This document shows positions 1 to 64,000 of a DNA stretch of 64,000 bases, in pieces. Origin of the DNA: an uncultured Pelagibacteraceae bacterium (GTDB lineage Bacteria > Pseudomonadota > Alphaproteobacteria > Pelagibacterales > Pelagibacteraceae). The stretch is from contig CACITU010000001.1 in NCBI GenBank assembly GCA_902589725.1, forward strand, positions 1 through 64,000, read 5' to 3'. Under the pieces are notes generated by a model. The model had not been told where the DNA came from. It saw only the letters and a program-made list of their open reading frames with translations, and made no database searches. Position numbers and translations under genes: made by a program. Numbering within the stretch: position 1 is the stretch's first letter; each line of letters begins with the position of its first letter.

Positions 1-1
1 T

Positions 2-1450
2 CAAGATGAAATTAAAAATCTTATTCAAGAAGATTTGCCTTTCATCAAAGCAGAAAATAAAAACAGTAATAATATAAGATTTAAACTTCCTAACGTAGAT
101 TTATTAAAAACTCCAACCAAAAAAGAAAGAGATAATTCTGGAAATAACGAAACTCATAATCAAGAATTTTTAGAAAAAATATTATTAGATTTCGGTGTTA
201 ACGGTAATATAAAAAAAGTTAATCGTGGGCCAGTTGTAACTCTTCATGAATTTGAACCTGCTGCAGGTGTTAAGGTTTCAAAAATAATTAATTTATCTGA
301 TGATATTGCGAGAAATACAAGTTCTGAGTCTGCAAGGATTTCAACAATACCTGGAAGTAATACAGTTGGTATAGAGCTTCCAAATAACTCAAGAGAAAAT
401 GTTTATTTAAGCGAAATTTTAACTAATAGTGATTTTAAAAAAAGAGAAATCAAATTACCTATTGCATTAGGAAAGGGTATTTCTGGAAACCCAATTGTTG
501 GAGATTTATCTTCTATGCCTCATTTGCTAATAGCTGGAACAACAGGATCTGGTAAGTCTGTTTGTATTAATACAATTATTCTATCTCTGCTATATCGACA
601 TACACCTGAAAAATGTAAATTTATTTTAATTGACCCTAAAATGCTTGAACTTTCGACATACGAGGGTATTCCTCATTTGTTATGTCCCGTGATCACAGAA
701 GCAAAAAAAGCTGCTTCGGTTCTTGGATGGGTAGTTAAAGAAATGGAAAGTAGATACAGATTAATGACAAAAGAAGGAGTTAGAAATATTGATGGTTATA
801 ATTCAAAGCATAAACTTCCAATGCCTTATATAGTTGTTGTTGTCGATGAAATGTCTGATTTAATGTTGGTGGCTGGTAAAGAAATTGAAAATTACATTCA
901 AAAACTCTCTCAAATGGCCAGGGCTGCTGGAATTCATATTATTATGGCAACGCAAAGGCCAAGTGTGGATGTAATTACCGGTACGATTAAAGCAAATTTT
1001 CCAACTCGTATATCTTTCCAGGTAACCTCGAAAATAGACAGCCGAACAATCCTTGGAGAACAAGGGGCCGAACAATTGTTAGGAAAAGGAGACATGTTGT
1101 ACATGTCTTCTGCTAATCGAATTGTAAGAATTCATGCCCCCTTTGTCTCTGATATTGAAATAGAAAAGGTAAATAACTCTTTGAGATCACAAGCTGAGCC
1201 AGATTACGTGGACGAAATATTAAATTTTGCAGACGAAAAAGAGATTGGTGACAATCAAAATCAAGGAGAAAAAGATGAGCTTTATAGTCAAGCATTAGAT
1301 CTAATCCGATCTGAGGGTAAAGCATCAACATCATTCCTTCAAAGAAAACTTCAGATAGGATACAACAGGGCTGCAAGAATAATTGATATGATGGAATCAG
1401 AAGGAATTGTAAGCAAAGCAAATCATGTTGGAAAAAGAGATGTGCTATAA
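2..1450 (+). CDS. ftsK: DNA translocase FtsK, C-terminal part (cut by window start)
   Basis: FtsK is a septum-located, ATP-driven double-stranded DNA pump that clears and resolves chromosomes at division. The frame is open from base 2 without a convincing start, so the membrane and linker regions lie outside the window. Visible parts are the alpha/beta motor, with Walker A GTTGSGKS encoded at 536-559 and a Walker B-like VVVVDEMSDLM, the ATQRPS segment, and a C-terminal winged-helix gamma domain (LIRSEGKASTSFLQRKLQIG) that in the family reads KOPS sequences. The stop overlaps the lolA start as TAATG, and ftsK-lolA is a usual alphaproteobacterial pair. Confidence 0.96.
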   Translation, partial: QDEIKNLIQEDLPFIKAENKNSNNIRFKLPNVDLLKTPTKKERDNSGNNETHNQEFLEKILLDFGVNGNIKKVNRGPVVTLHEFEPAAGVKVSKIINLSDDIARNTSSESARISTIPGSNTVGIELPNNSRENVYLSEILTNSDFKKREIKLPIALGKGISGNPIVGDLSSMPHLLIAGTTGSGKSVCINTIILSLLYRHTPEKCKFILIDPKMLELSTYEGIPHLLCPVITEAKKAASVLGWVVKEMESRYRLMTKEGVRNIDGYNSKHKLPMPYIVVVVDEMSDLMLVAGKEIENYIQKLSQMARAAGIHIIMATQRPSVDVITGTIKANFPTRISFQVTSKIDSRTILGEQGAEQLLGKGDMLYMSSANRIVRIHAPFVSDIEIEKVNNSLRSQAEPDYVDEILNFADEKEIGDNQNQGEKDELYSQALDLIRSEGKASTSFLQRKLQIGYNRAARIIDMMESEGIVSKANHVGKRDVL

Positions 1451-1998
1451 TGTTAAGATATTTTCCAATATTTTTTTTATTTTTTTTTATATCGTTTTCT
1501 AACGCTGAGGTTAAAAATAAAATAATTCAAAACTTAGAAGATACTGATAATGTTGATTTTGCATTTGAACAAAATATAAATGGTAAAATAGAAAAAGGAA
1601 GTTGTACTCTTGAATATCCAAAAAAAATTTTTTGTAAATATATTGCGAGCAATAATAAAATTTTAGTTTCAAATGGAAAATCTTTGGTAATTAAAACAAA
1701 TACAAGTTTTTATAGATATCCACTTGAAAAGACTGCTTTAAATTTAATTTTAGATAAAAATTTTCTTATAGATAAAATTTATAATATAACTGAAACAGTT
1801 GTTGATAAACATCTTATTAATTTTAAAATTTCAGAAAAAGATAATGAAATAAGCGTATTTTTTGATAATAAAACCTTTGAATTAATTGGTTGGCAAAATA
1901 TTGATCTGTATCAAAATTTTAATATTACTTTTCTATCACCAATAAGTAAAAATAGAATACTTCCTAAAAATTTATTTAAACTTCCAGTTCAAAATTAA
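1450..1998 (+). CDS. lolA: Outer-membrane lipoprotein carrier LolA-like protein
   Basis: Periplasmic carrier that takes lipoproteins from LolCDE to the outer membrane. The 182-residue protein begins with a hydrophobic signal peptide ending near SNAEVK and continues as beta-strand-rich sequence with the pattern FEQNINGKIEKGSCTLEYPKK, in which the family normally has FxQ...G.l.l.rP. Direct sequence identity to LolA looks weak; the call rests on length, signal peptide and position directly after ftsK. The start overlaps the ftsK stop (TAATG), suggesting coupled translation. Its stop shares the four bases TTAA (1995-1998) with the convergent acetyltransferase gene. Confidence 0.8.
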   Translation: MLRYFPIFFLFFFISFSNAEVKNKIIQNLEDTDNVDFAFEQNINGKIEKGSCTLEYPKKIFCKYIASNNKILVSNGKSLVIKTNTSFYRYPLEKTALNLILDKNFLIDKIYNITETVVDKHLINFKISEKDNEISVFFDNKTFELIGWQNIDLYQNFNITFLSPISKNRILPKNLFKLPVQN

Positions 1999-2498
1999 AT
2001 ATTTAAAGTTTCAGTTTTATAAATTTTCATACCTCTTGAAATATAATTTTTTAATGCATTTTTATGATCCAATGAACAAGTATGTACCCAAACTCTTTTA
2101 GTATGATTCTGAAAAGATAGTTTAATAGCTTCTGACAGTAAATAAGAACCTAGTTTCTTGTTTTGATACTCCTCTAATATTCCAAAGTAAGCGATTTCAG
2201 TTTCATTTTTTTCAAAATGGAAAATTAATTCAAAAAATCCTACAAGATCTTCTTTTAATTTAAAAACATATGTTCGGACATTTTGAGAGGAAACATAATT
2301 GATCCAATTTTCCTCTGACCATGATAATCTATCCATCCAATTATGGTTTTTCCCAATTGTTTTATAAAAAAATTTATTTAATTGAAAATTTATTGGATCA
2401 ATCAAATTTAAAGAGTAGTCATTTGAAGGTTTTTTTCCTTCTTTTAAATCTTGAAGTGAGTTTATTTCTAGATAATTTCTTTTAACTTCCGAGGTCAC
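1995..2498 (-). CDS. GNAT-family N-acetyltransferase
   Basis: Predicted acetyl-CoA-dependent N-acetyltransferase of 167 residues; substrate unknown. The GNAT core is visible as EIAYFGILEEYQNKKLGSYL, a form of the acetyl-CoA pyrophosphate loop, followed by VWVHTCSLDHKNALKNYISR, the usual end of the fold before RGM. The start is GTG at 2498, overlapping the stop of the HIT gene as GTGA, so it is the last gene of the leftward hisB-to-HIT operon. Nothing links it to histidine synthesis apart from co-transcription. Confidence 0.85.
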   Translation of the reverse strand: MTSEVKRNYLEINSLQDLKEGKKPSNDYSLNLIDPINFQLNKFFYKTIGKNHNWMDRLSWSEENWINYVSSQNVRTYVFKLKEDLVGFFELIFHFEKNETEIAYFGILEEYQNKKLGSYLLSEAIKLSFQNHTKRVWVHTCSLDHKNALKNYISRGMKIYKTETLNI

Positions 2499-2860
2499 TC
2501 AACCATTTTCCCCACTTTTTCGCCCCCAAATAAATGAAAATGTAAGTGAGGAACCTCCTGTCCACCGTGATCACTAATATTAGCCAAAGCTCTATAGCCC
2601 TTACCTACTTCTGTTGAAATACCAAGTTTTTTTGCAACTATATGGATACCTTTTAATAATCCAACCATTTCCTCTGGAGAGGCATTCAGACTAAAATCAT
2701 CTAAATCAATATATTTACCTTTTGGAATAACTAAAGCATGAATTTTTTTTTGTGGATTGATGTCATGAAACGACAAAACAAAATCATCCTCATAAATCTT
2801 GTTACACGGTATTTCTCCACGTAAAATTTTTGCAAAAATATTATTGTCGTCGTAACTCAT
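2495..2860 (-). CDS. HIT-family nucleotide hydrolase (HinT-like)
   Basis: A 121-residue histidine-triad protein. HIT members hydrolyse nucleoside phosphoramidates or related nucleotides. The signature HLHFHLFGG (HxHxHxx form) lies near the C-terminus, preceded by VGKGYRALANISDHGGQEVPH, the usual HinT segment. N-terminal DNNIFAKILRGEIPCNKIYEDD is also typical of HinT. It overlaps hisE by ATGA and the acetyltransferase by GTGA, so it belongs to the his transcription unit. hisE followed by a HIT gene is common in alphaproteobacteria. Confidence 0.93.
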   Translation of the reverse strand: MSYDDNNIFAKILRGEIPCNKIYEDDFVLSFHDINPQKKIHALVIPKGKYIDLDDFSLNASPEEMVGLLKGIHIVAKKLGISTEVGKGYRALANISDHGGQEVPHLHFHLFGGEKVGKMVE

Positions 2861-3129
2861 TTTCTCCTTTTTTCTAATTCTGACATTACATCTTCAATTT
2901 TAATGTCATTTGCCTCAAGATACATTAACAAATGGTAAAATACATCTGCTGCTTCATGGACCTTATTAGAATTTTCCTCCACAGCCTCTATCAGTTCGTT
3001 AACTTCCTCTAAAACTTTTGCCTTGCTTAATGATATGTCAGTAAGCAGTTTATTTGTGTAAGAACCTTCAACAGGTGAAGATTTTCTTTCTCGTGCAAGT
3101 TTGATTAAGTTTTCTAATGTACTGAGCAT
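2857..3129 (-). CDS. hisE: Phosphoribosyl-ATP pyrophosphohydrolase HisE
   Basis: Catalyses the second step of histidine synthesis, removal of pyrophosphate from phosphoribosyl-ATP. The 90-residue protein is a stand-alone MazG-like helical domain: SYTNKLLTDISLSKAKVLEEVNEL followed by EAADVFYHLLMYL carries the acidic metal ligands (EExxE and ExxD). It is not fused to HisI, and hisI and hisG are not in this window. It sits one base after hisF and overlaps the HIT gene by four bases. Confidence 0.95.
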   Translation of the reverse strand: MLSTLENLIKLARERKSSPVEGSYTNKLLTDISLSKAKVLEEVNELIEAVEENSNKVHEAADVFYHLLMYLEANDIKIEDVMSELEKRRK

Positions 3130-3130
3130 A

Positions 3131-3886
3131 TTAAATTCTAACAGGAATTCCTTTTGAATCCAAATACTCCTTAGCTTCTTTTACAGAATGTTTACCATAG
3201 TGAAATATTGATGCTGCTAGAACTGCACTAGCATTTCCTAATTTAATTCCATCTACTAAATGATCTAGATTTCCTACTCCACCTGAAGCAATAACTGGAA
3301 CATTCACCATAGATGAAATCTTAGACATAAGCTCTATATCATAACCAACTTGGGTGCCATCCCTATCCATAGAAGTAACTAGAAGCTCTCCTGCCCCGCT
3401 ATCTTCCATTTTTTTAGCATATTCAATCGCATCAATGCCGGTATTATTTCTACCTCCATGAGTGAAAATTTCCCATTTATCTCCACTTTTTTTAGCATCA
3501 ATCGCTACCACGATGCATTGAGACCCAAATTTTTTAGAACTTTCTACTACTACTTCTGGATTTTGAACTGCAGCAGTATTAATTGATACTTTGTCTGCAC
3601 CGCAGTTAAGTAGTTTATTGATATCCTCAACATTTCTTACACCACCACCAACAGTCAATGGTACAAAACATTTCCTAGAAGTCTTCTCTACAACATCATA
3701 AATAGTATCTCTATTTTCATTTGAAGCAGTAATATCTAAAAAACAAATTTCATCTGCTCCACCGTCTGAATAAATTTTAGCTTGTTCGACAGGATCACCT
3801 GCATCCTGTAGATCAACAAAGTTGATGCCTTTGACTACACGGCCGTTTTTAACATCTAAACAGGGAATTATTCTATTTTTAAGCAT
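3131..3886 (-). CDS. hisF: Imidazole glycerol phosphate synthase, cyclase subunit HisF
   Basis: Together with HisH it turns PRFAR and glutamine-derived ammonia into imidazole glycerol phosphate and AICAR. It is a 251-residue TIM barrel starting [20 protein letters not shown], with the N-terminal catalytic Asp in CLDV, the phosphate-binding VGGGVR and ASGGVG loops, and the second acidic site in TSMDRDGT. The frame is open 20 codons further upstream, but the family N-terminus places the start at 3886, giving an eight-base overlap with the end of hisA. Confidence 0.97.
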
Positions 3887-4604
3887 CCAATTCCTTAACC
3901 AATTCATCCAATTTAATATCACCATCATAAATGGCTTTTCCAACAATTATCCCCTCGATATTACTATTATTTAATTCCTTAGCTTTTTTGATGTCGTCAA
4001 TTGAGGAAACCCCACCAGATATAATTACAGGACAATTTGAACTATCTGCAACCTTTGTTGTTTCTTCAAAGTTGGGACTTTGCTTCATTCCATCTCTATT
4101 TATATCAGTATAAATCAATCTACTTGCACCATAATCATTTACTTCTTTTAAATAATCTAGAGTTAATTGATTTGAATTTTCTTTCCATCCAGAGACAGAT
4201 AAATAACCATCTTTTGCATCTAAACCTAAAGCAATTTTATTTGGAAATTTTTCACAAGCTTCTTTTAAAAAATTTTTATCTTTTATAGCAGCGCTTCCTA
4301 AAATAACTTTTTCAACACCGACATCAATATATTTCTGAATACTTTCAAGGTTTCTGATACCTCCACCTATTTCAATTTTAAGATCACATTTCGTGACTAT
4401 TTCTTGAATAATATCCAAATTAACTGTTTCACCAGTTAAAGCTCCATCTAAATCAACTATATGTAAGTTTTTAAACCCATAATTTTTATAGTTTCTGGCT
4501 TGTTTAATTGGAGACATTTCATATTCAGTTTTATTATCAAAATCTCCCTTAACCAATCTAACACACTTTTTGTCCTTGATATCTATTGCTGGAAATATTT
4601 TCAT
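3879..4604 (-). CDS. hisA: ProFAR isomerase HisA
   Basis: Isomerises ProFAR to PRFAR in histidine synthesis. It is a 241-residue TIM barrel that begins [21 protein letters not shown], with the first catalytic Asp in PAIDI and the second in YTDINRDG, and phosphate loops IGGGIRN and ISGGVSS. The barrel parallels HisF immediately downstream. It follows a tiny lipoprotein gene by three bases (stop ending at 4608, start at 4604). Confidence 0.97.
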
Positions 4605-4607
4605 TCT

Positions 4608-4748
4608 TTAATTTTTAATTTTTGGCTTAGTATTAACATCCATCAATATTTTTTTTTGTTTTTTTTCTTTTTCATTAAGTTTCATTTTTTTAGTAGTCTC
4701 ACAAGAGTTTAGAGTAAATAAAATAACTAAAAATAAAAAAGATCTCAT
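4608..4748 (-). CDS. Small predicted lipoprotein within the his operon
   Basis: A 46-residue reading frame between hisH and hisA. The start ATG overlaps the hisH stop as TAATG and the stop TAA lies three bases before hisA. The protein begins MRSFLFLVILFTLNSCETTK: a short basic start, a hydrophobic run and a lipobox-like LNSC with Cys16, followed by a lysine-rich tail. If acylated, about 31 residues would remain after the cysteine. Coupled starts and the signal sequence support a real gene; I recognise no family and assign no function. It has no evident role in histidine synthesis. Confidence 0.7.
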   Translation of the reverse strand: MRSFLFLVILFTLNSCETTKKMKLNEKEKKQKKILMDVNTKPKIKN

Positions 4749-5374
4749 TATAATTTTATAAAATTATCGATTATCTTAAGCCCAGTTTTATCACTCTTTT
4801 CAGGATGAAATTGAGTTCCAAAAATATTATCCTTTTCAACAGAACAAGCAATTTTTGATGAATAATCTGTTGTTGCAGAAATTACACTTTTATCTTCTGG
4901 AATAAATTCATAACTGTGTACAAAATACATATGTGAATTATTTTGAATATCATTGTAAATTTTACTATCCTTGACAATATTAATTTGGTTCCAACCAATG
5001 TGAGGAAGTTTGTATTTTCCATTTTGGTTGTCTATTTTTGATACTTTGCCTGATATCCAACCAAGACCTTTAGTTTCGGTTTCCTCGTAGCCAATATCTG
5101 CAAACATTTGAAGACCAACGCAAATTCCAAGAAGTGGTTTTTTATTATTTATCGCAAATTCACTTAATGCATCAACTAAACCACTGATATTGTTAAGAGC
5201 ATCAACACAACTCTTAAACGAACCCTGTCCTGGTAATACTACTTTATCTGAAGATTTAATCTTATTTAAATCTGAAGTTACCTCTATATTTACCTTGTCT
5301 TTCGCAACTTCCTCAAAGGAGTTTATTACCGAGCTTATATTGCCCGAATTATAATCAACAATTGTGACGTTCAT
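4748..5374 (-). CDS. hisH: Imidazole glycerol phosphate synthase, glutamine amidotransferase HisH
   Basis: Class I glutaminase that feeds ammonia to HisF. The 208-residue protein has the nucleophile Cys in LLGICVGLQMF and the His-Glu pair in GTQFHPEKS near the C-terminus, and starts MNVTIVDYNSGNISSV as usual. It lies five bases after hisB, and its stop overlaps the start of the small lipoprotein gene. Confidence 0.97.
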   Translation of the reverse strand: MNVTIVDYNSGNISSVINSFEEVAKDKVNIEVTSDLNKIKSSDKVVLPGQGSFKSCVDALNNISGLVDALSEFAINNKKPLLGICVGLQMFADIGYEETETKGLGWISGKVSKIDNQNGKYKLPHIGWNQINIVKDSKIYNDIQNNSHMYFVHSYEFIPEDKSVISATTDYSSKIACSVEKDNIFGTQFHPEKSDKTGLKIIDNFIKL

Positions 5375-5379
5375 TAAAC

Positions 5380-5970
5380 TTATAATGAGCCTTTAGTGGA
5401 TGGAATACTTTTCTTATTTCTTGGATCCATCTCTAATGCAACTCTTAATGATCTTGCTAATGCCTTATAACAAGATTCAATTATATGGTGGCTATTATCA
5501 CCATAAATATTTTCAACGTGCATAGTAATACCTGCAGATTGAGAGAAGGCTTGGAACCATTCTTTAAATAGTTCTGTATCCATCTCTCCAAGTTTCTCTA
5601 CTTTCAATTTTACTTTCCAAATCAGATAAGGTCTGTTTGAAACATCAATAGCAACCCTTGTTAATGTTTCATCCATCGGAATTACTGTATGAGCATATCT
5701 TTTAATTCCTACGAATTTTTTAGCAGCTTTCTTTAAAGCTTCACCTATTGCAATACCTGTGTCTTCAGTAGTGTGGTGAAGATCAATATGAGTATCCCCT
5801 TTTGCTTTAACTTTTAAATCAATTAATGAGTGCTTTGATAATTGCTCTAGCATGTGATTTAAAAAACCTATACCAGTGTCAATTTGGTACTTACCTTTAC
5901 CATCAATATTTACTTCAACATTGATGCTAGTTTCTTTTGTTTTTCGAGATACTTTTCCTTTTCTAGCCAT
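5380..5970 (-). CDS. hisB: Imidazoleglycerol-phosphate dehydratase HisB
   Basis: Dehydrates imidazole glycerol phosphate in histidine synthesis. The 196-residue, single-function form contains the manganese-binding motifs [30 protein letters not shown] and [19 protein letters not shown]. It is the first gene of the leftward his operon. About 90 bases separate it from the divergent hslV; I see no leader peptide, T-box or attenuator there. Confidence 0.97.
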
Positions 5971-6024
5971 ATATTTTTAATGGTATACATACATAATCTA
6001 TCTATATCAATATCAGTCTCAACA

Positions 6025-6053
6025 CTTGAAGTATCAAAAATAGTTACCATTTA
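6025..6053 (+). promoter_or_regulatory. Predicted heat-shock (RpoH-type) promoter of hslVU
   Basis: CTTGAA (6025-6030), 14 bases, then TACCATTTA (6045-6053). This resembles the RpoH promoter (CTTGAA and CCCCATnTA with 13-17 bases between). The same layout stands before grpE and dnaK. Transcription would start about six bases after the -10 box, practically at the hslV ATG (6060). Confidence 0.65.
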
Positions 6054-6059
6054 TTAGAT

Positions 6060-6575
6060 ATGACAACAATTGTACTAGTAAGAAAGAACGATGAAGTAGT
6101 AGTTGCTGGTGATGGCCAAGTAAGTATGGGAAATACTGTTGTTAAAAGCACTGCTTCAAAAGTCAGAAAAATTGAAAAAAGAGATGTGGTAGCAGGATTT
6201 GCAGGATCAACTGCGGATGCATTAACTTTATTTGAAAGATTAGAAGGAAAATTAGAAAAACATGCTGGCAACTTATCTAGAGCCGCTGTTGAGTTAGCAA
6301 AAGATTGGAGAACAGATAAGTATTTAAGAAGATTAGAAGCATTGATGGCAGTAGGAGATAAAAATAATAGTTATATAATTTCTGGAACTGGCGATGTTCT
6401 AGAGCCTGAAGGAGATGTAATTGGGATAGGTTCGGGTGGTAATTACGCTCTTGCTGCTGGAAAAGTTTTAATGGAAGGCGGCATGTCTGCTGAGGAAGTT
6501 GCAAAAAAAGCAATTAAAGTTGCAGCAGATATATGTGTATTCACTAATGATAATGTTAAAATTGAAAAAATATAA
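6060..6575 (+). CDS. hslV: ATP-dependent protease subunit HslV (ClpQ)
   Basis: Proteolytic subunit of the HslUV protease, a heat-shock-induced relative of the proteasome beta subunit. The 171-residue protein begins [11 protein letters not shown], so removal of Met exposes the catalytic Thr2, and shows [14 protein letters not shown] and the [11 protein letters not shown] segment. The predicted promoter ends six bases before the ATG and no ribosome-binding sequence is visible, so translation may be leaderless. It overlaps hslU as TAATG. Confidence 0.97.
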
Positions 6576-7948
6576 TGGATAATTCAAACGTAACTCAACT
6601 ACACCCTAAAGATAAAAATCAAAAAGAAGAAGTTTCTTTAGTAAGTTCTTTATCTCCAAGAGAAATAGTTTCAGAACTAGATAGATTTGTAGTTGGACAA
6701 AATAAAGCAAAAAGAGCTGTCGCGGTTGCTTTGAGAAATAGATGGAGAAGACAAGCCCTTAAAGGTGAGATGAAAAACGAGGTTTTGCCAAAAAATATTT
6801 TAATGATTGGACCAACAGGTGTAGGAAAAACCGAAATCTCAAGAAGATTATCAAAATTAGCAGAAGCACCTTTTGTTAAAGTTGAAGCTACAAGATTTAC
6901 AGAAGTTGGATATGTTGGAAGGGATGTAGAGCAAATTGTTAGGGATTTGATTGAGATTGCTATTTCAATGGAAAAAGTAAAAAAAAGAAAAGAAGTTTAT
7001 GCCCAAGCTCAAAAAGCAGCAGAGGAGAAAGTTTTAGATGCCTTAGTTGGGAAAAAAGCAAGTTTAGCAACAAGAGAAAGTTTCAGAAAAAGATTAAGAA
7101 ATGGTGATTTAGACGATAATGAAATTGAAATAGCTGTTAGTGATACTGGTTCTGGTGGTGCCTCTTTTGAGATCCCTGGAATGCCTGGAGCAAATGTTGG
7201 AATGATCAACATTGGAGAAATGATTGGTAAATCTATGGGAAATAAAGAGAAAAAGAAAAAAATGTCAGTTAAAGAGTCTCATGAAATCTTAATTAACGAT
7301 GAATCAGATAAATTAATTGAACAAGACAAAATCATTAAAGCTGCAAAGCTTTCAACAGAAAACAATGGAATAGTTTTTCTTGACGAAATTGATAAAATTT
7401 CAGCACGAACAGATAGGGTTGGTGGAGATGTTTCGAGAGAAGGTGTTCAAAGAGATCTATTACCCCTAATCGAAGGCACAACAGTTAATACTAAACATGG
7501 TCCAATCAAAACGGATCATATTTTATTTATTGCATCTGGAGCCTTCCAGCTTGCAAAGCCCTCTGATCTGTTACCTGAGTTACAAGGAAGATTACCAATT
7601 AGAGTTGAGCTTGAAGCTTTAACTAGTGAAGACTTTAAAAGAATTTTAAGAGAACCTGATTTTAGTTTAATAAAACAATATGTGGCACTTTTAAAAACAG
7701 AAAATGTTGACCTTGAATTTTCTGACGATGGTATTGATGCAATAGCCAATATAGCTTCAGAGGTAAATGCCACTGTTGAAAATATTGGAGCAAGAAGATT
7801 ACATACTATCATTGAGAAAATATTAGATGAAATAAGCTTTTCAGCCACTGATAGAGCTGGAGAAAAAATTATCATTAATAAAGAATATATTAATAAAAAC
7901 TTAGACACTTTAGTGAAAGATACAGATCTTTCTAAATTTATTCTTTAG
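6575..7948 (+). CDS. hslU: HslUV ATPase subunit HslU (ClpY)
   Basis: AAA+ unfoldase that feeds substrates to HslV. Its 457 residues show the N-terminal [16 protein letters not shown], Walker [11 protein letters not shown], the pore-loop motif GYVGRD, a helical I-domain in the middle, Walker [11 protein letters not shown], and sensor residues in the GRLPIRVEL and [11 protein letters not shown] segments. The start overlaps the hslV stop, and no other start fits. The gene ends four bases before the convergent sulfotransferase gene. Confidence 0.98.
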
Positions 7949-7952
7949 ATAA

Positions 7953-8792
7953 TCAAATATAACCTAACTCCAACATTTCTTTTCGAAATTTATGCTCTAA
8001 TTTATTTTGTATTTCAATTTTAAGTTGGTTTTTCCAATTATTTTTTGGACCCAAATTAAAAAAGTTAATTTTCTTTCCAGTGATTTCATCAATCTTGGCT
8101 TCATTAAAACCTTTCTCAATTTCCATTTTTTTCATACGTGAAAAATTTGTACTTTCAATAACTCTATCAATTTTTTCTTCATTAATTGCAGTTTTTTTAA
8201 AGGAAAGATGATTAATAAACTTTAGCGTTTCGATGAATACTTTTCTAGTATCTTTGATTAAATCTTCATATTTCACTAAAAAATATTTATCAGATGATTT
8301 GAATACTTTCCATGAATTAAAATTAAAATTCCAAGATCCCATGTACACCTCAACCTCATTATTTTCATTTCCAACTGCTAAATCATCAATTAGCAGGTTA
8401 GCTGTATTTTCAATTGATTTACTATTATGAGTGGCAAACGAAGTCACAACATTTCTTGGATCTCTTACAATATATATAACTCCTAATGAATTTTTAAGAT
8501 CAGAAAAATTATACTTATTATACAATTTACAAAAGCTACTATGAGTTTTAAGAAAAATAACATTTTTACTTTTATTAATTTCCTCTTGAGCTTTAATGTA
8601 GTTTTTTGATACTGAGTATTTGTCTTTAATATCAACACCAATTTTTTGAAATATTTCGGTTAGAGGGAATTGTTGAATTTCTCTAAGTAAATCAAATTCA
8701 AAATTTCCATCTTTTGAAAAATAGTATGATGACAATAATGATCTCATAAAAGTATTTCCACTTTTAGGATACGAGGCTAACCAAATAATCAT
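7953..8792 (-). CDS. Sulfotransferase-domain protein
   Basis: Predicted PAPS-dependent sulfotransferase of 279 residues, acceptor unknown. The 5'-phosphosulfate loop YPKSGNTF is at residues 8-15 and the 3'-phosphate site is in VIYIVRDPRNVVTSF, both classic for the family. C-terminal GPKNNWKNQL resembles the final conserved segment. The gene interrupts an otherwise conserved hslUV-Smr-Tim44-secB neighbourhood and looks like an accessory insertion, perhaps acting on surface glycans or a small metabolite; this role is only inferred. Confidence 0.88.
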   Translation of the reverse strand: MIIWLASYPKSGNTFMRSLLSSYYFSKDGNFEFDLLREIQQFPLTEIFQKIGVDIKDKYSVSKNYIKAQEEINKSKNVIFLKTHSSFCKLYNKYNFSDLKNSLGVIYIVRDPRNVVTSFATHNSKSIENTANLLIDDLAVGNENNEVEVYMGSWNFNFNSWKVFKSSDKYFLVKYEDLIKDTRKVFIETLKFINHLSFKKTAINEEKIDRVIESTNFSRMKKMEIEKGFNEAKIDEITGKKINFFNLGPKNNWKNQLKIEIQNKLEHKFRKEMLELGYI

Positions 8793-8811
8793 GTTTTTAA
8801 TTAGTTGTGCA

Positions 8812-9225
8812 TTACTTAACTTTTTTTAAATATATATAAAATGCTCCTTCCCCTCCATCTTCTATTTTTGCATCCTTAATTTCATTAATTTTATTCATTA
8901 AAGCTAGATTATTTGTAATAAATTCTGGCACTGAATATTTTAAGATACCAAGATCTTTTGAAACATAAGGATCTTTTTCATTATTAGAGTGAAGGCCTTT
9001 TCCGGTTACAACGATTAATTTGTTAACATTTTCTGAGAAGGATTTATTAATAAAATTTTCAACAGTTCTATTAGCCTCATCTAAAGTATAACCATGTAAA
9101 TCTATAGATCTTGTTTTAAAAGTTTTTTTATCACGAAATTTAATATCTTTGTTTTGTATTTTTTCTTTACTATTAATAAAATTTTCCCAATCTTTCTTAT
9201 CTTTATCTGAAATATTATCAGTCAA
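8812..9225 (-). CDS. Smr-domain protein
   Basis: A 137-residue protein with a C-terminal Smr (MutS2-related) domain, a fold with nucleic-acid endonuclease activity in some members. Visible signatures are DLHGYTLDEANRTVENFI and VVTGKGLHS, with the late segment EDGGEGAFYIYLKK. The N-terminal third is a charged linker beginning MTDNISDKDKKDWENF. It abuts the Tim44-like gene with no space, as in many alphaproteobacteria, although mltA, usually between them, is missing here. Confidence 0.9.
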   Translation of the reverse strand: MTDNISDKDKKDWENFINSKEKIQNKDIKFRDKKTFKTRSIDLHGYTLDEANRTVENFINKSFSENVNKLIVVTGKGLHSNNEKDPYVSKDLGILKYSVPEFITNNLALMNKINEIKDAKIEDGGEGAFYIYLKKVK

Positions 9226-9822
9226 TTATGTTAATATATTAACAAGCTGCCAATTAGGATTTGTAGAAGTCATATCTCTAGAGAAAACCCAAGTATCATA
9301 AATTTTTTTAATCTTCTCTGGATCGCCTGATACTATTTTTTTATCTTTATCTCTTATGCATGTAATTACCTCTGCTATAAAATCCACAGTAACATTTAAT
9401 ATTTTACCAATTTTCTTGTGGTCTTTAATTTTTGCCGAGTTCACTCCGATAAAAGTAATTTCTGCGTAATGTCCTCTAGAACTTCGTTCCTTTAAAGCCT
9501 GATTAAATTGATCAAAAACCTCGTTGTTTAAAAGAGATCTACTAGTTGTAATTTTATTATCATTATCACTAAAATCTGTAATTACTGTTTCGTATGCAAT
9601 TTTTGCTCCTTTAAGAAATTCATTTTGTGCATCTTCATCAAAATTTTCATTAGTTTTTTTTGTCTGATCTTGTTTAACAGTTTTTAAAATTTCCTTAAAT
9701 TGTGCTGGAGCTTTACCATCAAATCCTGTTCTTTTACCAAGTATTCCTCTTAATCTGAGGAAGATGAAACCTGCAATCATTGCTAGTAAAATAATATCTA
9801 TGTATTCAAAGCTATAATTCAT
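9226..9822 (-). CDS. Tim44-like domain protein
   Basis: A 198-residue protein with one N-terminal membrane segment (YIDIILLAMIAGFIFLRL) followed by LRGILGKRTGFDG, a short linker and a Tim44-like domain (FLKGAKIAYETVITDFSDND and a C-terminal VFSRDMTSTNPNWQLVNI). Tim44 in mitochondria tethers Hsp70 to the import channel; the bacterial relatives are inner-membrane proteins of uncertain role. The frame is open 12 codons further up, but the start at 9822 fits the family N-terminus. Confidence 0.9.
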   Translation of the reverse strand: MNYSFEYIDIILLAMIAGFIFLRLRGILGKRTGFDGKAPAQFKEILKTVKQDQTKKTNENFDEDAQNEFLKGAKIAYETVITDFSDNDNKITTSRSLLNNEVFDQFNQALKERSSRGHYAEITFIGVNSAKIKDHKKIGKILNVTVDFIAEVITCIRDKDKKIVSGDPEKIKKIYDTWVFSRDMTSTNPNWQLVNILT

Positions 9823-9881
9823 AATCTTAATAGTAATTACTCTGTTGATTAATTTCAACTAGCAATTTAGATTGAGGACAA

Positions 9882-10307
9882 ATGAACACAATTTTATTAG
9901 CAATAATTTTAATTCCAATAATTGAAATCTATCTATTAATTAAAATTGGCTCACAAATAGGGGCAATTACAACAATTTTACTAATTTTTACAACTGCAAT
10001 AGTAGGTGTTTACTACGCAAAATATGAAGGACTTAACACTCTTAAGTCAGGTTTTTTGCAATTAAGCAAAAATGAAACACCTGCTTATGAAGTAATTTCT
10101 GGAGCTGCAATAGCTTTTGCAGCATTACTTTTGATTATCCCAGGATTTGCAACTGATGTTTTGGGTTTTTTATTAATCTTTCCATTAACTAGAAAACTAA
10201 TATTTAGTAATTTATCAAAAAAATTTAATCATAAAAAAAAGAGCAATAATGATTTTATTGATGGAGAGTATGAAGATATAGAAGATGACCATGACAGAAA
10301 AATTTAA
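9882..10307 (+). CDS. fxsA: FxsA-family membrane protein
   Basis: A 141-residue inner-membrane protein with several hydrophobic segments and the family pattern LIPIIEIYLLIKIGSQIGAITT, then AIVGVYYAKYEGLNTL and LLIIPGFATDVLGFLLIFP. The tail is acidic and soluble. In E. coli FxsA overproduction counters F-plasmid phage exclusion; its normal role is unclear. It overlaps secB by 23 bases. Confidence 0.93.
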   Translation: MNTILLAIILIPIIEIYLLIKIGSQIGAITTILLIFTTAIVGVYYAKYEGLNTLKSGFLQLSKNETPAYEVISGAAIAFAALLLIIPGFATDVLGFLLIFPLTRKLIFSNLSKKFNHKKKSNNDFIDGEYEDIEDDHDRKI

Positions 10308-10713
10308 AATTTTAGGTCAATATATTAAAGATATGTCAAGTGAGACACCTGACGTTGAAACATTTCTATTTGTTAAAGATAATATTTCAAAATATCAGCT
10401 TGGTATAGACATTACATCCAAAGCAATAAAAAATAAAATGATTGAAATTCATACAACTTTTAAATTTCAGGATAAAGAAAATAATAAAAAAACATCACAT
10501 TTTGAAATTATTTACGCAACAATAATAAAAGTTGACGACGATGTTAAGGAAAAAAAAGAGCTTGAAAAAATAATTCTATGTGATGTTCAAAATAAAATTT
10601 ATCCTCATTTAGAAAAATGTTTTTTAAATCTCCTCCATAATTCTGGATATGATGGTATCAATTTTGACAAGAAGGTTGATTTTGAAAATTTGTATAATCA
10701 AAAATTTAATTAA
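10285..10713 (+). CDS. secB: Export chaperone SecB
   Basis: Tetrameric cytosolic chaperone that holds precursors for SecA. The 142-residue sequence retains IKDMSSETPDVETF (family IKDLSFENP), the beta-rich core HFEIIYATIIKV, the ILCDVQNKIYPHLEKCFLNL segment (family ECPxLLFPFaRq) and the final GYDGINFDKKVDFENLYNQ. It is a divergent SecB, but the position beside fxsA and dnaQ is the alphaproteobacterial one. Two starts (10285 and 10291) are possible. It shares a TTAA stop with dnaQ (10710-10713). Confidence 0.88.
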   Translation: MTMTEKFKILGQYIKDMSSETPDVETFLFVKDNISKYQLGIDITSKAIKNKMIEIHTTFKFQDKENNKKTSHFEIIYATIIKVDDDVKEKKELEKIILCDVQNKIYPHLEKCFLNLLHNSGYDGINFDKKVDFENLYNQKFN

Positions 10714-11372
10714 AAAAAATTTTTTTTTAGATTTTGATTTAAATATTCTTTATGTTTTTTTAATTCCTCAACAGATGGTTTTATTACTTTTTTAAAATAT
10801 GAGTTATCTGTATCATTTAATTCTAAATTATCTTTATTTATACTTGATAAATCAAATGTAGGTTCTTTTTGGTCAATTAGGTTAATGTATACTTTTGTAA
10901 GTAGATCACAATCTATCAAAGCAGTGTGATGAACCCTTCTAGAATTATCAATCCTATACCTCTTACAAAGCGCATCAAGGCTTACTTGGGACCCGGGATA
11001 TTTGTTTCTTGCAAGTGTCAAGGTGTCTACAATTTCATTTTCAATTGCTTTTTTTTCCAATAATTTAAGTTCATTGTTTAAATGAGAAAGATCAAATTCT
11101 GCATTATGAATAATTAATTTTTTATTTTGAATAAAATTTAAAAATTGCTCGCTAATTTCGCTAAATTTTTTTTGCTTTGATAAAAATTCGTCTGAATATC
11201 CATGCACTTTAAATGCTTTTTCAGAAACTTTTCTCTCTGGATTTAAATAACAATGAAATTTATTTTTAGTTGGAATTAAATTATCTAATTCTATACACCC
11301 AATTTCAACTATTCTATGCCCTTCTTTAACAGATATTCCAGTAGTTTCTGTATCTAAAACAATTTCTAGCAT
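10710..11372 (-). CDS. dnaQ: DNA polymerase III epsilon subunit (proofreading exonuclease)
   Basis: 3'-5' exonuclease of the replicase. The 220-residue protein has the DEDDh motifs: ExoI VLDTETTG with Asp7 and Glu9, ExoII IHNAEFDLSHLN, and ExoIII HHTALIDCDLL with the His and Asp. The C-terminal part that contacts the polymerase is short. It follows coaE directly (11372/11373), in the leftward block leading away from the predicted origin. Confidence 0.96.
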   Translation of the reverse strand: MLEIVLDTETTGISVKEGHRIVEIGCIELDNLIPTKNKFHCYLNPERKVSEKAFKVHGYSDEFLSKQKKFSEISEQFLNFIQNKKLIIHNAEFDLSHLNNELKLLEKKAIENEIVDTLTLARNKYPGSQVSLDALCKRYRIDNSRRVHHTALIDCDLLTKVYINLIDQKEPTFDLSSINKDNLELNDTDNSYFKKVIKPSVEELKKHKEYLNQNLKKNFF

Positions 11373-11942
11373 TTATGATATTTTACTTAAAATATTTTGT
11401 ATGTCCCTCTTAATATTTTTTTTTGTATAATTGTTTTTAATTATAAAATTTGATTTTTTTTTCTTGTAATCAAGTGGCAGTTGAATTTCTTTAAGTTTAC
11501 TAAAAAGTTTCTTATTGAAGTTTTTTCGTTTTTTAATTCTTTTTGAAATATCTGATTTCTTTGCTTGAATAAAAACTAAAAAAAAATTTTTTTTGTAAAT
11601 TTTATTTTCTAATAATAAAGGAATATCCAAAATAACAAATTTTTTCTTTTTGTTTTTGAAAAGAAACAAATTCATTTGCTTTCTAACCAATGGATGAACT
11701 ATTCGGTTTACTTTATAAATATTTTTTTTGTTTGCTAATATCGCATTCATTAATTCAGTTTTATTTACTGGGAATGATTTTATGTATTTGGGTAGCTTGT
11801 ACTTTAATTTTCTAAAACAGTATTTACTATTTTTATAAATTTTAGTTACCTCATTATCTGCATTAAAGACTGGATATCCGAACAGTTTTGCAACATAACT
11901 TTTGCCAGATCCGATATCACCCACAATTCCAATTATAATCAT
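11373..11942 (-). CDS. coaE: Dephospho-CoA kinase
   Basis: Phosphorylates dephospho-CoA, the last step of CoA synthesis. The 189-residue protein has Walker A GDIGSGKSYVAKLFG, the substrate motif NADNEVTKIY and the middle ILDIPLLLENKIY. The C-terminal half is unusually lysine-rich. The start overlaps the aroE stop as TAATG. Confidence 0.95.
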   Translation of the reverse strand: MIIIGIVGDIGSGKSYVAKLFGYPVFNADNEVTKIYKNSKYCFRKLKYKLPKYIKSFPVNKTELMNAILANKKNIYKVNRIVHPLVRKQMNLFLFKNKKKKFVILDIPLLLENKIYKKNFFLVFIQAKKSDISKRIKKRKNFNKKLFSKLKEIQLPLDYKKKKSNFIIKNNYTKKNIKRDIQNILSKIS

Positions 11943-12781
11943 TAATCTAATAATTTAATTACTTCCTGATCAATTTTTGGACTAACCCCCGTCCACTTTT
12001 TAAAAGCTAGATGAGCTTGCCACAAAAACATCATTTTACCATTCATTGTCTTGTTTTCCCTTATTCTAGCTTCTTTAAGAAAATTTGTTTCTTTAGGGTT
12101 ATAAATCAAATCATAAAACAAAGCTTCTTTATTGTTGTTATAATCGCTAAAATCAAAATCTAATTTCTCATCTCTTGTTAAACCCACGCTTGTTGTATTT
12201 ATTATTAAATCACATAACTCGCTCTTTTCTCCCCAATCTATAATTTCTATTGTGTCTTTATTCATTTGATAAAAATCAATAGCCTTATCCCAAAATTTTT
12301 TTAATTCTTCTGCCTTACTTCTTGTTCTGTTAGACAAATAAATCTTTTCTGCTCCATCTGCTCTTATGAAACTTGATAAAATTGAAGGTGTAACACCTCC
12401 TGCCCCGATTATAAAAACTTTTTTATTTTTAAAATCCCATTCATTTTCCTCCAAACTAATTTCGAAACCCTCTTGGTCTGTATTGTATCCTACAACTTTG
12501 TCATTTTCTTTTACCAAAGTGTTTACAGATTTAGTAAATTGAACTTCATGTGGAGCTGTGTCTATTAAGTCAAAGATTTCTCTTTTAAATGGAACCGTTA
12601 CGTTAACACCTTTGATTTCATCATTTTTAATTTGTTCAACAATTTTTTTTAAATCTTTTTTCTCAACCTTTTTTTTCTCATAAATTGAGTCAAGAAATTT
12701 ATACTTTTTAAACCAATAATTATGCAATAACGGGGACAGGGAGTGTGCTATGGGGTTCCCAATTACTAAATATTTATTCAT
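11942..12781 (-). CDS. aroE: Shikimate dehydrogenase
   Basis: NADPH-dependent reduction of 3-dehydroshikimate in aromatic amino acid synthesis. The 279-residue protein starts MNKYLVIGNPIAHSLSPLLH (family GxPixHSxSPxxHN), with catalytic Lys in NVTVPFKRE, the NADP loop IGAGGVTPSI followed by NRTRSKAEEL, and NTTSVGL. It overlaps maf by eight bases. Confidence 0.96.
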   Translation of the reverse strand: MNKYLVIGNPIAHSLSPLLHNYWFKKYKFLDSIYEKKKVEKKDLKKIVEQIKNDEIKGVNVTVPFKREIFDLIDTAPHEVQFTKSVNTLVKENDKVVGYNTDQEGFEISLEENEWDFKNKKVFIIGAGGVTPSILSSFIRADGAEKIYLSNRTRSKAEELKKFWDKAIDFYQMNKDTIEIIDWGEKSELCDLIINTTSVGLTRDEKLDFDFSDYNNNKEALFYDLIYNPKETNFLKEARIRENKTMNGKMMFLWQAHLAFKKWTGVSPKIDQEVIKLLD

Positions 12782-13361
12782 AATTTTTCAAATATTCCTT
12801 AATTTTGTCAACAGGAAGGCCCATAATTGTATTTTCGTCCCCTTCTATTTTAGAAAATAAATTTTTTCCCTCACCCTCAACTTGATAAACATTATAAGCA
12901 TATAAGGTTTCGTCGGATATTTTTGCCAAATAATTCTTTAACTCATTTTCAGAAAAATTTTTCATAGTAAGTTTAGCTTTATCAGTATGATTCCAGATCA
13001 TATTGCCATTTTTAGAAATACAAACAGAACTTATTAAGTGATGAACTTTTCCATTTAACTTTCTCAAAATAGTCATTGCCTCATCTCTATTTTCTGGTTT
13101 CGATATTAATTTTCCCTCTAAATCTATAACACTATCAGCGCCTAAGACTATTTGATCAATTCTCCTTGAGCTAACTTTATTTGCTTTAAGTTCAGCTAAA
13201 TTTTTCGAGATAATTTCGGGTGTTGCTTTTTCTTTGATTAAGCTTTCTTTTACTATATCTTCATCAACATTAGAATGTTCTACTATACTATCAACATTGT
13301 TTTTATCTAATATATCTTTTCTAACTTTACTTTTAGAGGCAAGGATTATTTTATTTAGCAT
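12774..13361 (-). CDS. maf: Maf-family nucleoside triphosphate pyrophosphatase
   Basis: Hydrolyses non-canonical or modified NTPs to monophosphates. The 195-residue protein shows the N-terminal ILASKSKVRKDILD, LGADSVIDLEGKLISKP with the catalytic Asp, and the late EGEGKNLFSKIEGDENTIMGLPVD. The exact substrate class cannot be read from the sequence. It overlaps the PPDK regulator gene by 11 bases. Confidence 0.95.
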   Translation of the reverse strand: MLNKIILASKSKVRKDILDKNNVDSIVEHSNVDEDIVKESLIKEKATPEIISKNLAELKANKVSSRRIDQIVLGADSVIDLEGKLISKPENRDEAMTILRKLNGKVHHLISSVCISKNGNMIWNHTDKAKLTMKNFSENELKNYLAKISDETLYAYNVYQVEGEGKNLFSKIEGDENTIMGLPVDKIKEYLKNYE

Positions 13362-14178
13362 TATTTGAGTAAATTTCGTGGATTTTAATTATGGAAGCTG
13401 CGGTTTCTTCAACTGATTTCCTGGTAACATCTATAAGAGGCCATTTATATTTTTGAAATGTTTTTTTAGCATCTAACACTTCTTTTTGAATATTTTCTAA
13501 ATTAGTATATTTAAAGTTTTCATTTTCTCTTAAAGAGCTCATCCTATTTTTCCTTAAATCGGCCAATCTTTCAGGCTCTGTACTTAACCCAACAACACAT
13601 GTGAGTTGAGGATTCTTTTTTAATTGCTCAGGTAGAGAATTTTCATTTACTAAAGGAATATTTGATGTTTTAAAACCCTTGTTTGCAAGATAAATAGATG
13701 TCGGGGTCTTGCTTGTTCTGCTCACTCCCACAAGAATAATGTCCGATTGATCAACTTCGTTTATTAAATTTCCATCATCATGATTCATGGTAAATTGAAT
13801 CGCTTCAATTCTATCATAATATTCATCATTAAGAATATGCTGTCCACTAGGTTCATGTGTTGCTTTTTGATTAAGGATTTTAGAAAAATTTAAAATCAGG
13901 TTTCCTAAAACACCAAAACACGGAATTTTTTTATTTGCACTCACATTAGCCAAGTATTTAGCTAAATTATTATCTACTATAGTGTACAAAATTATAGAAT
14001 TTTTATTTTTTTCTGCTTCTTCTAAAATTTTTAATATTTGGTTTTCCGTTCTAGTAAAGGAGTATGAATGAACTTTATATTCAATGTTTAAAAATTGTGC
14101 CTTTAAAGCTAAAAATATTCTATCTAGGGTTTCACCGGTGGAATCAGATATTAAATATATTTTATATGTATTAGTCAT
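13351..14178 (-). CDS. Pyruvate, phosphate dikinase (or PEP synthase) regulatory protein
   Basis: Bifunctional kinase/phosphorylase family (formerly DUF299) that controls PPDK or PEP synthase by threonine phosphorylation. The 275-residue protein has the N-terminal YLISDSTGETLDR and the nucleotide loop GVSRTSKT at residues 151-158. Neither target gene is in the window. It is the first gene left of the predicted origin; its homologue flanks the origin in Caulobacter and Rickettsia. The 267-base spacer to hemE holds its promoter, if any. Confidence 0.93.
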   Translation of the reverse strand: MTNTYKIYLISDSTGETLDRIFLALKAQFLNIEYKVHSYSFTRTENQILKILEEAEKNKNSIILYTIVDNNLAKYLANVSANKKIPCFGVLGNLILNFSKILNQKATHEPSGQHILNDEYYDRIEAIQFTMNHDDGNLINEVDQSDIILVGVSRTSKTPTSIYLANKGFKTSNIPLVNENSLPEQLKKNPQLTCVVGLSTEPERLADLRKNRMSSLRENENFKYTNLENIQKEVLDAKKTFQKYKWPLIDVTRKSVEETAASIIKIHEIYSNNAK

Positions 14179-14262
14179 GAATAAATTGTTATTAAATTTG
14201 TATTATTTTAATAAATTTTAACAATTTTATATTTTTCAAATTAAGCTTGTAAAACCTACTAT

Positions 14263-14271
14263 TTATCCACA
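14263..14271 (+). promoter_or_regulatory. DnaA box, perfect consensus
   Basis: TTATCCACA, the high-affinity DnaA 9-mer, inside the non-coding region left of hemE. It is the only exact copy I noticed in this spacer. Confidence 0.75.
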
Positions 14272-14348
14272 ATAATAATAAATAGTCTGAAACAATCCAC
14301 AAAAATTAACATTATTTAAAAAGCTTCATTTTAAACAATTTTACTTAC

Positions 14349-14363
14349 TTAAGATGTTATTAA
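14349..14363. promoter_or_regulatory. CtrA-like site TTAA-N7-TTAA
   Basis: TTAA at 14349-14352 and again at 14360-14363 with seven bases between, the CtrA recognition pattern that represses the Caulobacter origin. In DNA this AT-rich, one chance copy in a 267-base spacer is quite possible. Confidence 0.3.
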
Positions 14364-14445
14364 ACTGTTAATATTATGTTTATAAAAATTAATCACCTTT
14401 AATCACAGGATATATTACAACTACAATAATTAAAAAAGATTATTT

Positions 14446-15447
14446 ATGAAACCATTACATAAAGTGATAATTGAAAAAAATTGCTCATTTAATCCTATAT
14501 GGATTATGAGACAAGCAGGAAGATACTTGCCTGAATTTAGAGAAATTAGAAAAAAAAATCCTAATTTTATAAATTTATGTCTAAATTATGATTTGTCATC
14601 AGAAATAACTTTACAACCTTTAAAAAGATTTAATTTAGATGCCGCAATTATATTTTCGGATATTTTGATGTTGCCCTATGGACTGGGACAAAAAGTAGAA
14701 TTCGAAAAAAATTTTGGTCCGAAGTTAGGAGAATTAGATTTAAATAAAATTTCTAAAATTGATGAAGTCGATTTTGTTGAAAAAATCCATCCAATTTATA
14801 AGGCAATTAAAAAAGTTAGCTTAGATCCAAGCCTAGATAATAAAAATATAATTGGTTTTGTTGGTGCCCCATGGACATTACTGGTATATATGATTAATCA
14901 ACAATCACCTAAAAAGAAATTAAAAGAAAATTTTTTTAAAGATGAATATTTAATAAATAGGATTTTACTGATTATTGAAAAATTTCTAAAGTTTCATATC
15001 AAGAATCAAATTGATAATGGTGCGAATGTTATCCAAATTTTTGATAGTTGGGCAGGTTTATTAGAAGAGAAAGATTTACCAAATTATGTTTACACACCTA
15101 CTTTAAATTTAGTTAATTATATTAAGTCTTTAAAAATACCTGTTATATGTTTCCCAAGGGAAATAAAAAACTATAAAGAGTTCTGTGATATTGTTAAACC
15201 TGATGCTATTAGTATTGATTATAATGTTGATCCTAAAAAGATACTCAAGGATGTTCAAATACCCATACAAGGTGGATTAGATCCTAAAATTCTTCTAAGT
15301 GATTATAAAAATTTAAAAAAAGAAGCATCTAAATATTTAGATATTTTCAAAGATCATCCATATATATTTAATCTTGGGCATGGTATCTTGCCCGAAACCA
15401 ATCCAGAAATGGTTGAAAATTTAATAAAGATAGTAAAAAACTACTAA
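14446..15447 (+). CDS. hemE: Uroporphyrinogen decarboxylase HemE
   Basis: Converts uroporphyrinogen III to coproporphyrinogen III. The 333-residue protein has the signature PIWIMRQAGRYLPEFREIR near residue 17, the IIFSDILMLPYGLG segment with the catalytic Asp, and GFVGAPWTLLVYMI. It is the first gene right of the predicted origin and overlaps hemH as TAATG, so the haem genes are co-transcribed. Confidence 0.97.
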   Translation: MKPLHKVIIEKNCSFNPIWIMRQAGRYLPEFREIRKKNPNFINLCLNYDLSSEITLQPLKRFNLDAAIIFSDILMLPYGLGQKVEFEKNFGPKLGELDLNKISKIDEVDFVEKIHPIYKAIKKVSLDPSLDNKNIIGFVGAPWTLLVYMINQQSPKKKLKENFFKDEYLINRILLIIEKFLKFHIKNQIDNGANVIQIFDSWAGLLEEKDLPNYVYTPTLNLVNYIKSLKIPVICFPREIKNYKEFCDIVKPDAISIDYNVDPKKILKDVQIPIQGGLDPKILLSDYKNLKKEASKYLDIFKDHPYIFNLGHGILPETNPEMVENLIKIVKNY

Positions 15448-16442
15448 TGATTGAAAAAAACCATCCTTCTATAAAATATGGTAAAACAGGAGTTCTTATA
15501 ATCAATCTAGGCACACCTGACTCAACCAAATGGACCGACATAAGAAAATATTTAAAAGAATTTCTTTCTGATAGAAGAGTTATTGAGGTTAATCCAATAA
15601 TATGGCAAATAATTTTAAATCTGTTCATTCTAAATTTTAGACCTTCGAAGACAGCAAAAGCTTACAAAGAAATTTGGATGAAAGAAGAAAACGTGTCTCC
15701 ACTTCTTTATTACACAAAAAAACAGACTGAAAAAATTTCAAACTTATTATCAAAAGATGACTTAATTATAGATTTTGCAATGAGGTATGGAAATCCTTCT
15801 ATTAAAAGCAAGATCCATAAATTACATAAGATGGGTTGTGAAAATTTAGTTATTTTGCCTTTATATCCCCAGTATGCAGCGGCCACAACGGCGACGGTAT
15901 GTGATGAAGTTTACAGAACTTTAATGAAAATGAGATGGCAACCTTCTTTAAAGATAATACCTCATTACGACTCTGAACCGCTTTATATAGAAGCTCTTGT
16001 GAATTCAATTAGAAGCAAAATAAATGAGATAGATTGGAAACCTGATTTAATTCTTGCCTCCTATCACGGAATACCAAAAAAATATTTTGATAAAGGTGAC
16101 CCTTATCATTGTTATTGTCATAAAACCACAAGGCTTCTTTCAGAAAAGTTCAATTCAATTAAAATGAAAACTACGTTTCAGTCAAGATTTGGTCCGCAGG
16201 AATGGCTCCAACCTTATACTGATAAAACTCTAGAAAATTTGCCTAAAGAAGGAATTAAAAATGTTCTTACTATTTGTCCAGGTTTTTCATCAGACTGCGT
16301 GGAAACTTTAGAAGAAATTTTAATTCAAGGCAAAGACAGCTTTATTAGTTCTGGGGGAAAAAATTTTGACATGGTTCCTTGTTTAAATGACAGAGAAGAT
16401 CATATCGTTTTGTTAAAGACTTTAATTGAGAGAAATATTTGA
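15447..16442 (+). CDS. hemH: Ferrochelatase HemH
   Basis: Inserts ferrous iron into protoporphyrin IX, the last haem step. The 331-residue sequence shows GVLIINLGTPDS at the N-terminus, the LPLYPQYAAATTAT segment, LILASYHGIPKKYFDKGDPY with the metal-binding His, and SRFGPQEWLQPYTDKTL, with VLTICPGFSSDCVETLEEI near the end. All are standard for bacterial ferrochelatase. Confidence 0.97.
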   Translation: MIEKNHPSIKYGKTGVLIINLGTPDSTKWTDIRKYLKEFLSDRRVIEVNPIIWQIILNLFILNFRPSKTAKAYKEIWMKEENVSPLLYYTKKQTEKISNLLSKDDLIIDFAMRYGNPSIKSKIHKLHKMGCENLVILPLYPQYAAATTATVCDEVYRTLMKMRWQPSLKIIPHYDSEPLYIEALVNSIRSKINEIDWKPDLILASYHGIPKKYFDKGDPYHCYCHKTTRLLSEKFNSIKMKTTFQSRFGPQEWLQPYTDKTLENLPKEGIKNVLTICPGFSSDCVETLEEILIQGKDSFISSGGKNFDMVPCLNDREDHIVLLKTLIERNI

Positions 16443-16445
16443 TAG

Positions 16446-16880
16446 ATGAACGCCTACCTACTCTTTAAATCTTTGCATTTAATTGCAGTTATTTCTTGGA
16501 TGGCTGGCCTTTTATATCTTCCAAGAATTTTTGTTTATCATGTTGAAAATAAAGAAAAAAAAGAAGCAACAGATATTTTTGAGGTAATGGAAAGAAGACT
16601 ATTTTATTACATCATGCGACCCGCAATGATTTTTACATGGGTATTTGGTTTAGTAATTATATACCTCAATGGGATTGAAATTTTCTCACATTTATGGTTT
16701 CAAATTAAAATTGTCTTAGTAATTTTTTTATCAGCATATAACGATTATTTGGGCAGATGCCTTAATTCGTTAAAAGACTCCACAAATACCCGGTCTGCTA
16801 AATTTTTCAGAATTATCAACGAAATACCAACTGTAATTTTGATTATCGTAGTATTTTTGGCTATTTTTAAGCCAATCTAG
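16446..16880 (+). CDS. hemJ: Protoporphyrinogen oxidase HemJ
   Basis: Oxidises protoporphyrinogen IX to protoporphyrin IX in the inner membrane. The 144-residue protein has four hydrophobic segments; the N-terminal segment AYLLFKSLHLIAVISWMAGL contains the conserved His, and RLFYYIMRPAMIFTWVFGL and WFQIKIVLVIFLSAYNDYLG follow. Its place three bases after hemH supports the HemJ role and makes hemE-hemH-hemJ one unit. Confidence 0.94.
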   Translation: MNAYLLFKSLHLIAVISWMAGLLYLPRIFVYHVENKEKKEATDIFEVMERRLFYYIMRPAMIFTWVFGLVIIYLNGIEIFSHLWFQIKIVLVIFLSAYNDYLGRCLNSLKDSTNTRSAKFFRIINEIPTVILIIVVFLAIFKPI

Positions 16881-16882
16881 GG

Positions 16883-16910
16883 TTGAAAAAACAATTCTAG
16901 TATATATATT
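16883..16910 (+). promoter_or_regulatory. Candidate promoter of rho
   Basis: TTGAAA (16883-16888), 16 bases, TATATT (16905-16910), a fair match to the vegetative promoter. It is followed by the interrupted palindrome GATAAG-TC-CTTATC (16921-16934) in the leader of rho. AT-rich DNA makes such matches common. Confidence 0.4.
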
Positions 16911-16946
16911 ATTATCAATCGATAAGTCCTTATCAAAATAATAATC

Positions 16947-18215
16947 ATGAATATTCAAGAATTAAAACTTAAATCATCTGAACAGCTTATTACACAAGCA
17001 GAAGAGCTTGGTATAGAAAACGCTAGCACATTAAGAAAGCAAGAAATACTTTTTGCAATTCTAAAAAAAGTTGCAGAAAAAGAGGAAATTACAGGCGTAG
17101 GTGTATTACAATTGTTACAGGATGGTTTTGGTTTTCTCAGAGCAATGGAATCAAATTATTTACCTGGACCAGATGATATATATGTTAGCCCAAGTCAGAT
17201 TAGAAAATTTGGTTTAAGAACCGGAGACACCGTTGAGGGACCAGTCAGAGCTCCTAAAGAGGGAGAGAGATATTTTGCATTATTGCAAGTAAGTAAAATA
17301 AATTTTGAAGAACCTGAGAAGGCCAGACACAAGATTGCTTTTGATAACTTAACCCCATTATATCCAGATAAACAGTTGGTAATGGAAGTTGAAACAACTA
17401 AAGTTGAAAAAAAAGCAGATCTTACCCCAAGACTGATTGACCTCGTTAGTCCAATTGGAAAAGGACAAAGATCAATAATAATTTCTCCACCAAAAGCTGG
17501 AAAAACTATGATTTTACAAAGTATTGCAAACTCAATAGCAAAAAATTATCCAGAATGTTATCTTATGGTACTGTTGATTGACGAACGTCCAGAAGAAGTA
17601 ACAGACATGCAAAGAACTGTAAATGGAGAAGTGATCAGCTCTACATTTGACGAACCAGCTCAAAGACACGTTGCGGTAGCTGAAATGGTTATTGAAAAAG
17701 CCAAAAGATTAACCGAACACAAAAAAGATGTTATTATTTTACTAGATTCTATTACAAGATTAGGAAGAGCATATAATGCGGTTATACCAAGTTCAGGTAA
17801 GGTTTTAACAGGAGGAGTTGATGCAAATGCACTTCAAAGACCTAAACGATTTTTTGGTGCAGCAAGAAACATTGAAGAAGGTGGTTCATTAACTATTATA
17901 TCTACAGCCTTGATTGATACAGGAAGTAGAATGGATGAAGTAATTTTTGAAGAATTTAAAGGAACAGGTAATAGCGAAACAATATTAGATAGAAAAATCG
18001 CAGATAAAAGAATATACCCTGCAATTGATATAACAAAATCAGGAACAAGAAGAGAAGAATTATTGTTCAATAAAGATGATCTCCAAAAAATGAATGTACT
18101 TAGAAGAATAATTGCGCCAATGGGGACCATGGATGCTATAGAGTTCATAAACTCAAAACTAAAAGATACAAAAAATAATGCTGAGTTTTTTAACTCAATG
18201 AATAAACCTGCTTAA
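16947..18215 (+). CDS. rho: Transcription termination factor Rho
   Basis: Hexameric RNA helicase that ends transcription. The 422-residue protein has an N-terminal helical domain ([20 protein letters not shown]), an OSB-fold RNA-binding domain with [15 protein letters not shown], Walker [12 protein letters not shown], Walker [17 protein letters not shown], and the Q- and R-loop regions around [10 protein letters not shown] and [20 protein letters not shown]. It lacks the long insertions of some lineages. Confidence 0.98.
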
Positions 18216-18278
18216 AGAAAATCCTTCATTAGTATTTTAGGTTTTACAGAGACATAAATTTGAAGATATAATCTTTGA

Positions 18279-19610
18279 ATGACAATTTATGCTTTATCGA
18301 GTGGTCCTGGTATATCAGGTGTAGCTGTAATAAGACTTTCAGGTCAAGAGACCTCAAAAGTAATTCAACTTTTAACTGGTAAGGAGCCACCAAAGCCGAG
18401 AGTAGCAACATTAAGAAAAATCAATAAAATCAACACTTCTGAGCTGATTGATGAGGGACTAATCCTTTGGTTTCCTGGCCCTGAGAGCTACACAGGCGAA
18501 GATATGGCTGAAATTCAAGTTCATGGCAGTAAAGCTGTTGTGGATGCCCTACACTCCTCTCTTTCAGACATAGAAAATTGTAGATTAGCTGAGCCAGGTG
18601 AATTTACAAAACTAGCATTTCAAAATGGAAAAATAAATTTACTTAAAGCCGAAAGTATTGCTGACTTGATTTCTTCAGAAACAGAAATTCAAAGACAACA
18701 AGCAATAAAAATTATGAATGGAAAATCATCTCATCAATTTAATTTTCTTAGAGAAAAACTTTTAAAAATTTTATCACATATTGAGGCAAAAATTGATTTT
18801 CCAGAGGAAGATCTGCCTAATAATATTTTAGATGACATCAAAAACAGTTCAGATGAAGTAATAAGTAAAATTAAAAAAATATTAAACGACCAAAAAATTG
18901 GAGAGAGAATTAGAGAAGGTTTTAAAATTGCTATTCTAGGACCAACTAATGCTGGTAAATCTAGCTTGATGAATCACTTATCTAATCGTGATGTCGCAAT
19001 CGTTTCTGAAATTGCAGGTACAACTAGAGACGTGATTGAAACCCATTTAAATATAGACGGTTATCCAGTTATAATCTCAGATACAGCTGGAATAAGAGAC
19101 TCTAAAGACGAAATAGAAAAAAAAGGAATTAAATTATCTCTAAAAAGAGCTGAACAAGCAGATTTAAAGCTCGTTATGGTTGATGCAAAAAGCCTTGATT
19201 TTAATGATGTTTTGAAGGGTTTATTAGATGAGAATGCAGTTTTAGTTATAAATAAATCTGATCTTTTAGAAAAAGATATTGATCGAGAAATTAAAAAAAC
19301 AAATCATGTTGTAATCTCAATTAAAGAAAATAAAAACATTGAAGAATTAATATTAAAAATAAAAAATAATTTAAAAAATAAATTTCTTACAAGTGATGAT
19401 ATTTTAATTACAAGAGAGAGACACAGACAACATTTGCAACAGTGTTTGGATCATCTAAATAACTTTAATCAAAAAAAAGAAATCGAAGATTTTGATAAAG
19501 CCGCAGAAGATTTAAGATTAGCTACGAGACATTTAGGTATGATAGTTGGAAAAGTTGACGTAGAGGAGATATTAGGTAGTATTTTCAACGATTTTTGTAT
19601 TGGCAAGTAA
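18279..19610 (+). CDS. mnmE: tRNA modification GTPase MnmE
   Basis: With MnmG it builds the cmnm5 group on U34 of some tRNAs. The 443 residues cover an N-terminal folate-binding domain (TIYALSSGPGISGVAVIRLSG), a helical domain, an inserted G domain with GPTNAGKSSLMNHL, DTAGIRDSKDEIE and NKSDL, and the C-terminal catalytic FCIGK containing the essential Cys. The final G is followed by K, the normal end. Confidence 0.97.
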   Translation: MTIYALSSGPGISGVAVIRLSGQETSKVIQLLTGKEPPKPRVATLRKINKINTSELIDEGLILWFPGPESYTGEDMAEIQVHGSKAVVDALHSSLSDIENCRLAEPGEFTKLAFQNGKINLLKAESIADLISSETEIQRQQAIKIMNGKSSHQFNFLREKLLKILSHIEAKIDFPEEDLPNNILDDIKNSSDEVISKIKKILNDQKIGERIREGFKIAILGPTNAGKSSLMNHLSNRDVAIVSEIAGTTRDVIETHLNIDGYPVIISDTAGIRDSKDEIEKKGIKLSLKRAEQADLKLVMVDAKSLDFNDVLKGLLDENAVLVINKSDLLEKDIDREIKKTNHVVISIKENKNIEELILKIKNNLKNKFLTSDDILITRERHRQHLQQCLDHLNNFNQKKEIEDFDKAAEDLRLATRHLGMIVGKVDVEEILGSIFNDFCIGK

Positions 19611-19641
19611 TACTCTATTTTGTTGGTTTTTTGCACTTTTT

Positions 19642-19661
19642 TTATCAAAAAACGTTGATAA
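19642..19661. repeat. Inverted repeat in the mnmE-mnmG spacer
   Basis: TTATCAA (19642-19648), six-base loop AAAACG, TTGATAA (19655-19661). The stem has only two G:C pairs and is preceded, not followed, by a T run, so it is a weak terminator at best; it may be an operator or chance. Confidence 0.35.
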
Positions 19662-19727
19662 TTAGTGTTTATTTACAAAAAATTAAGCCTATCTTGTAAA
19701 TTATATAATCACATATAGATTTGGATT

Positions 19728-21599
19728 ATGAAAAATGATTTGTCATTTGATGTAGTTGTAATTGGAGGAGGTCATGCTGGATGTGAAGCTGCAGCAGCTT
19801 CGGCACGTCTTGGAGTGAACACTGCTCTATTTACTCATAAAATAGAAACTATCGGGGAGATGTCCTGTAACCCGGCAATAGGAGGTTTGGGCAAAGGTCA
19901 TTTGGTTAGAGAAATAGATGCCCTTGATGGTGTTATGGGAGATGTAGCAGACAAATCAGGTATACAATTTAGATTGTTAAATAGAAGTAGAGGGCCAGCA
20001 GTTAGAGGGCCACGAACTCAATCAGACAGATCACTTTATCGTAAATATATGCAAGAAATATTGCTAAACTATTGTAATTTAAGCGTTTTTTCTGATCCTG
20101 TAATAAAGTTTATTTTCAATAAAAATTCAATAAGTGGGTTTGAAACTAAAGAAGGAAAGAAAATTCTATCTAATAAGATAATACTTACAACAGGGACTTT
20201 TTTGAATGGTTTGATACATATAGGTGATGAAAGAACCCCAGCAGGTAGATACGACGAAAAACCTTCTACAGGTTTGAGTGAACAATTAGCAAAATATAAT
20301 TTTAAAATTGGAAGATTAAAAACTGGAACACCACCAAGGTTAGATTCAAGGACAATTAATTTTGAAAACTTAGAAGAACAATTCGCAGATGATGATCCTT
20401 ATTTTTTTTCATTCTTAACTAAAAGAAATCTAAATAAACAAATTTCTTGTCGAATGACTTATACAAACAAAAAGGTTCATAACATTATAGAAAAGAATTT
20501 ATCAAAGAGCGCTATGTACTCGGGTAGCATAAAAGGGGTAGGCCCAAGATATTGTCCATCTATAGAAGATAAGATAGTAAAATTTGCAGATAAAGGTCGT
20601 CATCAGATATTTTTAGAGCCTGAAGGCCTAAATGATTACACAATTTATCCAAATGGTATTTCAACATCACTTCCAGCTGAGGTTCAGCAAGAAATATGTA
20701 ATAATATCAATGGTTTAGAGAATGTTACCATATTAAGACCAGGATATGCAATAGAATATGATTATATAGATCCACGTGAACTATTCCTAACTCTTGAAAC
20801 TAAGAAGATAAGCAATCTCTATCTTGCCGGTCAAATTAACGGAACAACAGGGTATGAGGAAGCTGCTGCACAAGGACTTATAGCTGGAATAAATGCTGCG
20901 TTGTCTGTTAAAAAATTGGAACCATTCATACTTGATAGATCTGATGCTTACATTGGAGTAATGATCGATGATTTGGTGACTAAAGGAGTAGCTGAGCCAT
21001 ACCGTATGTTTACATCAAGGGCAGAATATCGATTGAGTTTGAGATCTGATAATGCTGATCAAAGATTAACTGCAAAGGGAATTGAAATTGGTCTAATAGG
21101 TAATGAGAGAAAAGCAATATATTTGAGTAAATTTGATCAAATTAGTCAAATAAATTTAAAAATGACAAATTCCAAGATTTCACCCTCTAAAGCTGAGAAA
21201 TTTGGAATAAAAATAGCAAAAGATGGAATATTGAGATCATCTTGCGAAGTTTTAACTCAAAAAGGGGTAAACATGAGTAAAATTAGAGAAATATGGTCCG
21301 ATATACCTTTTTTTAGCAAAGAAATTGATGAACAGGTAGAAATAAATGCTCATTATAGGGGGTATTTAAAGAAGCAAAAAGCTGATATTTTAGCATTTAA
21401 GAGGGATGAAAACCTAATTATCCCAGATAAAATTAATTATGATCGGTTATCAGGTTTATCTAACGAGGTAAAAGCTAAATTTAAGGAAATTAAGCCAAAA
21501 ACAATGGGCCAAGCTTTAAGAATAGATGGAATAACACCTGCAGCTGTATATATTTTGTTGTCACACGTCAAAAGAAAGTCTATTAAGCATATAGCTTAA
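19728..21599 (+). CDS. mnmG: tRNA uridine-5-carboxymethylaminomethyl modification enzyme MnmG (GidA)
   Basis: FAD-dependent partner of MnmE. The 623-residue protein has the dinucleotide loop [20 protein letters not shown] at the N-terminus, [20 protein letters not shown], the [14 protein letters not shown] segment and [20 protein letters not shown]. Catalytic cysteines lie in CNPAIGG and in the [13 protein letters not shown] neighbourhood. It overlaps rsmG as TAATG. Confidence 0.98.
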
Positions 21600-22243
21600 T
21601 GGATCAAGAAATTTTAAATTCTTATTCTAGAATCAATCACTTAAATGTTTCACGTGAAACATTTTTTGACTTTGAAAACTATATATCTATGATTCTTGAA
21701 AAAAATAAAAAAATAAACATTATTAGCCAAAAAACAGCATCTAAAAAAGCTATAATTGAGCGTCATATTATTGATTCTGCACAAATTATTGATTTTGTTG
21801 ACTTAAATAGCAAAACATCTATTGATATTGGCTCCGGAGGGGGGATGCCAGGGATAATTGTAGCAATTATACTAAAAAATATGAAAAATAATATGAATGT
21901 GCACCTTTATGAAAAAAGCTATCATAAAAGCCATTTTTTAAAGGAAGTTTCGAAAAAGTTGAATTTAAATACAAAAGTTTTTCAAAAAAATATTTTTGAG
22001 ATAAAAAATATAGAAACAGGAACAATTATGTCTAGAGCATTCAAACCAATGCCAGTTGTTTTAGATTTAGTATATGAAAATTTTTCAAAATATAAAAATT
22101 TAATTTTTTTTATGGGGAAGAGTGGAAAAAAAATTTTTGAAAATTCTAAAAAAAATTGGGAATTAGATTACACAGAAAAAAAAAGTTTAACAAATGCAGA
22201 CTCGTTTTTAATTAATGTAAAAAAAATTAATAGAAAAAAATAA
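21599..22243 (+). CDS. rsmG: 16S rRNA (guanine-527 N7) methyltransferase RsmG (GidB)
   Basis: SAM-dependent methylation of G527 in 16S rRNA. The 214-residue protein contains the SAM loop SIDIGSGGGMPGIIVA and a preceding HIIDSAQ, and MSRAFKPMPVV later. The N-terminal residues NVSRETF are encoded by a perfect parS site (21646-21661), as in many bacteria. The gene lies one base before parA. Confidence 0.95.
   Translation: MDQEILNSYSRINHLNVSRETFFDFENYISMILEKNKKINIISQKTASKKAIIERHIIDSAQIIDFVDLNSKTSIDIGSGGGMPGIIVAIILKNMKNNMNVHLYEKSYHKSHFLKEVSKKLNLNTKVFQKNIFEIKNIETGTIMSRAFKPMPVVLDLVYENFSKYKNLIFFMGKSGKKIFENSKKNWELDYTEKKSLTNADSFLINVKKINRKK
21646..21661. promoter_or_regulatory. parS: parS centromere site (perfect 16-mer)
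   Basis: TGTTTCACGTGAAACA, the exact consensus ParB-binding palindrome; flanking AAA and TTT extend the symmetry to 22 bases (21643-21664). It lies inside the 5' end of rsmG, about 1.4 kb before parB and 7.2 kb from the predicted origin. Confidence 0.95.
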
Positions 22244-22244
22244 A

Positions 22245-23039
22245 ATGCAAATTATTTCGGTCATAAATCAGAAGGGTGGGGTCGGCAAAACTACAACGGT
22301 GATAAACCTTGCAGCAGGATTAACTCAACTCAACAAAAAGATTTTAGTAATTGACCTTGACCCACAAGGAAATGCAACCACAGGTCTAGGTTTATCTAAT
22401 TTGGATAACTCAAGCGATACAATTTATGGTGTGTTGAATGGAACCAAAAATATTGATGTGGTAATAAAAAAAACGAAGCTCGAAAATTTAGATATCATTA
22501 CATCTAATGTAGACTTATCTGGACTAGAGGTGGAGACAGCAGGGGATAGTAATAGGGCCTTTATATTAAAGACAAAATTAGCCGCGTATTTAAACAATTC
22601 TAGAGGCTCATACGATTATGTTTTAATAGACTGCCCTCCCTCATTAAGTCTTCTAACGGTAATGGCGTTAGTATGTTCTAATTCATTATTAGTGCCTCTT
22701 CAAACAGAATTTTTTGCTTTGGAAGGAGTAACCCAGCTCATGAAGACCATTGAAAGAATAAAAGTAAGTTTAAATCCAGATTTAAAAATAAGAGGCATAT
22801 TGTTAACAATGTATGACAAAAGAAATAAGCTTTCATCACAGGTAGAGAAAGAAGCTAGAGATTATTTTAGAGAAAAAGTCTATTCAACTGTGATTCCCAG
22901 AAATGTCAGATTGTCAGAAGCCCCATCTCACGGAATGCCAGTTTTAATCTATGATAAGTCTTGCCCTGGTAGTAAGTCATATTTTAGTTTTACAGATGAG
23001 TTTATCAGTCAAGAAGCAACAATAGGAAGCGCAGCGTAA
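22245..23039 (+). CDS. parA: Chromosome partitioning ATPase ParA
   Basis: Deviant-Walker ATPase that moves ParB-parS complexes after replication. The 264-residue protein starts with ISVINQKGGVGKTTTVINLA (deviant Walker A KGGVGKTT), then VIDLDPQGNATTG, and YDYVLIDCPPSLSLL as Walker B. The short N-terminus without an HTH is typical of chromosomal ParA/Soj. It overlaps parB as TAATG. Confidence 0.98.
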   Translation: MQIISVINQKGGVGKTTTVINLAAGLTQLNKKILVIDLDPQGNATTGLGLSNLDNSSDTIYGVLNGTKNIDVVIKKTKLENLDIITSNVDLSGLEVETAGDSNRAFILKTKLAAYLNNSRGSYDYVLIDCPPSLSLLTVMALVCSNSLLVPLQTEFFALEGVTQLMKTIERIKVSLNPDLKIRGILLTMYDKRNKLSSQVEKEARDYFREKVYSTVIPRNVRLSEAPSHGMPVLIYDKSCPGSKSYFSFTDEFISQEATIGSAA

Positions 23040-23881
23040 TGGAAAAAATTAAAAAAGGATTAGGTCGTGGTTTATCTTCACTAATTGGTGAAGTTAACGT
23101 AGAGCCTCATAAAAATCAAATATCAATCAGCGATCTGGTTCCTAACAAATATCAACCAAGAAGAAATTTTGATAAGTCTAATTTAGAAGATTTGACAAAC
23201 TCAATCAAAGAAAGAGGAATGATACAGCCAATTATAGTTAGACAATCAAATGATGATAAAACGAAATTTGAAATAATAGCCGGTGAGAGAAGATGGCTTG
23301 CAGCACAAAAGGCAGGTCTTCATAATGTTCCTGTGGTAGTCACTGAGGCTGATGATCTTAAATCTTTAGAATTTGCAATTGTTGAAAATGTTCAAAGGCA
23401 TGATTTAAATCCACTTGAAGAAGCACAAGGATACAAAAAACTAATTGATGAATTTTCCTACGATCAAGAAAAAGTCTCTAAATTTATAGGTAAAAGTAGA
23501 AGCTATATTGCAAACTCACTAAGAATTTTAACTTTGCCAGATGATGTTATTAAACTAATAGAATCTCAGCATATAACAGCGGGACACGCAAAAATTTTAG
23601 TAGGTTTGGATAATGCTAGTTTTGTGGCAAATAAAATTGTTGAGAAAAAACTTTCAGTTAGGCAGGCCGAAACATTTGTTCAGTTATTTAAAAAGAAACG
23701 AAAAAAATCAAAAATTTCAAAAGATTCAAATATTATTGCACTTGAATTGTCAATTTCTAATAAAATTGGTTTGAATGTCGACATACAGAATAATAAAAGA
23801 AATAAGGGTAAGATCTCTTTTGAATATAAAGACTTAGATCAGTTAAACAAAATAATCGATATAATTAAGAATAATTATTAG
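23039..23881 (+). CDS. parB: Chromosome partitioning protein ParB
   Basis: CTP-dependent clamp that loads at parS. The 280-residue protein opens with KKGLGRGLSSLIG (ParA-stimulating segment), then the ParB/Srx domain with PNKYQPRRNFD and the CTP motif IAGERRWLAAQ near residue 82, ENVQRHDLNPLEEAQGY, the HTH FIGKSRSYIANSLRIL and a C-terminal dimer domain. A parS site lies upstream in rsmG. Confidence 0.98.
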   Translation: MEKIKKGLGRGLSSLIGEVNVEPHKNQISISDLVPNKYQPRRNFDKSNLEDLTNSIKERGMIQPIIVRQSNDDKTKFEIIAGERRWLAAQKAGLHNVPVVVTEADDLKSLEFAIVENVQRHDLNPLEEAQGYKKLIDEFSYDQEKVSKFIGKSRSYIANSLRILTLPDDVIKLIESQHITAGHAKILVGLDNASFVANKIVEKKLSVRQAETFVQLFKKKRKKSKISKDSNIIALELSISNKIGLNVDIQNNKRNKGKISFEYKDLDQLNKIIDIIKNNY

Positions 23882-23884
23882 AGT

Positions 23885-24859
23885 TTATATTGATTTATCT
23901 AAAATGAAATCAGTAACTAAGTTTACAGAGTTGTTAAGATTTTTTTTTACAATAAGTTCTATCTCAAACAATTCATAAATTAGTTTTTTTATTTTTTCTG
24001 GTTTCCATTTATAAATTTGTTGTTTTATAATTTCTTTATCTTTCCAAAAGATTGGTGGTTTTGCTGATGAAATTGTTGTTTCTATATTTTTACTATTCTC
24101 AAATTCAGTACATAGTTTTAAGATTCTTTTAGATTTGTTTAAAAAAGTTCTTATTATTAAAATACAGTCTTCGCTTGTTAAAATATTTTCATTTAAAATA
24201 TTAAGAGTTTTTTTTTGATTTTTAGCTAGGCAATTGTCTATAAGTTCTGAGATACTATGATTTTCTGACAAATTAATTAATTTCATTAAGTCGTTGAAAG
24301 TAATTTCCTTTTTATTTTTACTAAAATGTTCAATTTTTTTTAACTCATTTTCAAGAAACTCTCTATCACCATTACATTTATTTATGATGAAATTAATATT
24401 CTGTTGTGAAATTAAAATTTTTTTTTCTTTAAAAAAGTTTAAAGTAAGCTGAGCAAGCGTTTGATTGTTATCTGGAAACACAGCTATACAAATATATTTT
24501 TTACTTTTTTCAAAAAAGCCTCTTAATTTTGATTTTTTATCTAAATTTTCAGAATTGATTATAATTATCAAATCTTCTATTTTTTTCTCAGAAATTTCCT
24601 CAATAATTTTAAATATTTTATCTGTTCCTCTTTTTATTAATATTATTTTTTCGTTTTCGAAAAGAGATTTTGTTATTGTATTTTCTACAAAGCTATTTGA
24701 ATTTTCTAAAATTTCTCTTTCATCATATGAAGAAATTTCTTTTTTATTTTTTAACAACTTGTTTATTATTTGTTTTTTTAAGCCCTCATTTTTACCGTAA
24801 AAAAGAAAAAAATTATTATTTGGTTTTAAGTTATCAGTATTATACGACTTAATTATCAT
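23885..24859 (-). CDS. holA: DNA polymerase III delta subunit HolA
   Basis: Clamp-loader subunit that opens the beta clamp. The 324-residue protein is divergent: the N-terminus NNNFFLFYGKNEGLKKQIIN, a central EDLIIIINSENLDKKSKLRGFFEK and CNGDREFLENELKKIEHFS are characteristic. The call is supported by position next to lptE and leuS, a common order. It overlaps lptE by 11 bases and ends three bases after the convergent parB. Confidence 0.9.
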   Translation of the reverse strand: MIIKSYNTDNLKPNNNFFLFYGKNEGLKKQIINKLLKNKKEISSYDEREILENSNSFVENTITKSLFENEKIILIKRGTDKIFKIIEEISEKKIEDLIIIINSENLDKKSKLRGFFEKSKKYICIAVFPDNNQTLAQLTLNFFKEKKILISQQNINFIINKCNGDREFLENELKKIEHFSKNKKEITFNDLMKLINLSENHSISELIDNCLAKNQKKTLNILNENILTSEDCILIIRTFLNKSKRILKLCTEFENSKNIETTISSAKPPIFWKDKEIIKQQIYKWKPEKIKKLIYELFEIELIVKKNLNNSVNLVTDFILDKSI

Positions 24860-25316
24860 ATAAAAATATCATTCTTTGAATAAACTTATTTACAATTAAT
24901 TGTGATAAATCTTTTTTAATTTTAATTTCATAATTTTTTTGTTCAAAGGTATCATTTAATCTTTTAATTTTTATTTTTTCCTCTAACTTTATTTTATTTT
25001 CTTTATTATTTTTATTAATAACAAACTCGGTATTTACATTTAACTCATACACGGTTGTTTTTCCTTCTTTGTTATTCGTGATTCCAGATTTATTGTACTC
25101 AGATTTTATTTGGATTTTTATTTTTTCTTCAGAATTTTCTTCAAAATATTTACTTATATTTTTTATAATATAATTATTTATTTCATTGTCACCAGATGTG
25201 TCAATTACCTCATAATTAAATTTTGTATTTTTGTTATTATTATTTTTGTATAACGGTGTGTATCCACAATTATTTGTGAGTATTAATATAAAAAAAATTA
25301 AAAATATTTTTTTCAT
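24849..25316 (-). CDS. lptE: LPS-assembly lipoprotein LptE-like
   Basis: Outer-membrane partner of LptD for lipopolysaccharide insertion. The 155-residue protein has a signal MKKIFLIFFILILTNNCGYTPLY, in which CGYTPLY is the usual LptE start after cleavage although the lipobox (TNNC) is poor. The rest is a short lysine/asparagine-rich domain. It lies directly between leuS and holA, the standard leuS-lptE-holA order, which carries most of the assignment. Confidence 0.85.
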   Translation of the reverse strand: MKKIFLIFFILILTNNCGYTPLYKNNNNKNTKFNYEVIDTSGDNEINNYIIKNISKYFEENSEEKIKIQIKSEYNKSGITNNKEGKTTVYELNVNTEFVINKNNKENKIKLEEKIKIKRLNDTFEQKNYEIKIKKDLSQLIVNKFIQRMIFLYDN

Positions 25317-27851
25317 TTAAACTATAATATTAAATAATTTGTCTTTAATAAAAATTTTTCTTTTAATTGTTTTATTATCTAAATATTTCTTTAATGTTTC
25401 GTCATTACCAATTATCTCAAATAATTCATCTTCCTCAATGTTTGGCATTAATTTAAGTAAAGCTCTTTTTTTGCCATTTATCTGCACAACAAGATTTATC
25501 TTTTCCTCTTTAAGAAAGGATACATCATAGCTTGGCCATTTAATATCTGTTGAATTTAATGATCTTAAGCACTCGTTAGAAAAATGTGGGATTATAGGCA
25601 TAACTGCAATTAAAATTTTTTCATAATTTAAAATAAGAGTTTTACTTGAATATTTGCTTTCAATTTTTTTATTAAGGAATCCATATATTTCGTGCAGATT
25701 TGCAACAATTTTATTGTAGCTAAAATTCTCTAGATTATCAGTAATTTTTTTTAAAAATTTATTTGTTTCTTTATCAAGTTCTTTATCACTATCTTTAGTA
25801 TGATTTTTTTTTATTTCTTCAAAAATTTTTAAATTTAAAATCCACAATTTTTGTATGAATTTATATGATGAGGCAATACCTTCCTCAGACCACTGGACAT
25901 CTTTTTCAGGTGGACTATCTGATAGTATAAATAACCTAGCAGAATCGGCTCCATAGTTAGTTATAATATTTTCAGGATCAATCGTATTTTTCTTTGATTT
26001 TGACATTGACTCTGAGGGACCAACTTTAATTTTTTTAGAATGATCCTCCTTAAGATATTTTTTTCCATTTATTGTCTCGATTTCGTCAGGACTAACCCAA
26101 TTATCATCTGAGTCTTTATAAGTTTCATGACAAACCATACCTTGCGTAAATAATCCACTGAATGGTTCAGATATATCAAAATTAGTATTTTCATAGGATA
26201 ATGCTCTCATAAAAAATCTAGAATATAAAAGGTGTAAAATTGCGTGTTCAACTCCACCAATATATTGGTCTACAGGCATCCAGTAATCAATATCTTCCTT
26301 TTTAAATCCATAATTTGAGTTTTTGGGAGAACAAAATCTTAAATAGTACCAAGAAGAACAAACAAAAGTGTCTAATGTATCAGTTTCTCTAGTTAATTTT
26401 TTTCCATTAATTTCAACTTCCTTCCAATTTTTTTGTGAGTCTAATGGATTTCCCTTTACCTTTAAATCAATATTTTCAGGAAGTTTTACAGGTAACATGT
26501 CATCTGGAACTGGATGTATGTCACCTTTTTCATCATATAATATTGGAATTGGACAACCCCAATATCTTTGTCTAGATACACCCCAGTCTTTTAATCTAAA
26601 ATTTATTTGTTTTTTACCAATTTTTTTTTCCTCTAAAATTTTAATTGTTTCAACAATTGAGTCATCTGGAGCACTTAATCCATTTAGATAATTTGAATTA
26701 ATGATTATTCCTGCACCTGGGTATGCTTCATTAGAAACTACAAAATTATCGTCTTCATCTTTTGGCTTTACAACAGTTTTAATATTAAGATTATATTTTT
26801 TGGCAAAGTCAAAATCTCTCTGATCATGAGCAGGGCATCCAAATACTGCACCAAATCCATAATCCATTAAAACAAAATTTGCAAAGTATACAGGGACTTT
26901 CTGTGTTTCATCTAATGGATTAATGGCCATTAAATTTGTTTTAAAACCAATTTTTTCCCCTACGGCAATGGCCTCTTCTGTTGTTCCAGTTTTTGAACAT
27001 TCATCTCTAAACTTTATAAAATCCTTATCATTCTTAAAAAAATTAGAGACTTCATGATCAATTGATAGAGCCAAAAAAGAAAAACCAAATAGAGTATCTG
27101 GTCGTGTTGTAAAACATTTAATACTTTTCACTGGTAAATCACCTTCAATTTTAAAGTCTATTTCACAACCAAATGATTTTCCGATCCAATTTTTTTGCAT
27201 AGTTTTTACTTTGTTAGGCCACTCCTTCAATTTGTCTAAACCATCAAGAAGATCTTGTGAAAATTTAGAGATATTAAAAAACCATTGACTTAATTTTTTT
27301 CTTTCAACAGTGGCACCAGAACGCCATCCTTTTCCATCAATCACCTGCTCATTAGCTAATACTGTTTCGTCTACAGGATCCCAATTAACGTAATTTTCTT
27401 TCCTATAAACTAATTTTTTTTTAAATAATTCTAAAAAAAATTTTTGTTGATGTTTGTAATAACCTTCTGAACATGTTGAAATTTCTCTTTCCCAGTCGAT
27501 AGAAAGACCGAGTTTTTTTAGTTGAGATTTCATTTTGGCAATGTTGGTTTCAGTCCAATCTTTAGGATCTAAATTGTTTTGTTTTGCTGCATTTTCTGCT
27601 GGCATTCCAAAAGAATCCCATCCCATTGGATGAAGCACGTTATAACCTTGTAGTGATTTGTATCTAGCTAGAACATCTCCGATTGTATAATTTCTAACAT
27701 GTCCCATATGAATTTTTCCAGAAGGGTATGGAAACATTTCTAAACAATAAAATTTTTTTTTTGTTTTATCTATTTTTGAAGAGAAGGTTTTTTCATCTTC
27801 CCATAGCTTCTGCCATTTTTGTTCTATAGTTTTAAAATTATATCTATCCAC
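25317..27851 (-). CDS. leuS: Leucyl-tRNA synthetase
   Basis: Charges tRNA-Leu and edits mischarged products. The 844-residue class I enzyme shows the HIGH-type motif [20 protein letters not shown], an editing domain with TTRPDTLFG and [12 protein letters not shown], and the KMSKS-type [11 protein letters not shown], followed by the anticodon-binding and C-terminal domains. Length is normal. It abuts lptE without spacing. Confidence 0.99.
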
Positions 27852-27877
27852 AAAATTTTAATTAGTTACAAAACGGT

Positions 27878-28426
27878 CTATTTCTTTTTATTTTCTTTAT
27901 CTTGCTTTTGATAAAGTGCAGCTTTTTTAAGAATTTCTTTTTTTAATTCTGAAACCAAGACACCCTCAGTCTCTATAACCTTACAATTTAATAAGCTATC
28001 ATTACAAGTTCTATTAAAAACTTTAACATCAAGTGCATCAGCTCTTAATTCATTAGTGAGAAATCTTATGGAAATTTTAATACTTTCACTTCCAGCATTT
28101 TCTGAATACCAATCAGTAATAATGATACCTCCACTATAATTTACAGATGAAAGAGGCATAAAATCTATTACATCAAGCGAAGCCCTCCACAATTCATTTG
28201 AACTCGCAAAGTCAAATTTACCCGAATTGTTTCCAAATGTATTATTAAGCGTGAAACCTTTGCCTTCCTCAAGATTTTTTTTCACTCTTTCTTTGGGATC
28301 AGCCGGTGTTTTTCTTGCATCCCCTCCAGGTATTTTTAATTTTCCATCAGGTCCTGCGCAAGAACTCAGTAAAATTGGCATAATTAAAATAAAAACTAGG
28401 ATTTTTAGTGACTTTGTAATACTCAT
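27878..28426 (-). CDS. DUF3576 lipoprotein
   Basis: A 182-residue predicted lipoprotein with lipobox LLSSC at the end of the signal (ILIMPILLSSCAGPDG) and a domain typical of alphaproteobacterial DUF3576: NELWRASLDVIDFMPLSSVNYSGG and IITDWYSENAGSESIKISIRFL. Function is unknown; the family commonly sits beside leuS-lptE-holA and may belong to envelope assembly. It is the promoter-proximal gene of this leftward unit, divergent from the porin. Confidence 0.9.
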   Translation of the reverse strand: MSITKSLKILVFILIMPILLSSCAGPDGKLKIPGGDARKTPADPKERVKKNLEEGKGFTLNNTFGNNSGKFDFASSNELWRASLDVIDFMPLSSVNYSGGIIITDWYSENAGSESIKISIRFLTNELRADALDVKVFNRTCNDSLLNCKVIETEGVLVSELKKEILKKAALYQKQDKENKKK

Positions 28427-28633
28427 GCAGATTTCTCAAAAAAATTATTATATTTACAACATAACTCCTAAATGTCTAAATTATATAAAAATACTGTTAA
28501 AATATGATGCAAAAATGCAACACTTTAAATAAATATTCAAATATCAAGCAAATTAGGGAAAAACATTGAATTTTAATGGTAAAAAAGCAACGTTTATTAT
28601 TAATAATTAACATTAATTAAGGAGAAATTAATT
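28427..28633. promoter_or_regulatory. Divergent non-coding region before the porin gene
   Basis: A 207-base spacer, the second longest in the window, between the DUF3576 and porin genes. GGAG (28621-28624), nine bases before the porin ATG, is a clear ribosome-binding site. I could not settle on a promoter. A TGCAA-AAA-TGCAA direct repeat near 28507 may be chance. Confidence 0.5.
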
Positions 28634-29578
28634 ATGAACATTAAAAAAATAGGTCTAACTGCTCTAGCAGCTTCACTTGTTTCTGTATCAGCTCATGCTG
28701 GTTCATTATCAGTGGCTGGAGGAGCATCTATAGGCGTTAAAGACACATCAAAGACTTCAACAGGTAAGTCTTTTACGATGGGTAATAGTGTAACTTTTAC
28801 TGGTTCAGGTGAATTAGATAACGGTATGAACGTATCTATTTCTTTCGAATTAGACCAAGGTGCTGAGGCTGGTACAGCTGGTGCTGCTGCCAAAGGTCCT
28901 TTCGACAGTCACTCTGTAACAGTAAGTTCAGATGAGTTAGGTACTTTAGTGTTTGCTGGTCACGGTGGATCTTCTGCTCAGTCAGAAATCGATACTACTG
29001 CTGCTGGTGATGCTTGGAACAATGGTTCAAACTTCACAGTATCAGCATCAAGTACTAGTAACAATATGATGTTGTATACACTTCCAACATTTATTGATGA
29101 TGTAACTGCGAAAGTGTCTTATACACCAGGTGCTGCAGGAGTTGATTCTGCAACAGCGTGGAGATTAGGATACACAGGTGTTGAAGGTTTAACTGTTGAT
29201 TATGCGCAAGGTGACAACGAAACTGTTGGTGCTAAAGCTGAAGCAACTACTTTCAAAGCATCTTATGCTTACAGCTCATTTACTTTAAGCTACTCTAAAA
29301 ATGAGTATGACACTGAAGCTGCTACAGGTGGACAAGATATCGATTCATGGAATCTTGCTTACACTGTAAATGATGACTTGTCAGTTGCTTACGGTGTTGA
29401 GACACACGATACTGAAGCACAAAATGTAGATGAAGAAGCGGAATACGTAAATGTTTCTTACACTACTGGTGGTGTAACATTATCAGCTTCTAATTACATG
29501 TATGAAGGTGATAGTAACACAGCTGGTGCTGGTGGTGAAATCGACAGATGGGCACTATCTGCAACATTTGCATTCTAA
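28634..29578 (+). CDS. Gram-negative porin (outer-membrane beta-barrel)
   Basis: A 314-residue outer-membrane porin for passive uptake of small solutes. A clean signal peptide (MNIKKIGLTALAASLVSVSAHA, cut near residue 22) is followed by alternating amphipathic strands such as GSLSVAGGASIGVKDTSK and the C-terminal aromatic ATFAF that BAM recognises. Composition is richer in Ala, Gly, Thr and Ser and less AT-biased than neighbours, as expected for a highly expressed envelope protein. It has its own ribosome-binding site and a strong terminator, so it is a single-gene unit. Confidence 0.93.
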   Translation: MNIKKIGLTALAASLVSVSAHAGSLSVAGGASIGVKDTSKTSTGKSFTMGNSVTFTGSGELDNGMNVSISFELDQGAEAGTAGAAAKGPFDSHSVTVSSDELGTLVFAGHGGSSAQSEIDTTAAGDAWNNGSNFTVSASSTSNNMMLYTLPTFIDDVTAKVSYTPGAAGVDSATAWRLGYTGVEGLTVDYAQGDNETVGAKAEATTFKASYAYSSFTLSYSKNEYDTEAATGGQDIDSWNLAYTVNDDLSVAYGVETHDTEAQNVDEEAEYVNVSYTTGGVTLSASNYMYEGDSNTAGAGGEIDRWALSATFAF

Positions 29579-29600
29579 TTTAATTTAGATTGAAAATTTA

Positions 29601-29631
29601 AAAAAGGGCCCCTTTTAGGGGCCTTTTTTTT
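29601..29631. terminator. Intrinsic terminator after the porin, probably bidirectional
   Basis: A5 GG(G)CCCC, loop TTTTA, GGGGCC T7: a GC-rich stem with one bulged G, A run before and T run after. The symmetry allows it to stop the convergent ThiE-like gene too; its stop codon is at 29630-29632. Confidence 0.88.
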
Positions 29632-30148
29632 ATTCGAAAAAAGATATTCCTGCAAAATCTTGGCACTTTAAAAGCCGAAGTTTCTTAATATTATTTTGAG
29701 AAATCCCTCCTAAAGCAACAATATCCTTTTTGGTTAGGTTTGCTAGTATCTTAAACTTATTAATCCCAAGAAAATTTTTATTTTTTTTGAATAAAGATGA
29801 TACAAAAATTCTTAATACCTTTTGTTTTTCTTTTATTCTTATTTCCTTAAGGTTGTGTGCTGATCCAATGATTTCAAATTTTTTTCTATAAGTGTATGCC
29901 AAGTGTTTTGTACTTTTATTAAAAGAAGGGATATAAGCTCCATCTAAATTAAGTTTAATTGCAAGTTTAATGTTATTAGATAAATAAAATTTTATTCTTT
30001 TTTTTTTACAATGAGCTTTTATTTTCAAAATTAGATTTTCATTTTCAATATTTGAGGAATAGTTTCGATAAATAATGCTAGTTTGTTGGCTTTGATTATT
30101 GATATTATTTGTTTCAAATTTGTCTATAAAGTAATATTTTCTATTCAT
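29630..30148 (-). CDS. ThiE/TenI-like protein
   Basis: A 172-residue protein of the thiamine-phosphate synthase/TenI superfamily. Visible are YLSNNIKLAIKLNLDGAYIP, GSAHNLKEI and the phosphate-loop-like IVALGGISQNNIKKL. It is shorter than ThiE (about 210 residues) and lacks a clear pyrophosphate-binding GPxF.T.TK segment, so catalytic thiamine synthesis is doubtful. The start at 30148 fits; an ATG at 30160 is also open. It converges on the porin and diverges from yggS with only a few bases between starts. Confidence 0.68.
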   Translation of the reverse strand: MNRKYYFIDKFETNNINNQSQQTSIIYRNYSSNIENENLILKIKAHCKKKRIKFYLSNNIKLAIKLNLDGAYIPSFNKSTKHLAYTYRKKFEIIGSAHNLKEIRIKEKQKVLRIFVSSLFKKNKNFLGINKFKILANLTKKDIVALGGISQNNIKKLRLLKCQDFAGISFFE

Positions 30149-30154
30149 AAATAT

Positions 30155-30814
30155 ATGCATGGTACTGTAAAAAATTTATCTGATATTCAGAATAATATTA
30201 ATATTCATCTTAATAAATTAAATATTTTAAGTAATCCAAAAATTGTTGCAGTTTCTAAAACTTTTACAATTGATAAAATTTTGCCCCTTATACAGCACGG
30301 TCATATTGATTACGGTGAAAATAAAGTTCAGGAAGCGGTTGAAAAATGGACTGAAACTAAAAAAAAATATCCCCTAGTAAGATTGCATATGATTGGTAAA
30401 TTACAAACTAACAAAGTGAAATTTGCAGTCAAAATATTTGATTATATACATTCAGTTGATAGTGAGAAACTTGCAAAAAAAATTGCTGAAGAACAAAATA
30501 AAGTAAATAAAAAAATTAAAATTTTTCTTCAAGTGAATATAGGAGACGAAGGCCAAAAATCAGGAATTAATAAAAATGACCTGGCAAAGTTAGTTATTTA
30601 TTGTAAAGAAATTGGTCTAAACGTAATTGGTTTGATGTGTATTCCTCCAGCAAATATTGATCCAGAAAATTATTTTTTAGAGATGAATCAATTGAATAGT
30701 GCTTTAGAATTTAAAGAATTAAGTATGGGTATGTCTTCAGATTATTTAACTGCTATAAAACACCTATCAACTTATGTTAGAATTGGTTCAAGTATTTTTG
30801 GTCAAAGATCCTAA
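30155..30814 (+). CDS. YggS-family PLP-binding protein
   Basis: PLP homeostasis protein of 219 residues. The PLP Lys lies in KIVAVSKTFTIDKI, and DYGENKVQEAVEKW, LHMIGKLQTNKVKF, LQVNIGDEGQKSGI and LSMGMSSDY are all family hallmarks. The start is set at 30155 because this gives the usual short N-terminus. A longer frame upstream runs through the opposing gene. It shares a CTAA stop (30811-30814) with the convergent transpeptidase gene. Confidence 0.95.
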   Translation: MHGTVKNLSDIQNNINIHLNKLNILSNPKIVAVSKTFTIDKILPLIQHGHIDYGENKVQEAVEKWTETKKKYPLVRLHMIGKLQTNKVKFAVKIFDYIHSVDSEKLAKKIAEEQNKVNKKIKIFLQVNIGDEGQKSGINKNDLAKLVIYCKEIGLNVIGLMCIPPANIDPENYFLEMNQLNSALEFKELSMGMSSDYLTAIKHLSTYVRIGSSIFGQRS

Positions 30815-31305
30815 TAAATTTTTATTTTAGAATTTTTTTTAATTAATTTCAGCATAATTAAAAAATCTTTTTCCTTTAAAGCAACACATCCAGCTGTAGG
30901 TTTATAATTTTTTGTTAGGTGAATAAAAATACAACTACCTAGTCCAATAATGGGTTTTTTGTAATTGTACTTAATTGGAATTAGAAAATCGTACTTGTAG
31001 TCTTTTCTTTTCAATTTTTCATGTTTAATTTTTTTTTTAATTTTAATAAGTTTGTTATATTTTTTAGGATAACGAATATCATCACACCAACCCATATTTT
31101 TATTAATTTTAATACATTTAAGTAATGTCAATGGTTTTTGTTTTCGATCTTTCCTAAAATAAAGATTTTCAAGTTCAAATGTACCTTTGGGTGTTTTTTT
31201 ATCTCCTTCTTTTTTTTTGAAAGTGGATCCTTTTTTTCCGATACAACACCTAAATTTAAATTCATCAATCTGAAGAGTGTGTTTATTTTTTATTAAAATT
31301 GTCAT
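30811..31305 (-). CDS. L,D-transpeptidase (YkuD) domain protein
   Basis: Predicted L,D-transpeptidase of 164 residues. The catalytic region is GLGSCIFIHL (His129) with TAGCVAL (Cys140), and KGSTFKKKEGDKKTPKGTFEL matches the family's GxxxxxTPxGxF. There is no signal peptide or membrane segment, which is unusual for a periplasmic peptidoglycan enzyme but is seen in the YkuD group annotated as cytoplasmic in some genomes. Its start overlaps the divergent regulator gene. Confidence 0.85.
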   Translation of the reverse strand: MTILIKNKHTLQIDEFKFRCCIGKKGSTFKKKEGDKKTPKGTFELENLYFRKDRKQKPLTLLKCIKINKNMGWCDDIRYPKKYNKLIKIKKKIKHEKLKRKDYKYDFLIPIKYNYKKPIIGLGSCIFIHLTKNYKPTAGCVALKEKDFLIMLKLIKKNSKIKIY

Positions 31306-31877
31306 ATTCTCTTTTTGTGATTACTCAGAATTTAATAATTTTCAAGTTTAATGCATTATACCGTATCTTTGAAGAACTTGATTTAGATTTAAATTTTAAG
31401 ATAACGTTTGTAGATAATCAAAATTCTTTAAATGAAATATTAAAAAATTTAAATAATCATTTAATTATATCAAATAAAAAATACACAGACATCGACAATC
31501 AATATGTATTAGAAAATACACCAATTAATATTTTTAATTTAGTCGAAAAGCTTAATATTGAATTTTTAAAATTACAATTTAATAACCAATCTGAAGTTAA
31601 AGTAAAAAATTACACCATAGATTTAAATTCAAGAGAGATGTTAGCAAATAATACTAGACTTAAATTGACTGAAAAAGAAATTAATACAATCACTTATTTA
31701 TCTAAATCAAACAAACCTGTCAGTATTGAAGAGTTGCAAGAAAAAGTATGGAGTTACCAATCTGATATGGAAACACATACTGTTGAGACTCATATTTATC
31801 GATTAAGAAAGAAAATTTTGAATGCTTTTAAAGATAATGAATTCATAATCAGCAAAAAAAATGGTTATCAAATCTAA
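31299..31877 (+). CDS. OmpR-type winged-helix DNA-binding protein without clear receiver
   Basis: A 192-residue protein whose C-terminal third is an OmpR/PhoB winged helix: NYTIDLNSREMLANNTRLKL, LTEKEINTITYLSK, VWSYQSDMETHTVETHIYRL and a final GYQI. The first 90 residues are about the size of a shrunken receiver (LIISNKKYTDIDNQYVLENT) but I see no phosphorylation Asp pattern, so phosphorylation-independent action is likely. The start is TTG (31299), or GTG at 31317; the first overlaps the transpeptidase start by seven bases. Confidence 0.8.
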   Translation: MSYSLFVITQNLIIFKFNALYRIFEELDLDLNFKITFVDNQNSLNEILKNLNNHLIISNKKYTDIDNQYVLENTPINIFNLVEKLNIEFLKLQFNNQSEVKVKNYTIDLNSREMLANNTRLKLTEKEINTITYLSKSNKPVSIEELQEKVWSYQSDMETHTVETHIYRLRKKILNAFKDNEFIISKKNGYQI

Positions 31878-31992
31878 TAAAAAATTAAATAAGAAAAACC
31901 CAATGGCTAAAGATTTATTTACTAACAGGTATAAACCCAAAATAGTTAAACCAAAAAAAGGTAAAGGAAGTTTTAGAAGAAAGAAAAAATAA
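31861..31992 (+). CDS. ArfA-like alternative ribosome-rescue factor candidate
   Basis: A 43-residue basic protein beginning MVIKSNKKLNKKNPMAKDLF. The core DLFTNRYKPKIVKPKKGKGS resembles the E. coli ArfA core [20 protein letters not shown], including the exact KKGKGS followed by an aromatic and Arg. ArfA recruits RF2 to ribosomes stalled on truncated mRNA. The gene overlaps the regulator end by 17 bases and ends one base before the convergent kinase. Internal Met15 is another possible start. The motif match is short, so this is a candidate only. Confidence 0.65.
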   Translation: MVIKSNKKLNKKNPMAKDLFTNRYKPKIVKPKKGKGSFRRKKK

Positions 31993-31993
31993 A

Positions 31994-32923
31994 TTAAATT
32001 CTTGCCCCGATTTGTTGTATTATTATCGACGACATTTCTGTGCCTTTTTCAAGACACTCTCTGGTAGTTAATTTGTTTATGTAACCATGTAAAAATCCAG
32101 CAGCAAATAGATCACCTGCTCCAGTAAGATCCACAATTCTTAAGTTTTTTTGTGCATCAGTTTCTACAACTTCATCCCCATTAACTGCCATTGCTCCTTT
32201 TTCACCTCTAGTTACAATCACTAATTTATTAAGTTGTTTTGAAAAATTTATAACCTCGTTGAAATTTTTTGCTTCAATTAATGAGGTAATTTCTTGTTCA
32301 TTTGCAAAAGTAATATCTAGTTTGCTTTTAACTAGATTTAAAAAATTAGGTTTATGTCTATCTACACAAAATAAATCAGAAAGCGACATAGCAACTTTCT
32401 TTGCATTACTAATAGCTTTATCAAACGCTTTTTTTGGATCTCCTTCATCCCATAAATAACCTTCGAGAAATACCATTTCACTTTTTCGGATTGCATCTAA
32501 ACTAACATCATTTTCATTAATTTTTCCTGCTGTGCCCAGGAAGGTACACATTGTCCTTTCTGAGTCTGGTGTCACTAATATTAAACAAGTTCCAGTTGGC
32601 AATACCTCTCTTTTTTTAGAATAAAAGTATTCTACATTCTCCTTTTTTAATCCTTCTTCGTACTTACTACCAAATTCATCGTCGGAAATTTTACCAATAA
32701 AACCAGCGTTATTACCAAGTTGTGATATTCCAACTATTGAATTTGCAACAGATCCTCCAGAAATAGTTTTTTCAATTTTTAGATTTGATAATAAATTTTT
32801 GAATTCATTTTCATCAAAAATTAATTTCATTGTACTTTTTGTGAGATTATTATTAGTAATAAAATCATCATCAACTTTACAAATTACGTCCACTATTGCA
32901 TTTCCTATACCTAAAATTTTCAT
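31994..32923 (-). CDS. PfkB-family carbohydrate/adenosine kinase
   Basis: A 309-residue ribokinase-fold kinase. The N-terminal GIGNAIVDVICKVDDDFI, the GGSVANSIVGISQLG substrate region and the C-terminal DLTGAGDLFAAGFLHGY with the catalytic Asp are clear. Alphaproteobacterial relatives are annotated as adenosine kinases or sugar kinases; the substrate is not determined by what I can see. It is the last gene of the leftward chaperone operon, two bases after nth. Confidence 0.9.
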   Translation of the reverse strand: MKILGIGNAIVDVICKVDDDFITNNNLTKSTMKLIFDENEFKNLLSNLKIEKTISGGSVANSIVGISQLGNNAGFIGKISDDEFGSKYEEGLKKENVEYFYSKKREVLPTGTCLILVTPDSERTMCTFLGTAGKINENDVSLDAIRKSEMVFLEGYLWDEGDPKKAFDKAISNAKKVAMSLSDLFCVDRHKPNFLNLVKSKLDITFANEQEITSLIEAKNFNEVINFSKQLNKLVIVTRGEKGAMAVNGDEVVETDAQKNLRIVDLTGAGDLFAAGFLHGYINKLTTRECLEKGTEMSSIIIQQIGARI

Positions 32924-32924
32924 A

Positions 32925-33578
32925 TCAAGCTTTTTTTGTAATAACAGGTTTTTTTCTGTTTGGATAGCAAGTAGTACATATTTTACAGGTTAAGCCATAA
33001 CAATCTCTTGCCTTACAGTATTCTCTACCATAAAAAATTATTTGTAGATGTAGTTTAGACCAAGTCTTTTTTGGAAATATTCTTTTTAAGTCTTTTTCTG
33101 TTTGAATTACATTTTTTCCATTTGTCAAACCCCATCTTTGTGCAAGTCTATGGATATGGGTATCAATTGCAAAAGCTGGATATCCAAAACCCTGGGACAT
33201 AACCACACTAGCTGTTTTATGTCCTACTCCAGGCAGTTTTTCAAGTTCTTCAAAAGTTTTGGGTACTCTGCCCTTATGTTTTTCCATCAATTGTTTTGAC
33301 ATTAAATAAATACTTTTTGCCTTAACTCTAAAGATACCGATTTTTTTGATTAATTTTTCGATTTTTTTCCTACCTAATTTTACAAAATGTTCTGGTTTAA
33401 AATATTTTGGATATATATTTCTTGTTACGTTGTTTACATTAACATCGGTACATTGTGCTGAAAGCAAAACAGAAATTAATAGTGTAAAAGTATTTTTGCT
33501 TTTAAGTGGTACTGGCGCTTTAGGATAAATTTTATTAAGAGTTTTAATTATGATCTTTGCTTTTTCTTTCTCATTCAT
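32925..33578 (-). CDS. nth: Endonuclease III (DNA glycosylase/AP lyase)
   Basis: Base-excision repair enzyme for oxidised pyrimidines. The 217 residues include the helix-hairpin-helix LPGVGHKTASVV with catalytic Lys121 and AIDTHIHRL with Asp139. The C-terminal iron-sulfur loop has Cys188, 193, 198, 201 and 204, whereas the usual spacing is C-x6-C-x2-C-x5-C; here no choice of four gives that spacing. The start overlaps the dapB stop as TAATG. Confidence 0.94.
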   Translation of the reverse strand: MNEKEKAKIIIKTLNKIYPKAPVPLKSKNTFTLLISVLLSAQCTDVNVNNVTRNIYPKYFKPEHFVKLGRKKIEKLIKKIGIFRVKAKSIYLMSKQLMEKHKGRVPKTFEELEKLPGVGHKTASVVMSQGFGYPAFAIDTHIHRLAQRWGLTNGKNVIQTEKDLKRIFPKKTWSKLHLQIIFYGREYCKARDCYGLTCKICTTCYPNRKKPVITKKA

Positions 33579-34354
33579 TATGAAAAGTTAAGCAAATCTC
33601 TCATAGAATATAAACCTGGCTTTTTTTTCATTAACCATATAGAGGCAGTTAAAGCTCCATCAGAATAGAGTGCTCTGTCAAAAGCTTCATGGTTCAATGT
33701 AATTATTTCTTTTCCACTTGAAAATTTGACTTCGTGTTCACCAATAATTTCACCTTTTCTAATTGAGTTAAAATTAATTTTTCTTCCATAAGGAAAGGAT
33801 TTTTTGTTTAAAAATTTTTTCCCAATTAGATTATATAAATTTTTGTTCTTTCCATCTGCAATTCCCTTACCAAGCATTAAGGCAGTACCAGATGGGTAAT
33901 CTTTTTTGTGTTTATGGTGAACTTCAAATATTTTACTTAAATATTCGTCATTTAATGATTTCGAAGCGATTTCAGTTAAATACATAAGCAAATTAACTCC
34001 TAGGCTCATGTTTCCCGCTTTTAAAATAGGTATTTTTCTTGAAAATTTTTTAACCTGATTTTCCTGAGTTCTGGTAAATCCAGTTGTACCAATTACTACT
34101 TTTTTTTTAAGTTTTGATGCTATTTTTAATATTTCAAGGGTGCAGTCAGGAACAGTAAAATCAATAATTATATCAGATTTTTTAAAAGCCTTCTCAGAAT
34201 TTAACTCAGGTTTAATTCCATTAAACTTTTTATTTATTAATCTATTTTCTGTGAGTGTAACTAATTTAAAATTTTTATTTTTCTTTACAGATTTAATTAA
34301 TTGCTGGCCCATCCTGCCTATACACCCAGAAATAGCTAAGTTAATTTTTTTCAT
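33578..34354 (-). CDS. dapB: 4-hydroxy-tetrahydrodipicolinate reductase DapB
   Basis: Lysine/diaminopimelate pathway reductase. The 258-residue protein has the N-terminal nucleotide loop ISGCIGRMGQQL, IIDFTVPDCTLE, VVIGTTGFT and the catalytic EVHHKHKKDYPSGTALMLG. A longer frame exists but the family N-terminus gives the start at 34354, which overlaps the stop of a 55-residue membrane-protein gene as TAATG. Confidence 0.97.
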   Translation of the reverse strand: MKKINLAISGCIGRMGQQLIKSVKKNKNFKLVTLTENRLINKKFNGIKPELNSEKAFKKSDIIIDFTVPDCTLEILKIASKLKKKVVIGTTGFTRTQENQVKKFSRKIPILKAGNMSLGVNLLMYLTEIASKSLNDEYLSKIFEVHHKHKKDYPSGTALMLGKGIADGKNKNLYNLIGKKFLNKKSFPYGRKINFNSIRKGEIIGEHEVKFSSGKEIITLNHEAFDRALYSDGALTASIWLMKKKPGLYSMRDLLNFS

Positions 34355-34521
34355 TAATAGATAAAATATAGAAGTATCATAAGTAATAAAACAATAATAC
34401 CCCAAATACTTAAATTTTTAAAAAATACTTTTCTCTTTAAGTTTGAATTTATGAAGCCAGGTAGAATAAGAATTAATACTAAAATTAAAGCTACTGAGGG
34501 AATAATTTCTTCTAATCCCAT
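34354..34521 (-). CDS. Small two-helix membrane protein between dnaJ and dapB
   Basis: A 55-residue frame beginning MGLEEIIPSVALILVLILIL, with a second hydrophobic segment (GIIVLLLMILLYFIY) at the C-terminus and a basic loop NSNLKRKVFFKN between. It starts three bases after the dnaJ stop and its own stop overlaps the dapB ATG as TAATG, so it is almost certainly translated in the chaperone operon. I recognise no family. Topology by the positive-inside rule would put the loop in the cytoplasm. Confidence 0.75.
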   Translation of the reverse strand: MGLEEIIPSVALILVLILILPGFINSNLKRKVFFKNLSIWGIIVLLLMILLYFIY

Positions 34522-34524
34522 ATC

Positions 34525-35652
34525 CTAATTTTTCCAAAAGTCTTTTGCTTTTTGAAAAAATTTTTTAATACTTGGATTTGACTTATCGTTTTCAATTTCT
34601 CTAAATTGCTCTAATAATTCTTTTTGTTTTTTATTTAAATATACAGGTACCTCTGTTTTAACTTGAACATATAAGTCACCAAAATCACCTCTTCTCATAA
34701 ATGGCATACCTTTTCCTTTTAATCTAAATTGTTTGCCATTTTGAGTTCCATCAGGAATTTTAATTTTTGCTTTTCCACCATCAATAGTTGGAATTTCAAT
34801 AGTCGTTCCCAATGCAGCGTCTGCAAGTGAAAGTGGAAATTCAAAAAATAAATTCTCATCTGATCTTTTAAAAAGGTTGTGAGAATTAACATTAATAAAT
34901 AAATATAGGTCTCCTGTTGATCCACCTCTTGTCCCAGCCTCACCTTTTCCTGCCAGCCTAATTCTAGTTCCATCATCAACACCTTTTGGAATGGTTACAG
35001 ATATTTTTTTTGATGCCTGTTTTTTACCTTGACCATTACAATCATTACACGGATTGGTAATTTCTTCACCATTTCCATTACATTGAGGACATGTTTGTTG
35101 AACTGTAAAAAAGCCTTGGTTGGTTCTTACTCTTCCATTACCACCACAATATGAGCACCTATCTGGAGAATAGCCTGGTTTAGATCCATTTCCTCTGCAA
35201 GTACTACACTGTTCAGTTGTTGAAAACTTAATATCTTGTTTCTTTCCATGGTAAGCTTCCTCCAAAGAAATAGATAAATCGTATCTTAAGTCGGAACCTC
35301 TATTATTAGACTTTCTACTTCTTGATCTTCTTCCTCCACCAAAATCTCCAAAAAAATCTTCAAAAATATCTGAAAAATCTGCTCCACTAAAACCACCAAA
35401 ACCACCACCAGGTCTGCCACCACCATTTTCAAATGCCGCATGTCCAAAATTATCATAATTTTGTTTCTTTTCTTTATCTGAAAGTATTCCATAAGCTTCA
35501 CTAGCTTCTTTGAATTTTTCCTCAGCTTTAGTGTCACCTGGATTTTTATCAGGATGATATTTAACAGCTAATTTTCTATATGCAGATTTTAACTCATCAG
35601 GACTTGCGCTTTTATTAACGCCTAAGACATCATAATAGTCTCTTTTAGCCAT
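34525..35652 (-). CDS. dnaJ: Chaperone DnaJ
   Basis: Hsp40 co-chaperone stimulating DnaK ATPase. The 375 residues show the J domain with HPDKNPGD, a Gly/Phe-rich linker, four zinc repeats ([32 protein letters not shown]) and two C-terminal beta domains ([20 protein letters not shown]). It lies 29 bases after dnaK and three before the small membrane-protein gene. Confidence 0.99.
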
Positions 35653-35681
35653 TAAATTACCCCAGACAATTAAATGTCAGT

Positions 35682-37607
35682 TTAAGCGCTTTTTTCTTTA
35701 TTCTCGTCTTTAACTTCTTCGAAATCAGCATCAACAACATTTTCGTCTTTTTTACCTGCATCATCTCCACCATCATCTTTTCCAGACTCAGGTTTTGAAG
35801 TTTGTTGTGATTTATAGATTGCTTCTCCAAGTTTCATTGAAGCTTGAACTAAAGCTTCAGTTTTTTTCTTGATATCCTCAATATCTTCGCCTTTTAAAGC
35901 TTCTTTTACAGCACTAGATGCGTCCTCAATGGCTTTTTTCTCTACATCTGAAATCTTTGATCCATGCTCTTTTAAATTCTTATCAGTAGAGTGAATTAGA
36001 GTATCTGCTTGGTTTCTAACATCAACTGACTCTCTTTTTTTCTTGTCAGCTTCTTTATTTGCCTCTGCGTCTTTAACCATTTTTTCAATCTCCTCATCAC
36101 TTAAACCACCTGATGCTTGAATTTGAATTTTTTGTTCTTTACCAGTTCCCTTATCTTTTGCTGAAACATTTACGATACCATTAGCATCAATATCAAATGT
36201 TACTTCAATTTGAGGCACTCCTCTTGGTGCTGGAGCAATACCCACTAATTCAAAATTACCTAAAGCTTTATTGTCAGCTGCCATTTCTCTTTCACCCTGT
36301 AGAACTCTAATAGATACAGCTGGCTGGTTATCTTCAGCTGTAGAGAAAACTTGGCTTTTTTTTGTTGGTATTGTTGTGTTTTTATCGATCAGTTTTGTGG
36401 AAACTCCGCCAAGTGTTTCTATTCCAAGCGATAGTGGAGTAACGTCTAATAAAAGCACATCTTTAACGTCACCTTGTAATACACCCGCTTGAATAGCTGC
36501 ACCCATTGCAACTACTTCATCAGGGTTCACACTTTTGTTAGGATCTTTTCCAAAAAAATTTTTTACTTCTTCAATTACTTTAGGCATTCTAGTCATACCT
36601 CCAACCATAACTACTTCATCAATTTCACTAGCTGTAACTCCAGCATCTTTCAAGGCAGTTTCACACGGAGGCATTGTTCTAGCAATTAAGTCCTCAACTA
36701 AAGCTTCAAGTTTTGCTCTAGTCATTTTTAAATTAATATGTTTTGGACCTGTCTTATCTGCAGTAATGAAAGGTAAATTAATATCTGTTTGTTCTGCAGA
36801 TGATAATTCTATTTTTGCTTTTTCTGCAGCTTCTTTTAATCTTTGTAAAGCTAGTTTATCTGACTTAAGATCAATTCCATTATCTTTTTTAAATTCAGAA
36901 ATTAGGTAATCAACAACAGCATTATCAAAATCTTCACCACCTAAAAATGTATCACCATTAGTTGATTTAACTTCAAATACACCATCACCTAGCTCTAAGA
37001 TAGAAACATCAAACGTTCCTCCACCTAAATCATATACAGCAATCTTCTTATTTTGTTTTTTATCTAAACCATAAGCTAAAGAAGCAGCTGTTGGTTCATT
37101 TATAATTCTTAAAACTTCTAAACCAGCAATTTTTCCTGCATCTTTAGTAGCTTGTCTTTGAGCATCGTTGAAATACGCTGGTACGGTAATCACAGCTTTA
37201 GTTACAGCTTGACCTAAATATTTTTCTGCAGTTTCTTTCATTTTTTGTAAAATGAAAGCAGAAATTTGAGATGGTGAATATTTTTCATTTTTAGCTTCTA
37301 TCCAAGCATCGCCTTTTTCAGAATTAACTATTTTAAATGGTGCAGCTTCTACGTCTTTTTTTACAGTTGGATCATCAAAATTTCTTCCAATTAATCTTTT
37401 AACAGCAAAGATAGTGTTTTCTGGATTTGTGACAGCTTGTCTTTTAGCTGGTTGACCAATTAATTTTTCGTTTTCATCTGTAAATGCAACTACCGAAGGA
37501 GTTGTTCTTGCACCTTCGGCGTTTTCTAAAACTTTAGCCTGTGTTCCCTCCATTATGGCAACACATGAATTTGTCGTTCCTAAGTCTATTCCAATTATTT
37601 TACTCAT
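35682..37607 (-). CDS. dnaK: Chaperone DnaK (Hsp70)
   Basis: ATP-dependent Hsp70. The 641-residue protein has the ATPase signatures [27 protein letters not shown] and [13 protein letters not shown], the interdomain linker [16 protein letters not shown], a substrate domain and an acidic lid tail ([13 protein letters not shown]). AAGGAG lies before the ATG. A heat-shock-type promoter sits in the short spacer after grpE, so it can be expressed separately from grpE. Confidence 0.99.
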
Positions 37608-37629
37608 AATATTAATACTTCTCCTTCGT

Positions 37630-37658
37630 CATATAGGGTTTAAATGTGAAACTACAAG
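37630..37658 (-). promoter_or_regulatory. Predicted heat-shock promoter of dnaK
   Basis: On the minus strand CTTGTA (37658-37653), 14 bases, CCCTATATG (37638-37630), matching the layout seen before hslV and grpE and close to the alphaproteobacterial RpoH pattern CTTG-N17-CYTATnT. AAGGAG follows at 37626-37621 before the ATG at 37607. Confidence 0.7.
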
Positions 37659-37669
37659 TTGATCTCATA

Positions 37670-38323
37670 TTATTTATTTTCTGTTTTTTCTTGATTTTCT
37701 TCAGTTTTTTCCTCTTTTGTTGTAACTTTTTTTGACACTCCTACTAATGAAGGTCTAAGCAATCTGTCTTTTATGGTAAAGCCTTTTTGGATTTCCTGGA
37801 TTATTGTTCCAGGTTCTTTCGTATCATCTTCTATTTCCATCATTGCTTGATGAAAGTTTGGATCTAGTTTTTTATTAAGGCTATCAATTGGTTTAATGTT
37901 ATTTTTTTCAAATATGGAGATTAGGTCTTTTTTAATAATGTCTAAATGTTCTAGGGTCTTTTTCAATGCTTCAGTTTCTTTTAACTTATCATCACTTTCA
38001 AGCACATGTTTTGATCGATCTAAGTTATCAATCAAATTTAATGCTTCCTTTGCAAAACTATAGCCGCCATATTCAAATGCATCCTCTTTTTCTTTTTCAA
38101 ATCTTCTTCTTTGATTTTCCATTTCAGCGAAAGTTCTGGCTACTTTATCTTCTAGTTCAGCAATTTTTTCTTCTGGTGTTGGTTCTTTAATTTCTTCTTT
38201 GGTTTCTTGGTCTGTTTCTTGTTTATTTTGTTTTTCTAAGTTTTCTTCAGGTTTCTCAGTTTCTTTTACTGAATCCAGGTTTTGATCTGCAGAAGTGCTA
38301 TTTTGGTTTTCCTCTTTTTCCAT
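37670..38323 (-). CDS. grpE: Nucleotide exchange factor GrpE
   Basis: Releases ADP from DnaK. The 217-residue protein has an acidic, Glu/Gln-rich N-terminal tail, a long coiled coil (EKIAELEDKVARTFAEMENQ, with the family RRFEKEKEDA next), and the C-terminal beta part DPNFHQAMMEIED and VLRP-like KGFTIKDRLLRPSLVGVSK. It is the first gene of the leftward grpE-dnaK-dnaJ unit, 36 bases from divergent rdgB. Confidence 0.97.
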   Translation of the reverse strand: MEKEENQNSTSADQNLDSVKETEKPEENLEKQNKQETDQETKEEIKEPTPEEKIAELEDKVARTFAEMENQRRRFEKEKEDAFEYGGYSFAKEALNLIDNLDRSKHVLESDDKLKETEALKKTLEHLDIIKKDLISIFEKNNIKPIDSLNKKLDPNFHQAMMEIEDDTKEPGTIIQEIQKGFTIKDRLLRPSLVGVSKKVTTKEEKTEENQEKTENK

Positions 38324-38330
38324 AGACTTT

Positions 38331-38359
38331 TATATGGTAAGGATTTTTATAATTTCTAG
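38331..38359 (-). promoter_or_regulatory. Predicted heat-shock promoter of grpE
   Basis: On the minus strand CTAGAA (38359-38354), 14 bases, TACCATATA (38339-38331), nearly identical to the hslV promoter. Only seven bases separate the -10 box from the grpE ATG, so the leader would be absent or minimal. Confidence 0.6.
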
Positions 38360-38962
38360 ATGTCTAAACAAAAAATTAAAAAATTACTTATTGGCACTAA
38401 TAACAAGGGTAAATTACGTGAAATCAAGAGTTTGTTACCAAAAAGTATTAAAATTCATTCCACATCTGAATTTAATATCAAGAGCCCAGTTGAAAATGGA
38501 GAGACATTTAAAGAAAATTCATTAATTAAATCTAAATACTTTTCAAAAAAAACAGGATTAATTTGTTTGGCAGATGACTCAGGATTAGAGATAGACTTTT
38601 TGGATAAAAATCCTGGAATTTATTCTGCTAGGTGGGGAGGAAGGCATGGAGATTTTAGTAAAGCTATAAGAAAAGTTTATAGAGAGCTAAATAAAAAAGA
38701 TAAAAATTGGAAAAGTAAAAAAATTAGAGCAAGATTTATTTGTGCACTATCTATTTCAAATTTAAATAAAAAAATCACTTGCGTGTTAGGAAAAGTCGAG
38801 GGTTATATTTCTGATAAACCAAAAGGACTAAATGGATTTGGTTATGATCCAATTTTTATTCCCTTAAATAAAAGAAAAACTTTTGGAGAAATGAATCCAT
38901 CACAAAAATACAAAATGGATCATAGATACCAAGCATTTAAAAAAATTAGAAAATTTCTATAA
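38360..38962 (+). CDS. rdgB: XTP/dITP pyrophosphatase RdgB
   Basis: Removes deaminated purine nucleotides (dITP, XTP) from the pool. The 200-residue protein has LIGTNNKGKLREIKSLLP, ENGETFKENSLIKSKYF, the catalytic LADDSGLEIDFL and NGFGYDPIFIP. It diverges from grpE and overlaps the convergent LppC-like gene by 17 bases (38946-38962). Confidence 0.97.
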   Translation: MSKQKIKKLLIGTNNKGKLREIKSLLPKSIKIHSTSEFNIKSPVENGETFKENSLIKSKYFSKKTGLICLADDSGLEIDFLDKNPGIYSARWGGRHGDFSKAIRKVYRELNKKDKNWKSKKIRARFICALSISNLNKKITCVLGKVEGYISDKPKGLNGFGYDPIFIPLNKRKTFGEMNPSQKYKMDHRYQAFKKIRKFL

Positions 38963-40100
38963 GTTTTTTATCCTCAACTTTATAAAAATTAAGTCTGTGA
39001 TTTATTTTATTATTTTTGATATCAAAAATTCCTATTTTTCCTTTGAATGAATTTTTCCTCTTGAAAATTTTATTTAAGCTTTCTGCATTTGAGTTAATTG
39101 ATAAATAATAAACTAAGCCAACAAGATCGTAACTCAATAAAGATAAATGAGTAGGATCTTCATTAAATGCATTAAAATACTTTATTTTATAGGAGTCAAA
39201 ATTTTGTTTATTTATTGATGGATAATATAAAGGCTGAATATCAGTTTCGTTTAATAAACTTTCATCAAACCATTGATTTAAAGTTATAAAATATTTATTT
39301 TCAGGAAGTACGTCAGTATATAAAAGTGATGTAGATACACTTTTTAGACTTTCATCAAAATCTGCAATTACAATAGCATCAAAATTTAAACCACCTAAAG
39401 AATACCTTTTTTCCAATCTTTTTACTTTTTTTTCTTTATTGGGTTCATTTGAATTTTTAATTCTTTTTATTTCATCTTCTAAATTTTGTTTTCTAATTTT
39501 ATAGTTTGTAATTTCCTCTATTTGTTTTGTTAGTTTTGTTGGCTCTGTATTATATTCATAATCTTTATAAATTTTTATTTTTGAATTTTTCATCCCTTTT
39601 TTAACCTCAAACTCATAATCTTGAATTGGTGTTAAAAAAATAGTTCTTTGTATTTTATTAGTTTCTAAAAATTTTTTAATTGTATTAAACTGCGATGTAG
39701 AATTAATTCCAGCAGAAATTACATTTTTTGGCAAATCTAAAGTTTTATTTGTTAACGATAAAAATGTTAAATTTTCCATTTCATCTAAGTATGTTAAACT
39801 TTCATAGAAGACAGGGCCAATAACAATTTTTATTCCCATTTCACTTAATTCAAATGCTGATTTTAAAGTCTGGTTTGCCTTAGTTGCTGTATCTTTTGGA
39901 AAGATTTCTATTAAATTATTATCAATATCTTTAACAGCAAGTCCAACTGCTTTAATAATTGATTCTCCAATTTCTTTATTATCTCCAGTCATTGGTACTA
40001 ATAATCCAATTTTAATTTTTTCTTGAGCATTTGTGGCCTGAATAAATAGAAATTGAAAACTTATAAAAATAAAATAAATAATTTTAATTAATTTAGTCAT
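38946..40100 (-). CDS. LppC/LpoA-like periplasmic binding protein
   Basis: A 384-residue exported protein with a periplasmic type 1 binding fold. The signal is IIYFIFISFQFLFIQATNAQ and the mature part begins KIKIGLLVPMTGDNKEIGES. Later segments IVIGPVFYESLTYLDEM, FDAIVIADFDESLKSVSTSL and FNEDPTHLSLLSYDLVGLVY fit the penicillin-binding-protein-activator group. There is no lipobox cysteine. Position before rsmI is the usual one for LppC. Whether it activates a synthase or binds a ligand is not known. Confidence 0.85.
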   Translation of the reverse strand: MTKLIKIIYFIFISFQFLFIQATNAQEKIKIGLLVPMTGDNKEIGESIIKAVGLAVKDIDNNLIEIFPKDTATKANQTLKSAFELSEMGIKIVIGPVFYESLTYLDEMENLTFLSLTNKTLDLPKNVISAGINSTSQFNTIKKFLETNKIQRTIFLTPIQDYEFEVKKGMKNSKIKIYKDYEYNTEPTKLTKQIEEITNYKIRKQNLEDEIKRIKNSNEPNKEKKVKRLEKRYSLGGLNFDAIVIADFDESLKSVSTSLLYTDVLPENKYFITLNQWFDESLLNETDIQPLYYPSINKQNFDSYKIKYFNAFNEDPTHLSLLSYDLVGLVYYLSINSNAESLNKIFKRKNSFKGKIGIFDIKNNKINHRLNFYKVEDKKLIEIF

Positions 40101-40134
40101 TTTAATGTTAATATAATATTTTTTAAGCTAAATT

Positions 40135-40998
40135 ATGATCATAAAACCACAATTTAAATTAAAAGAATACGAAAATGGTCTTTATTTAGTGTCAACTCCT
40201 TTAGGAAATTTAAAAGATATAACTTTAAGAGCAATTGAGGTTTTGCACCAATCTGATTATATTTTATGTGAGGACACTCGAATTTCAAAAAATCTTTTAG
40301 ACAAATATCAAATAAAATCAAAATTAATTTCAAATCACAAATTTAATGAGAAAAAAAATGTATTAAAAATTATTGAATATTTAATATCTGGAAAGATAAT
40401 TTCTTTGATATCTGATGCTGGTACGCCTAGTATTTCTGATCCAGGTTCAATATTGGTTAATGAGTGTATTAATAATGATATAAGAATTTTTCCAATTCCT
40501 GGACCTTCGGCTGTTTCAGCGGCTGTTTCAATCAGCGGATTTTCAGATAAATTTTTGTTTTATGGTTTTTTTCCTGAGAAAAAACAGTTTTTAGCAAATG
40601 AACTCAAAAAGCTATCTAAGGCAGAAAATTCTTTAGTTTTTTTTGCATCCCCTAAAAAAATAAACAAAATTATTCCAGAAATTAAAAAAAACTTTAAGGG
40701 AAGAAAGATAGTTTTTTGTAGAGAAATTACAAAAATTTTTGAAGAATTCATCAGAAAAGATATAGATGAATTAGAACTATTTGAAAAAGTACCAAAAGGT
40801 GAACTTACTATTGTTATTTCTGAAAGAAAAATAAATAAAAATGTCTCTAAAAAATTAAATGAATCAGATATGAATATGATAAAAAAAATGATTAATAAAT
40901 TGTCTACTAAAGAAATTACAGATATTTTGAGTCAAAGCACCGAAATACCTAAAAAAGAAATATATAAATATTGTTTAAATTTAAAAAATGAAAAATAA
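40135..40998 (+). CDS. rsmI: 16S rRNA 2'-O-ribose C1402 methyltransferase RsmI
   Basis: Methylates the ribose of C1402 in 16S rRNA. The 287-residue protein shows LYLVSTPLGNLKDITLRAIE, LCEDTRISKNLL, SDAGTPSISDPG and PIPGPSAVSAAVSISG, all typical of the family. The frequent downstream yraN nuclease-like gene is missing; instead the stop overlaps the BON lipoprotein by 11 bases. Confidence 0.97.
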   Translation: MIIKPQFKLKEYENGLYLVSTPLGNLKDITLRAIEVLHQSDYILCEDTRISKNLLDKYQIKSKLISNHKFNEKKNVLKIIEYLISGKIISLISDAGTPSISDPGSILVNECINNDIRIFPIPGPSAVSAAVSISGFSDKFLFYGFFPEKKQFLANELKKLSKAENSLVFFASPKKINKIIPEIKKNFKGRKIVFCREITKIFEEFIRKDIDELELFEKVPKGELTIVISERKINKNVSKKLNESDMNMIKKMINKLSTKEITDILSQSTEIPKKEIYKYCLNLKNEK

Positions 40999-41581
40999 AT
41001 TTTTAATATTCATCTTATTAACTCTAGTTTTATCAGGCTGTACTGGCGTAAGTTCTAGAGGACTTTTTGGTACAGGTGTCTCAGTTGCACTAGATCCAAG
41101 GACAGTTGGAACTCAAATAGATGACTCCATAATGCAAAAAACTATCAGTGGTAAAATTCTAGCTAGAGATAAGAAATATCTACTATCTGTTAAAACTAAA
41201 GTCTTGGATGGCAGAATCTTTATAACTGGTAAAGTGGATAATCCTGAGGAAAAATTGTTTATTACAAAATTGGCTTGGGAAACCAAGGGAGCTAGATCTG
41301 TCAGAAATGATATTAAGATTAAAGAAGAGTTTAATTTTAAGCAATCCGCAAAAGATATATTGATAACCTCTCAACTTAGAACGGCCATTATTGTTAATAA
41401 AAATATTAAGGCTACTAATTATCAAATAGATACTTATAAAAAGAAAATTTATATTTATGGAATTGCACTGACTTCTGAAGAAAAAGATTTGGTTATAAGT
41501 GAAGCTAAAGAAATACTTGATGTCGAGGATGTTATTGCAAGTATAATACTTGTCGAAGATTTAAGAATTCAAAGGGAATAA
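40988..41581 (+). CDS. BON-domain lipoprotein (DolP/YraP-like)
   Basis: A 197-residue lipoprotein with lipobox LSGC at the end of ILLTLVLSGCTGVSSRG. Two BON domains follow, the first around LLSVKTKVLDGRIFITGKVD and the second around QIDTYKKKIYIYGIALTSEE. DolP in E. coli guards outer-membrane integrity, and the position after rsmI matches yraP there. Its stop abuts the stop of convergent maeB (41581/41582). Confidence 0.9.
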   Translation: MKNKFLIFILLTLVLSGCTGVSSRGLFGTGVSVALDPRTVGTQIDDSIMQKTISGKILARDKKYLLSVKTKVLDGRIFITGKVDNPEEKLFITKLAWETKGARSVRNDIKIKEEFNFKQSAKDILITSQLRTAIIVNKNIKATNYQIDTYKKKIYIYGIALTSEEKDLVISEAKEILDVEDVIASIILVEDLRIQRE

Positions 41582-43867
41582 TTACTTTTTGTAATCAATT
41601 ACCTCAGAAGAATACGCCGCTATAGAAGCAAGGTTAAGAATTTCAGAGGTTGAGGATCTAAGCGGAGCAATTTCTATTGGCAAGCCTAATCCAATTAACA
41701 AAGGACCTATAACTTTTGTCTCTCCAATAGTTTTCATTAACTTGTATGAGATTGCAGCACTATGCTGTCCAGGCATTATCAAAATATTTGCTTTACCTAC
41801 AATTTTGGCAAAAGGATAAAGTTCTTGGTACTCTGGATTTAATGCAACATCTGGCTGCATATCTCCATCAAATTCAAAATCTACTTTTTTTTCTTTGAGT
41901 ATTTCAACTGCATTACGAATATGTTTAGTTCTACTAGTAAGAGGTTGTCCAAATGTAGAATGAGATACAAAAGCAACTTTTGGTTCAAATCCAAAAAGTC
42001 TAACTACTCTAGCTGTTGATATAGCCATTTCAGCCATTTGTTCAGATGTTGGATATTCATGTACGCTTGTATCGCCAACAAAAATAGTTCTTCCTTTATG
42101 AACTATCATGTTTAATCCAAACATAATTTCCCCTTTTCTTACATCAACAACTTGTTTGATTTTTTCAAATGAAGCCCCAAAGCGTCTAGTATTACCAGTC
42201 ACTGCACCGTCAGCATCACCACATGCAACCATACTTGTAGCCCACACAACTCTATCATTTCTGATCATTCGGTCACAATCTCTCTCCAATAATCCCTGTT
42301 CTCTCTGTAATTTTTCAAATAAATGTCTCACATATCTTTTTCTTTTTTCTTCATCTTTTGAGTTAACAATTTCAATGTCAAAATTTTCACTGTAACCAAT
42401 ATTTTTAATTTGTTCTTTAATTTTACTTTCTTTACCAACTAAAATTGGAGTACCTAACTTTGAATTTTTAAACGCTATTGCAGCTTTTAAAGTATTTTCA
42501 TCTTCACCATCTGCAAAAACAATTCTTTTTTGATTTTTTTTAATAAACGAATTTATACCTTGCATTATAGTTACTGTTGGGTCTAATCTTTGTTTTAGTT
42601 GTTCTTTGTAAGCTTCAAAATCATCTATATTTTTTCTAGCCACTCCACTTTTTATTGCTGCTTTGGCTACAGCCGCTGGGATTACGCTGATTAATCTCGG
42701 ATCGAATGTCGATGGAATTATGTAATCTTTTCCGTAATGTGGTCTTTCACCACCCATAGCTGCAACAACTTCATCAGGAACATCTTCTCTTGCCAAATTA
42801 GCTATTGCATTTGCTGCTGAAACTTTCATTTCTTCATTTATAGTTTTGGACCTAACATCTAATGCACCTCTAAAGATATAAGGAAATCCAATTAAATTAT
42901 TTACCTGATTGGGATAATCAGACCTACCAGTTGCAATAATTGCATCATCTCTTACTTCACTAATCTCTTCAGGAGTGATTTCGGGATCAGGATTTGCACA
43001 AGCAAATATAATTGGTTTTTTTGCCATTGATTTAACCATCTCTTTTTTTAGTACACCTTTTGCAGACAATCCTAAAAAAACATCGGCACCTTTAATAGCA
43101 TCCTCTAGAGTTCTATGTTTAGTTTTAACCATATATCTAGATTTCCATTGATCAATTCCTTCAGTCCTTCCTTCATAGATTACACCCTTCCTGTCTAACA
43201 TTATTATATTTTCAGATTTAACACCTGAGTTTTTAAATAATTCTGTGCAAGCTTGTGCTGATGCTCCAGCACCATTAACTACAACTTTAATTTTTTTTAT
43301 TGATTTACCACAGATATCCAATGCATTTATTAGAGCTGCAGTTGTTATAATTGCTGTCCCATGTTGGTCATCATGAAAAACTGGAATGTTTAAAATTTCT
43401 TTTAATTTTTGCTCTATTATAAAACAATCTGGGGCCGCTATATCTTCTAAATTTATTCCACCGAAGCTAGGTGCAAAATTTTTTATTGAATTAATTATTT
43501 CACTGGAATCTTTACAATCTATTTCTAAATCAATCGAGTCTATGTCTGCAAATCTTTTAAATAAAACTGCCTTTCCTTCCATCACAGGCTTTGATGCAAG
43601 AGCACCCAAATTACCCATTCCTAAAATTGCTGAACCATTACTTATTACAGCAACTAGATTTCCTTTACTTGTATAATCATATGCTGCTTCTGGGTCCTCG
43701 CTTATCTTTTTAACTGGAGCAGCAACTCCTGGAGAATATGCTAAAGCTAGATCACGCTTAGTTGTCATATTTTTTGAAGAAATAATCTCAATCTTGCCAG
43801 GTTTTTTGTCTTTATGAAAATCTAAAGCTTCTTTATCTGTATAATGATCAATTTTTGTTTTTTTCAT
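41582..43867 (-). CDS. maeB: NADP-dependent malic enzyme with phosphotransacetylase-like C-terminus
   Basis: Decarboxylates malate to pyruvate. The 761 residues are two modules: the malic enzyme (LALAYSPGVAAPVKKISEDP, FHDDQHGTAIITTAALINAL with metal ligands, VVNGAGASAQAC loop) and a phosphate acetyltransferase-like region from about residue 435 (RIVFADGEDENTLKAA, and the end INLASIAAYSSEVIDY-like LNLASIAAYSS). The latter is usually regulatory and inactive. The start at 43867 removes a long unlikely N-terminal extension. Confidence 0.96.
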   Translation of the reverse strand: MKKTKIDHYTDKEALDFHKDKKPGKIEIISSKNMTTKRDLALAYSPGVAAPVKKISEDPEAAYDYTSKGNLVAVISNGSAILGMGNLGALASKPVMEGKAVLFKRFADIDSIDLEIDCKDSSEIINSIKNFAPSFGGINLEDIAAPDCFIIEQKLKEILNIPVFHDDQHGTAIITTAALINALDICGKSIKKIKVVVNGAGASAQACTELFKNSGVKSENIIMLDRKGVIYEGRTEGIDQWKSRYMVKTKHRTLEDAIKGADVFLGLSAKGVLKKEMVKSMAKKPIIFACANPDPEITPEEISEVRDDAIIATGRSDYPNQVNNLIGFPYIFRGALDVRSKTINEEMKVSAANAIANLAREDVPDEVVAAMGGERPHYGKDYIIPSTFDPRLISVIPAAVAKAAIKSGVARKNIDDFEAYKEQLKQRLDPTVTIMQGINSFIKKNQKRIVFADGEDENTLKAAIAFKNSKLGTPILVGKESKIKEQIKNIGYSENFDIEIVNSKDEEKRKRYVRHLFEKLQREQGLLERDCDRMIRNDRVVWATSMVACGDADGAVTGNTRRFGASFEKIKQVVDVRKGEIMFGLNMIVHKGRTIFVGDTSVHEYPTSEQMAEMAISTARVVRLFGFEPKVAFVSHSTFGQPLTSRTKHIRNAVEILKEKKVDFEFDGDMQPDVALNPEYQELYPFAKIVGKANILIMPGQHSAAISYKLMKTIGETKVIGPLLIGLGLPIEIAPLRSSTSEILNLASIAAYSSEVIDYKK

Positions 43868-43919
43868 TTGTGATAACAATAAGTGTACAATTGGGGTAAA
43901 ATTAAGACTAATATGATTT

Positions 43920-45449
43920 ATGAACTTAGTTAAGTCAACAGGCACATTTGGTTTTTATACTATAATAAGTAGGTTGCTTGGTTATTTAAGAGATATTTTA
44001 ATAGCAATTTTTCTGGGAACAGGAATGTTGGCTGATGCTTTTTTTGTAGCATTTAGAATTCCAAATACTTTTAGAAGATTGTTTGCTGAAGGTACTTTTA
44101 ATGCTGCATTCGTTCCAAGTTATTCTTCAGAAATTGCAAAGGGAAAGAAAAAATCCAACAAATTTGCTAACGATATTTTTAATCTCCTTTTTTTAGGATT
44201 GTTATTTTTAACAATAATAATTGAAATTTTCATGCCTGCTTTTGTTTCAATTATTGCTCCAGGTTTTGTTGGTGATTTAGAAAAAATGGAGGTAGCAATT
44301 AATTTAACAAGAATTACTTTTCCTTTTTTATTTTTTATTTGTTTAGCATCGTTTTTTTCTGCAATTCTAAATTCACATAATAAATTTGCAGCTGCTGCAG
44401 CAGCCCCAATCATATTAAATATTGTTTTAATTTTAGTATTAATTTTTTCCAAAAATCTGGGTGATCAGTTAGTTTATTATTTGTCTTATGGTGTTTCTCT
44501 GGCTGGTTTTTTACAATTAATTTTTTTATTTAAATATGTATCAAAATATTATTCAATAAAATTTAGTATTAAATTTAAAGTAAGTGAAAAGGTAAAATTT
44601 TTTTTTAAAAAACTTTTACCAAGTATTTTTTCATCTGGGATTACTCAAATTAATATTTTAATTGGAACAATAATTGCATCATTCCAAGCAAGTGCAGTTT
44701 CATATTTATATTATGCTGATAGAATTTATCAAATTAACCTAGCTATAGCTGGGATAGCTATTGGTGTTGTTATACTTCCACAGCTTTCAAAACATATTCA
44801 ATCTAAAAAAAAAAATAAAATTTTGCTTATACAAAATAAAGCCTTAGAGTTAAGTTTATTTTTAAGCCTTCCAGCTACTATTGCTTTAATAATTGGTTCA
44901 GAACAAATTATTTCAGCTTTATTTGGTTATGGATCTTTTAATGAGAATTCAGTGAACAACTCAAGTTTAGCATTATATTACTTTGCATTAGGACTTCCTG
45001 CTTTTGCTTTGATAAAGGTTTTTTCAAGTTTTTTCTTTGCGAATCATGATACTAAAACTCCATTTTATATTTCGTTGATTTCAGTTTTTCTTAATATATT
45101 TGTAAGTGTTTATTATTTTAGTGAAATTGGTTTTATAATAATTCCAATAGCTACATCAATTTCATCTTGGTTTAATTCAATTTTGTTATTTTTATTTTTA
45201 AAAAATCGACATTTATTCCATTTTAACAAAAAATTTTTTATAAAATTTATTAAAATAATTTTTGCATCAATTCTGATGGGTTTATTTTTTAATTTTTTGT
45301 TAATTTATTTTCAAAATGAATTGGCATTTAATCATTCAATTAAATCTTTATATTTAGTTTTATCTGTTATATTGGGATTATTATTTTATTTAATTGTTTG
45401 TTATTTCATCAAAGCTTTTCAAATGAATGATATTAAATTAAAGTATTAA
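43920..45449 (+). CDS. murJ: Lipid II flippase MurJ
   Basis: Moves lipid II to the periplasmic face for peptidoglycan synthesis. The 509-residue protein is highly hydrophobic with about 14 predicted helices and the N-terminal signature [41 protein letters not shown] and AFVPSYSSE, all standard. It lies 52 bases from the divergent maeB and five before trpS. Confidence 0.97.
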
Positions 45450-45453
45450 TTTT

Positions 45454-46455
45454 ATGGGTAAAAAAATATTTTCTGGTGTGCAGCCTACAGGTAATCTTCA
45501 TTTAGGAAATTATCTAGGAGCAATAAGGAATTTTGTAGATTTAAATAATGATAATGATAACAAATGTATTTTTTGTGTAGTAGATTTACACGCGATTACA
45601 GTTAAGCAAGATCCTAAACAATTAAAAAATAATATCAGAGAAACTGTTGCTACTTTTATAGCAAGTGGAATAGATCCAAAAAAAAGTATAATTTTTAATC
45701 AATCAAGAGTGGCTGCTCACGCTGAAGGAGCGTGGATACTAAGCTGTGTTGCCAGAATGGGTTGGTTAAATAGAATGACCCAGTTTAAGGAGAAAGCTGG
45801 CAAAGACAAAGAGAAAGCCAGTATTGGATTATATTCTTATCCAGTTTTAATGGCGGCTGATATTCTATTATATGACGCCACTCATGTTCCTGTAGGCGAT
45901 GATCAAAAGCAACATTTGGAATTATGTAGAGATATAGCTCAAAAATTCAATAATGATTTTGATGTGGAAAATTTCCTACAAGTTCCTGAGCCTTTAATTC
46001 AAAAAGAGTTTTCAAGAATAATGAGTTTAAAAGATGGTTCAAAAAAGATGAGTAAATCAGAATTATCAGATTTAAGTAGAATAAATTTAACAGATGATAA
46101 AGATCAACTAATAAATAAAATTAAAAAAGCAAAAACTGATCCATTGCCTATGCCTCAAAGCTTAAAGGAACTTGATGAAAGGTTGGAAGCAAAAAATCTT
46201 TTAGGAATTTATTCAAGTTTGACAAATTCTTCATTAGAAAATTCAGTAAAAAATTTTGCAGGTAAAAACTTTTTAGAATTTAAAGAAAAATTAGCAGATG
46301 AGCTTGTAAATAAAATAGAACCTATTTCTAACGAGATTAAAAAACTTTTAAGAGATAAAAGTTATTTAGATGAAATTCTTCTAGATGGAGTTGAAAAAGC
46401 TGATTTAATTGCATCTAAAAAGATTGAAAGAATTAAAGAAATAGTAGGTTTTTAA
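45454..46455 (+). CDS. trpS: Tryptophanyl-tRNA synthetase
   Basis: Charges tRNA-Trp. The 333-residue class I enzyme starts with [20 protein letters not shown] (HIGH-type), has [20 protein letters not shown] and the KMSKS-type [15 protein letters not shown]. Length is normal. It is translated from a start four bases after murJ. Confidence 0.98.
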
Positions 46456-46508
46456 TAAAAAATTTATTATCAAGTTTTAATTTTTAAAATATTCATTATA
46501 TATAATTT

Positions 46509-47051
46509 ATGTTCGTTCAAACAGAAGTAACACCGAATCCTAACTCTTTAAAATTTCTTCCTGGAAAGAAAGTTTCAAACAGTGGTCCTTATGAAATTAC
46601 AAATAAAGAAGATATGCAAAATGAATTGGTGAGAAATATTTTGTCAATAAATGGTGTAGAGGGTATTTTTTTGGGCCAAGATTTTATTTCAGTAAATAAG
46701 AAAGAAGATACAAAGTGGGACGAAATAAAACATATCGTAATTTCTTTAATAAATGATTTTTATGCAGAAGGTAAAGAGTTTGTAATTGATGAAAATATAA
46801 AAGAAGAAAATTTAGATTTGAGTGAAATTGAATCAAAAATTGTAAAAATTTTAGAGGAAAAAATAAGACCTGCTGTTGCTAGAGATGGAGGTGATATTAA
46901 ATTTAAGGAATTTAAAGATGGAGTTGTAAAGGTCCAGCTTCAAGGAAGTTGCTCTGGTTGTCCAAGTTCAACTATGACTTTAAAACAGGGTGTTCAAAAT
47001 CTTTTATGTCATTATTTACCAGAGGTAAAAGAGGTTGTTGCTATACAATAA
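46509..47051 (+). CDS. Nfu-type iron-sulfur cluster scaffold/carrier
   Basis: A 180-residue protein with an N-terminal Nfu_N domain (MFVQTEVTPNPNSLKFLPGK) and a C-terminal NifU-like domain with IRPAVARDGGDIKF and the cluster cysteines Cys148 and Cys151 in GSCSGCPSS. It delivers 4Fe-4S clusters to target proteins; MiaB, encoded nearby, is a known Nfu client in other bacteria. It opens the alphaproteobacterial nfu-tsaB-fur-miaB region, here interrupted by two envelope genes. Confidence 0.95.
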   Translation: MFVQTEVTPNPNSLKFLPGKKVSNSGPYEITNKEDMQNELVRNILSINGVEGIFLGQDFISVNKKEDTKWDEIKHIVISLINDFYAEGKEFVIDENIKEENLDLSEIESKIVKILEEKIRPAVARDGGDIKFKEFKDGVVKVQLQGSCSGCPSSTMTLKQGVQNLLCHYLPEVKEVVAIQ

Positions 47052-47057
47052 TTAATT

Positions 47058-48122
47058 ATGAGAAAATTTAAAAAATTGGGTTTTTTAAAAAATAAAAGCT
47101 ATAATTTGCTTTCTCGGTTTTTTTTAAGTTCATTTATTGTAATTTCATTCTTTTATGTTGCACCCATAATTATTAATTTTACAAATAAAAATTTTAATAA
47201 CGAAGAATTTACTAATAATTCAAAATACATTTTAAATAATACTTTAAATAAAGATAAATTACTTGAGGAAGACTTTACAGCAGATGCTGACGAAATAGAT
47301 TTATTATATGATATTTTAGAAGAGAATAATTCTGAAATTAATCTAGTCAGATACACAACATCTGAGATTGACTCGTTATTTAAAGAGGTAAATTATAATT
47401 TAAAAGACGTAAGAGATACAAAATTAGTAAAACCAATAGATATCGGTCTTTTGCCAAATGAAATTAAAAATATTGGAAATACTAAAAAAAGAAAAGAAAT
47501 GTTTATCAAAATTGTTCTTCCTTTAATAGTAAAGGAAAACAATAAAATTAGAATTGACAGGAAAAGATTATTCACAATTTTAAATAAAAATAGCAACACT
47601 GATATTGAAAAAAAATGGTTAGAAAAAAAATATAAACAATACGGTGTAAGAAAAAACGATTTATCAACTTTAAAAGTAAGAATGGATGAAATACCAGTTT
47701 CATTAGCAATAGCTCAAGCTGCTAAAGAAACAGGTTGGGGTACTTCAAGGTTTGCATTAAAGGGAAATGCTTTATTTGGCCAATGGACTTGGTCTGGAGA
47801 GGGATTAAAACCTAAAAATGCTGATGAGGGAAAAGATCATAAAGTTATGAAATTTCATAGCTTACAGTTATCTGTAAGAGCATATTTAAGAAATCTAAAT
47901 ACTCACTCTACATACAGAAATTTAAGAAAAGCAAGAACAGAACTTAGAAATCAGAATAAACCTTTAGACAGTCTAATTTTATCTAAACATTTAGATAAAT
48001 ATGCAGAAACAGGAAACCAATATATAGAAGTTTTACAAAAAATTATTGAACAGAATAACTTAAAAGATTTTGATGAGGCTAGATTACTACCATCAAGCAA
48101 AGATTTAGAAAGTTTGATTTAA
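47058..48122 (+). CDS. Bax-like glucosaminidase-domain protein
   Basis: A 354-residue envelope protein with one N-terminal membrane anchor (FFLSSFIVISFFYVAPIIIN), a charged spacer of about 170 residues and a C-terminal glucosaminidase domain: VSLAIAQAAKETGWGTSRFA with the catalytic Glu, GNALFGQWTW, and LRNLNTHSTYRNLRKARTEL. It should cut peptidoglycan glycan strands in the periplasm. The gene shares a TTAA stop (48119-48122) with the convergent deacetylase. Confidence 0.9.
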   Translation: MRKFKKLGFLKNKSYNLLSRFFLSSFIVISFFYVAPIIINFTNKNFNNEEFTNNSKYILNNTLNKDKLLEEDFTADADEIDLLYDILEENNSEINLVRYTTSEIDSLFKEVNYNLKDVRDTKLVKPIDIGLLPNEIKNIGNTKKRKEMFIKIVLPLIVKENNKIRIDRKRLFTILNKNSNTDIEKKWLEKKYKQYGVRKNDLSTLKVRMDEIPVSLAIAQAAKETGWGTSRFALKGNALFGQWTWSGEGLKPKNADEGKDHKVMKFHSLQLSVRAYLRNLNTHSTYRNLRKARTELRNQNKPLDSLILSKHLDKYAETGNQYIEVLQKIIEQNNLKDFDEARLLPSSKDLESLI

Positions 48123-49180
48123 TTTTCTTTTATAGGGAATTGAATACCAAACCATCTCCATTTACCATTATCATTAAGAGAACAATTAATTCTCCCTCTT
48201 CTTGGTTTGAATGGTTCTCTAAATTCGATTGTTAAAGAGTTATCAATTAAGTTAGTTTTTGATTTTTCCCAAACATCACCCTCATTAGAATAACAATTAA
48301 TATTAGATAAATTTTTTTGCTCATTAAAAAATTCAACTTTGAAATTTGGTGGATTTGTATTTTTAAATAATTGTTTTTCTTCAGGAAAAATTTTTTTATA
48401 TTCTAATGGAAAATAATTTATGATTGATTTAAATCTTTTTAACTCACCATATTTTTCATTAATTGGAAATCTAGGTAGTTCAAATTTATTTTTATTTAAA
48501 TCAATAACCCCAGAATGCTGACCAAAAGCATATTTAAAATTTTTTGATATATAATCTCTCATGAATTTAGAATATTCACCAAAGGGATATGAAAATAGAC
48601 TAGGGATATAACCAAGTTCTCTTATAAAAATTTTATTAGCTTTTTCAATATCTAAAATAAACTCTTCATTGCTTACATCTATAAGATATTCATGTGTATG
48701 AGAATGATGTCCTATATATGCAAAATCATTACTTTCAATCTCTTTAATTTGCTTCCAAGTCATATAACCTCTTTTCCCAACTGGTTCAGTTGAAACAAAT
48801 AAAATAAATGGTATTTTATTTTCTTTTAGATAGGGCCATGCTTCAGTATAAAAAGATTCAAACGCATCATCGATAGTTATTAGAATTTTTTTTTTTTGTT
48901 TTGGTTTATTAAACTGTTCATCAAAATTATTTGGATTTAGAAAATTATAGCTTGAGTTTTTAATAATTTTTATATGTTCCTCAAATATATCCATTTTTAT
49001 ATTGGTTGAAGGGTACCTATTCTCATTAAAACGATGATACATTATTGATAGAATTCCTTCATCACTGGAATAGTATTTGATATTATTTTCATCTGATTTA
49101 GAACTTATATTAGAAAATAAAATAATTATGAATAAACTTATAATTGATGTAGTCAGTGAAAAAATTTTTTTAATGATCAT
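48119..49180 (-). CDS. Polysaccharide deacetylase-family protein
   Basis: A 353-residue exported protein with a signal or anchor (IFSLTTSIISLFIIILFSNI) and a NodB-like domain: ILSIMYHRFNENRYPSTN, ILITIDDAFESFYTEAWPYL with the catalytic Asp pair, and IGHHSHTHEYLID with metal-binding His. C-terminal about 90 residues form a separate region of unknown role. It probably de-N-acetylates an envelope or exported polysaccharide. The first 53 bases overlap the start of the divergent tsaB. Confidence 0.9.
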   Translation of the reverse strand: MIIKKIFSLTTSIISLFIIILFSNISSKSDENNIKYYSSDEGILSIMYHRFNENRYPSTNIKMDIFEEHIKIIKNSSYNFLNPNNFDEQFNKPKQKKKILITIDDAFESFYTEAWPYLKENKIPFILFVSTEPVGKRGYMTWKQIKEIESNDFAYIGHHSHTHEYLIDVSNEEFILDIEKANKIFIRELGYIPSLFSYPFGEYSKFMRDYISKNFKYAFGQHSGVIDLNKNKFELPRFPINEKYGELKRFKSIINYFPLEYKKIFPEEKQLFKNTNPPNFKVEFFNEQKNLSNINCYSNEGDVWEKSKTNLIDNSLTIEFREPFKPRRGRINCSLNDNGKWRWFGIQFPIKEN

Positions 49181-49514
49181 TACTAGTAATGATATTTATA
49201 ATATTACTAAAGAGAATACTAAAATTAATTATGAAAAATTAACTTTGATTATTAATGATTTTTTAAATTCTCATCAATTAAACTTGAAAGATATTAATAC
49301 AATTTATTTAAATATAGGGCCTGGAAGTTTTGCGGGAATTCGAAATTCGTTCTCTATAGTAAAAGCATTTAATTTAACTAATAATATTGATTACTATTGC
49401 TATAGTATTCAAGATTTTAAGGGTGAAAAAGACATAAAATATGAAAATATCCCTGATTTGTGTGATAAATTTAATATTAAAAAAAATTTGATTAACCCTA
49501 TTTATTTAAGTTAA
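49128..49514 (+). CDS. tsaB: Short TsaB-like protein (tRNA t6A synthesis)
   Basis: TsaB is the non-catalytic partner of TsaD in making t6A37 in tRNA. This 128-residue version starts MNKLIIDVVSEKIFLMIITS and has the diagnostic TIYLNIGPGSFAGIRNSFSI. The usual length is about 220-230 residues; the second actin-like half is missing except for a short tail. The start at 49128 matches the family N-terminus and lies inside the 5' end of the opposing deacetylase gene. rimI, which often follows, is absent; fur comes nine bases later. Confidence 0.8.
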   Translation: MNKLIIDVVSEKIFLMIITSNDIYNITKENTKINYEKLTLIINDFLNSHQLNLKDINTIYLNIGPGSFAGIRNSFSIVKAFNLTNNIDYYCYSIQDFKGEKDIKYENIPDLCDKFNIKKNLINPIYLS

Positions 49515-49523
49515 AATTATTTT

Positions 49524-49937
49524 ATGTCAGAAACTATAGAGCAAAAATGTTTAGCAAAAGGAGTTAAATTAACCGATCAAAGAAGAGTAATTGCAAAAAT
49601 AATGTCAGAGTCTACTGACCATCCGGATGTAGATGAACTATACAATAGAGTATCTAAAATTGACCCAAAAATTAGTATTGCAACTGTTTATAGAACTGTG
49701 AAATTATTTGAAGAGACAGGGATATTAACAAAGCATGAGTTTAAAGGTGGAAAAGCTAGATATGAAGAGCTAAATGAGGGCCATCACGATCATTTAATTG
49801 ATGTGAAAACTGGTGAAATTATTGAATTTGTAGATGAAGAAATTGAAAAGCTTCAAAAAAAAGTTGCAGAAAAATATGGATATACACTAGTGGACCATAA
49901 ACTAGAATTATATGGGGTTAAGAAAAAATCCCAATAA
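49524..49937 (+). CDS. fur: Fur-family metalloregulator
   Basis: DNA-binding metal sensor of 137 residues. The winged helix is LTDQRRVIAKIMSES and ISIATVYRTVKLFEETGILT, and the metal region is HHDHLIDVKTGEIIEFVDEE (His87-His90). The CxxC pairs of zinc-structured Fur are missing; the only cysteine is Cys9. That pattern matches the Fur/Mur branch of alphaproteobacteria, so the metal could be iron or manganese. Confidence 0.93.
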   Translation: MSETIEQKCLAKGVKLTDQRRVIAKIMSESTDHPDVDELYNRVSKIDPKISIATVYRTVKLFEETGILTKHEFKGGKARYEELNEGHHDHLIDVKTGEIIEFVDEEIEKLQKKVAEKYGYTLVDHKLELYGVKKKSQ

Positions 49938-49939
49938 TT

Positions 49940-51268
49940 ATGAGTCAAAAAATATTTATTAAAACTTTTGGCTGTCAAATGAATGAATATGACTCTAATA
50001 GAATATATGATTCAGTTAAAAAAATTGGCTATGAAAAAACAGAGAAATATGAAGAAGCAAACTGTTATCTTTTGAACACATGCCACATCAGAGATAAGGC
50101 AAAAGAAAAAGTTTATCATGAAATAGGAAGAGTAAAAAAAACTTTTAGATCCAAAAAAAAGCCATTAGTGATTATTGCAGGGTGTGTGGCTCAAGCAGAA
50201 AATCAGGAAATGCTTAAAAGAGAACCTTATATAGATTTAGTTATTGGTCCTCAAGCTTATCATAAAATTAACGATACAATTTTAAATTATTCTCAAAAAA
50301 ATAAAAAGATAGAGAAGACTGAGTTTGATGCAGTTTCTAAATTCAAATATTTAAGTAAAATAAAAAATGAAGCTGGAAAAGTTTCATCCTTTTTAACCAT
50401 TCAAGAGGGATGTGATAAGTTTTGTCATTTTTGTGTAGTCCCATATACAAGAGGTCCAGAATATTCTCGACCATTTAATCAAATTTTAGATGAAGCAAAA
50501 TATTTAGTTGACAATGGAGCAAGAGAAATAATTTTACTTGGTCAAAATGTGAATGCTTATGACAATCAAAGTTATAGATTATCAGATTTGATTTTAAGTA
50601 TTGAAAAGTTATCTGAAATTAAAAGAGTTAGATATACAACATCTCACCCAAAAGATATGACAGAGGATTTGATTGAAGTATATAAAACTTCTAAAAAGTT
50701 AATGCCACTTGTGCATTTACCTGTTCAAAGTGGATCTAATAAAATTTTAAAGTTGATGAATAGAAAACATACTATTGAGGAATATCTCAACACTTTTGAT
50801 AAGTTAAAAGATATTAATCCAAATATAGAATTTTCAAGTGATTTTATAATAGGTTATCCTGGAGAAAAATATCAGGATTTTAAGGATACCATAAGATTAA
50901 TTGAAAGGATTAAATTTATTAACTCTTATTCATTTATATTTAGTCCAAGACCTGGAACAGTAGCTGAAAATTTAGAATTAATTGAAAAAAAAATTTCTAT
51001 AGAAAGATTAGAAAAAATTCAGTCTATTTTATTCAAAAATCAAATCCGAATGAATAAATCATTGGAGGGTAAAGTTGTTGATGTTTTAGTTGAAAATTTA
51101 ACCGATGATAAAAGTAAAGCTTTTGGTAGATCTGAGCATATGACATCAGTAATTTTTAATGGTAAAAAGAATGATATTGGAAAAATAGTGCAAGTGAGAA
51201 TCAAAGATAGTAACAGAAATACTTTATTCGGTGAAGTTATAACTAATTCGGATCAGAAGGTTGCATAG
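49940..51268 (+). CDS. miaB: tRNA-2-methylthio-N6-dimethylallyladenosine synthase MiaB
   Basis: Radical-SAM methylthiotransferase acting on i6A37 of tRNA. The 442-residue protein has the three N-terminal cluster cysteines (Cys12 in GCQMN, Cys48 in NTCH, Cys82 in GCVAQ), the radical-SAM motif CDKFCHFC (Cys158, 162, 165) and a C-terminal TRAM domain. It follows fur by two bases and phoH follows by three, as in a normal miaB-phoH-ybeY operon. Confidence 0.98.
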   Translation: MSQKIFIKTFGCQMNEYDSNRIYDSVKKIGYEKTEKYEEANCYLLNTCHIRDKAKEKVYHEIGRVKKTFRSKKKPLVIIAGCVAQAENQEMLKREPYIDLVIGPQAYHKINDTILNYSQKNKKIEKTEFDAVSKFKYLSKIKNEAGKVSSFLTIQEGCDKFCHFCVVPYTRGPEYSRPFNQILDEAKYLVDNGAREIILLGQNVNAYDNQSYRLSDLILSIEKLSEIKRVRYTTSHPKDMTEDLIEVYKTSKKLMPLVHLPVQSGSNKILKLMNRKHTIEEYLNTFDKLKDINPNIEFSSDFIIGYPGEKYQDFKDTIRLIERIKFINSYSFIFSPRPGTVAENLELIEKKISIERLEKIQSILFKNQIRMNKSLEGKVVDVLVENLTDDKSKAFGRSEHMTSVIFNGKKNDIGKIVQVRIKDSNRNTLFGEVITNSDQKVA

Positions 51269-51271
51269 AAT

Positions 51272-52267
51272 TTGAGTGGAATAAGTAAAAATAATATCGA
51301 TCAGTCTTTAAAATTTGTTTATTCAGATAACAATTCTTTAAGCGTCATATTTCACGACAATAACTTGTTAATGGGCGTTGTTGGGGAATTTAATAAAAAT
51401 TTACAAGAATTAGAAAAAATTACAAATTGCAACTTATATTCGAGGGGAAATTCAATTTTAATTAAATCAACGCCTGAAAAAAATGAAAAAATTAAAAACG
51501 CTATTCAATTTTTGGTTAATCAGTTTATTAACAATGGAAGTATAGAGAATAAAGATATACTTTCATCAGTTGATAACTTTATGATTAATGAAAAAGTAAA
51601 AAATAATAATGTTACGGACATTATTAAAACTCCAAAAAAATCTATAATTCCTAGATCTGAAAAACAAAAAAGCTATGTGAGGGCTTTGAGGGAGAGTGAT
51701 ATCGTAATTTCAGCCGGACCAGCGGGAACTGGAAAAACTTTTTTAGCAGTAGCTGTAGGTCTAACTATGCTTTTAGAAAAAAAGATTGAGAGAATTATTC
51801 TTTCAAGACCAGCTGTGGAAGCTGGAGAGCGTTTGGGATTTTTACCTGGTGATATGAAGGAAAAAGTAGATCCTTATCTTAGACCTTTATATGACTCTTT
51901 ATATGATCTGTTTGATTTTGAAAAAATACAGAGAATGATTGAGATTGGAGATATAGAGATTGCACCTTTAGCTTTTATGAGAGGCAGAACTCTTAAAAAT
52001 TCCTTTGCAATTTTAGATGAGGCACAAAATGCTACGGATACTCAGATTAAAATGTTTTTAACGCGTATTGGAGAAAATTCAAAAATTGTTGTTAATGGAG
52101 ACCCTTCTCAAATTGATTTACAAAATAAAAGCATGTCAGGACTAGTCCGATCAAAAGAGTTGCTTGGGCATTTAAAGGAAATATCTATAGTTGATTTTGA
52201 TCACTCAGATGTAGTTAGGCATCCACTTGTTTCTAAAATAGTTAAAGCATACTTAAATAATGATTAG
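51272..52267 (+). CDS. PhoH-family ATPase
   Basis: Predicted RNA-associated ATPase of 331 residues (YbeZ type). Walker A is SAGPAGTGKTFLAVA, Walker B is NSFAILDEAQNATDTQ, and RPAVEAGERLGFLPGDMKEK and GDPSQIDLQNKSMSGL are family hallmarks. The N-terminal 100 residues resemble a degenerate KH-like region. The start is TTG at 51272. It overlaps ybeY by eight bases; YbeZ and YbeY act together in rRNA metabolism in E. coli. Confidence 0.95.
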   Translation: MSGISKNNIDQSLKFVYSDNNSLSVIFHDNNLLMGVVGEFNKNLQELEKITNCNLYSRGNSILIKSTPEKNEKIKNAIQFLVNQFINNGSIENKDILSSVDNFMINEKVKNNNVTDIIKTPKKSIIPRSEKQKSYVRALRESDIVISAGPAGTGKTFLAVAVGLTMLLEKKIERIILSRPAVEAGERLGFLPGDMKEKVDPYLRPLYDSLYDLFDFEKIQRMIEIGDIEIAPLAFMRGRTLKNSFAILDEAQNATDTQIKMFLTRIGENSKIVVNGDPSQIDLQNKSMSGLVRSKELLGHLKEISIVDFDHSDVVRHPLVSKIVKAYLNND

Positions 52268-52721
52268 TATTAATGTCTTCTCTGAGGAGAAGGCTTGGTC
52301 AAAAAGGCTTAAAAATAAAGATATTTTTTTTAAAAAAATATGTAAAGCTTTTCCAAAAAAATATAAATTTTTGAATAAAAAAGTAACATTCACACTATTA
52401 CTTTCAAATAATAAAAATATTAAAAAATTAAATAAGGTTTTTAGAAAAAAAAATAAATCTACCGATATTTTATCTTTTCCATCAGATAAAAAAATAAAAA
52501 TTTCAAAATATACTTATTTGGGAGACATAATCATTAGCTATAATTATCTGAACAAACCAAGATCACAAGATTTGAAATCTTTTAAAGAAAAAGTTGCTAA
52601 AATATTAATACATGGTTTTCTTCATCTTTTAGGTTTTGATCATAAAAAAAATAAGGATTATTATAAAATGTTAAAAGAGGAAAATTTATTATTTAAATCT
52701 GTACAATCTAAAATAAATTAA
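52260..52721 (+). CDS. ybeY: Endoribonuclease YbeY
   Basis: Zinc-dependent endoribonuclease for 16S rRNA 3' maturation and ribosome quality control. The 153-residue protein has the metal motif HGFLHLLGFDHKKNKDY near the C-terminus and NKSTDILSFPSD and LGDIIISYNY in the core. The tlyC/corC gene that usually follows in alphaproteobacteria is absent; lnt starts one base later. Confidence 0.95.
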   Translation: MISINVFSEEKAWSKRLKNKDIFFKKICKAFPKKYKFLNKKVTFTLLLSNNKNIKKLNKVFRKKNKSTDILSFPSDKKIKISKYTYLGDIIISYNYLNKPRSQDLKSFKEKVAKILIHGFLHLLGFDHKKNKDYYKMLKEENLLFKSVQSKIN

Positions 52722-52722
52722 A

Positions 52723-54267
52723 TTGAAAAATAAATTTTATATTGAATTAATTTATTTAATTTTATTAGGAGTGCTTACTTCCTTAAGTTTACCTCCATTT
52801 AATTATGTTGTAATAAATTTTTTAACTTTTAGTTTATTCTATGTTTTTCTGATAAAAAAAATTGAGTTTTATAAAAATAAAAGAATATTTTTTCTTTATG
52901 GTTGGTTATTTGGGTTTGGTTATTTTGTAAGTAATTTATATTGGATCTCAATATCATTAACGTTTGATCAAAATTTTAAGTTTTTAATACCTTTTACAAT
53001 AATATTAATACCTGGTTTCTTAGCCTTGTTTTACGGTTTAGTTGCTTATTTATTTATAGTTTTAAAACCAAATAAAAATTTGAGTTCATTTTTTCTTTTT
53101 TCTTTAATATTTGGGATTGTAGAATTTCTACGAGGATCAATACTAACTGGTTTTCCTTGGAATTTAATTGCCTATAGTTTTTCTAATCAAATCGAAATTT
53201 TAAATATTACGTCAATCATAGGCACTTACAGCTTTAATCTTTTCTGTATTTCATTATTTACAAGTCCATCAATATTTATTTTAAAAGAAAATAAAAAAGA
53301 CATTAGTATTAGTGTTGCGTTTCTTATTACAACAATGTCATTTTATATACTTGGTTCACAAAATTTAGAAAAATTTAATAACCAACAGGTAAAAAAACTT
53401 GATTATAAAATAAGAATTTTAAGTTCAAATATAGGCATAGATAGATTTTATAATAATATTGATCCAATAACTGCAATAGAAGAGCTAATTGAAATCAGCT
53501 CTCCTAAAAAAAATGAAAAAATAATTTTTATTTGGCCAGAAGGTATTATTCCAGGTATTTATCAAGACCAACTAAAAGAATACAAATGGTTATTTGAAAA
53601 TAAATTTAACGAAAATCACTTACTAGCAATTGGAATTAATAGCAAAGAAGATAAAAATAAAAAAATTAAATTTTTTAATTCATTATCTATTTTTGACCAT
53701 GACCTCAATTTAATAAATTCATATAAAAAAATTAATCTTGTACCCTTTGGAGAATTTTTACCTTTTGAAAAATTATTAAAAAGTATTGGTTTAAAAACAA
53801 TTACTAATAACTACCAGTCATATTCAAAGGGCAAAAAAAGAAACATAATTGATCTTAAATATAATAATTTATCAGTGAAAATATTGCCCCTTATTTGTTA
53901 CGAAATAATTTACTCAGGTAAAATTTTCACAAATAGTAACTTTGATTATATTGTAAATATTTCTGAAGATGGCTGGTTTGGAAAATCAATTGGCCCTGAG
54001 CAACATCTCATTCATAGTATTTTTAGAGCGATAGAGAGTGGGAAATATGTTTTAAGATCTGTAAATAATGGGACAACAGCAATTATTAATCCACTAGGAG
54101 TTATTGAGCAAAAAGTTGATACAAATAATTCAGGTTATATTGATTTAATTGCCTCAAGAAAAATTGAGACAACTCTATTTTCAAAATTTGGAAATAAAAT
54201 TTTTGGATTTATAATTTTATTGTATATTTTCTTAATATTTTCATTTAATAAACTTAAAAATGAGTAA
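52723..54267 (+). CDS. lnt: Apolipoprotein N-acyltransferase
   Basis: Adds the third acyl chain to lipoproteins in the inner membrane. The 514 residues comprise about six N-terminal membrane segments, a periplasmic carbon-nitrogen hydrolase domain with catalytic Glu in [10 protein letters not shown], Lys in [12 protein letters not shown] and Cys in [10 protein letters not shown], and a final membrane helix. The start is TTG at 52723. It overlaps metK by eight bases. Its substrates here may include the lipoproteins encoded in this window. Confidence 0.96.
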
Positions 54268-55429
54268 TTTAAAAAATTATCTTTTTACAAGCGAATCTGT
54301 CTCCGAAGGACATCCAGACAAAGTATCTGATAGAATTTCAGATATGGTTGTTGATAGTTTCATTTCTGGAGATCCATATTCTAGAGTTGCCTGTGAAACA
54401 CTAACCACAACAAATAAAGTTGTTTTAGCTGGAGAAGTGAGAGGGCCTGAAATAAAAAAGGAAGAGTTAATCGAAAAAGTAAGAAATTGTATAAAAGATA
54501 TTGGCTATGACCAAGAAGGCTTTACCTGGAAAGAAGCTACAAAAATTGAGAGTCATTTACATTCCCAATCGGCTGATATTGCAATGGGAGTAGACTCATC
54601 AGGGAATAAAGATGAAGGAGCTGGAGATCAAGGTATTATGTTTGGATACGCATGTAATGAAACAGATGTTTTAATGCCAGCACCAATTCATTATTCTCAT
54701 AAAATTTTAAGATTGATGGCGGAAGACAGAAAGTCAGGAAAGTTAAAAAATATTGAACCAGATTCAAAAAGCCAAGTAACATTTGAATATGTTGATGGAA
54801 AACCATCAAAAGTAAAATCTGTAGTTATCTCTTCACAACATTCAGCTGATGTTAATCAAGAACAAGTAAGAGATTTATTAAGACCTTATATGTTAAAATC
54901 TATTCCTGAAAATTTTCTTGAGGGTTTCAATGAGGATGAGTTTTATGTAAATCCAACAGGAAATTTTGTAATTGGTGGTCCAGATGGAGATTGTGGTTTA
55001 ACAGGTAGAAAAATTATTGTTGATACTTATGGTGGGGCTGCACCTCACGGAGGTGGGGCTTTTTCAGGAAAAGATCCAACGAAAGTTGATAGATCGGCAG
55101 CTTACGCGGCAAGGTATATTGCTAAAAATGTCGTTGGTTCTAAAATTGCTGAAAAATGTCTAATTCAGTTAGCTTATGCAATAGGTGTATCAAAACCACT
55201 ATCTATTTATGTCGATTTATTTGATAACGATCTAGACAAAAATAAATTTGTTGTTGAAAAGATTAAAGAAAATTTTGATTTGAGCCCTAGAGGTATCAGA
55301 GAAATGTTAAATTTAAATAAACCAATATATGAAAAAACAGCTGCCTATGGTCATTTTGGTAGAACACCTAAAGAAAATGGTTCATTTTCATGGGAAAAAA
55401 CTGATAAAACTAATGTTTTTTCTAAATAG
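54260..55429 (+). CDS. metK: S-adenosylmethionine synthetase
   Basis: Makes SAM from methionine and ATP. The 389-residue protein has [51 protein letters not shown] and the glycine-rich [19 protein letters not shown]. The start lies inside lnt, so there is no room for a SAM riboswitch directly upstream. Confidence 0.99.
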
Positions 55430-55435
55430 TTTCTG

Positions 55436-55463
55436 TTGAATTAAAAAAAAACTTTACTATATT
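55436..55463 (+). promoter_or_regulatory. Candidate promoter of the nusA operon
   Basis: TTGAAT (55436-55441), 16 bases, TATATT (55458-55463). Transcription would begin near 55470 and run through a terminator-like hairpin before nusA. Confidence 0.5.
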
Positions 55464-55486
55464 GCAATTACATTATTGATCTTTAC

Positions 55487-55513
55487 AAAATGGGCTTTAG
55501 CCCATTTTTTTTT
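55487..55513 (+). terminator. Terminator-like hairpin in the nusA leader
   Basis: AAAATGGGCT, loop TT, AGCCCATTTT, then a run of T to 55513 and directly the ribosome-binding GGAG (55514-55517) for nusA. It could end metK transcripts or attenuate the nusA operon. A similar hairpin precedes rimP-nusA operons in other bacteria. Confidence 0.8.
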
Positions 55514-55528
55514 GGAGTAAACAAAATT

Positions 55529-57082
55529 ATGTTAAATAAAAGAGCAGATAAACTTGAATTATTAAGAATTGCTGAAGCCGTAGCTTTAGAAAAATCAATT
55601 GATAAAGAACTTATCATTAGTTCAATGGAAACAGGAATTGCCAAAGCTGCTAAATCAAAATTTGGTCAAGAGAATGAAATAAAGGTTTTTATCAATAGAG
55701 ATAGTGGTGACATCGAGCTTTTTAGAAGATTAGTAATTACTGAAAATCCTGAAAATACAAACACTGAAATAAAATTAGAAGATGCTATAAATTTGAACGA
55801 GACAAATAAAGATAAATCTATTGGTGATGAAGTTTTGCAACCACTACCTTCATTTGATTTTGGTAGAATAGCAGCTCAAACTGCTAAACAAGTAATAAGT
55901 TTTAATGTGCGGGAGGCTGAGCGGGAAAGACAATTCAATGATTTTATTGATAAAAAAGATTCAATACTAAGTGGTATTATAAAAAGATTAGAATTTGGAA
56001 ATGTAATTGTTGATTTAGGAAGAACTGAAGCAATAATTCAAAAAAATGAATTAATTCCAAGAGAAAACATCAAAGCAGGTGATCGTATTAAAGCTTATTG
56101 TTATGACGTGAGAAGAGAACCTAGAGGTCAACAAATATTTTTATCAAGAGCCCACCCTAAATTCATGGAAAAACTTTTTGTACAGGAGGTTCCAGAAATT
56201 TATGATGGATTAATTGAAATCAAATCTTCTTCAAGAGACCCTGGAAGTAGAGCAAAAATTTGTGTTAAAGCAGTTGATACATCTCTAGATCCAGTTGGTG
56301 CATGTGTGGGTATGAGAGGCTCACGAGTTCAAGCAGTAGTAAATGAACTTCAAGGAGAGAAAATAGATATAGTTAATTGGTCAGAAGATCCTGCTATTTT
56401 GGTTTCAAATGCATTATCTCCAGCTGAAGTACAAAGAGTTAATGTTGATTCTGAAAGAAAAAAACTTGATGTAATTCTAACTGAAGAAAATTTGAGTAAA
56501 GCAATTGGAAGAAGAGGTCAAAATGTAAGACTTGCTACAAAACTGTTAAATTATGAAATTAATATAATGACAGATGCAGAGGACTCAGAACGAAGACAAT
56601 TAGAATTTAAAGAAAAGACAGATAACTTTGTTAAAAATTTAGAGTTAGATGAGACATTGGGTCAGTTACTTGTTGCGGAAGGATTTTCAACAATCGATGA
56701 CATAAAAGATAGCACAGCTGAGAATTTGATAAAAATAGAAGGTATAGAAGAAGATACCGCTAAGGCATTAATAGAGCGAGCTAAGGAATTTCATGAAAAA
56801 GATCAGGAGGATATTTCTCAGAGAATTAAAGAGTTAGGTCTTGAAGATGCTTTAATCAATATGGAAGGTTTAACACCTGGAATGTTGGTTACACTTGGGG
56901 AGCAAAAAATTTTAAAGTTAGAGGATTTTGCAGATCTAGCATCTGATGAATTAACTGGCGGTTACGATGTAGTTAAAGGTGAGAGAGTGAAAATCCAAGG
57001 TTATCTGGAAGATTTTGCTCTATCAAAGGCAGAAGCGGATGAACTAATCATGTCTGCGCGAAACATTGTTTATAAAGATTGA
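55529..57082 (+). CDS. nusA: Transcription termination/antitermination factor NusA
   Basis: RNA polymerase-associated factor for pausing, termination and antitermination. The 517 residues have an N-terminal polymerase-binding domain (LRIAEAVALEKSIDKELIIS), S1 (SGIIKRLEFGNVIVDLGRTE), two KH domains (GACVGMRGSRVQAVVNELQG and NLSKAIGRRGQNVRLATKL) and two C-terminal helix-hairpin-helix acidic repeats. The start is set at ATG 55529 after GGAG; the frame is open upstream but there it encodes the terminator stem. Confidence 0.97.
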   Translation: MLNKRADKLELLRIAEAVALEKSIDKELIISSMETGIAKAAKSKFGQENEIKVFINRDSGDIELFRRLVITENPENTNTEIKLEDAINLNETNKDKSIGDEVLQPLPSFDFGRIAAQTAKQVISFNVREAERERQFNDFIDKKDSILSGIIKRLEFGNVIVDLGRTEAIIQKNELIPRENIKAGDRIKAYCYDVRREPRGQQIFLSRAHPKFMEKLFVQEVPEIYDGLIEIKSSSRDPGSRAKICVKAVDTSLDPVGACVGMRGSRVQAVVNELQGEKIDIVNWSEDPAILVSNALSPAEVQRVNVDSERKKLDVILTEENLSKAIGRRGQNVRLATKLLNYEINIMTDAEDSERRQLEFKEKTDNFVKNLELDETLGQLLVAEGFSTIDDIKDSTAENLIKIEGIEEDTAKALIERAKEFHEKDQEDISQRIKELGLEDALINMEGLTPGMLVTLGEQKILKLEDFADLASDELTGGYDVVKGERVKIQGYLEDFALSKAEADELIMSARNIVYKD

Positions 57083-57092
57083 GTGATGAGTT

Positions 57093-59312
57093 ATGGAGAA
57101 AAAAACAAAATTAACAATTTCAGGCTCAGCCAAAAAATCAATCAAGAACATCGAGATTGCTAAAAATCAAAGAACAAATTCTGTAGTAATTGAAAAACAA
57201 ACTGGAAAATTTTCAAGTAGAGGTACATCATTTAAATCTATTACGAATAAGCAGAGGACAACCTCAACTTTCAACAGAGGAGCACCTTTTAAACCTTCAT
57301 TAAATCCAAAATCACCCCCTATAACAAACGATTTTGAAAAGAGAAAACTAGCAGAACAGAGAGCTACCAAAAGACTTAAAGGAGATAGCGAAAATAAAGA
57401 TAAGAAAACTTTAAAAATAGCTACAAAGAAAAGAGAATTAAAATTAACAGTTTCAAGAGCCTTAAGTGATGAGATTGATGCAAAACAAAGAAGTTTAGCA
57501 TCAGTTAAAAGAGCAAGACAAAAAGAAATTAAAAATGCTAAAAAAGTTGACTCTCAAGAAAATTTACAACCAATTAAAAGAGACGTTAATATTCCAGAGG
57601 CAATTACGGTTAGAGAATTAGCAAATAGAATGGCTGAACAATCAAGCAATGTAATTAAGCATTTATTCGGCATGGGAGTTACTGTTACAATTAATCAGAC
57701 TTTAGCAGCTGACACTGCAGAATATTTAGTAAGAGAATTTGGTCACAATCCTATTAGAGAAGAAAAAGCAGAGGAAATTATTCAAAAAATTAAAGCTTCA
57801 AGAACTGAAAATCTTAAAAATAGACCGCCTATAGTTACAGTTATGGGTCATGTTGATCATGGCAAAACTTCTGTTTTAGATGTTCTGAGAAGTGCTAATG
57901 TAGTTTCAGGTGAATTTGGTGGGATAACACAACATATCGGAGCTTATCAAATTGAGAGTCAAGAAAATAAATTAACTTTCATTGATACTCCAGGTCATGC
58001 AGCGTTTACAGAGATGAGAGCAAGAGGGTCAAAATTAACTGATGTGGTTGTGTTAGTTGTTGCTGCAGATGATGGAGTTAAACCTCAAACCGTTGAATCA
58101 ATTAAACATGCAAAAGCAGCTAATGTTCCAATTGTTGTTGCAATAAACAAATGTGATTTACCAGAGGCAGATCCTCAGAAGATTAAAAATCAATTATTAG
58201 AGCATGAGTTAATAGCTGAAGATTTATCTGGAGATGTTTTAATGGTTGAAATTTCAACTAAAACAAAACAAAATTTAGATAAATTAGTAGAGTCTATAAT
58301 TCTTCAAGCGGAAATTTTAGATCTTAAAACAGATTATCAATCTAAAGCTACAGGTATAGTTTTAGAGTCTAAGATTGATGTTGGCAGAGGTCCAGTAGCA
58401 AATATAATTGTTACTACCGGCACACTCAAGAGAGGTGACTTTTTTGTAAGTGGTTTGAAATGGGGAAAAATAAGGGCTATTATTAATGACAAAGGTCAAA
58501 ATATTAATGAAGCTCTACCTTCAACTCCTGTAGAGATTTTAGGTATAAATGGTGCAGCTAAAGCTGGAGATGATTTTATTGTTCTTAATACGGAAAAAGA
58601 AGCTAAGACATTGAGTGAAACTAGAGCTCAAGAGAGTAAGGATGGCAAAAATCCACTTACGTTTGCAACTCAAGACTCAGCTTTTACAGATAAATCTACA
58701 GAAGAACTAAATTTAATTATTAAATCTGATGTACATGGATCATCAGAAGCAATTAAAAATGCAATTAGTCAAATTAAACACGATGAAGTTAAACCTAAAA
58801 TAATTTTAGCAGATATTGGAATGGTAACTGAGACTGATGTTACATTGGCCAAAGCGTCTAATGCAGTATTGATTGCTTTTAATGTAAAGCCAAGTAAAGA
58901 AGCTAAAAAATTAGCTGAAAATGAAAAAATAAAAATTTCTTCATACAACATCATCTATGAAGTTTTAGATTACATTAAGCAAAGAATGTCAGGCTTATTG
59001 GCACCCGATGTACAAGAAAAAATTACTGGTACAGCACAAATTTTGGAAATATTTAAAGTTTCAGGTGCTGGAAAAGTCGCGGGCTCAAAAGTGACTGAGG
59101 GTGAAATTAATAGCACATCAGATGTAAGAATTATCAGAGATGGAGCAATTATTTACACTGGAAAGATATCAACAATATTTAGAGAGAAAAACCAGGTAAA
59201 ACAGGTAAGTGGTGGGCAAGAATGTGGAATTACGGTTAAAGATTATATGGATTTCCAAAAAAACGACACAATAGAGGCATTTAGTGTTACATCTACAGAG
59301 AGGACAATTTAA
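57093..59312 (+). CDS. infB: Translation initiation factor IF-2
   Basis: GTPase that brings initiator tRNA to the 30S subunit. The 739 residues start with a basic, low-complexity region, then IF2N (ITVRELANRMAEQSSNVIKH), the G domain (GHVDHGKTSVLD, DTPGHAAFTEM, NKCDLPEAD) and domains II-IV. It follows nusA by ten bases with no ylxR between, and overlaps rbfA as TAATG. Confidence 0.98.
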   Translation: MEKKTKLTISGSAKKSIKNIEIAKNQRTNSVVIEKQTGKFSSRGTSFKSITNKQRTTSTFNRGAPFKPSLNPKSPPITNDFEKRKLAEQRATKRLKGDSENKDKKTLKIATKKRELKLTVSRALSDEIDAKQRSLASVKRARQKEIKNAKKVDSQENLQPIKRDVNIPEAITVRELANRMAEQSSNVIKHLFGMGVTVTINQTLAADTAEYLVREFGHNPIREEKAEEIIQKIKASRTENLKNRPPIVTVMGHVDHGKTSVLDVLRSANVVSGEFGGITQHIGAYQIESQENKLTFIDTPGHAAFTEMRARGSKLTDVVVLVVAADDGVKPQTVESIKHAKAANVPIVVAINKCDLPEADPQKIKNQLLEHELIAEDLSGDVLMVEISTKTKQNLDKLVESIILQAEILDLKTDYQSKATGIVLESKIDVGRGPVANIIVTTGTLKRGDFFVSGLKWGKIRAIINDKGQNINEALPSTPVEILGINGAAKAGDDFIVLNTEKEAKTLSETRAQESKDGKNPLTFATQDSAFTDKSTEELNLIIKSDVHGSSEAIKNAISQIKHDEVKPKIILADIGMVTETDVTLAKASNAVLIAFNVKPSKEAKKLAENEKIKISSYNIIYEVLDYIKQRMSGLLAPDVQEKITGTAQILEIFKVSGAGKVAGSKVTEGEINSTSDVRIIRDGAIIYTGKISTIFREKNQVKQVSGGQECGITVKDYMDFQKNDTIEAFSVTSTERTI

Positions 59313-59680
59313 TGTCAGATAGAATAGGAAAACCAGTATCTCAAAGACAGCTTAGAGTAGGTGAAATGATTAAACAGTCTTTAAGCATGATTTTTATAAG
59401 AAATGAGGCTAAGGTGCCGAATTTAGAAACAAATACTATAACAGTTACCGAAGTTAGAATGAGTCCAGATTTAAAAATTGCCAAAGCATATGTCCTTCCA
59501 TTAGGAGGAAAAAATGCAGATGAAACTGTTAATGTTTTAAAAGAATACTCATTTTTAATAAGAAAAATTTTATCACAAAAAGTGGTTATGAAATTTTTAC
59601 CAAAATTACTTTTTAGAAAAGATGAGTCTTTTGAGTATGCGGAAAAAATAGAAAATTTAATTAAACAAACAAATAAATAA
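59312..59680 (+). CDS. rbfA: Ribosome-binding factor A
   Basis: Assists late 30S maturation. The 122-residue protein has QRQLRVGEMIKQSLSMIFIR at the start and ITVTEVRMSPDLKIAKAYVL, the family core, ending with FLPKLLFRKDESFEYAEKIE. The usual next gene truB is absent; rpsO follows after 16 bases. Confidence 0.95.
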   Translation: MSDRIGKPVSQRQLRVGEMIKQSLSMIFIRNEAKVPNLETNTITVTEVRMSPDLKIAKAYVLPLGGKNADETVNVLKEYSFLIRKILSQKVVMKFLPKLLFRKDESFEYAEKIENLIKQTNK

Positions 59681-59696
59681 ATAGGAAGAAAGAGGT

Positions 59697-59945
59697 ATGA
59701 ACAAAAAGGTACAAGAATTAGCAATGCATGATAAAGACACGGGATCTTCAGAAATTCAAATTGCTTTGCTAACTGAAAAAATTGAGACTCTCTCTAAACA
59801 TATTAAGCAATTCAAAAAGGATAAACATTCATCTGTTGGGTTGTTGAGAGCGGTAAATAGAAGAAAGAAATTGTTGGAATACTTGAAGAAAAATAAATTG
59901 GATTCTTACAAAAATGTACTGTCGAAATTGAATTTAAGAAAATAG
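59697..59945 (+). CDS. rpsO: 30S ribosomal protein S15
   Basis: Primary 16S rRNA-binding protein of the 30S platform. The 82 residues contain HDKDTGSSEIQIALLTEKIE, HIKQFKKDKHSSVGLLRAV and NRRKKLLEYLKK. It is slightly shorter than the usual 88-89 at the N-terminus (no KxxII...). AGAGG precedes the start. rpsO-pnp is a widely conserved pair. Confidence 0.97.
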   Translation: MNKKVQELAMHDKDTGSSEIQIALLTEKIETLSKHIKQFKKDKHSSVGLLRAVNRRKKLLEYLKKNKLDSYKNVLSKLNLRK

Positions 59946-60002
59946 AAGTCAAGATAGATAGAACGGAATGGAACGAAACGAACGAAAAGAAATGGAAATG
60001 AA
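59946..60002 (+). other. Purine-rich repetitive spacer between rpsO and pnp
   Basis: A 57-base spacer of almost only purines on the coding strand, with repeated AACG and GGAA words (AACGGAATGGAACGAAACG). It cannot fold much and differs from the usual AT-rich spacers here. In E. coli this interval carries the RNase III-processed pnp leader; no such hairpin is seen. Confidence 0.5.
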
Positions 60003-62075
60003 ATGTTTAAAGTATATAAGAAGGAAATTGAAGTAGCGGGAAAGAAGATTAGTTTAGAAACAGGTAAAGTAGCAAGACAGGCAGACGGTGCAATAATCGC
60101 AACATGCGGAGAGACAGTTGTACTAGCAACAGTAGTAGGAGCAAAAAAAGTAAACCCTGATATGGATTACTTTCCACTATCTGTGAATTACCAAGAAAAA
60201 TATTATGCAGCTGGAAAAATTCCAGGCGGATATTTTAAAAGAGAAGCAAGACCAACTGAGAGCGAAACATTAATCTCTAGATTAATTGATAGACCAATCA
60301 GACCTTTGTTTCCTGATGAATTTAAAAATGAAGTACAGTTATTACCAACTGTAATTTCATACGATAAAGAAAATGAGCCAGATATTTTATCAATTATTGC
60401 ATCTTCAGCGGCATTAGCTATATCAGGTATGCCATTTATGGGTCCTGTAGGTGCTTCAAGAGTCGGTTTTATTGATGGTAAATATGTTTTAAATCCATCT
60501 AAAACAGATTTAGAAAAATCGAAATTAGACTTAGTTGTAGCAGGTACAAAAGATGCTGTGCTTATGGTTGAGTCTGAAGCGAGTGGTTTGACTGAGGAAG
60601 AAATGTTAAATGCAGTAAAATTTGGACATGAGGGATTTGTTCCAGTAATTAAAATGATTGAGGAACTTGCAAAAGAATGTAGAAAACCTGATTGGACTGT
60701 TGAAAAGAAGGATCTATCAGAAGTTAAGAAAAAATTACAAGAAACTTTTACAGAAGATCTTAAAAAAGCTTTTGCAACAAGAGACAAACAAGATAGATCA
60801 AATCAAATTTCAGAGATTACTGATAAAGCTAAAATCCTTTATGAGGAAGATGAAAACTACACAGATCTTGATGTAAATAGTCAGTTAAAGAATCTGGAAA
60901 AAACAATTGTTAGAACTGATATTCTAAAAAATAAAAATAGAATTGATGGCAGAGGTTTATCTGATGTAAGACCTATCGAATGTGAGGTGGGTGTTTTACC
61001 AAGAGCACATGGTTCAGCTTTATTCACTAGAGGAGAAACGCAAGCAATTGTAGTAGCAACTTTAGGAACATCTGATGATGAGCAAAGAATTGAAAGTTTA
61101 GATGGACTACAAAGAGAGCGATTTATGCTCCACTACAACTTTCCTCCTTTTTCAGTTGGAGAAACTGGCAGAATTGGAACAGGCAGAAGAGAAATTGGAC
61201 ATGGTAAATTAGCTTGGAGAGCAATTAATTCTTCATTACCAACAAAAGAAGCATTTCCGTATACTTTTAGAGTAGTTTCAGAGATTACAGAGTCTAATGG
61301 TTCTTCTTCAATGGCTACTGTTTGTGGAACTTCTTTAGCATTAATGGACGCTGGAGTGCCTATTAAAGAACCGGTTGCAGGTATTGCAATGGGATTAATT
61401 AAAGAAGGTGATGATTTTAGTGTCCTATCGGATATCTTAGGTGATGAAGATCACTTAGGCGATATGGACTTCAAAGTTGCTGGAACTAAAGATGGAATTA
61501 CTTCTCTTCAAATGGATATCAAAATTACAGGTATAACATTTGAAATTATGGAGCAGGCATTAAGCCAGGCCAAAGATGGAAGAGTTCACATTTTAGGAGA
61601 AATGAATAAAGCATTGTCAGCTTCAAGATCTGATGTTGGAAAACATACTCCAAAAATGGAACAAGTTAATGTTGATAAAAAAGACATTGCTGCTGTGATT
61701 GGAAAAGGTGGTGCAACAATAAGAGAGATAGTTGAAAAATCAGGCGCAAAAGTAGATGTAAATGACGAGGGTATAGTTACAGTTGCTGCTCCTGATGAAG
61801 AGTCTAGAAACATTGCAATGCAAATGATTAAGGACATCACCGCAAAAGCTGAATTAAATAAAATTTATTCTGGTAAAGTAATGAAGATTATGGAGTTTGG
61901 TGCATTTGTAAATTTTTTAGGGAAACAAGATGGACTTGTTCATATCTCAGAACTTGCTGATAAAAGAGTAGCTAAAGTTACTGATGTTGTTAAAGAAGGT
62001 GATGAAGTAAAAGTTAAAGTAATTGGTTTTGATAGAGGTAAAGTAAAACTTTCTATGAAACAAGCAATAGATTAA
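60003..62075 (+). CDS. pnp: Polyribonucleotide nucleotidyltransferase (PNPase)
   Basis: Phosphorolytic 3'-5' exoribonuclease of the degradosome. The 690 residues comprise two RNase PH domains ([20 protein letters not shown] and [20 protein letters not shown]), [20 protein letters not shown], a KH domain ([20 protein letters not shown]) and a C-terminal S1 ([20 protein letters not shown]). Length is normal. Confidence 0.98.
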
Positions 62076-62110
62076 TAAACTAAAATGAAAATTATTTTTC
62101 TAATGCTTTA

Positions 62111-62887
62111 ATGAAAAAACTTAGTTGGTATTACAAGAGTTTTATTTTTAAAATTAAAAGTAAGATTGATTTAGACAAAAAAAATGAAATAAAAAATAAA
62201 TCTCTTGATGAAATATTTAACTTCTTTGGATCTGATAAGGGAACAGCAGTTAGAAATCCCTATGGAAAAAATTCAAAAAAAGTAATTGGTCATGGTTTTG
62301 GAGAGTTTTATGAAAAACATTTCAATAAATTAAAAAAAAAGAATTTTAATTTTCTTGAAATAGGAACATGGGAGGGGGCATCGTTAGCATCTTTTCACAA
62401 TTATTTTAATAAAGCACAGATATATGGAATTGATAGAAATTTTAAGAATAAATATTTCTCTAAACGTTTAAAGTTTTTATATTGTGATACTACAAATTTG
62501 GAGGATTTAAAAATAATAAAAAAAAATTTTAATAAAAAAAAATTTAAAATAATTATTGATGATGGGTCTCACTTATTAAAAGATATTATTCATAACTTAA
62601 AATTTTTTTTTCAATTTTTAGATTATGGAGGATATTATGTTATAGAGGATTATAACCATCCAAAATATTATAAATTTTTAAACAATTCTAATAATCAAGA
62701 AATATTAGTTGACAAAATAATTGATAATTTAAGAAAAAAAAAAAATTTTAAATCAAAAATTTTAAATAATAAAGATCAGCAGAAATTATTTAAAAATATA
62801 AAAAAAATTTATACATACAAAGGAATTATGATAGATGCTAATAAAAACGTATCAGATATTTTAATTTTAAAAAAAACTGGTTTATGA
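62111..62887 (+). CDS. Class I SAM-dependent methyltransferase
   Basis: A 258-residue methyltransferase with LDEIFNFFGSDKGTAVRNPY, a SAM loop FNFLEIGTWEGASLASFHNY, IYGIDRNFK (acidic residue after beta2) and KIIIDDGSHLLKDIIHNLKF. It resembles the family acting on sugars of natural products and glycans, with metal-binding DDGSH. It is extremely AT-rich (lysine and asparagine runs) and sits between pnp and fabI as a likely accessory gene. Substrate unknown. It overlaps the convergent fabI end by six bases. Confidence 0.85.
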   Translation: MKKLSWYYKSFIFKIKSKIDLDKKNEIKNKSLDEIFNFFGSDKGTAVRNPYGKNSKKVIGHGFGEFYEKHFNKLKKKNFNFLEIGTWEGASLASFHNYFNKAQIYGIDRNFKNKYFSKRLKFLYCDTTNLEDLKIIKKNFNKKKFKIIIDDGSHLLKDIIHNLKFFFQFLDYGGYYVIEDYNHPKYYKFLNNSNNQEILVDKIIDNLRKKKNFKSKILNNKDQQKLFKNIKKIYTYKGIMIDANKNVSDILILKKTGL

Positions 62888-63667
62888 GATATTTTTTGGG
62901 TCTGGCATGCCAACTTTGTTATATCCAGCATCTACATAGTGAATTTCACCTGTAACTCCATTCGCAAGTTCACTTAAAAGATAAAGCGCTGAATTTCCAA
63001 CATCATGAATATCTACGTTTTTTTTGAGAAAAGAATGGTCTTCATTCCATTTATATAAGAATTTTGCATCACCAATTGCAGAAGCCGCCAATGTTTTGAT
63101 AGGTCCAGCACTAATTGCATTTACTCTCATTCCTTTAGCACCCAAATCTCTGGCTAAATATTTTACACTTGCTTCAAGCGCAGATTTACAAACACCCATC
63201 ACGTTATAATTTGGAACAGCTTTAGTAGACTCATAGGTTAGTGTGAGAAGACTTCCACCTTTTTTCATTATTTTTGAGGCTTCCTTTGCTACTTCAGTAA
63301 ATGAAAAACAAGAGATCAACATACTTCTTAAAAAGTTTTCCCTTGTTGTATTTAAATATTCACCTGATAACTCTGATTTATCCGAAAAAGCAACTGCATG
63401 AACAACAAAATCAATTTGACCCCACTGAGATTTAACGTCTTCAAATAATTTTATTATTTCCTCTTTTTTTTCAACATCACAACTAAATGTAATATTTGAA
63501 TTTAATTTTTCTGCCAAAGGGATAACTCTTTTTTTGAGAGCATCTCCTAAATATGTGAATGCTAGTTCGGCTCCCGCTTCTGCAAGTTTTTGAGAAATAC
63601 CCCAAGCAATAGATCTTTCATTGGCAACACCCATGATCAATCCTCTTTTACCTTTCATCATGCTCAT
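62882..63667 (-). CDS. fabI: Enoyl-[acyl-carrier-protein] reductase FabI
   Basis: NADH-dependent last reduction of the fatty-acid elongation cycle. The 261-residue SDR has KGKRGLIMGVANERSIAWGI and the catalytic Tyr154-x6-Lys161 in NYNVMGVCKSALEA, with Tyr145 ten residues earlier, and ISAGPIKTLAASAI. The start is 63667 or one of the next in-frame Met codons (63661, 63658). It follows fabB by three bases. Confidence 0.97.
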   Translation of the reverse strand: MSMMKGKRGLIMGVANERSIAWGISQKLAEAGAELAFTYLGDALKKRVIPLAEKLNSNITFSCDVEKKEEIIKLFEDVKSQWGQIDFVVHAVAFSDKSELSGEYLNTTRENFLRSMLISCFSFTEVAKEASKIMKKGGSLLTLTYESTKAVPNYNVMGVCKSALEASVKYLARDLGAKGMRVNAISAGPIKTLAASAIGDAKFLYKWNEDHSFLKKNVDIHDVGNSALYLLSELANGVTGEIHYVDAGYNKVGMPDPKNIS

Positions 63668-63670
63668 AAA

Positions 63671-64000
63671 TTAAACTTTTTCAAAAATTAAAGCTGCGTT
63701 AGTTCCACCAAAACCAAAACTATTTGACATTACTGTATTTAAAGTTGCTCCAGTTTCTGTTTTTGCAACTATTGGAAATTTTTTTGCATCATCATCCATC
63801 TCAGTAATATTTGCTGAGCCAGCAATGAAGTTATTTTTCATCATTATTAAACAATAAATTGCTTCATGTACAGATGCAGCTCCCAACGGATGTCCTGACA
63901 AAGATTTTGTTGAACTTATTTTTGGAATTTCCTCTCCAAAAGTTTCTCTAATAGCATTAAGTTCAGTTATATCTCCAACTGGAGTAGATGTTCCATGAGT
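63671..64000 (-). CDS. fabB: Beta-ketoacyl-ACP synthase (FabB-like), C-terminal part (cut by window end)
   Basis: Condensing enzyme of fatty-acid synthesis. About 110 C-terminal residues are present: [20 protein letters not shown] with the first active-site His, [20 protein letters not shown] with the second, and the closing [17 protein letters not shown]. Followed by fabI, this matches the fabB-fabI order of alphaproteobacteria, so FabB is favoured over FabF. The frame is open to the window edge. Confidence 0.92.

Follow-up and report, generated by a model that had tools for sequence, protein, structure and literature searches.

Comparative sequence analysis identifies, with high confidence, the AT-rich intergenic spacer at positions 14179–14445 as the putative replication origin (oriC) of a Pelagibacter (SAR11) genome. 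The spacer lies within a 64,000-nucleotide stretch, which in its entirety is referred to here as the window, and the genome from which it comes is represented by an 85%-complete draft of 1.20 Mb (39 contigs). The assignment agrees with the original prediction that this spacer is oriC and is supported by gene order, a parS site, GC skew as sampled in four congeners, and the conserved spacer itself. The origin is of an ordinary kind, with a specific, conserved, and testable architecture. Taken as a whole, the best explanation, to which we assign a probability of roughly 0.87, is a Pelagibacter-type oriC with a series of sub-consensus DnaA boxes, in which an array would lead to an inverted box (box f), from there to DnaA-trio-like repeats, and then to opening of the duplex. 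No description of a SAR11 oriC was found in the literature searched, which consisted of open-licence papers.

Genomic setting of the spacer

The candidate oriC is 267 nt long and is bounded on the left by a PF03618 kinase/pyrophosphorylase gene of the COG1806 type (PPDK regulator; 13351–14178, minus strand; named by Pfam/NCBIfam) and on the right by hemE (14446–15447, plus strand; TIGR01464 above cut-off), so that both genes point away from it. The spacer contains 16.5% G+C as compared to 29.0% for the window (83.5% vs 71.0% A+T), and a nearly GC-free stretch at 14180–14239 contains only 4 G+C in 60, a value reached by 0.2% of all 60-base segments in the 64 kb, the spacer's own included. The non-coding AT-rich character and length of the spacer, the diverging genes, the near-GC-free stretch, and the placement of the two DnaA boxes discussed below were all part of the original prediction and were all confirmed. 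Leftward from the spacer, Pfam/NCBIfam matches identify the PPDK regulator, Maf, shikimate dehydrogenase (presumably aroE), CoaE, and an RNase_T exonuclease, which we take to be of the dnaQ type. The rightward order is hemE, ferrochelatase, UPF0093 (presumably hemJ), Rho, MnmE, MnmG, RsmG (99.0 bits vs a cut-off of 99.5), a ParA-type ATPase, and ParB.

The arrangement is conserved throughout the genus. The PF03618 gene diverges from hemE across a spacer of 261–292 nt in all 70 loci compared (the window genome and 69 congeners), with hemE identities in the aligned pieces that reach down to 58%. These 70 spacers were taken from 84 genomes with a hemE match, the window genome included; the 14 left out were partial hits and some lower-ranking matches. 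The 70 genomes include many close kin, with 15 representatives that are <75% identical. A second set of close relatives, which overlaps the first, was formed from the best 80 of 170 matches (81–88% hemE identity), 78 of which had enough upstream sequence. Among 20 loci fetched from other genera, the PF03618 gene is beside hemE in 13 of the 15 that belong to the same family, and no PF03618 match is seen in the ~1.9 kb upstream of hemE in two genomes of one sister genus (L194, L195). The same search of ~1.9 kb in the second family gave 0/5 loci with a match (L209–L213).

PMC1914354 places both the Caulobacter origin, which was identified by experiment, and that of R. prowazekii between hemE and a COG1806 gene; the precedent that had been drawn from Caulobacter and Rickettsia, in which hemE faces an RP001-type gene, is in print. 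The same paper notes that hemE-type origins do not have to show every feature. Membership of the spacer in this class is based here on its flanking genes, its A+T content, and skew. GC skew had been suggested as a check on the origin. The window genome is a 39-contig draft, and skew was sampled in four of the seven one-contig genomes listed for the genus, with 20 pieces of 20 kb each covering 28–31% of each chromosome and candidate origins placed on a 10-kb grid; the values are raw and include gene-strand bias. In each of the four congeners, mean G–C is above zero over the right half and below zero over the left, and the sampled skew points to a shift at the hemE site, which ranks 1 of 144 (G082), 3 of 135 (G012), 1 of 131 (G111), and 3 of 138 (G115) grid positions. 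Two grid positions outscore hemE in G012, and likewise in G115. Block shuffles reached the hemE score in 0, 0, 1, and 0 per 100 trials, respectively. The fitted arms are 677/761 kb in G082, 661/682 kb in G012, and 774/605 kb in G115, and are uneven in G111 (973/336 kb).

The partition locus provides a further landmark. A perfect palindromic parS site (TGTTNCACGTGNAACA) is located at 21646–21661, inside the rsmG/gidB gene and 7.2 kb from the spacer, and the other eight parS-like places in the draft genome all carry 2 mismatches. It is accompanied by parAB: the ParA-type partition ATPase (22245–23039, plus strand) falls below the equivalog cut-offs and is therefore named at the family level, and ParB (23039–23881, plus strand) scores above the TIGR00180 cut-off. 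In Caulobacter, parS lies within 8 kb of the origin (PMC4468827, excerpt). Directly past this origin-side cluster, holA (DNA polymerase III delta, 23885–24859) is convergent to parB.

DnaA boxes of the spacer

Two boxes had been noted in the spacer, a perfect TTATCCACA at 14263–14271 (box b, plus strand), which is the only exact copy in the 64 kb, and a near box, CAATCCACA, at 14293–14301 (plus strand), which is kept in 70/78 close relatives (best 80 of 170). Single boxes of this kind are unremarkable against chance. The window contains 17 copies of TTATCCACA with up to 1 mismatch vs 21.3 expected, and the 1.2 Mb draft contains 8 exact copies, with the backwards pattern occurring 9 times; it is as a set that the boxes exceed chance. 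The perfect sequence is also private to the window genome among the genomes examined. A conserved DnaA box had been expected in related genomes, and here the expectation separates into two parts: the perfect TTATCCACA is lost at the box b site (0/78 close relatives; best 80 of 170), and the site itself is kept as a box word, being TTATTAACA in 66/78 of the same set. This corrects which sequence matters and leaves the origin unrefuted. Exact TTATCCACA was accordingly rejected as a conserved element; it is found in 2/70 spacers, one of which is the window genome's own.

The conserved signal emerges with a wider box class, TTATNMACA, combined with register, and the box cluster appears only in this way. 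The class occurs 3.14 times per spacer vs 0.20 in dinucleotide shuffles (largest shuffle mean 0.33), which is a ~16-fold difference. None of the 70 spacers lacks it, and the spacer of the window genome has two exact copies. The 220 boxes found comprise 85 TTATTAACA, 55 TTATTCACA, 49 TTATAAACA, and 2 TTATCCACA, among others, and 217 of them fall in a few registers, which were chosen after seeing the boxes. These registers include spacer base 9 on the minus strand (37/70 spacers) and spacer base 85 on the plus strand (33/70), the latter being the position of box b, and a plus-strand box ends 38–44 nt before hemE in at least 50/70. Box a (14187–14195, minus strand; TGTTATTAA as read on the plus strand) occupies the base 9 register, where 37/70 spacers carry TGTKNATAA; its score is 7.4. 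The consensus given in the excerpt of PMC1914354, TTATNCACA, is present at 1.0 per spacer vs 0.03 in shuffles, is missing from 13/70 spacers, and occurs as a single copy in the spacer of the window genome. The original prediction of an origin with very few DnaA boxes is not supported by these data: the spacer contains about seven sub-consensus boxes, most of them in the genus-wide register. The impression that boxes are scarce stems from taking the E. coli consensus as the yardstick, and most of the conserved sites are sub-consensus boxes absent from the original prediction. An E. coli box scan, it should be cautioned, finds only 2/70 of these spacers.

To locate the spacer by its boxes, a box profile was trained on the spacers of the 69 relatives, with the window genome's own left out. 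The profile ranks the spacer first of 6374 window positions with a score of 45.8, as compared to a mean of 11.2 and a mirror-profile maximum of 38.1. In G082, G012, and G111 the hemE spacer is likewise the top place within the parts sampled; the spacers of the first two (L009, L015) contributed to the training set, and those of G111 and G115 did not. In the sampled parts of G115 the hemE spacer is not top by profile (43.9 vs 45.9 at ~285301). The place in question is a three-box cluster (L238, ~5301–5600, corresponding to ~285301 of the G115 contig) that stands slightly above the hemE spacer in both box scans. Exact box density was rejected as a locator in the window genome, in which TTATNMACA occurs 206 times in total vs 248 for the backwards control; other close box pairs are present among the 100 of these 206 places that were listed.

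A phased array, box f, and trio-like repeats

The right part of the spacer contains three minus-strand boxes spaced 11 bp apart, followed by an inverted box. Array boxes 1 (TGTTATTAA, 14355–14363), 2 (TGTTAATAT, 14366–14374), and 3 (TGTTTATAA, 14377–14385) lie 44, 33, and 22 bp, respectively, before box f, which is on the plus strand at 14399–14407, next to the predicted opening region, and reads TTAATCACA in the window genome. Box f is TTATTCACA in 42/70 spacers and in 75/78 close relatives (best 80 of 170). Across the 70 spacers, minus-strand boxes are found 22, 33, and 44 bp upstream of box f in 32, 39, and 43 cases, and 115 of the 129 scored minus-strand boxes share one common 11-bp phase. 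The phase holds for 21 of 27 boxes in the 15 representatives that are <75% identical, whereas shuffling their upstream segments gives a mean of 0.43 in-phase boxes and a maximum of 4 in 300 shuffles. Outside the genus, a box located 22 bp before an ACA-ended site, which is then followed by 4 nt and CTA, is seen in 6/13 other-genus spacers (L198–L203). One more (L204) comes within one base of this pattern, and the same scan gave nothing in the other six. Separately, box b is perfect in the window genome while its box f is missing one matching base that 75/78 close relatives (best 80 of 170) retain; an exchange of strength between these two origin sites is possible.

These data bear on how far the boxes are tuned. 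A reading that is compatible with the best explanation, and that we take seriously at somewhat under even odds, is that the spacer is oriC but that its boxes are untuned, the TTATTAACA-type words being ordinary boxes degraded under AT mutation pressure in a register that is largely inherited. Such erosion would fit the 29% G+C of the window and the CC carried by box b of the window genome, and inheritance of the register would fit the close kinship of many of the 70 genomes. Both are harder to reconcile with a phase that is kept in the 15 divergent representatives, with a 22-bp spacing that recurs in the 6/13 other-genus spacers, and with the different bases retained at one position by the close relatives (best 80 of 170), in which box f keeps C6 (TTATTCACA, 75/78) and box b keeps A6 (TTATTAACA, 66/78).

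Past box f, a 4-nt gap (14408–14411) leads to DnaA-trio-like repeats at 14412–14423, which read ATA TTA CAA CTA on the plus strand, with 3/4 fitting NTN; the trio strand is the complement. The spacing matches that of DnaA-trios, which have a conserved middle A, a gap of about 4, and at least three repeats (PMC8287927), and the polarity matches that in H. pylori, with 5'-CTA-3' on the box strand (PMC8235120). Genus-wide, T is found at offsets 6, 9, 12, and 15 past box f in 89, 71, 69, and 97% of spacers, respectively, and in at most 29% at the remaining offsets from 5 to 17. The phase breaks beyond offset 17, with T in 29% at offset 18 and in 66% at the out-of-phase offset 20. In the 15 representatives, T occupies 46/60 in-phase positions vs 12/120 out of phase, a result reached by 0/2000 shuffles; the offsets were picked after viewing the table for the 70 spacers. 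This phase test was used in place of plain run length, which is not convincing as trio evidence (3.51 vs 3.03, with a largest shuffle mean of 3.54, and 2 in the window genome). By the BUS definition, in which a DnaA box with no more than 2 mismatches is followed after 0–16 nt by three or more NAN trios, the repeats of the window genome give a longest run of 2, set against a strong phase signal across the genus.

The segment from box f to the hemE start codon (14408–14445) is the predicted first-opened region (DUE). The spacer could instead be an oriC that opens at 14180–14239, where the G+C content is lowest, with the block near hemE (box f and the repeats) acting mainly as hemE promoter or leader. 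The end of this block, ~40 nt before the hemE start, is indeed a place for promoter elements. Yet an in-phase T at a fixed 4 nt from an inverted box and an 11-bp array would not be expected of a promoter, and the left part of the spacer has box a but is without such an array; we judge this arrangement unlikely.

Proposed initiation by DnaA and its possible regulation

The dnaA gene is ~61 kb to the right of the spacer, and a second ORF, which we take to be dnaN, overlaps its end. An ordinary divergent promoter whose AT-rich words mimic DnaA boxes, with the origin elsewhere, such as beside dnaA, would accommodate this distance, the AT-rich nature of the boxes, their lack of overall excess in the window genome, and the slightly higher box score of another place in G115, but it is highly improbable given the ~16-fold box count over shuffles, the helical register, the sampled skew turn, and the nearby parS. 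The DnaA protein scores above the TIGR00362 cut-off, and its PRQ and RDHTT stretches align with those of the solved DnaA 8btg. The residues in these stretches presumably contact the box. Since a standard DnaA with both stretches is kept, box recognition looks conventional from the protein sequence.

Candidate regulators were also considered. Four OmpR-type genes were found in the 85%-complete draft, and all fall short of the NCBIfam cut-off for CtrA (best 114.5 vs 350). This absence is provisional: part of the genome is missing from the draft, and the CtrA model is a narrow one whose name points to Rhodobacterales, such that a divergent CtrA could be missed. One short ORF (31299–31877) has an OmpR-class output-domain match in its C-terminal half only, without a receiver-domain match. 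The spacing TTAA-N7-TTAA is present in 31/70 spacers (mean 0.63; 1 in the window genome), which is no commoner than the N5 control (0.66) and somewhat above N6 (0.47) and N8 (0.31); CtrA-type sites show no clear enrichment, and, with no CtrA gene named, control by CtrA was provisionally set aside. Such CtrA sites are not found in all hemE-type origins (PMC1914354, excerpt). The IHF site WATCAN5WTR occurs in 11/70 spacers and 0 times in the spacer of the window genome, and three HU/IHF-type genes are present. The draft also carries a GcrA-family gene, which scores above cut-off, and a CcrM-like methylase (574.7 bits vs a cut-off of 830). GANTC, the CcrM site, is rare in the 70 spacers (L003–L072), at 0.04 per spacer and in 3/70.

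In the Pelagibacter-type oriC that we favor, we infer DnaA binding, the order of assembly, and the site of opening. DnaA, encoded ~61 kb away, would bind the series of sub-consensus boxes, with boxes a and b acting as anchors at a fixed distance from the left end. The three same-strand boxes 11 bp apart may serve as an oligomer-guiding array that places three DnaA molecules on one face of the helix. Inverted box f, 22 bp past the last array box, would then hand the DnaA filament over the 4-nt gap to the trios, and the filament on the complementary-strand trios would open the AT-rich 38 bp that precede hemE. ParAB and parS, 7 kb rightward, would subsequently segregate the new origins.

This scheme combines elements of several known systems. 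The spacer resembles Caulobacter Cori and the predicted R. prowazekii origin in its hemE-COG1806 position and AT richness (PMC1914354, excerpt), and Cori in having DnaA boxes weaker than consensus and a parS within 8 kb (PMC1914354 and PMC4468827, excerpts). It differs in length, with 267 nt as compared to >400 bp for both (PMC1914354, excerpt), and from Cori in that no CtrA gene is named and no clear TTAA-N7-TTAA excess is seen, and in its box class, which is TTATNMACA and not the TGATCCACA G-boxes. The weak Caulobacter boxes are functional, in that affinity-raising mutations can decrease replication (PMC4468827, excerpt). A box, a gap of 4, and complementary-strand repeats with a conserved middle base are likewise found in the basal unwinding system of B. 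subtilis (PMC8287927, excerpt). Unlike in that system, one sub-consensus box and not a pair with a consensus box stands beside the trios, and the ~4 repeats are not all perfect. Neighbouring array sites in E. coli oriC are 2 bp apart, as they are in the SAR11 array. E. coli oriC also uses weak-box arrays to guide DnaA oligomers (PMC4285127, excerpt), but most of the SAR11 clade is without strong anchors of the TTATCCACA type, and one array is seen here, not two opposed. H. pylori oriC2 has a TCATTCACA-class box and CTA-type trios past its DUE-side box (PMC8235120 and PMC4285127, excerpts); H. pylori has both oriC1 and oriC2, as compared to the single spacer here.

A broader but tentative proposal, which may well not hold, is that SAR11 origins are held sub-consensus by selection. 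An invariant 11-bp array of weak boxes would lead to an inverted box and trios without a strong anchor or a CtrA brake, and the DnaA level alone would set initiation in an ocean bacterium that grows slowly. On this view, the window genome would be a natural variant in which one anchor is perfect and the opening-side box is weakened.

SAR11 bacteria are among the most abundant in the ocean, and metagenomic estimates of their growth rest on origin-to-terminus coverage gradients. One SAR11 study fixed the terminus from coverage and described a V-shaped coverage profile having one origin; its main text mentions neither oriC nor dnaA (PMC9589681). An origin defined by sequence would give such growth estimates a fixed anchor. 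The conserved box geometry also makes the spacer a compact natural system in which the roles of box affinity, helical phase, and trios are separately testable.
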